Below are positions 1 to 21,007 of a stretch of DNA of 21,007 nt, piece by piece (position 1 is the first letter of the stretch; the number at the start of each line of letters is the position of its first letter). The position numbers and the translations under genes were made by a program. Under the pieces are notes generated by a model that had not been told where the DNA came from, ran no database searches, and saw only the letters and a program-made list of their open reading frames with translations. This stretch comes from a virus, in the IMG/VR virus record IMGVR_UViG_3300022725_000179, positions 1 through 21,007 of that record. One strand, written 5' to 3'.

Positions 1-66
1 GAAAAGCCGAATGGCACGTTCGCGAAATTCAGCCGTGTAAGCAGGTTTATAAGTTTTGTCTGTCAT
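1..66 (-). CDS. IS3-family transposase OrfA, N-terminus (partial)
   Basis: The complement from 66 encodes MTDKTYKPAYTAEFRERAIR followed by LF and continues off the window. This is the usual opening of IS3-type OrfA: a basic start leading into the first helix of the helix-turn-helix domain that binds the IS ends. In the family OrfA is joined to the DDE-containing OrfB by a programmed -1 frameshift, which cannot be seen here. A purine-rich AAGG stretch lies upstream of the ATG. The assignment rests on 22 residues plus the matching terminal inverted repeat at 119. Confidence 0.7.
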   Translation of the reverse strand, partial: MTDKTYKPAYTAEFRERAIRLF

Positions 67-119
67 AATAGGTTTACCTTACGAGATGTTTGTCCCTCCG
101 GCAAACCCGGGGCGGTTCA
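1..119 (-). mobile_element. IS3-family insertion sequence, one end only
   Basis: The complement of 119-100 reads TGAACCGCCCCGGGTTTGCC, which matches the terminal inverted repeat typical of many IS3-family elements (TGAACCGCCCCGGG). A transposase orfA start lies 53 bp inside it, reading away from this end. The element therefore enters from the left of the window and stops at 119. Immediately beyond, at 120, sequence encoding a phage terminase begins in mid-protein, so the IS probably interrupted or truncated that gene. The other end and the target duplication are outside the window. Confidence 0.8.
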
Positions 120-499
120 TTTCGGTTACACCAATAGGCTCCAAGGAAGAACGTTGGCAAACACAAATATCCAAGTTTAGAGATGGTCTTGTCTATTTTC
201 CGCGACAAGCTGATTGGCTGGCAGAATACGAACAGGAAATACGCAATTTCCCGGGGACATCTTATGATGATCAAATAGATAGTACTTCACAGTTTCTGCG
301 GTGGATGGACCATCCAAAATGGCCGAAACAGTTGGGTGGACAAAAATTCATGCCACGACGTATATCAGCTTCATCTGGCTTTAAACATAAAACTCAAAAG
401 ACTGGAGTTGTAAGAGGACCAAATGGCTGCGCTTCTATGGCATGTTCATCTAAAATTCAAGGTGTCTATGTTAGGCATCGGACAAGAGTATTGCAGTAA
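120..499 (+). pseudogene. Phage terminase large subunit, C-terminal remnant
   Basis: Starting at the IS boundary, the frame encodes ISVTPIGSKEERWQTQISKF, then RDGLVYFPRQADWLAEYEQE, then FPGTSYDDQIDSTSQFLRWM. This is the classic C-terminal nuclease part of phage large terminases (COG5362-like), including the late DDQ.D acidic motif that binds catalytic metal. The ATPase domain and most of the nuclease are missing upstream. The open frame extends back to an ATG at 56, but that part lies inside the IS and is not terminase. The remnant is followed by a terminator-like hairpin. It comes from a prophage unrelated to the Mu-like one to the right, which has its own terminase gene at 20478. The tail after FLRWM (about 50 residues) is not recognised. 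Confidence 0.75.
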
Positions 500-563
500 A
501 TATTCTCTATTTGTTCTTTTTTCTTGGCTTTGGTCCTGATTTAAGTTGCTTATAGTTTCAGTC

Positions 564-611
564 AACGGGATAAGTGTGACCGAAAGGTTCCTTGTCCCGT
601 TTTCTATTTTG
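564..611 (+). terminator. Rho-independent terminator after terminase remnant
   Basis: An 11-bp stem (564-574 with 591-601, one internal mismatch) encloses an inner ACC-GAAA-GGT tetraloop hairpin and runs into TTTTCTATTTT. The T-tract lies on the right side only, so it serves rightward transcription of the terminase remnant. It also sits just beyond the 3' end of the leftward dGTPase gene. Confidence 0.7.
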
Positions 612-645
612 AGTAAGACGCGCTCCGCATCAGTGGCTTAAGCTT

Positions 646-2007
646 CTATAGTTTATCAAATACTGACCCCATACGAGGGCTAAACAAGCGATCATATGTC
701 TTGAGAAGAAAGTTATCTGTCATCCCCGCAATGTGATCACATACAACACGAGTGGGATCACTGCTTTTCTCGTAAACCTCTAAGGTGTCTTTGGGTAGGA
801 ATTTATCTGGCTCTGAACTTAAGGCTTCAAATACAGATACGACCATTTGTTGCCCCTTAAATTCTAAATGCTGAACATTGGAGCTAAATGTAACAGTTTC
901 TCTCACTACCCGTTTGAGAGCCTTCAGAAACTTCATTGGTTTTTCTGGTAATGAGGCCCGATATTTCAATAATGGCTCATCAAACTCTTCTAAGGTTGAG
1001 ATATTACAATTGGTAATCAGATAGCCAACCATTCTCCCAATGAACCTTTTTCGTTTACTTCCGTCGCCAAACAGCGCTTTGACAAAATATTCGTAAACAT
1101 CATTTCCAGATTCCTCACCGTACTTATTTTTTAAATGGGTTAAGAAACCGTCACAATCTTCTTCACTTACATGTTTACGAAAATCGTTTTCACTAATCAA
1201 TTTAAGGGAAAGTGTATCTTCTAAGTCATGTACTCCAAAACTGATATCATCAGCGAGGTCCATAATGCTGCAGTCAAATGATTTATGCTGAGCTTTGAAA
1301 TGTTCACCTTCCTTCTCCCTATAAGAAATGAATAGATCTCTATCACCTGCCGACAAGGGGTCTAAGATCCAATCAACAATATCTTTCTCGCTTTTCATAT
1401 AACACTTAGGTGGCTTGGACATACCCCTGTCAATAATCCGGATCGTAGTTGTGTTTTTATCAAGTTCAGGTGTCAGGTCTGGATTGGAGGCTATGTCGTA
1501 ACTGACTGGATATTTCAAAACACCAAGCAGCAATCGTCGAGTTAGGTTGGCGCCTGCATTGCTTGAGAACTTTTCAAGTTTGGACAAAATCCTGAGAGTT
1601 TGCCCATTGCCCTCAAAGCCACCCTCGGCTCTCATACAATAATTCAACGCGACCTCACCACCATGCCCAAAAGGTGGGTGCCCCAAATCATGACTAAGCC
1701 CGATAGCTTGGATCAAACTGGTGGCTGGTAAATATTCTATTGCAGGATGTTCTGCCATATGTTTCTCGAATTGACGTGTGATACCACCGGCAATTTGAGC
1801 TACTTCCATAGAGTGGGTAAGGCGAGTACGATAAAAGTCGCTATCCCCGAGGTTCAAGATTTGTGTTTTTCCCTGTAATCTTCGGAAAGATGCCGAGTGA
1901 ATAATACGTGCATAGTCGATGTCTGACATATCTCGCGCGTCTTCATCTTGGGGATTCCAGCCTTCTCGACGTGCATACCATTCGCTCATTTTTACTATCC
2001 GCTTCAT
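646..2007 (-). CDS. dGTPase-like HD-domain deoxynucleotide triphosphohydrolase
   Basis: Predicted to hydrolyse dNTPs, typically dGTP, to the deoxynucleoside and triphosphate in the cytosol. In 453-residue numbering the HD-domain ligands are visible: H65 in RTRLTHSMEVA, H106-D107 in GLSHDLGHPPFGHGGE, and the distal Asp in LADDISFGVHDLED (D253/254). The RRLQGKTQI segment near residue 42 is also typical of the dGTPase family, and the length fits the Dgt-like branch. A second ATG at 1989 (MSEWYARREGW) matches the usual family start better than the one at 2007; neither has a strong ribosome-binding site. The gene is visibly AT-richer than its neighbours, stands alone on the minus strand and is flanked by IS and recombinase genes. 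This fits a horizontally acquired cargo gene. Family members are known to restrict phages by depleting dGTP; a housekeeping role remains possible. Confidence 0.88.
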   Translation of the reverse strand: MKRIVKMSEWYARREGWNPQDEDARDMSDIDYARIIHSASFRRLQGKTQILNLGDSDFYRTRLTHSMEVAQIAGGITRQFEKHMAEHPAIEYLPATSLIQAIGLSHDLGHPPFGHGGEVALNYCMRAEGGFEGNGQTLRILSKLEKFSSNAGANLTRRLLLGVLKYPVSYDIASNPDLTPELDKNTTTIRIIDRGMSKPPKCYMKSEKDIVDWILDPLSAGDRDLFISYREKEGEHFKAQHKSFDCSIMDLADDISFGVHDLEDTLSLKLISENDFRKHVSEEDCDGFLTHLKNKYGEESGNDVYEYFVKALFGDGSKRKRFIGRMVGYLITNCNISTLEEFDEPLLKYRASLPEKPMKFLKALKRVVRETVTFSSNVQHLEFKGQQMVVSVFEALSSEPDKFLPKDTLEVYEKSSDPTRVVCDHIAGMTDNFLLKTYDRLFSPRMGSVFDKL

Positions 2008-2172
2008 ATTCTGATTTTCAATACACGCAATCTACCAAAATACTTTTGCGAGAAAAAATGAAAAATCGCACTTTCCACTGGACTTCTGTTGCCAATAGAG
2101 CGGTACTGTTGGTGGCTTTAAGGCCAGTGCTTGAAGGGAAATATCAATCTCTCAGGCCTTTGGGCAGTGGGA

Positions 2173-2193
2173 GCTTTTACATGATGTAAAAGC
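2173..2193. promoter_or_regulatory. 21-bp palindrome upstream of recombinase operon
   Basis: GCTTTTACAT-G-ATGTAAAAGC is a perfect 10-bp inverted repeat around one central base. It ends 21 bp before the DUF3489 start and 8 bp before its GGAGG ribosome-binding site. It has the form of an operator for a dimeric repressor. As RNA it would also make a hairpin just before the ribosome-binding site. No T-tract follows, so it is not a terminator. Confidence 0.6.
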
Positions 2194-2214
2194 CAAAACT
2201 GACGGAGGCCTGAT

Positions 2215-2448
2215 ATGGCTGCTCAAGCAAATAAATCGACTAAAACCAAGAAAGATACTGTCCTTGTTCTGCTCAAACGCAATCAAGGAGCCAGCGTTGC
2301 AGAAATTCAGAAATCAACCGGATGGCAACCTCATACCATTCGCAGTTTTATTTCTTTTACGGTGCGCAAGAAACTCCAGCTTGAGGTCACAAGCTCACTG
2401 ACCAAAAGCAACGTGCGTCGCTATCGCATTCAAAAGCAGGAGGGCTAA
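2215..2448 (+). CDS. DUF3489 small helix-turn-helix protein
   Basis: A 77-residue basic protein. After a Lys/Thr-rich head, residues 17-70 match the DUF3489 pattern: KKDTVLVLLKRNQGASVAEI, GWQPHTIRSFISFTVRKKL and a C-terminal RRYRI. The segment looks like a winged helix with recognition helix around WQPHTIRSFIS. A strong GGAGG lies 8 bp before the ATG. It is the first gene of a three-gene unit with DUF2924 and a large serine recombinase, an arrangement recurrent in alphaproteobacteria. The biochemical role is not established. DNA binding, for instance at the palindrome just upstream or as a recombination accessory factor, is inference. Confidence 0.85.
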   Translation: MAAQANKSTKTKKDTVLVLLKRNQGASVAEIQKSTGWQPHTIRSFISFTVRKKLQLEVTSSLTKSNVRRYRIQKQEG

Positions 2449-2451
2449 ATC

Positions 2452-2895
2452 ATGACCTCTTCTCTTGATCATATCGCAAACCTGGATGCGCAAAACCTAC
2501 GTGTCTTCTGGCATCAGGAGTTCGGTGTTGAACCGGCTCCACGCCTCGGTAAAGACCTAATGATACGGCTGCTATCATTCAAAGTGCAGGAGAAACAATC
2601 GAAGGGGCTGTCCAAACCGGCCCTTCGCAAACTGAATAGCTATAAGAAGCAATTTACCGAGAAGGGTAAAATTACTCCAACAGATAGTATTCGAATTAAA
2701 ACAGGAACCAAGCTGATCCGTGAATGGAATGGCAAAACGCATACAGTTTTGAAAACCGAACAGGGCTTTGAATATGAAGGGGAGTTTTTTTCATCACTTT
2801 CGAATATCGCCAAACAGATCACAGGAAGTCACTGGTCCGGTCCCAGGTTCTTTGGACTCAATAAGAAACCAACACCGCCGAGGGTATCATCATGA
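2452..2895 (+). CDS. DUF2924 family protein
   Basis: A 147-residue protein matching DUF2924. The N-terminal part reads LRVFWHQEFGVEPAPRLGKD and LMIRLLSFKVQE. The C-terminal core reads GTKLIREWNGKTHTVLKTEQ, GFEYEGEFFSSLSNIAKQIT and GSHWSGPRFFGL, a typical end motif of the family. It starts 3 bp after the DUF3489 stop behind an AGGAGGG site, and its last four bases overlap the recombinase start (ATGA). Translational coupling to the recombinase suggests it works with it, perhaps as a recombination directionality or DNA-binding accessory. The family has no proven function. Confidence 0.88.
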   Translation: MTSSLDHIANLDAQNLRVFWHQEFGVEPAPRLGKDLMIRLLSFKVQEKQSKGLSKPALRKLNSYKKQFTEKGKITPTDSIRIKTGTKLIREWNGKTHTVLKTEQGFEYEGEFFSSLSNIAKQITGSHWSGPRFFGLNKKPTPPRVSS

Positions 2896-4502
2896 CTAAG
2901 AAAATCGTTCGATGTGCCATATACACCCGCAAGTCCACGGAGGAAGGGTTGGATCAGACTTTCAACACCCTGCATGCTCAGCGGGAAGCCTGTGAATCCT
3001 ATATTCAAAGTCAGCGCCATGAAGGGTGGGTAACGTTGCCGGAGCTTTATGATGACGGAGGTTTCTCCGGCGGCAATATGGATCGCCCGGCTTTGAAAAA
3101 ACTACTCGCTGATATTGAAGCTGGATTAATTGATACGGTGGTTGTCTACAAAATTGACAGACTAACCCGCGCCCTTGCGGACTTCGCCAAAATGGTCGAG
3201 ATTTTCGACAATCCAGGTCATCCGGTATCCTTTGTTTCTGTCACCCAGCAATTCAATACAACGACATCTATGGGGCGATTGACCTTGAACGTACTTCTGT
3301 CATTTGCTCAGTTTGAACGCGAGGTGATCGGTGAACGGGTCAGAGATAAAATTGCGGCTTCCAAGAAGAAAGGGATGTGGATGGGCGGTCTTTTGCCGCT
3401 TGGCTACGATGTTGAAGATAAGCTTCTCAAAATCAATAAGCAGGAAGCCAAGACCGTTCGAGATATCTTTCAAACATACCTCAAACTAAAATCGGTTCGT
3501 GAACTCAAAGAGGAAATAGATAAACGCGGGATTGTCAGCAAGGTGCGCGTTTCCAAAGAAGGGAATACATCCGGCGGCAAACAGCTTGCCAGAGGTGCCC
3601 TTTATACGATTCTGCGAAACTCAACCTATATCGGCAAAATTCGTCACAAAGATAAGGTTTATGATGGAGAACATGAACCGATAATCGATATGGAACTTTG
3701 GCAACAGGTTCAAAACCTATTGGATGAAAACCAGGCACGACAGGATGGCAAAACCGATTGTAAGAACGGAAGCCTTCTGGCTGGTTTAATTTTTGATGCG
3801 GAAGGAAACCGCCTAACACCCAGCCATGCGGTGAAGAAAACTGCATCCGGCAAGAAACGTTATCGCTACTACATTTCCCGGCCATTGACGACAGGAACAG
3901 GAAAAGGCCTTCGCCTCCCAGCTACTGATATTGAGCAGATTGTTATTATCAATTTATGCGCTTACCTGAATGATCCCAGGAATATCTCTTCCCCAGAAGA
4001 ACTCGATGAGTACACTGAGTATGCAAACACCTTGAAGGATGACAGCAGCTTTAATCGTATATTCCTCCTCAAACAGCTTCTAGAATCTGTAATCGTCAAT
4101 ACTGCCCAAATCACTCTAAACATCAGAAAAGGCGACGACGTTGTCCCGATGACAGTCCCCGCTCGATTGAAACGATGTGGCCTGGAGATGAAAATGGTTT
4201 TAGGTGATACAGAACGAAAACCAGAGAACGATCCCGCTTTAATCAGAGTTCTCACTCAGGCTCACGTCATTTTCGACAAACTGACATCCACAGATCGCAT
4301 CAGCATCACAGAAATAGCTGATGCAGAGAAAGTCACGCCTTCCTACATCACACGCCTGTTACGCCTGACGTCACTTTCCTCGAGAATTCAGGAAGCCATT
4401 CTGACGGGAAAACAGCCACCTGAAATGACGGCAAATAAACTTATGAATTTGAAGGCGCTCCCAATTGAATGGTCAGAACAGGAATCTCTCCTCGGCATCT
4501 AA
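2892..4502 (+). CDS. Large serine recombinase
   Basis: A 536-residue site-specific recombinase. The N-terminal resolvase/invertase domain (about 5-150) begins RCAIYTRKSTEEG, with S15 as expected nucleophile. It contains the conserved arginine-rich KIDRLTRALADFAKM segment and the QFEREVIGERVRDKI long-helix motif. A recombinase domain follows (about 165-270: GLLPLGYDVEDK to STYIGKIRHKD). The region where such enzymes usually have a Cys4 zinc ribbon (about 290-340, NGSLLAGLIFDAEGNRLTPS) keeps the fold signature but has no CxxC pairs. The C-terminus carries a ParB-like helix-turn-helix (ISITEIADAEKVTPSYITRL). It probably served as integrase for the element whose remains lie to the left. It is co-translated with DUF2924 and followed by a strong terminator. 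Confidence 0.92.
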   Translation: MTKKIVRCAIYTRKSTEEGLDQTFNTLHAQREACESYIQSQRHEGWVTLPELYDDGGFSGGNMDRPALKKLLADIEAGLIDTVVVYKIDRLTRALADFAKMVEIFDNPGHPVSFVSVTQQFNTTTSMGRLTLNVLLSFAQFEREVIGERVRDKIAASKKKGMWMGGLLPLGYDVEDKLLKINKQEAKTVRDIFQTYLKLKSVRELKEEIDKRGIVSKVRVSKEGNTSGGKQLARGALYTILRNSTYIGKIRHKDKVYDGEHEPIIDMELWQQVQNLLDENQARQDGKTDCKNGSLLAGLIFDAEGNRLTPSHAVKKTASGKKRYRYYISRPLTTGTGKGLRLPATDIEQIVIINLCAYLNDPRNISSPEELDEYTEYANTLKDDSSFNRIFLLKQLLESVIVNTAQITLNIRKGDDVVPMTVPARLKRCGLEMKMVLGDTERKPENDPALIRVLTQAHVIFDKLTSTDRISITEIADAEKVTPSYITRLLRLTSLSSRIQEAILTGKQPPEMTANKLMNLKALPIEWSEQESLLGI

Positions 4503-4523
4503 GAAAACGCCCATTCAATTCTC

Positions 4524-4552
4524 GCCCTTTCTCCTACAGAAAGGGCTTTTTT
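4524..4552 (+). terminator. Rho-independent terminator of recombinase operon
   Basis: A 9-bp perfect stem, GCCCTTTCT / AGAAAGGGC, with a 5-nt loop followed by TTTTTTC, starts 21 bp after the recombinase stop codon. Confidence 0.9.
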
Positions 4553-4717
4553 CGTGCCTGAACCGTACCACCACTTTTTGCCACAGAGATAATTCGGATA
4601 TCTGGCCCACAATTCACTGTCTCAGGTCCGGTTCAAAAACGCCCAATGATGCACTGGTGTGACCCGTCATTCTATGTGGCACAAGGGGTATGGTGATCGG
4701 CATGGCGCGGTTAATCC

Positions 4718-4757
4718 GGGACTATGTGGGATCATGCGGGACTTCGCGGGATCGGGG
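4718..4757 (+). repeat. Four tandem 10-bp GGGA repeats near prophage left end
   Basis: The units are GGGACTATGT, GGGATCATGC, GGGACTTCGC and GGGATCGGGG: GGGA recurs exactly every 10 bases. This spacing is close to one helical turn and would put each GGGA on the same face of the DNA. The position, just inside the presumed left end, suggests binding of transposase or repressor. Confidence 0.6.
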
Positions 4758-4865
4758 CGAATTTTCGGGCGGCGTGTCAATGTTGGGCGCGCGACATTTA
4801 AAAGGTCCGACGACAAATGATATGGCACAAATCATCGCGCGTTTTAAAGCCGATTTCTTTATCGG

Positions 4866-4902
4866 GCGTTTAATGGTTTTATAAGGAGCCAAAATTAAAC
4901 GC
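4866..4902. repeat. Inverted repeat GCGTTTAAT / ATTAAACGC
   Basis: A perfect 9-bp inverted repeat (4866-4874 and 4894-4902) separated by 19 bp. A third related copy, GCGTTTTAAA, starts at 4838. Degenerate repeated sites of this spacing resemble MuA attachment-site subunits, but they could also bind the repressor whose gene begins nearby. Confidence 0.5.
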
Positions 4903-5118
4903 ATTTTACGGATTTCGGCTTTGTATTCTGTGCGCATCTTTCCCTCGCATAGGACATAAGAAGCCGTTCCCTTTCCTCGGCCGAGGACGGGCGGGCAAGC
5001 TATAGTCTTGTGAGAGGTGTAGAGGCACCTCGATATGGACAGCATCTAGGAAATGCTGACCCCTGCCCACATCTGGACAATCAGGGCGCGCATATCTAAG
5101 TATCAATACCTAAGAGAG

Positions 5119-5664
5119 TCAATCATTTTCTAAAAGATAGTCAAAAATAGTTGTTACACGACCTTTTATTGCGTCAAGGTCAATGCGGCCTTCACGCACA
5201 AACTCTTTCATTATAACGCGATAGGTGCCCGTCAAGGCTTGGCCTTGATGACTGTTCGGGGCTGGGTTCTCTATAGGGTTAGCATCCTGCCAATCCAGAA
5301 AAGCTTCAGTGACTTTTTCCATAACGGCACTGTTGAAGGGCGGTTCGTCCTGGTACCCGGCATGTGGGTCACCGCTGTCGACTACTGGTGTAGCCGCTTG
5401 GTCTGGTGTGGGCGTCGACACCTTCCCTGTGATTAACCAAGCGATATCAACCTCAAGAATTTCGCTGATTACAACTAGCCTATCACGCGCAGGTTCTGCC
5501 TCAGCCTTTAACCAATTGTGAAATGCCTGCTGTGACACTCCAGCAGCCTTTGCAGCCGCTGAAACGCTTTTAAAATTTGACTGATCTAAAGCAGTTTGAA
5601 GACGGGCAGCAAATTCTTTCCTGTCATTGTCATTGTCTATAAACTTGAGTTTACCTTTAGCCAT
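5119..5664 (-). CDS. XRE-type phage repressor
   Basis: A 181-residue protein with an N-terminal Cro/CI-type helix-turn-helix (about 34-55: SVSAAAKAAGVSQQAFHNWL), then a Pro/Asp-rich linker (83-115) and a helical C-terminus. There is no LexA-like Ser/Lys peptidase motif, so induction by RecA-driven self-cleavage is not expected. It is divergent from the Ner-like gene across an operator-like region, which is the place and orientation of the Mu c repressor. It is therefore the likely lysogeny repressor. The ATG at 5664 has no good ribosome-binding site and is overlapped on its upstream side by an operator-like repeat, which suggests autoregulation or weak translation. Confidence 0.8.
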   Translation of the reverse strand: MAKGKLKFIDNDNDRKEFAARLQTALDQSNFKSVSAAAKAAGVSQQAFHNWLKAEAEPARDRLVVISEILEVDIAWLITGKVSTPTPDQAATPVVDSGDPHAGYQDEPPFNSAVMEKVTEAFLDWQDANPIENPAPNSHQGQALTGTYRVIMKEFVREGRIDLDAIKGRVTTIFDYLLEND

Positions 5665-5852
5665 CCAGTTTAAAGTCTGAATAAGTTATTGAAATATCAA
5701 CAAAACTTACCAAACAGCCTCCTAAATAATGTAAAATATCTATAAACTTGATATTTAAGCTTTTAATTCTCCAGTTTATGGTCTATGTTCATTAAACAAG
5801 TTCAAAACGAACACCCCAAAAAAGACCGGCTGCAACCGGCACTGGAGTACAC
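5636..5852. promoter_or_regulatory. Repressor/ner operator region with paired direct repeats
   Basis: Two repeat types alternate: TCTATAAACTTGA at 5636-5648 and 5739-5751 (identical), and CCAGTTTAAAGTCT / CCAGTTTATGGTCT at 5665-5678 and 5771-5784 (two mismatches). The spacing (103 and 106 bp) shows that the pair was duplicated as a block. The first copy is extended to a dyad, TAAACT-TG-AGTTTA (5640-5653). The region is AT-rich, unlike its flanks, and must contain the leftward repressor and rightward early promoters; no single -35/-10 pair stands out. The first repeat pair covers the repressor start, the second lies 70-115 bp before ner. Confidence 0.6.
5818..5840 (-). terminator. Possible weak leftward terminator before ner
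   Basis: On the minus strand a short CCGG-loop-CCGG hairpin (5826-5829 with 5836-5839) is followed by TCTTTTTT (complement of 5818-5825). The stem is only 4 bp, so this is tentative. It would stop leftward transcripts entering from the ner side before they reach the operator region. Confidence 0.35.
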
Positions 5853-6155
5853 ATGGCACGTAAGTCCAAAGGTATGCATAAAGAGCAAATCAAAGCGCAT
5901 CTGAAGATGCGTTGTCGGAAGGGCATAACGGATCTATCCCGTGAATGGGGCTATAGCCGTCAGGCCATTTCGCAAGCTCTTAATCGTCCGTGGCCAAGCG
6001 TTGAAGCCAAGATCGCGAAAGCCCTTCACAAAAAAGCAGTCGATATCTGGCCGGATCGCTATGACCGGGACGGCAACCCCTTGGGTCAACGTGCTGAAAA
6101 AAAGAATAGCAGGAACAATAATCTAAACAATGACCAAATTGGAGATGCGGCATGA
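5853..6155 (+). CDS. ner: Ner-like early transcriptional regulator
   Basis: A 100-residue protein whose residues 8-70 match the Mu Ner/Nlp family: helix-turn-helix ITDLSREWGYSRQAISQALN, then PWPSVEAKIAKALHKKAVDI and the signature WPDRYD. Mu Ner binds between the repressor and early promoters and shuts both down early in lytic growth. The position here, first rightward gene after the operator region, is the same. It has an extra Asn/Lys-rich tail of about 25 residues. The start is set by GGAG at 5844-5847. The stop overlaps the next gene by four bases (ATGA). Confidence 0.88.
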   Translation: MARKSKGMHKEQIKAHLKMRCRKGITDLSREWGYSRQAISQALNRPWPSVEAKIAKALHKKAVDIWPDRYDRDGNPLGQRAEKKNSRNNNLNNDQIGDAA

Positions 6156-6490
6156 ACAACGCCTCACGTACAGCAAAAGCGCAAGAGCTTCATTCGGTTC
6201 TGAAGGAAAAGCTTCCTCAAGCAATCAGTTCTAAGACCGACGAATTATTGGCCTTCTTCTGTTCAACGGAGGCAGGAATCGAACCGGCAGAGTTTTTTTC
6301 TGACTTCATTTCCCGTCACAAAATGAACCAAAGCGAATTGATGCCGGTTCTTTGGATGGCCATCGATCAGGTCAGACGCCGCAAGGATGGCCTGTCAGAA
6401 GAAGCCACCCAGCTTATCCGTGAGGAACTTCTTGGGAAAGGCATCGCAGGGCAAATACGCATCCATTTTGAAAATTCACCCCACGATTAA
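6152..6490 (+). CDS. Hypothetical early phage protein
   Basis: A 112-residue, mainly helical and mildly acidic protein with no family I recognise. It has a central hydrophobic stretch (ELLAFFCSTEAGIEPAEFFS) and a C-terminal helix (EEATQLIREELLGKGIAGQI), with no membrane segment or signal peptide. It overlaps ner by ATGA, so it is co-translated with it. Its stop overlaps the convergent small gene on the minus strand by 3 bases. As the second gene of the first early transcript it is likely to be made immediately after induction. Confidence 0.7.
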   Translation: MNNASRTAKAQELHSVLKEKLPQAISSKTDELLAFFCSTEAGIEPAEFFSDFISRHKMNQSELMPVLWMAIDQVRRRKDGLSEEATQLIREELLGKGIAGQIRIHFENSPHD

Positions 6491-6732
6491 ATCACCTCAA
6501 TCCCATCAAAGAATTGGTTGGCATTAACAATGGCATACTCACGGATAGATTCAGAACTAAAAGGCGGAATTGAAATGTCCGCATTATCAAGTTTTGAGAC
6601 AATTCTTTCCCGGTATTGTTCTCTCAATGCCACCGGATTTGGGTGTGTCGTCATTTGCAAAGCGATCACATCGTTCAAAATGGCTTTAAGTGCGGTGATT
6701 TCACCAATCAGTTCTTCATCATATTTAGACAT
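6487..6732 (-). CDS. Small hypothetical protein on the minus strand
   Basis: An 81-residue protein beginning MSKYDEELIGEITALKAILN and ending NANQFFDGIEVI. The start at 6732 is supported by AGGAG at 8-12 bases before the ATG (complement of 6741-6745). The open frame extends further upstream, but that extension is Arg/Ser-rich and lacks a start signal. The first 30 residues are heptad-like and could form a coiled coil. No family is recognised. It is the only leftward gene between repressor and terminase, converges on the hypothetical gene at 6152-6490, and its transcript would be antisense to that gene and to ner unless terminated. No clear promoter is seen upstream. Confidence 0.65.
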   Translation of the reverse strand: MSKYDEELIGEITALKAILNDVIALQMTTHPNPVALREQYRERIVSKLDNADISIPPFSSESIREYAIVNANQFFDGIEVI

Positions 6733-6905
6733 CAAATTATCTCCTGTTTCTAATGTCTCTGCAGGGGGTGATGTGCGGGTGCGGGCTTTCTCCACCGCAT
6801 CCGCAACTTTTCCTGTAACACATAACAACATTCGCGTCACCGCCGAACCTTCTTCCCCGCATGTTCTTCCCAGACGCAAGTCCTCCCTGTTGCGGGGTGT
6901 ACCTG

Positions 6906-6949
6906 ACCGGGCGACCTTTGACCTCATTGAGGTCGCCCGGTTCTTTTTT
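6906..6949 (+). terminator. Strong rightward terminator between ner unit and transposase operon
   Basis: A perfect 12-bp stem, ACCGGGCGACCT (6906-6917) / AGGTCGCCCGGT (6930-6941), with a 12-nt loop, runs into TTCTTTTTT. The loop and inner stem can also form GACCTCA-TT-GAGGTC, an alternative hairpin. It should stop early transcripts after the gene at 6152-6490, 43 bp before the HTH gene that opens the transposase unit. Confidence 0.9.
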
Positions 6950-6991
6950 CCGATCCAATCAATGAAACAAATATTCGGAAAGGACCATTTT

Positions 6992-7486
6992 ATGGGACGT
7001 AGAAAGACCTCGCGCACAACGGCGCATCCCGACCAATTGAGCCTGTTTGCGCAAGATAACGGTTGTGAACTGGTAACAGTTCCCGAACCGCCGCGCAGAG
7101 AACCCGGTGCAATGGATTGTCGCCATCTTCTTCGCAAATGGCTGACCGATCAGATTAAAGCCTCTGGTTTTAGCCGCGATGCGATCGCGCAAATGCTGTC
7201 TGGTTATACCGGGGTGGAAGTGACCAAGCACACCATTGATATGTGGACCAAAGACAGCCACCCGTCAGACATGCCTGCGCATTTCCTTGCGGCCTTGACT
7301 GTTATTCTGGGTGTCGGTGTTCTGGACCATATCGCACAGAATGCCGGCTGCCGGGTGGCCAGCACGGAACAACTGACGCTGGCGCGGCTGGGGCAAATGA
7401 TTGTTTTGCAGGATGCTGTTCATTCAGAACAACGCCGCCTGATTTCCGACCTTCCCTTGATGAAGGCAGGGGGGCAGCATGAGTGA
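6992..7486 (+). CDS. HTH-like phage protein encoded just before the transposase
   Basis: A 164-residue protein. After a basic head (MGRRKTSRTTAHPDQLSLFA) there is a helix-turn-helix-like region (about 52-90: LTDQIKASGFSRDAIAQMLS, then VEVTKHTIDMWTKDSHPSDM). A hydrophobic helix (FLAALTVILGVGVLDHIAQN) and a C-terminal helix follow. The start at 6992 is set by AAAGGA 9 bp upstream. An in-frame ATG at 6962 has no ribosome-binding site, and the open frame further upstream runs through the terminator. Proteins like this often precede MuA in Mu-like prophages, but their role is not known. Its end overlaps the transposase start by 8 bases. Confidence 0.7.
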   Translation: MGRRKTSRTTAHPDQLSLFAQDNGCELVTVPEPPRREPGAMDCRHLLRKWLTDQIKASGFSRDAIAQMLSGYTGVEVTKHTIDMWTKDSHPSDMPAHFLAALTVILGVGVLDHIAQNAGCRVASTEQLTLARLGQMIVLQDAVHSEQRRLISDLPLMKAGGQHE

Positions 7487-9674
7487 GTGGTTTTCAGCAG
7501 CCGAACTAGCAGAATTTAATTTGCCGGAAATGCCTTCAACAGAAAGGGCAATACAGATCAAAGCCAAGCGTGAAGGATGGACTGCAAATGGTAAGGTTTC
7601 ACGTCGCAGATCAGGAAAAGGCGGTGGATATGAATATCATGTTTCACTTTTACCGACCAAAGCACGCAATCACCTGAGCGTTGAGCTTTACAAATCCAAG
7701 GCGACGGGTCCGGCATCGCTGATTGAACCGGCTGTTCAAACACCCGTTAACGAGGATTTAACGCCGCGCGATATGTTGCGCCGTGATGCCAAGATGGTGA
7801 TCCTTTCATGGCTGGATCATTTCCAAGCGCAAACCGGACTGGTTCTGGAAAGTGCCATGTTCAAGTTTGTCGATCTTTACAATGCGCGCGATCTGGATGC
7901 GGTACCGGGCTGGGTCTATGAAGCCACCAAGCAGGTTTCTGTGCGTAGCCTGAAACGCTGGCGCACCATGAAAAAGAACGGGGATGTCATGGCACTTGCC
8001 GGAAAGCGCGGTTTGCGCAAAGGCAACGGCCTTCTGGATCGTGCCGAAGGTGGACAGGTTGCCGAATATATCGCAGCCCTGATCGTCAACCAGCCGCACC
8101 TGAGTGCCGACCATGTGCGTGATCTTGTGAAAAATAAGTTTGGCGACAGACTGACGGTCGTTACCGATACCACCAAAGAGACCAAGGTTCGGGAAGTCCC
8201 GCCAATCCGCACATTCCAGCGTTTTATCAGCGCATGGAAAGAGGAACATGAAGAAGTCCTGGTCAAGATGACCGACCCGGATGCCTGGAAAAATAAATAT
8301 AAATTCCGTGGCGAAAATATGAACCATTGGGTGACCAAGCTGAACCAGCTTTGGGAGATTGATGCCTCACCTGCGGATGCCATGTTGGTGGACGGGCGTT
8401 ATTCCATCTATGCGGTTATTGATATTTACAGCCGTCGGATGATGGTTCTGGTTTCTAAAACACCGACGACTGCCGCCGTTTTACTTTTGCTGCGTAAGGC
8501 AATTTTGGCATGGGGTGTGCCGGACATTCTGAGAACCGATAACGGGTCGGATTTTACCTCTTACGAGTTCATTACGGCATTGAACAGTTTGCAAATCACA
8601 CCTGACCTTTGCGAGCCGTTTTCGCCGGAGATGAAAGCTTCTGTCGAGCGGACAATCGGAACGCTCCAGCGTGGTTTCATGCCCTTGCTGCCCGGTTTTA
8701 TCGGACATGATGTGGAAGATCGCAAGAAGATCGAAGCGCGCAAGACGTTTGCCCAACGCCTTGGAGAAAAGGATCAGGATATTTTCTGCGCGGACCTGAC
8801 GCAGGAAGAATTCCAAACCATGGTTGATGAGTGGTGTGCCAATAAATATGCCCACAAGGAACACTCCGGCATCAACAAGGAAACACCTTTTCAACGGGCG
8901 GCCAACTGGACGGCACCGATCAAGCGCATTGAAAACGAACGTGCCCTTGATCTGTTGCTCGCGCCGATTGCTGGCAAGGACGGGTATCGTACGGTCACAG
9001 CTAAAGGGATCCGGCTGGATGGGGCCTATTTCATGCATCCGGCCTTGCAGGCTGGCCAGCGTGTCTTTATCCGCCACGACCCGGAAGACATGGGCCGCAT
9101 CTATGTGTTTGGCGAAGAGCGTCAGGAGTTCATTTGCGTTGCCGAATGTCCGAAACGCGTTGGTGTCAATCCGGGTGATGCCGTTCGGGCGGTTCGGGCT
9201 GAACAGAAGCGCCGACTGGATGAAGAGATCAAGCCGCTCAAGCGTCAGATCAGCAATATGAAGCCACGCGATATGATTGAGGGTGTCCTGCGTCAGGCGG
9301 CCAAGAATGCTCAAAACGTCACAGAATTCCCCAAGGCCAGCACAGAACATACAACGCCTGATCTTAAGGCGGCAGCCGAGGCAACACGGATCAATCGCAA
9401 GCCTGCTGCGCGCGAATTGAACGATCAGGAACTCCAGCATCAAAAGGCGATTGAACGCGACCTTGCCAAAAAGCAAGCGGAGACTGTTGTCAGTATGCCT
9501 GAAAGTCCGAAGCACCGTTTCCAGAAGGCCTATCAAATCGAACAAATGATGGAACAAGGCCACGATATCGCTGCTGAGGATGCCAAGTGGCTGGTCGGGT
9601 ATGCGACCACGTCTGAATACCGATCACAAAAGAAAATGTTTGAGGATTTTGGCCTGAGCTGGTTGCAGGGCTGA
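7479..9674 (+). CDS. muA: Mu-type DDE transposase (MuA)
   Basis: A 731-residue transposase that cuts and joins the prophage ends into target DNA, for integration and replicative transposition. Residues 1-60 form the Mu N-terminal winged-helix (FSAAELAEFNLPEMPSTERA, then GWTANGK), which binds the internal activation sequence in Mu. The RNase H-fold core has D295 in LWEIDASPAD, D354 in LRTDNGSDF and E390 in KASVERTIGTLQRGF, a complete DDE triad. A beta-barrel domain follows (about 500-560: GYRTVTAKGIRLDGAYFMHP to RIYVFGE), then a long charged helical tail that in Mu contacts MuB and ClpX. It is longer than Mu A (663). The start overlaps the preceding gene. Confidence 0.95.
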   Translation: MSEWFSAAELAEFNLPEMPSTERAIQIKAKREGWTANGKVSRRRSGKGGGYEYHVSLLPTKARNHLSVELYKSKATGPASLIEPAVQTPVNEDLTPRDMLRRDAKMVILSWLDHFQAQTGLVLESAMFKFVDLYNARDLDAVPGWVYEATKQVSVRSLKRWRTMKKNGDVMALAGKRGLRKGNGLLDRAEGGQVAEYIAALIVNQPHLSADHVRDLVKNKFGDRLTVVTDTTKETKVREVPPIRTFQRFISAWKEEHEEVLVKMTDPDAWKNKYKFRGENMNHWVTKLNQLWEIDASPADAMLVDGRYSIYAVIDIYSRRMMVLVSKTPTTAAVLLLLRKAILAWGVPDILRTDNGSDFTSYEFITALNSLQITPDLCEPFSPEMKASVERTIGTLQRGFMPLLPGFIGHDVEDRKKIEARKTFAQRLGEKDQDIFCADLTQEEFQTMVDEWCANKYAHKEHSGINKETPFQRAANWTAPIKRIENERALDLLLAPIAGKDGYRTVTAKGIRLDGAYFMHPALQAGQRVFIRHDPEDMGRIYVFGEERQEFICVAECPKRVGVNPGDAVRAVRAEQKRRLDEEIKPLKRQISNMKPRDMIEGVLRQAAKNAQNVTEFPKASTEHTTPDLKAAAEATRINRKPAARELNDQELQHQKAIERDLAKKQAETVVSMPESPKHRFQKAYQIEQMMEQGHDIAAEDAKWLVGYATTSEYRSQKKMFEDFGLSWLQG

Positions 9675-9675
9675 C

Positions 9676-9701
9676 AAAAAAAAGACCCGCCGAAGCGGGC
9701 C
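9676..9701 (-). terminator. Leftward-facing terminator between muA and muB
   Basis: Read leftward, a hairpin with CCGC-TTCG-GCGG core (9684-9690 with 9695-9701, one mismatch) runs into TTTTTTTT (complement of 9676-9683). On the plus strand the A-tract precedes the hairpin and no T-tract follows, so it acts only on leftward transcripts although all nearby genes are rightward. Confidence 0.75.
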
Positions 9702-9727
9702 AGATATTCAATAAACGAGGATTAATT

Positions 9728-10471
9728 ATGCACAATACGACACCAAACGTCAACCGCACCATTGCACCGCTCAAAAACGTGAGTTTATTCACCGCGCTTG
9801 TTGATCGTGTAATGAACCGTAGCCCGCATTTGCCGGGGATGGCGACCTTTCATGGGTTCTCAGGCTTTGGCAAGACTTTCTCGGCGACCTATGCGGCCAA
9901 CACCTATCGCGCCTATTATGTCGAGGTCGGGGAAAGCTGGACGAAGAAGAAGTTTTGCCAGTCTGTTCTGACTGAAATGGGTTTGAATGATCGTGGTACC
10001 ATTCCTGATCTGGTCGAACGGATCATTGAAGGGCTGGTCGAAGAAAACCGTCCGTTGATTATTGATGAATTCGACCATGTGGTGAACCGTCGCTATCATG
10101 AGACAATCCGCGAAATCCACGACAAGAGTCATGCCCCGATTATCCTGATCGGTGAAGAATTGCTGCCCAGCAACTTGAAAAGCATGTCCGAGCGTTTCCA
10201 TAACCGGATGCTGGACTGGGTACCTGCACAGCCAGCCGATATGGAAGACATCCGCCACCTTGCGCGGCTTTACTGTGAAAAAATTGAGATCGCAGATGAT
10301 TTGTTGAAGGATGTTGATCAGGCGTCTCAAGGCCGGGTACGCCGGGTTTGTGTGAACCTTGATCGGATCCGCGAGTTTGCTGTGACCAACGGGCTGGACC
10401 ATGTTGATCGTCAGGCTTGGAATGATCAGCCCCTATTCAAGGGCGAGGCCCCGCACCGGAGGGCTTCCTAA
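9728..10471 (+). CDS. muB: Mu-type AAA+ ATPase, transposition target factor (MuB)
   Basis: A 247-residue ATPase. The Walker A is GFSGFGKT (43-50) and the Walker B is PLIIDEFD (109-116). A sensor-like segment, APIILIGEELLPSNLKSMSE, and a C-terminal helical domain follow. MuB-type proteins polymerise on DNA in ATP form, deliver target DNA to the transposase and protect the element from self-insertion. The sequence is closer to the shorter AAA+ type found in many Mu-like prophages than to Mu B itself (312 residues), which has an extra N-terminal domain. A GAGGATT site precedes the ATG. The stop overlaps the next start by one base (TAATG). Confidence 0.92.
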   Translation: MHNTTPNVNRTIAPLKNVSLFTALVDRVMNRSPHLPGMATFHGFSGFGKTFSATYAANTYRAYYVEVGESWTKKKFCQSVLTEMGLNDRGTIPDLVERIIEGLVEENRPLIIDEFDHVVNRRYHETIREIHDKSHAPIILIGEELLPSNLKSMSERFHNRMLDWVPAQPADMEDIRHLARLYCEKIEIADDLLKDVDQASQGRVRRVCVNLDRIREFAVTNGLDHVDRQAWNDQPLFKGEAPHRRAS

Positions 10472-11067
10472 TGGCCCGTCGAGTTGTAACCGATATGCAT
10501 GGCAATAAGCTTGCCGGTTATCAGGCTGTCTGGGCTGTGATGATGCGCTTTCATAAGGAAGGGCGAAGTTTTACCCGTCGGGATGTCGATTTGCAGATGA
10601 ATGTGGACTCTTCCACAATCCGTGATCACATGAACCGATTTGAGCGGGCAGGTTTTATTGAATTGAATGCTTACCTCCCCCCAAAAAATGGTGGCAGTCA
10701 ACAAAAAACCTTTCGCATGGTCAAACCTATGCGTGAAGCTCCCCGCCTTCGCCGTGATGGCACCGTGGTCACGCAAGGACTGGGCACCGAATATATGTGG
10801 CGGTCCATGAAAATGCTCAAGAAGTTCACGATTAAGGAACTGCAACTGGCGGCAACGACAGATCAGGTTCAAGTCACAGAGCAGACCGCCAAAGACTACG
10901 TTAAACACCTTTTTAATGCCGGTTATCTCAAGCGGGTGCGTCGCGGTGTTTATGTCCTGCCCAAGTCAAAAATCACGGGGCCGAAACCGCCCATGATCCA
11001 GAAGGTCAAACAGGTGTTTGACCAGAATCTGGGCAAAGTGATGTGGAAGGAGCCGAGCCATGAGTAA
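10471..11067 (+). CDS. Winged-helix DNA-binding phage protein
   Basis: A 198-residue basic protein. The N-terminal half (about 12-75) looks like a winged helix: AGYQAVWAVMMRFHKEGRSF, DVDLQMNVDSSTIRDHMNRF and the wing GFIELNAYLPP. The second half (about 115-165) repeats the theme: FTIKELQLAATTDQVQVTEQ, TAKDYVKHLFNAGYLKRVRR and GVYVL, so there are probably two such domains. The start is translationally coupled to muB (TAATG) and the end overlaps the next gene. This position in Mu-like prophages is commonly taken by such proteins; target and role are unknown. Confidence 0.7.
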   Translation: MARRVVTDMHGNKLAGYQAVWAVMMRFHKEGRSFTRRDVDLQMNVDSSTIRDHMNRFERAGFIELNAYLPPKNGGSQQKTFRMVKPMREAPRLRRDGTVVTQGLGTEYMWRSMKMLKKFTIKELQLAATTDQVQVTEQTAKDYVKHLFNAGYLKRVRRGVYVLPKSKITGPKPPMIQKVKQVFDQNLGKVMWKEPSHE

Positions 11068-11428
11068 GGCACGTAAATCAGCCGTAGAGACGGCCCGTGA
11101 AGCATGGGGCGACCCGCTTCCCGACTGGATTGAGGCACTGGCCCAGTGTTGTGACGAACATCGCTCTCAACGCGCGGCGGGTCAGGTCATCGGCTACACC
11201 AGCGGGGCGGTCAATCAGGTCTTGAAGAAGAAATGGCGCGGTTCACTGGCGAATGTGGAAGTCAAGGTGCGTGGTGCCCTGCTGGGTGAGACGGTGAATT
11301 GTCCGGTGCAGGGTGTGATCACCAAAGACCAATGCCTGAAAAATCAATCATTGCCGTTTGCGGCCACCAACTCGCAGCGCGTCCTTCTTTACCGGGCGTG
11401 CCGGGGCGGATGTGAACATGCAAAGTAG
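11060..11428 (+). CDS. HTH regulator with C-terminal cysteine cluster
   Basis: A 122-residue protein of a type common in alphaproteobacterial Mu-like prophages. It has an N-terminal GDPLPDWIEALAQCCDEHRS, then a helix-turn-helix (AAGQVIGYTSGAVNQVLKKK) and a segment NVEVKVRGALLGETVNCPV. The C-terminus has four cysteines, C81, C92, C114 and C118, ending in LLYRACRGGCEH. The spacing (Cx10Cx21Cx3C) could bind zinc or an iron-sulfur cluster; that is inference. It overlaps the preceding gene by 8 bases and is likely part of the early operon. Confidence 0.7.
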   Translation: MSKARKSAVETAREAWGDPLPDWIEALAQCCDEHRSQRAAGQVIGYTSGAVNQVLKKKWRGSLANVEVKVRGALLGETVNCPVQGVITKDQCLKNQSLPFAATNSQRVLLYRACRGGCEHAK

Positions 11429-11438
11429 GAGCGAGATT

Positions 11439-11672
11439 ATGAAAGTCAAAAGTACCGATCTTCGCAAGATGGCTAACCAGTTACTGGAAGCGACAACCTC
11501 AAAGAATAGAAACATGCTGCCCGGAACGGCCAAAGAAGTCGCCCAACAATTGTTCGGTTGGGCGGAAGAAAGCGAAAAGCCGGAGTTTTTCATCAACCCT
11601 CAAAAGGATGAATGTGAAATTCTCGTCATCAATGACATGGGTGTGATCCCTCACTTGGGGAAAATCACATGA
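11439..11672 (+). CDS. Small hypothetical early protein
   Basis: A 77-residue protein, MKVKSTDLRKMANQLLEATT, with FINPQKDECEILVINDMGVI near the end. The start at 11439 is chosen for AGGAG 7 bp upstream; an in-frame ATG at 11418 lacks one. A helical first half and a beta-rich second half are predicted by eye. No family is recognised. It overlaps the next gene by ATGA. Confidence 0.65.
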   Translation: MKVKSTDLRKMANQLLEATTSKNRNMLPGTAKEVAQQLFGWAEESEKPEFFINPQKDECEILVINDMGVIPHLGKIT

Positions 11673-11899
11673 TTAGCAAAGACCTTTTCAATCTCTCGGT
11701 TGCGATGGGGGATGCGGCAATCAGCAACAATCCTCAAACGATGAAGATCGTTCTCTTTGCCGCCGCACAGCAACTTCAACACGATGCGTTCCAGGTGGCC
11801 TTGATGGAAAACCTTCAGATGCCGCTGGAACGTCTGGAACCTTCACAGAGTGATGCTGACAACGTGGTTGATGTCAGGGAACTCCTTGCAAAGAGATAA
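11669..11899 (+). CDS. Small hypothetical early protein
   Basis: A 76-residue, largely helical protein (MISKDLFNLSVAMGDAAISN, then QTMKIVLFAAAQQLQHDAFQ) with a Ser/Asp-rich C-terminus. There is no transmembrane segment or known motif. Its start overlaps the preceding stop (ATGA), so expression is coupled. The function is not recognised. Confidence 0.65.
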   Translation: MISKDLFNLSVAMGDAAISNNPQTMKIVLFAAAQQLQHDAFQVALMENLQMPLERLEPSQSDADNVVDVRELLAKR

Positions 11900-11928
11900 A
11901 GCAAAAACTGCAAAAAAGGAGGCAGCTC

Positions 11929-12015
11929 ATGTCTCTAGCAAAGTTCACAAAACAGCAGATCAAGTTTCTGCGTGAAATCATCTTCAAACCCAAACCGAAA
12001 GGTTATCTCAAATGA
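11929..12015 (+). CDS. 28-residue basic microprotein upstream of DUF3164 gene
   Basis: ATG at 11929 opens a short frame: MSLAKFTKQQIKFLREIIFK then PKPKGYLK. A strong AAGGAGG lies 8 bp upstream, better than many sites in this operon. The stop overlaps the DUF3164 start (ATGA), so it is placed to couple translation of that gene. It is highly basic, with an amphipathic helix followed by a Pro/Lys tail. It could be a functional microprotein, or mainly a leader that delivers ribosomes to the next start, which has only weak ribosome-binding sequence. Confidence 0.6.
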   Translation: MSLAKFTKQQIKFLREIIFKPKPKGYLK

Positions 12016-12632
12016 GTACCGAAACCCACATCCCCGAAGGGTATATGCAGGATGCCAAAGGCCGCTTATGGCCCGAAGGCACCATCAAGGAAACCATCAA
12101 GCTGGAAGACCAACTGGTCAAAAAGATCATGGGTTATGCCGACGAGTTGTCAGCTCAAATCGCCCGTTTCAAGGGGCACACGTTCGATGATGTCGCCGCT
12201 TTCATGGACCTCTTGGCCGAAAAATACGACACCCAGAAAGGCGGTAAAAAAGGCAACGTCAGCTTCACCAGCTTTGATGGCCTCACTCAGGTCCGTGTTC
12301 AGGTACAGGATTACATCACATTCAGTTCTGAACTTCAGATTGCCAAAGACCTGATCGACGAATGTATCAATAAATGGGCTGAAGGCAGTCGTGATGAAAT
12401 CCGCGCGATGGTCAACCTCGCCTTCAATGTGGACAAGGAAGGTCAGGTGAACCGAGCCGCCTTGTTTGGGCTGCGTACCCTCTCAATCGAACATGAAAAA
12501 TGGAAAAAGGCGATGGATGCAATCAACAACAGCATTCGTGTCGCCGGGTCCAAAACCTACATCCGTTTCTATCGTCGCAAAACGGCAGAAGATCGCTGGA
12601 AAGCAATCCCCATTGATCTCGCCGCCGTCTAA
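12012..12632 (+). CDS. DUF3164 family phage protein
   Basis: A 206-residue protein matching DUF3164 over nearly its whole length: IPEGYMQDAKGRLWPEGTIK at the start, then VKKIMGYADELSAQIARFKG, KKGNVSFTSFDGLTQVRVQV and INNSIRVAGSKTYIRFYRRK. It is found in Mu-like phages between muB and gemA, as here. The family function is unknown. The basic KGGKKGNVSF segment and aromatic C-terminus suggest nucleic-acid contact, but that is inference. The start is coupled to the 28-residue frame upstream. Confidence 0.88.
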   Translation: MSTETHIPEGYMQDAKGRLWPEGTIKETIKLEDQLVKKIMGYADELSAQIARFKGHTFDDVAAFMDLLAEKYDTQKGGKKGNVSFTSFDGLTQVRVQVQDYITFSSELQIAKDLIDECINKWAEGSRDEIRAMVNLAFNVDKEGQVNRAALFGLRTLSIEHEKWKKAMDAINNSIRVAGSKTYIRFYRRKTAEDRWKAIPIDLAAV

Positions 12633-12633
12633 C

Positions 12634-12668
12634 AAAAAATGGCGGGCCGGATGGTCCCCGACACCGCC
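12634..12668 (-). terminator. Leftward-facing terminator after DUF3164 gene
   Basis: Read leftward, GGCGG (complement of 12664-12668) pairs with CCGCC (complement of 12641-12645) around an inner CGG/CCG pairing, and the hairpin runs into ATTTTTTG. On the plus strand the A-tract again comes before the hairpin, as at 9676-9701. It faces no visible leftward gene. Confidence 0.5.
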
Positions 12669-12698
12669 AGAATTTTTCAATTCAAGGAGTACAGAATA

Positions 12699-13166
12699 AT
12701 GTCTAAAGACAAATCAAACAACACACTTTTGCCGGGTCAAAGAGGCTCGGACACGCCGCACCCTGTTGATGTCCATGTCGGACAGCGTGTGAAGTTACGC
12801 CGCACCCTTATGGGGATGACGCAAGGCAAATTGGGTGAAAGCATCGGCTTGACCTTTCAGCAAATTCAAAAATATGAACGTGGAGCAAACCGCATTAGCG
12901 CCAGTAAGCTTTGGCAACTGGGCAATGTTCTGGATGTGCCGATTTCCTTCTTTTTCGAAGATATGCCGGACAGCGTGCGCGAATCTTTCCCGGGCTATCA
13001 GGGTGAAACCGCGGAGAGCGACATTCCGGAAGAACACCTCACACTGCACCGTCGTCAGACTCTGGAGCTGGTTCGCACCTTCTCCCGTCTGCAAGACCCT
13101 GTTATTCGCAAGCGCGTGATTGATGTGGTTCGCGCCATTGCGGAAAGCGAAACTGTAAACGGGTAA
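12699..13166 (+). CDS. XRE-family transcriptional regulator
   Basis: A 155-residue Cro/CI-type protein. The helix-turn-helix spans about residues 28-75: HVGQRVKLRRTLMGMTQGKL, IGLTFQQIQKYERGANRISA and LDVPISFFFED. A helical C-terminal extension follows (LVRTFSRLQDPVIRKRVIDV). It resembles chromosomal regulators that are abundant in alphaproteobacteria more than a phage repressor, so it may have been taken from a host. The start at 12699 follows AAGGAG by 9 bp. It could control the middle of the operon or host genes; no operator-like repeat is seen in the 66 bp before it. Confidence 0.85.
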   Translation: MSKDKSNNTLLPGQRGSDTPHPVDVHVGQRVKLRRTLMGMTQGKLGESIGLTFQQIQKYERGANRISASKLWQLGNVLDVPISFFFEDMPDSVRESFPGYQGETAESDIPEEHLTLHRRQTLELVRTFSRLQDPVIRKRVIDVVRAIAESETVNG

Positions 13167-13171
13167 ATGCC

Positions 13172-13828
13172 ATGATGTCCCCAGCTAAAGAATTCCTCCA
13201 TCTCCGTCCGTTTGGTGGTTATTCCGTGATCCTGGCCGATCCGCCTTGGTCGTTTGATAACTTCTCTGTCAAAGGCGAAGCGAAAAACGCCAAGTCTCAC
13301 TATGACTGCATGTCGCTTGCCGACATTTGCGATCTGCCTGTCGATATGTTGGCGGCTGACGATTGTGCTCTGTTTCTTTGGTGCACATGGCCGCTCATGC
13401 CGGGCTGGTCGAAGGTCATTGAAAGCTGGGGATTTGAATATAAAGGGCTTGCTTGGGAGTGGGTCAAGTTCAACCCGGAAACAGGTAAATATGCCTTCGG
13501 TCCCGGATACGGCACCCGTAAAAACCTTGAGCCCTGTCTTCTGGCCACCAAGGGGGCACCATCCCTGCGTCAAGACATCGATGCCGATCTGTTTGGTCCT
13601 GACATCCCTGCGATCGGCACACGCAGTGTGCGGGACTTTATGGAAGTCTGGCCATTTGACGCAATCCGTGCACCTCGGCGCGAACACTCCCGAAAACCCG
13701 ATGAGCAATATGTCCGGATAGAGACCTTGTTTAATGGGCCCTACATCGAGCTTTTTGCCCGCCAGAAACGTGATGGCTGGAGTTCGTGGGGCAACCAAAC
13801 CGATAAATTCAAAGGAGATGCCGCATGA
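13172..13828 (+). CDS. MT-A70 family adenine methyltransferase
   Basis: A 218-residue protein with the N6-adenine methyltransferase motif DPPW at 23-26 (VILADPPWSFDN) and the following YDCMSLADICDLP segment. The SAM-site side reads DCALFLWCTWPLMP and the C-terminal part has TRSVRDFMEVWPF, EHSRKPDEQY and GPYIELFARQKRDGWSSWGN, all typical of phage MT-A70 enzymes. It probably methylates adenines in phage DNA, giving protection from host restriction or marking phage DNA. Mu solves the same problem with the unrelated Mom. No cognate restriction gene is nearby. It overlaps the GemA gene by ATGA. Confidence 0.92.
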   Translation: MMSPAKEFLHLRPFGGYSVILADPPWSFDNFSVKGEAKNAKSHYDCMSLADICDLPVDMLAADDCALFLWCTWPLMPGWSKVIESWGFEYKGLAWEWVKFNPETGKYAFGPGYGTRKNLEPCLLATKGAPSLRQDIDADLFGPDIPAIGTRSVRDFMEVWPFDAIRAPRREHSRKPDEQYVRIETLFNGPYIELFARQKRDGWSSWGNQTDKFKGDAA

Positions 13829-14523
13829 CTGCTAATCCAAAAAGATCAGACTATTGGCGCAAAATGAACGGTGCCATTCGGTCTGCCTGTGCCGCCCGCC
13901 AAATTGATGATGAATCGCGTCTGGCCTTGATCAAATCCGTAACCGGCAAGGATTCATCAACGGAGTGCTCGGCACAGGAGTTGCGTTCTGTTTTGTATAA
14001 AATTAATGGCACCGGCCCCCGTCCGCAAAAACGCTCAGGCGCAAAAAAGAAGCGGAACTTTGCTGACAAGGCTGTTCATTCAAAGGTTCGGGCACTTTGG
14101 TTGACCCTTTATCACCTCGGCGCAACCGACAGCGCCAGTGACGAAGCTCTGGAAGCGATGGCCAAACGGGTGTGCCTCGGTGGCAAGGGCAATGAAAACA
14201 TCGTGTTCAAGCTGTCTTCAATGGACAGTAAAGGGGCGTTTAAACTGATCGAAGCCCTGAAGGCCATGTGCAGCCGGGCCGGTGTTCGTTGGGAAAATTA
14301 CAGAACCTTGCGCGGAATCGTAACGAATGACCGGGCAAGGGTCATTGAGGCCCAATGGCAAAAGCTGCACCCGCGATCCGGCTGGGGGCTCATGTTCATT
14401 GAAATCGGAAAGATTCTCAACCAGCCGATCCCGACTTCCCTTCTGCATATTCCTGACAGTGAAGCGGATCAACTCATTCAACATTTTGGAAAACTTATCA
14501 GAGAAGGAAAAGACAATGGCTGA
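13825..14523 (+). CDS. gemA: GemA/Gp16 family regulatory protein
   Basis: A 232-residue protein. The first 80 residues (YWRKMNGAIRSACAARQIDD) and the core IVFKLSSMDSKGAFKLIEAL match the Mu Gp16/GemA family. In Mu, GemA alters host gene expression and DNA topology during early infection. The basic RPQKRSGAKKKRNFADKAVH linker suggests nucleic-acid binding. The C-terminal part (ARVIEAQWQKLHPRSGWGLM) is common in alphaproteobacterial versions. It overlaps the methyltransferase by four bases and the next gene by eight. Confidence 0.88.
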   Translation: MTANPKRSDYWRKMNGAIRSACAARQIDDESRLALIKSVTGKDSSTECSAQELRSVLYKINGTGPRPQKRSGAKKKRNFADKAVHSKVRALWLTLYHLGATDSASDEALEAMAKRVCLGGKGNENIVFKLSSMDSKGAFKLIEALKAMCSRAGVRWENYRTLRGIVTNDRARVIEAQWQKLHPRSGWGLMFIEIGKILNQPIPTSLLHIPDSEADQLIQHFGKLIREGKDNG

Positions 14524-14761
14524 AATTGGCGGCATTGCGGGTGATCATTTGCGCTCTTTCATCGAACGCATTGAACGTCTTGAAGAAGAGAAAGCTGGTC
14601 TGACGGCGGACATCAAGGATGTCTATGCCGAAGCCAAAGGCACCGGGTTCGATGTCAAGATCATGCGTCAACTCATCAGCCTACGCAAAATGGAAGAGCA
14701 TGACCGGAGTGAACAGGAAGAAATCCTTGATCTCTACAAACGCGCAGTGGGCATGGAATAG
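14516..14761 (+). CDS. DUF2312 protein
   Basis: An 81-residue coiled-coil protein: GDHLRSFIERIERLEEEKAG, then LTADIKDVYAEAKGTGFDVK, then IMRQLISLRKMEEHDRSEQE. This is the DUF2312 pattern, widely present in alphaproteobacterial chromosomes and phages. Its role is not settled; the KDVYAEAKGTGFD segment is the invariant part. The start at 14516 overlaps the gemA end and uses its GAGAAGGAAA as ribosome-binding site. Finding it supports an alphaproteobacterial host. Confidence 0.9.
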   Translation: MAEIGGIAGDHLRSFIERIERLEEEKAGLTADIKDVYAEAKGTGFDVKIMRQLISLRKMEEHDRSEQEEILDLYKRAVGME

Positions 14762-14771
14762 GAGGCTGAAC

Positions 14772-14957
14772 GTGGACGACATGGATATGGCCCAACAATT
14801 GGAGCAGGAACATCTTGAACGCTCTTTGGCCGTTTTAAACCGCACCCATTTGAATGGGCCTTCTGCGAACGAGTGCATCTCTTGCGGTGACCAAATACCG
14901 GAGGGCCGCCGTCAAGCGATCCCCGGTGTTCAGAAATGTGTCAACTGCGCGGATTAA
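14772..14957 (+). CDS. TraR/DksA-type C4 zinc-finger protein
   Basis: A 61-residue protein starting at GTG (14772), chosen for GGAGG 6 bp upstream; ATG at 14781 is an alternative. The C-terminal half has ECISCGDQIPEGRRQAIPGV then QKCVNCAD, a Cx2Cx17Cx2C zinc finger of the DksA/TraR type. The N-terminal helix begins DDMDMAQQ, whose acidic residues correspond to the coiled-coil tip of short TraR proteins. TraR-like proteins enter the RNA polymerase secondary channel and change promoter choice without ppGpp. It may redirect host polymerase during phage growth. Confidence 0.85.
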   Translation: MDDMDMAQQLEQEHLERSLAVLNRTHLNGPSANECISCGDQIPEGRRQAIPGVQKCVNCAD

Positions 14958-15071
14958 CCAGTTTCAGCGTCGGGGCCATCCTTTTTAACCCCGTTATTAT
15001 TTGGGCGAAGGTCGAAGGCACAAACCGGCACCGCCGCTGGATTCACCAACCCATCATCGAAAGGAAAACAG

Positions 15072-15263
15072 ATGGAACTCAAATTCAAATTCGATTTTGA
15101 CCAAAAAGTTAAAGTCAAAGTGTCAGGTGAAATCGGCACAATCGATAGCGTCTGCCAACACAAACGGACAAAAGAAACCAATTATTGCGTTTCATATAAA
15201 GCCGCCGATGGTCGCGCTGTCGATAAGTGGTTCTATGGAGATGAACTGGAAGCTGTTGTCTAG
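15072..15263 (+). CDS. Small beta-rich hypothetical protein
   Basis: A 63-residue protein alternating charged and hydrophobic residues (MELKFKFDFDQKVKVKVSGE, then IGTIDSVCQHKRTKETNYCV), with KWFYGDELEAVV at the end. The pattern is that of a small SH3- or KOW-like barrel, often seen as phage 'DKVKV...G.V......Y.V.Y......W..E.EL' proteins. An AAAGGAAA site precedes the ATG. It is the last gene before the 15291-15321 terminator. The function is unknown. Confidence 0.7.
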   Translation: MELKFKFDFDQKVKVKVSGEIGTIDSVCQHKRTKETNYCVSYKAADGRAVDKWFYGDELEAVV

Positions 15264-15290
15264 GCGATAGCAATCCCAATGCACCAACAG

Positions 15291-15321
15291 CCCCGCTCGG
15301 TTTCGACCGTCGGGGTCTTTT
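15291..15321 (+). terminator. Terminator closing the early operon (UUCG loop)
   Basis: CCCCG-CT-CGGT-TTCG-ACCG-T-CGGGG (15291-15315) forms a two-part stem with a stable UUCG loop, followed by TCTTTT. It lies 28 bp after the last small gene. The same hairpin design recurs exactly 232 bp later without the T-tract (15523-15548), so it is also the first part of a tandemly duplicated element. Confidence 0.8.
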
Positions 15322-15519
15322 GGGTGAGAGCGGCGGTGTGGTAGCGACACACAGCCTGACGAGGCCGAGGGGGAGATATTCTGAGCAAAGAAACCCCGCA
15401 CGATAGCTGAAACTGGGGGAGAGGTGATCACTCTCCAGCTCAGGAAGGTGTGCGATGTATGAGGAGGTTCAAATCCTTCCATTTCTAGCGGGAGTAGCGA
15501 CCCGCCCGTTCTTATCTTT
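15322..15519 (+). ncRNA. Structured RNA with tRNA-type T-arm, copy 1
   Basis: No coding signal is present. The region begins GGGTGAGAGCGGCG, shared with copy 2 at 15554. Several hairpins can be drawn: GTGTG-loop-CACAC with loop GTAGCGA (15336-15352, extended by GGC/GCC), GCCT/AGGC (about 15354-15365), GGAGAG/CTCTCC with loop GTGATCA (15418-15436) and GCGGG/CCCGC with a loop also containing GTAGCGA (15488-15505). At 15463-15479 lies a perfect tRNA T-arm, GGAGG-TTCAAAT-CCTTC. Its acceptor partner is uncertain: 15406-15412 pairs with TTTCTAGC with a bulge, and 15420-15426 pairs with 15480-15486 with two wobbles. The closing ends GGGTGA (15322-15327) and TCACCC (15520-15525) are complementary. 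It cannot be a normal tRNA, as no anticodon arm fits. Confidence 0.55.
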
Positions 15520-15522
15520 TCA

Positions 15523-15548
15523 CCCCCGTACAGTTCGGCTGTCGGGGG
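15523..15548 (+). repeat. Second copy of the UUCG-loop hairpin (232-bp tandem repeat)
   Basis: CCCCCG-T-ACAG-TTCGG-CTGT-CGGGGG is a strong hairpin without a following T-tract. It starts exactly 232 bp after the similar hairpin at 15291. The next shared motif, GGGTGAGAGCGNCG, has the same 232-bp offset (15322 and 15554). This shows a tandem duplication of hairpin plus tRNA-like unit, with heavy later divergence. Confidence 0.6.
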
Positions 15549-15556
15549 GCAAGGGG

Positions 15557-15707
15557 TGAGAGCGTCGTGCCGGAGCGGTTTATCGGACACCCCGTGGGAT
15601 GCAATTGCCGAGGACGTAAAGGGACCGTACAGCCCGTTACGTCTGGCCCCTGATACAGGTGATTTGTGAAAAGCAAGACGCAGGTTCAAATCCTGCCGAC
15701 GCTCTCA
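15557..15707 (+). ncRNA. Serine-type tRNA-like RNA with insert in place of the anticodon loop, copy 2
   Basis: The ends TGAGAGCGTCG (15557-15567) and CGACGCTCTCA (15697-15707) pair perfectly for 11 bp; the inner seven act as an acceptor stem. Next comes TG, a 3-bp D-stem CCG/CGG (15570-15572 with 15584-15586) and the loop GAGCGGTTTAT with the usual GG pair, then A at position 26, all as in tRNA-Ser. CACC (15588-15591) can pair with GGTG (15658-15661) as an anticodon stem. Instead of a 7-nt loop there are 66 nt containing a 7-bp stem GACGTAA/TTACGTC (15613-15619 with 15637-15643) topped by GGG/CCC. A variable arm (TTTG/CAAG, 15663-15677) and a perfect T-arm GCAGG-TTCAAAT-CCTGC (15680-15696) follow. 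CCA is not encoded (TCA). Confidence 0.65.
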
Positions 15708-15751
15708 ACCGAATTTAAATGGCAGTTAAATCAGACAGGAGGAAGCGCAAA

Positions 15752-16579
15752 ATGTCTAAGAAAACAGAACTGAGGCCAGTCCAGCCCCTCCCGATCCCGG
15801 ACGTTGTGCCGGGGGATATTTCTGAGCACCGGCCTGATTTCAAATGGGTAAAACCAGAAAGTTTGAGAGTCGAAGGGCGTTATCAACGTGACCTATCGCG
15901 TCGTTCGGTCAAATTGATCAAGCATGTCGTTACCGTTTGGGATTGGGGACGAATGAAACCGCCAATCTGTGCTTACAACGAGGCGAGCGAACTGGTTGTT
16001 ATTGATGGCCAGCACACTGCGATCGCGGCGGCCAGTCATCCGGCACTGGATGAAATCCCGGTGATGATCGTTAAAAACTCTGAGATCAAGGGCCGTGCCA
16101 GTGCTTTTATTGGTCACAACAAAGATCGTGTCCAGGTCACAGCCCCTCAACTCTATTATGCCTCACTTGAAGCCGGTGACGATGTTGCTGTTGCATTAAA
16201 TGAAGCGTGCGAACGGGCTGGCGCAGTTATCCGGCGCAATCCGCCTCCTAATGGAAACTGGAAAGTTGGTGAAACAGTTGCGGTCGGTGCTTTGCGCAAG
16301 GTCGTTGAGTTGAAAGGAAAGGCAGGAGGGTGTCGGGTTCTTAAAATATTGATGAACGCCAGACGTGCGCCGATTTCCGCCCTTGAGGTACAGACGGTGC
16401 AAGCTCTTTTGTATTGGCCACAATGGAAAGGCGAATTTGAGGATCAGGCACTGTCACGCACGATCCGGTCTCTGTCGGCGGAGGAATGGCAACAACGCGC
16501 CAAACAGACCGCTGCGCCCCGACAATCCATCAAGGAGTCTCTGGCCGTCCAATGGTTCAGAAAGGTAACGGATTCATGA
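15752..16579 (+). CDS. ParB/Srx-fold domain protein
   Basis: A 275-residue protein. The region about 30-115 has the ParB/sulfiredoxin-like fold signature: VKPESLRVEGRYQRDLSRRS, then LVVIDGQHTAIAAASHPALD (DGQHTA at 85-90, replacing the GERR/DGQHR of relatives), then IPVMIVKNSEIKGRASAFIG. The rest is helical. It resembles the DUF6551-type proteins of phages and integrative elements. Family relatives bind DNA and use CTP, or have other nucleotide-dependent activities; which applies here is unknown. The start at 15752 is chosen for AGGAGGAA 7 bp upstream; an ATG at 15719 has no such site and lies 12 bp after the tRNA-like RNA. It is the first gene after that RNA and may share its transcript. Confidence 0.75.
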   Translation: MSKKTELRPVQPLPIPDVVPGDISEHRPDFKWVKPESLRVEGRYQRDLSRRSVKLIKHVVTVWDWGRMKPPICAYNEASELVVIDGQHTAIAAASHPALDEIPVMIVKNSEIKGRASAFIGHNKDRVQVTAPQLYYASLEAGDDVAVALNEACERAGAVIRRNPPPNGNWKVGETVAVGALRKVVELKGKAGGCRVLKILMNARRAPISALEVQTVQALLYWPQWKGEFEDQALSRTIRSLSAEEWQQRAKQTAAPRQSIKESLAVQWFRKVTDS

Positions 16580-16956
16580 ACATGAACGGCTTGAAAGAAC
16601 ATATCGCAGTTCTTGAACGTGAAAACGATGACTTGCGTGAGCGGGTTGCTTTCTTGGAGTCAGAGCTGGGTAGCGATATTGAAGCTCCGTTATCTTTTGG
16701 CCTGACACCAAGAGAGGCTTGCTTGTGTGGTGTTTTGCTGAAGAACCGTCTGGTTTCCAATCAGATGGCTATGGCCAGCCTGTACCACCTTTATGCTGAT
16801 GGGGAACTCCCCGATGCAAAAATCATTGATGTCTTCATTTGCAAAATGCGCAAAAAACTCAAAGCGTTCGACGTACAGATCGAAACGGTCTGGGGACAAG
16901 GCTATTTGATGCCTAACCCCAGCAAAGAGATCGTGCGTTCCATGATGCAGGATTGA
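16576..16956 (+). CDS. Coiled-coil/winged-helix transcriptional regulator
   Basis: A 126-residue protein. An N-terminal coiled coil (LKEHIAVLERENDDLRERVA) leads into a winged helix like the OmpR-type effector domain of response regulators (about 45-115: LTPREACLCGVLLKNRLVSN, KIIDVFICKMRKKLKAFDVQ, IETVWGQGYLMPNP). There is no receiver domain, so phosphorylation control is not expected; the coiled coil would dimerise it. The start overlaps the previous stop (ATGA). Its place just before the Mor-like gene suggests a role in the early-to-middle switch. Confidence 0.72.
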   Translation: MNMNGLKEHIAVLERENDDLRERVAFLESELGSDIEAPLSFGLTPREACLCGVLLKNRLVSNQMAMASLYHLYADGELPDAKIIDVFICKMRKKLKAFDVQIETVWGQGYLMPNPSKEIVRSMMQD

Positions 16957-16961
16957 TCGCT

Positions 16962-17342
16962 ATGAGTACCCCCGGTCTTTTCGGCATACTTCAAGAAATC
17001 GCTGAGGCAACAGATGAGCAGACTGCCATCGCAATTGCTACTGAGTTTGGCGGTTGTGAAGTTCTTGTGCCTCAGAAACCAAGGCAAAATGGCCGCAATA
17101 AACTGGTTCAATTAATTGGGGTAGACAAAGCCAAATTGATTGCCGATTATATCGGTGCCGGGAGTATTGAGATTCCCCAAGCTGGTTTTACTGGCACAAC
17201 TGCGCGACGTAGGTATGCCAGAGACCTATTGAAAGCGGGCATGACAACGACTGAAGTTGTAAAAGCCACAGGATACACGAGCCGCCAGCTACGCCGTATT
17301 AAAGGCGTAACGCCGCCCTCACTTCCATTATTTGATGACTGA
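16962..17342 (+). CDS. mor: Mor-family transcription activator
   Basis: A 126-residue protein with the Mor/C family layout. An N-terminal dimerisation part comes first (FGILQEIAEATDEQTAIAIA, then TEFGGCEVLVPQKPRQNGRN), followed by LVQLIGVDKAKLIADYIGAG. The C-terminal helix-turn-helix reads DLLKAGMTTTEVVKATGYTS then RQLRRIKG. Mor activates the middle promoter of Mu. Here the next genes are lysis and packaging genes, so it is the likely switch to them. ATG at 16962 (AGGA 10 bp upstream) is preferred to the TTG at 16953, which overlaps the preceding stop. The gene order supports the assignment. Confidence 0.82.
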   Translation: MSTPGLFGILQEIAEATDEQTAIAIATEFGGCEVLVPQKPRQNGRNKLVQLIGVDKAKLIADYIGAGSIEIPQAGFTGTTARRRYARDLLKAGMTTTEVVKATGYTSRQLRRIKGVTPPSLPLFDD

Positions 17343-17345
17343 TTT

Positions 17346-17422
17346 CCGGACATGTGTCCGGGTGCTTCTTCCTTAATAATCCGAGCATGATGCCTGCACC
17401 TATTACATTGAGGTTGCAGGCA
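17346..17422 (+). promoter_or_regulatory. Putative Mor-dependent promoter with two dyads
   Basis: CCGGACATGTGTCCGG (17346-17361) is a near-perfect dyad. A TTAATAAT stretch (17373-17380) could be a -10 box. There is no -35 match, as usual for activator-dependent promoters. A second dyad, TGCCTGCA (17391-17398) / TGCAGGCA (17415-17422), ends on the start codon of the muramidase and encloses its GAGG ribosome-binding site, so the mRNA hairpin could limit lysis-gene translation. The first dyad could instead be a weak terminator, but its 3' side is only moderately T-rich. Confidence 0.5.
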
Positions 17423-18009
17423 TGTTGTTTTTCATCACAAACGTACTTCCGATTATTCATAAACATGAAGGTGGCTTGTCCGATCGCGCCAGTGATCCCG
17501 GCGGCATCACCAATTTCGGGATTTCCCTTCGTTTCCTGAAGGAAGCCGGTTTGCTTGATCTGGATGGCGACGGGTTTATGGATGGTGATATTGACTTCGA
17601 TGGCGACATCGATGCCGACGACATCCGGGCCATGACCCTGGAAGCGGCAGGTAAAATTTATTTCCATCATTGGTGGGAAAAATACCGCTACGGCGACTTG
17701 CCGTGGCCTGTATCCGGCAAGGCCGTAGACCTTTCAATCAACATGGGAAGCTTTCAGGCGCACAAGTGCCTTCAACGTGCTGTGCGCGCTGCTGACGGTC
17801 CTAATTTGGTTGTTGATGGTCTGATCGGGTCTCGCAGCCGTCAGGCGATTGCGTCTCTTGATCCCGTTGTCCTTCATGGGGCGTTGTGTTCTGAAGCTGC
17901 CGGCTTTTATCGCTCGCTAACGAACAGCCGCCCGGATCTTGCCGAATACCTCAATGGTTGGCTTAACCGTGCTTACTCACAGGAGTTTCTTTATGTCCAA
18001 GTCCATTAA
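17422..18009 (+). CDS. GH108 N-acetylmuramidase endolysin with EF-hand-like insert
   Basis: A 195-residue lysozyme of glycoside hydrolase family 108. It has the catalytic motif HKHEGGLSDRASDPGGITNF with E16, then YFHHWWEKYRYGDLPWPVSG and AVDLSINMGSFQAHKCLQRA, and ends in a GH108 peptidoglycan-binding part (VVDGLIGSRSRQAIASLD). Between catalytic segments, residues 46-68 hold a repeated acidic DxDGDG / DFDGDIDADD motif, like EF-hand or dockerin calcium loops. There is no signal peptide, so access to the cell wall would need a holin or other route. It is the first gene after the proposed Mor promoter and its end overlaps the lipoprotein gene. Confidence 0.92.
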   Translation: MLFFITNVLPIIHKHEGGLSDRASDPGGITNFGISLRFLKEAGLLDLDGDGFMDGDIDFDGDIDADDIRAMTLEAAGKIYFHHWWEKYRYGDLPWPVSGKAVDLSINMGSFQAHKCLQRAVRAADGPNLVVDGLIGSRSRQAIASLDPVVLHGALCSEAAGFYRSLTNSRPDLAEYLNGWLNRAYSQEFLYVQVH

Positions 18010-18520
18010 GAGCCTGATGGCTCTTGCGGTTCTTTGCGTGTCGTTGGTTGCCGGACTGGCAGCTTGTGACACAATCCGCGATAAAGCATTCGGCCCGGCT
18101 GAAACAGCCGATCTTCGTGCCTATCGCGCCTTTTTGATCTATGAAGGTTTGGCCACATTGGCCCAACCCTCTGAAGAATTCCGCAATGCAGACCATTCTG
18201 CCCGATCGGCGATCGAAAACTTGCGGGATGTTACCTTTAACGCTCAGGATACGACCTTGGCCCTTGACCAAACCCGGTCGGCCTTACGTCTTTATGCCGC
18301 CGCTCTGGCTACTAAAAACGGTATCAGTATCGTCGGTCTTGATCTAAAAACAGCCGTTTTCAAGCTTGCCACACAGGCCCCCAAACTGGGTAAGGAAGCG
18401 ATTCATGTGCGACGACAGATGCGCGCCCTTGATCAGGCTGGCCGGGATCCGACCGGAGATGAATGGCAAGAGATTCTGAGCCATGTTGATCAACTCCATG
18501 CCCAAATCCAAGGGGATTAG
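17993..18520 (+). CDS. Lysis-cassette lipoprotein
   Basis: A 175-residue protein with a type II signal peptide: KSIKSL, a hydrophobic core MALAVLCVSLVAGLAAC, and lipobox LAAC with C25 as the lipidated residue. The mature part is helical (AYRAFLIYEGLATLAQPSEE, then DQTRSALRLYAAALATKNGI). The start at 17993 follows AGGAG by 7 bp and overlaps the muramidase end. Its place next to the endolysin suggests an outer-membrane spanin-like or other lysis role, but it lacks a proline-rich Rz1 pattern. No family is recognised. Confidence 0.75.
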   Translation: MSKSIKSLMALAVLCVSLVAGLAACDTIRDKAFGPAETADLRAYRAFLIYEGLATLAQPSEEFRNADHSARSAIENLRDVTFNAQDTTLALDQTRSALRLYAAALATKNGISIVGLDLKTAVFKLATQAPKLGKEAIHVRRQMRALDQAGRDPTGDEWQEILSHVDQLHAQIQGD

Positions 18521-18521
18521 G

Positions 18522-19310
18522 ATGGTGGAAGCTTCACCCATGCTGATGGTCAGGGCGCGTCGCTATGCGTCTCTGGCCGAGCTGGCCTATGACGATAATG
18601 ATGTCGTCCACCTTGCCGCTCATGCCTATGGTTATTCAGGCCTTCATTTCTTTGATCGCGATGGTGTTCAAGCTTTCATGGTTCATGACGATGATATTGC
18701 GGTCGTTGTCTTTCGCGGAACCGAGCTGAAGGATCCACGCGACATCCTGACCGATCTCAAAATCCGCAAGCGTGATTTATCTGAACAAGGCCGTGTTGGC
18801 CGGGTTCATCGGGGCTTTTCACAAGCCTTGGATAAAATCTGGGATGATGTTGAGGTCGCGATCTCCAGCCTTAAGGGCAGTCAGTATTTGATGATGACCG
18901 GCCATAGTCTTGGCGGGGCCTTGGCTGTGTTGGCTGCAAACCGGATTGGAGAAAGTCGCCCTGTCGGTCTTATGACCTTCGGGTGCCCCCGTGTCGGTAA
19001 TGCCGCGTTTTGTGCGGACGTGGCCAATCGTCACCCCGGCCAGCACATGCGTTTTGTCAACGGGGCCGATGTTGTTCCCATGCTGCCGTTCTTCGCGCTT
19101 GGCTACCGTCATAGCGGTACCCTTTGTTACATCGATCGCAAAGGGAACGTATTGCTCAATCCGAACTTCTTTGAGGTCGCACTGGATCGGGCCATCGAAT
19201 TGGTGAGTGAATGGAAGGAAGGCCTTGAAGGCTTCTATCCGGTCCAAATGCTCAAGGATCATTCGATCAGGGAATATCGCCGTTTTCTAAATGGGGGGAA
19301 CAATGGCTGA
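18522..19310 (+). CDS. Class 3 lipase in lysis cassette
   Basis: A 262-residue alpha/beta hydrolase of the lipase class 3 family. The oxyanion region is AVVVFRGTELKDPRDILTDL and the nucleophile elbow is MMTGHSLGGALA with S129. The Asp is D183 in FVNGADVVPMLP and the likely His is H247 in LKDHSIREY. GCPRVGN is another family signature. There is no signal peptide. It is encoded between lysis and packaging genes with an AAGGGG site and overlaps the next gene, so it belongs to the phage unit. It may attack membrane phospholipids and help lysis or release; a superinfection or host-envelope role is also possible. Confidence 0.88.
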   Translation: MVEASPMLMVRARRYASLAELAYDDNDVVHLAAHAYGYSGLHFFDRDGVQAFMVHDDDIAVVVFRGTELKDPRDILTDLKIRKRDLSEQGRVGRVHRGFSQALDKIWDDVEVAISSLKGSQYLMMTGHSLGGALAVLAANRIGESRPVGLMTFGCPRVGNAAFCADVANRHPGQHMRFVNGADVVPMLPFFALGYRHSGTLCYIDRKGNVLLNPNFFEVALDRAIELVSEWKEGLEGFYPVQMLKDHSIREYRRFLNGGNNG

Positions 19311-19638
19311 TCTTGACTGGCAGATGTTCGCTGTACTCTCCGGCATCTTTGTCGCATGGAACGCCTTTCTCGTCGCGATTATTCGCTATTTCATCGTTCG
19401 CTCTGTCGCTGGAATGGATAAGAAATTCGACGATATTGAAAGTGACATGGAAAAAGAGGCTGAACGCCGCCGTGAGCTGGAAAACCGACTTCACAGTCTT
19501 GAAACGGACTTGCCGAACCGTTTTGTTCAGCGAGAAGACTGGATCCGTTTTTCAAGCGTAATAGACAAAAAAATGGACAAGCTTAATGAAAAGCTCGACG
19601 GAATAAAGGATTGGGTGCATGCACGAAGTGGACTTTGA
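19303..19638 (+). CDS. DUF2730-like membrane/coiled-coil protein (Mu gp25 position)
   Basis: A 111-residue protein with one transmembrane helix at about 8-31 (MFAVLSGIFVAWNAFLVAII) followed by a charged coiled coil (about 40-75 and 85-105). This is the layout of Mu gp25/DUF2730 proteins. The start at 19303 follows GGGGGGAA and overlaps the lipase stop. Function is unknown in Mu; a single-helix holin-like role is possible, as no other holin is seen in the cassette. Confidence 0.68.
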   Translation: MADLDWQMFAVLSGIFVAWNAFLVAIIRYFIVRSVAGMDKKFDDIESDMEKEAERRRELENRLHSLETDLPNRFVQREDWIRFSSVIDKKMDKLNEKLDGIKDWVHARSGL

Positions 19639-19930
19639 AAAAGCTCAACGCGAAGAGACAAGGTGGCGCATTTTGCTCATCCTTGATGCTGGCCGTCCTA
19701 TCAAAGTGTCGGAAACATTGATTTTTTCAGCGTTATCAGATGCCTCATTGGCGATTAGCCCTAACGAACTACGCCGCGAACTGGATTATTTGCGTGACAA
19801 GGGTCTTGTTGAACTGATGGGGGAAGATACGCCTGTCTGGACAGCAGAACTTACCGGTACAGGTGTTGATGTCGTTCAATATACGATTGACTGCCCAGCC
19901 GGTATCGCGCGGCCAAAGAAGTGGTGGTAA
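19619..19930 (+). CDS. Mu gp26-like phage protein (winged helix)
   Basis: A 103-residue protein. QREETRWRILLILDAGRPIK starts a winged-helix-like fold, with SPNELRRELDYLRDKGLVEL as its recognition part and WTAELTGTGVDVVQYTIDCP and KKWW at the end. This matches the short ArsR-like phage proteins placed between gp25 and gp27 homologues in Mu-like phages. The overlap of 20 bases with the preceding gene and AAGGA 8 bp upstream support the start. DNA binding is inferred from the fold; its role in morphogenesis is unknown. Confidence 0.78.
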   Translation: MHEVDFEKAQREETRWRILLILDAGRPIKVSETLIFSALSDASLAISPNELRRELDYLRDKGLVELMGEDTPVWTAELTGTGVDVVQYTIDCPAGIARPKKWW

Positions 19931-19933
19931 ATC

Positions 19934-20494
19934 ATGCCACCACGTTCAAAGATTGATGCGTTGCCGACAGAAGTTCGAGAGCGACTGGAAAAGAAGCTGC
20001 TTGCAGAAGGCTTTCGCGATTATGCAGAGCTGTCTTCATGGCTTCAGGAACTGGGCTTTGAGATCAGTAAATCAGCGGTTCATCGCTGGGGGCAAAACTT
20101 TGAGGATCGGGTGCGAAGCCTCAAAACCATCACCCAGCAGGCCAAGGCGGTTGTTGAAGCGAGCCCAGATGAAGACGGGGCAGTCAACGATGCCTTGATC
20201 CGTCTGGTGCAGGAAAAAGTCTTCACACTTCTGATCGATTTTGAGATTGATCCAGAAAAGGTTGATATCAACAAGCTGACCCGTGCTGTGGCTGATCTTG
20301 CTCGTTCCAGTGTGTCTCAGAAAAAGCTGGCTGCCCAGATCAGAAAGGAAGCAACCGAACGGGCCAAAGAAAGAGCCGCTGAAGAAGCATCTCGGGTTGT
20401 TCGGGAAATGGGTCTTAATGAAGAACAGGCTGGTTTTATCCGAGCTCAGATCCTCGGTGTGAAAGTGGATACCGAAGATGACCAGTCAAGCTAA
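19934..20494 (+). CDS. DUF3486 protein, probable small terminase subunit (Mu gp27)
   Basis: A 186-residue protein with N-terminal PPRSKIDALPTEVRERLEKK and helix-turn-helix DYAELSSWLQELGFEISKSA then VHRWG, as in DUF3486/Mu gp27. A long helical C-terminus (QIRKEATERAKERAAEEASR) suggests oligomerisation. The family is taken as the small terminase that recognises the packaging site and recruits the large subunit encoded next. It overlaps that gene by 17 bases. Confidence 0.88.
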   Translation: MPPRSKIDALPTEVRERLEKKLLAEGFRDYAELSSWLQELGFEISKSAVHRWGQNFEDRVRSLKTITQQAKAVVEASPDEDGAVNDALIRLVQEKVFTLLIDFEIDPEKVDINKLTRAVADLARSSVSQKKLAAQIRKEATERAKERAAEEASRVVREMGLNEEQAGFIRAQILGVKVDTEDDQSS

Positions 20495-21007
20495 AAATAA
20501 CGAACCCGTCATTCTGTCTTCAGAGGCTCTTAAAGGGGAGGACAAGAACAGCGCGCTTGATCTGGTCTCAGATATTCAAAAAGAGCGTGGTGTTAAAAAC
20601 CTCAAGCCTGAAGATATCCCACACGTTCTTTTGCGTTATCAGGGTAATTGGCATGCCGACATGAGCCCGATCCGCATTTCTGAGAAGTCGCGCCGTATTG
20701 GCTTTTCATGGGGGTGTATGGCCTCTGAGAGTGTTTTGGAAGCCAGTCTGAAGAAATCCATTGGCGGAATGGATCAGCACTATATGGGCTATAATCAGGC
20801 GATGGCGGCTGAATATATCGGAGATTGCGCCTTCTTTGCCAAAGCCTTTAATCAGTCTTTTGAGGCGATTGATGTTTGGCGTGATGTCGTTTTGATCGCA
20901 GATGAACGCCGTGACATTCTTCGTTATAAAATCATGCTGGCCAGTGGTTTTAAAATTGAAGCTCTCAGTTCAAACCCGTTTAACTGGCGGGGTAAACAAG
21001 GCCATGC
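20478..21007 (+). CDS. Phage terminase large subunit (Mu gp28-like), partial
   Basis: The first 176 residues of a large terminase, open to the window end. The ATPase domain starts around DIPHVLLRYQGNWHADMSPI. A Mu-type Walker A variant, ISEKSRRIGFSWG, lies at about 68-79. IADERRDILRYKIMLASGFK and EALSSNPFNWRGKQG follow, the region leading to Walker B. Large terminases power DNA packaging and cut the concatemer or, in Mu, the host-flanked DNA. This is unrelated in position and origin to the terminase fragment at 120-499. Confidence 0.88.
   Translation, partial: MTSQAKNNEPVILSSEALKGEDKNSALDLVSDIQKERGVKNLKPEDIPHVLLRYQGNWHADMSPIRISEKSRRIGFSWGCMASESVLEASLKKSIGGMDQHYMGYNQAMAAEYIGDCAFFAKAFNQSFEAIDVWRDVVLIADERRDILRYKIMLASGFKIEALSSNPFNWRGKQGH

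Follow-up and report, generated by a model that had tools for sequence, protein, structure and literature searches.

The tRNA-Like Element and Its Architecture

Can a tRNA body whose anticodon loop has been replaced serve a phage as an RNA in its own right, and if so, what might such an RNA do? The question is raised by positions 15557-15707 (+ strand) of the window, the whole 21,007-nt stretch of DNA analyzed here (IMGVR_UViG_3300022725_000179, positions 1 to 21,007), which belongs to a Mu-like virus of bacteria. At this locus, parts occur in the order and with the spacing of a class II (serine-type) tRNA (Table 1). The original prediction, made from the DNA alone, described an 11-bp end helix, a serine-type D-arm, a variable arm, a T-arm, and 66 enclosed nucleotides with a hairpin of their own, and refolding reproduced both these parts and their coordinates. 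Two further copies, designated L110 and L197 and described below, are compared with the window copy throughout.

The D-arm proper (15570-15586) has three pairs around the loop GAGCGGUUUAU, and the tRNA core and elbow contact residues (U8-A14, G15-C48, G18-U55, G19-C56, and U54-A58) are present in all copies as read from sequence; the element thereby has the canonical D/T elbow and variable arm of a class II cloverleaf, the variable arm (15663-15677) being weak, with two G-U pairs. Where an anticodon loop would be expected, the strands of the remaining anticodon stem (CACC, 15588-15591; GGUG, 15658-15661) enclose exactly 66 nt (15592-15657). This insert folds, in nested order, through GGG/CCC, GCC/GGC, GGACGUAA/UUACGUCU, and GGG/CCC, with GCC..GACGUAA..GGG and CCC..UUACGUC..GGC as the strands of its hairpin. 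The acceptor end departs from tRNA-Ser in all three copies: a 7-bp stem, G1-C72, G73, and 3' CCA are all absent, and the 3' end is buried within the extended 11-bp helix. CCA may be added to tRNAs post-transcriptionally. Within the insert loop, CCGUACAG (15625-15632) repeats the 5' half of the hairpin that precedes the element (CCGUACAG, 15526-15533); GUACAG is present in both the insert loop and the preceding hairpin of L197, which is not so in L110.

Table 1. Features in and around the tRNA-like element, in window coordinates.
Feature	Position	Strand	Basis or remark
First bulged GC hairpin, then UCUUUU (terminator-like), 3' of ORF 15072-15263	15291-15315	+	Fold
Unit A, upstream sibling	15321-15516	+	Shares GGGUGAGAGCG-CG and a perfect T-arm (15463-15479); body otherwise different
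Bulged GC hairpin immediately 5' of the element, no U tract	15523-15548	+	Fold
Acceptor-type helix (11 bp), 5' strand, UGAGAGCGUCG	15557-15567	+	Sequence, fold, C-G to U-A compensation in L197
U8-G9, serine-type D-arm CCG-GAGCGGUUUAU-CGG, A26	15568-15587	+	Alignment and comparison with tRNA-Ser(CGA)
Anticodon-stem remnant CACC/GGUG with 66-nt insert	15588-15661	+	Insert kept in three phages
Hairpin within insert: GCC/GGC, GGACGUAA/UUACGUCU, GGG/CCC, loop ACCGUACAG	15607-15647	+	Fold and alignment
Variable arm UUUGU-GAAAA-GCAAG	15663-15677	+	Invariant across all copies
T-arm GCAGG-UUCAAAU-CCUGC, perfect	15680-15696	+	Sequence; partial Rfam tRNA match (15676-15696), below threshold
Acceptor-type helix, 3' strand, CGACGCUCUCA, without CCA or G73	15697-15707	+	Sequence, alignment
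Next gene, DUF6551/ParB-like, RBS AGGAGGAAG, probable start 15752	15752-16579	+	Sequence
Mor-type late activator gene, also the downstream marker in L110 and L197	16953-17342	+	Comparison

Detection and Folding

As had been anticipated, tools for finding tRNAs miss the element: neither default ARAGORN nor Rfam at the gathering threshold gives a match to it. When introns are allowed, ARAGORN makes a single call in the window (15560-15706), with a 57-nt intron and the anticodon GAU, and none (0 matches) in 60 dinucleotide shuffles of the window. Because the same mode makes about five probably spurious intron calls in 1.19 Mb of relatives, this call alone is moderate evidence; the occurrence of the same structure on two independent contigs is decisive evidence for a real element. 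In relatives, one strict five-pair T-arm outside recognizable tRNAs is encountered in roughly every 0.8 Mb of strand; the window has two on the same strand, 217 nt apart (15463-15479 and 15680-15696).

The folding energy of the element is modestly better than that of shuffled sequences (z -2.97). The free minimum-energy fold of the window copy (-59.1 kcal/mol) is not tRNA-like, and enforcing the tRNA arms gives -54 to -56 kcal/mol; thus, tertiary contacts or proteins would need to favor the tRNA shape. The minimum-energy fold of the L197 copy does include the acceptor helix and the T-arm.

Conservation Among Phages

Gapped DNA patterns recovered copies on two IMG/VR contigs, both Mu-like, at 7665-7815 (minus strand) of L110 and 4300-4449 (minus strand) of L197, with identities to the window copy of 146/151 (97%) and 140/151 (93%), respectively. 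Genes common to the window and L110 have 42-53% protein identity, with 29-43% at four-fold degenerate sites, and the best genes common to the window and L197 have 79-85% protein identity, with 44-50% at four-fold degenerate sites. Conservation of the element therefore greatly exceeds that of unconstrained sites. Such a difference calls for purifying selection, for recent exchange, or for the two together; some of the identity could stem from recent transfer between phages. Because a near-identical RNA holds the same place in the gene order of two otherwise very different viral genomes, it is probably a functioning, non-translating RNA and not a broken gene.

Thirteen columns vary among the three copies, of which 10 are unpaired and three are paired (Fisher p 0.007). 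Two of these paired columns represent a single compensatory acceptor change in L197 (C-G to U-A), and the other leaves the L110 acceptor helix with a U-C mismatch. None of the 17 insert pairs changes among the copies, nor does any pair of the D-, T-, or variable arms; such invariance agrees with the fold without putting it to the test. The covariation of stems among homologues by which the original prediction was to be judged is thus borne out at one compensated acceptor pair; the L110 mismatch speaks against it, and most pairs do not vary. With three copies and one pair, the signal is thin, and shuffles reach the same level in 175 of 500 cases. The element can be described as a conserved structured RNA family of three members with one compensated pair.

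The element is known from these three copies. The many Mu-like relatives retrieved by searches anchored on MuA and the DUF6551 gene all lacked it, and a model search of the whole contigs of 77 of those relatives and of phage RS1 gave no further copy, its weak matches being ordinary tRNAs or chance. The element was likewise absent from INPHARED phages, plasmids, and ~420 alphaproteobacterial genomes in DNA searches, and a search with the neighboring small ORF yielded no additional copy. Pattern matches in L107, L109, L111, L112, and L193-L195 were rejected as copies, being real tRNAs or chance, and a dGTPase search aimed at placing the host gave no match.

tRNA-Ser Ancestry and Absence of an Anticodon

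A covariance model built from the three copies (R1) was compared with 385 alphaproteobacterial genomes. The best matches are all of ordinary tRNA length, and the best eight comprise six tRNA-Ser (GGA, CGA, and GCU) and two tRNA-Arg. Furthermore, the D-arm GUGCCGGAGCGGUUGAACGG is found in one alphaproteobacterial tRNA-Ser(CGA), the L110 and L197 copies having GUGCCGGAGCGGUUUAACGG. The model matches and the likeness of the D-arm indicate that the body of the element is of tRNA-Ser type, and we are highly confident that it is a selected, anticodon-less RNA of this type. The proposal of a tRNA-Ser-type body in which a structured insert takes the place of the anticodon accordingly holds, on the model matches, the L110 and L197 copies, and the excisions enumerated below.

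For these excisions, all single removals that leave at least four of the five anticodon-stem pairs and a seven-base loop were considered. A loop with U33 results only from the window copy, with the anticodon GAU (Ile); no loop with U33 is obtained from L110 or L197, and a serine anticodon is never obtained from any of the three copies. It had been suggested that the element might be an intron-bearing tRNA-Ser, in which 57-66 nt would be removed to give a decoding tRNA, and the ARAGORN call with its 57-nt intron would speak for this. Since no excision restores a serine anticodon, and GAU would place an isoleucine anticodon on a serine body, this reading is very unlikely, and the least probable of those considered here; the insert is also too short for a group I intron, which was rejected because there is no Rfam intron match and no restored anticodon. 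Decay of a host tRNA gene, or a chance fold, is also highly improbable. The window copy alone appears degraded (A22 to U, no CCA), and in the upstream sibling, unit A, just a T-arm and the 5' strand remain. Against this, copies with 93-97% identity occur in otherwise diverged phages, their substitutions respect the structure, the insert is conserved as well, and shuffled sequences give no ARAGORN matches, so that the earlier alternative of a decayed host tRNA-Ser is not supported.

Serine identity elements include G73 and G1-C72 (PMC9976931); since these and CCA are absent, charging is unlikely, and the element appears unable to decode. Coding on the antisense strand was rejected because a 1-nt deletion in the L197 copy shifts the frame, and the same deletion makes it less likely that a reading frame is conserved across the insert.

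Genomic Setting

Two features of the setting go beyond the original prediction: a tandem arrangement and a position a short way 5' of the Mor activator operon. In the window, the element is the later of two consecutive units, each headed by a GC hairpin. Such hairpins have, in all three phages, a 1-2 nt bulge at a constant site and an inner stem that changes; the architecture at 15523-15548 recurs in L110 and before unit A with an altered inner stem, and is conserved in L197. A U tract is present in two of five such hairpins (before unit A and before the L110 element), which are terminator-like. The window and L197 share a tandem hairpin-led pair in which the first units differ and the second is the conserved element, and in L110 the element comes directly after a single hairpin of the L197 first-unit type. 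The first hairpin-led unit of L197 (minus strand; reverse-complement 9877-10010) is ~107 nt long, starts with GGCGGUGAAAGC, and precedes the element; its hairpin is almost identical to that preceding the L110 element.

Unit A is about 190 nt long, is structured (z -2.4), and has the same hairpin leader as the element; no homologues of it were found. Unit A was rejected as a second insert-bearing tRNA, given that R1 does not match it, and no pairing forms between the 3' acceptor strand beside its T-arm and the 5' strand that it shares with the element. A hammerhead was also rejected for unit A: CUGACGA..GAAA is present, but the required stems are not formed.

No promoter was recognized upstream on the strand of the element, which is therefore probably co-transcribed. 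A start codon lies 24-45 nt 3' of the element in the three phages. The first downstream gene varies (DUF6551 in the window, an HTH protein in L110, and a GemA/gp16-like protein in L197), and a Mor/C-type late activator is encoded one to two genes past the element in all three. Unpaired segments of the element have no match of at least 9 nt to the phage's own messages, with the single exception of an 11-nt match of the variable arm, which falls within a gene.

Other genes of the window include those for a dGTPase-like HD protein and a large serine recombinase (646-4502), to the left of the Mu-like phage, which possibly constitute a defense or mobile island adjoining the prophage. A gene for a GapR-type DNA-binding protein (14477-14761) is also present in some relatives; GapR-type proteins are known from alphaproteobacterial chromosomes. 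A class 3 lipase gene (18483-19310) lies between the lysis and terminase genes, and is similarly placed in several relatives.

Proposed Mechanism and Alternative Explanations

Beyond the structure, tRNA-Ser ancestry, lack of a usable anticodon, conservation, and genomic position demonstrated here, the best explanation overall, which we consider to have about an even chance of being correct, is a phage noncoding RNA derived from tRNA-Ser that is processed by host tRNA enzymes and has the insert as its payload. A bacterial tRNA-Ser would have become a phage RNA that retained the acceptor/T stack, the D/T elbow, and the variable arm; its anticodon loop would have given way to a conserved folded domain of 66 nt, and its acceptor stem, which has no CCA, would have been lengthened to 11 bp. 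The element would be transcribed within a leader located after the early genes and ahead of the Mor operon, where host tRNA-processing enzymes that read the elbow (RNase P foremost) would recognize the body and cut or protect the transcript. Cleavage would free a stable RNA with the insert as the functional payload, and this product may act in trans, besides punctuating the operon. In bacteria, RNase P grips its substrate at the tRNA elbow and gauges distance along the acceptor/T stack; RNAs other than tRNAs are also accepted when they have this shape (PMC4919913, PMC4810234). Because the element retains the surface read by RNase P and sits at an operon joint, recognition by tRNA enzymes is judged most likely. 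In its tRNA-like fold the element has the shape of a candidate RNase P substrate, and the extended pairing of leader and trailer might hinder the enzyme. The combination of processing and payload is proposed tentatively, at somewhat below even confidence. More tentative again is the view that the element exemplifies a novel family of phage RNAs: a tRNA-Ser chassis would carry a functional domain, be excised by host tRNA enzymes, and act in trans on host translation, on tRNA-surveillance machinery, or on tRNA-targeting defense during the late switch.

A purely cis-acting role is nearly as likely as the processing mechanism, while itself doubtful: as part of the Mor operon's 5' leader, the RNA would control translation, stability, or read-through there, without being released. 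The distance of 24-45 nt to a start codon in three phages, the want of room for a promoter downstream of the hairpin, the position of Mor one to two genes later, and the resemblance of the tandem hairpin-RNA units to leader modules are all consistent with such a leader. However, leaders usually keep one gene, whereas the first gene here differs in each phage; a terminator-like hairpin upstream of the RNA makes an attenuation switch by the tRNA-like fold hard to arrange; and conservation of the complete elbow and variable arm exceeds the needs of a simple leader. Less likely, and in our estimation improbable, is a decoy acting in trans, an idea already raised in the original prediction, by which a tRNA-Ser mimic would titrate host SerRS, the CCA enzyme, or a nucleotidyltransferase toxin or defense enzyme of the MenT/AbiEii type. 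The conserved parts of the element are those that such proteins read, serine identity rests on the variable arm rather than the anticodon, and MenT3 likewise prefers tRNA-Ser by way of the variable arm (PMC9976931, PMC11541572). But MenT3 acts on the CCA end, which is missing here together with G73 and G1-C72; the variable arm is short and rich in G-U, the 3' end is hidden in the 11-bp helix, and a decoy would leave the conserved insert unexplained.

Comparison With Known RNAs

The element resembles tRNA-Ser in its D-arm sequence, D/T-loop contacts, long variable arm, T-arm, and best R1 matches, and differs in the missing anticodon loop, CCA, G73, and G1-C72, as well as in its 66-nt insert and 11-bp acceptor helix. 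It shares with tmRNA (SsrA) the top half of a tRNA without an anticodon and the replacement of the anticodon arm by extra RNA. However, tmRNA is alanine-type, is ~350 nt long, and has a tag frame and pseudoknots, none of which were found in the element. A tmRNA was rejected, as the original prediction had argued: there is no Rfam tmRNA match, no tag reading frame, and no alanine-type G-U pair, and ARAGORN tmRNA matches appear only at the 50% threshold, with 'tag not identified'. The tRNA-Other of Bacillus cereus is similarly a tRNA-like RNA adjoining a mobile island and with a role outside translation, but it has a Trp anticodon, has been tested for roles as T-box regulator and sRNA, and is not a phage RNA with an insert (PMC3399842). 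The element is by definition neither a tmRNA nor a tRNA-Other.

In YrlA bacterial Y RNAs, which are Ro-bound, a tRNA-like domain that is circularly permuted relative to tRNA is a module of a noncoding RNA. The element is alike in this modular use of a tRNA-like domain, but identity with YrlA was rejected, there being no Rfam match up to E 10 and no permuted domain. The tRNA-like structures of plant viruses occur in RNA genomes and are mostly aminoacylated. They are comparable as viral RNAs whose imitation of the tRNA elbow draws in tRNA-binding factors of the host (PMC4810234), whereas the element is predicted to lie in the leader of a DNA-phage transcript and has no CCA.

No description of the element was found in Rfam 15 or in the literature searched, in which there was also no phage example of an anticodon-less tRNA body with a folded payload; tmRNA aside, such natural RNAs are rarely described in bacteria. 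Because standard tRNA finders and Rfam miss the element, related phage RNAs may be overlooked. The element would also provide a direct test case of whether phages recruit RNase P or other tRNA enzymes through tRNA shape at the early-to-late switch. Additionally, a 125-kb viral contig (L196) contains, at 4546-4706 (+ strand), a class II tRNA body that seems unrelated; its acceptor helix has 10 bp, and a long structured sequence replaces its anticodon arm. This body scores 34.8 bits with R1, is called by ARAGORN only with an intron, and is possibly an independent instance of the same design.
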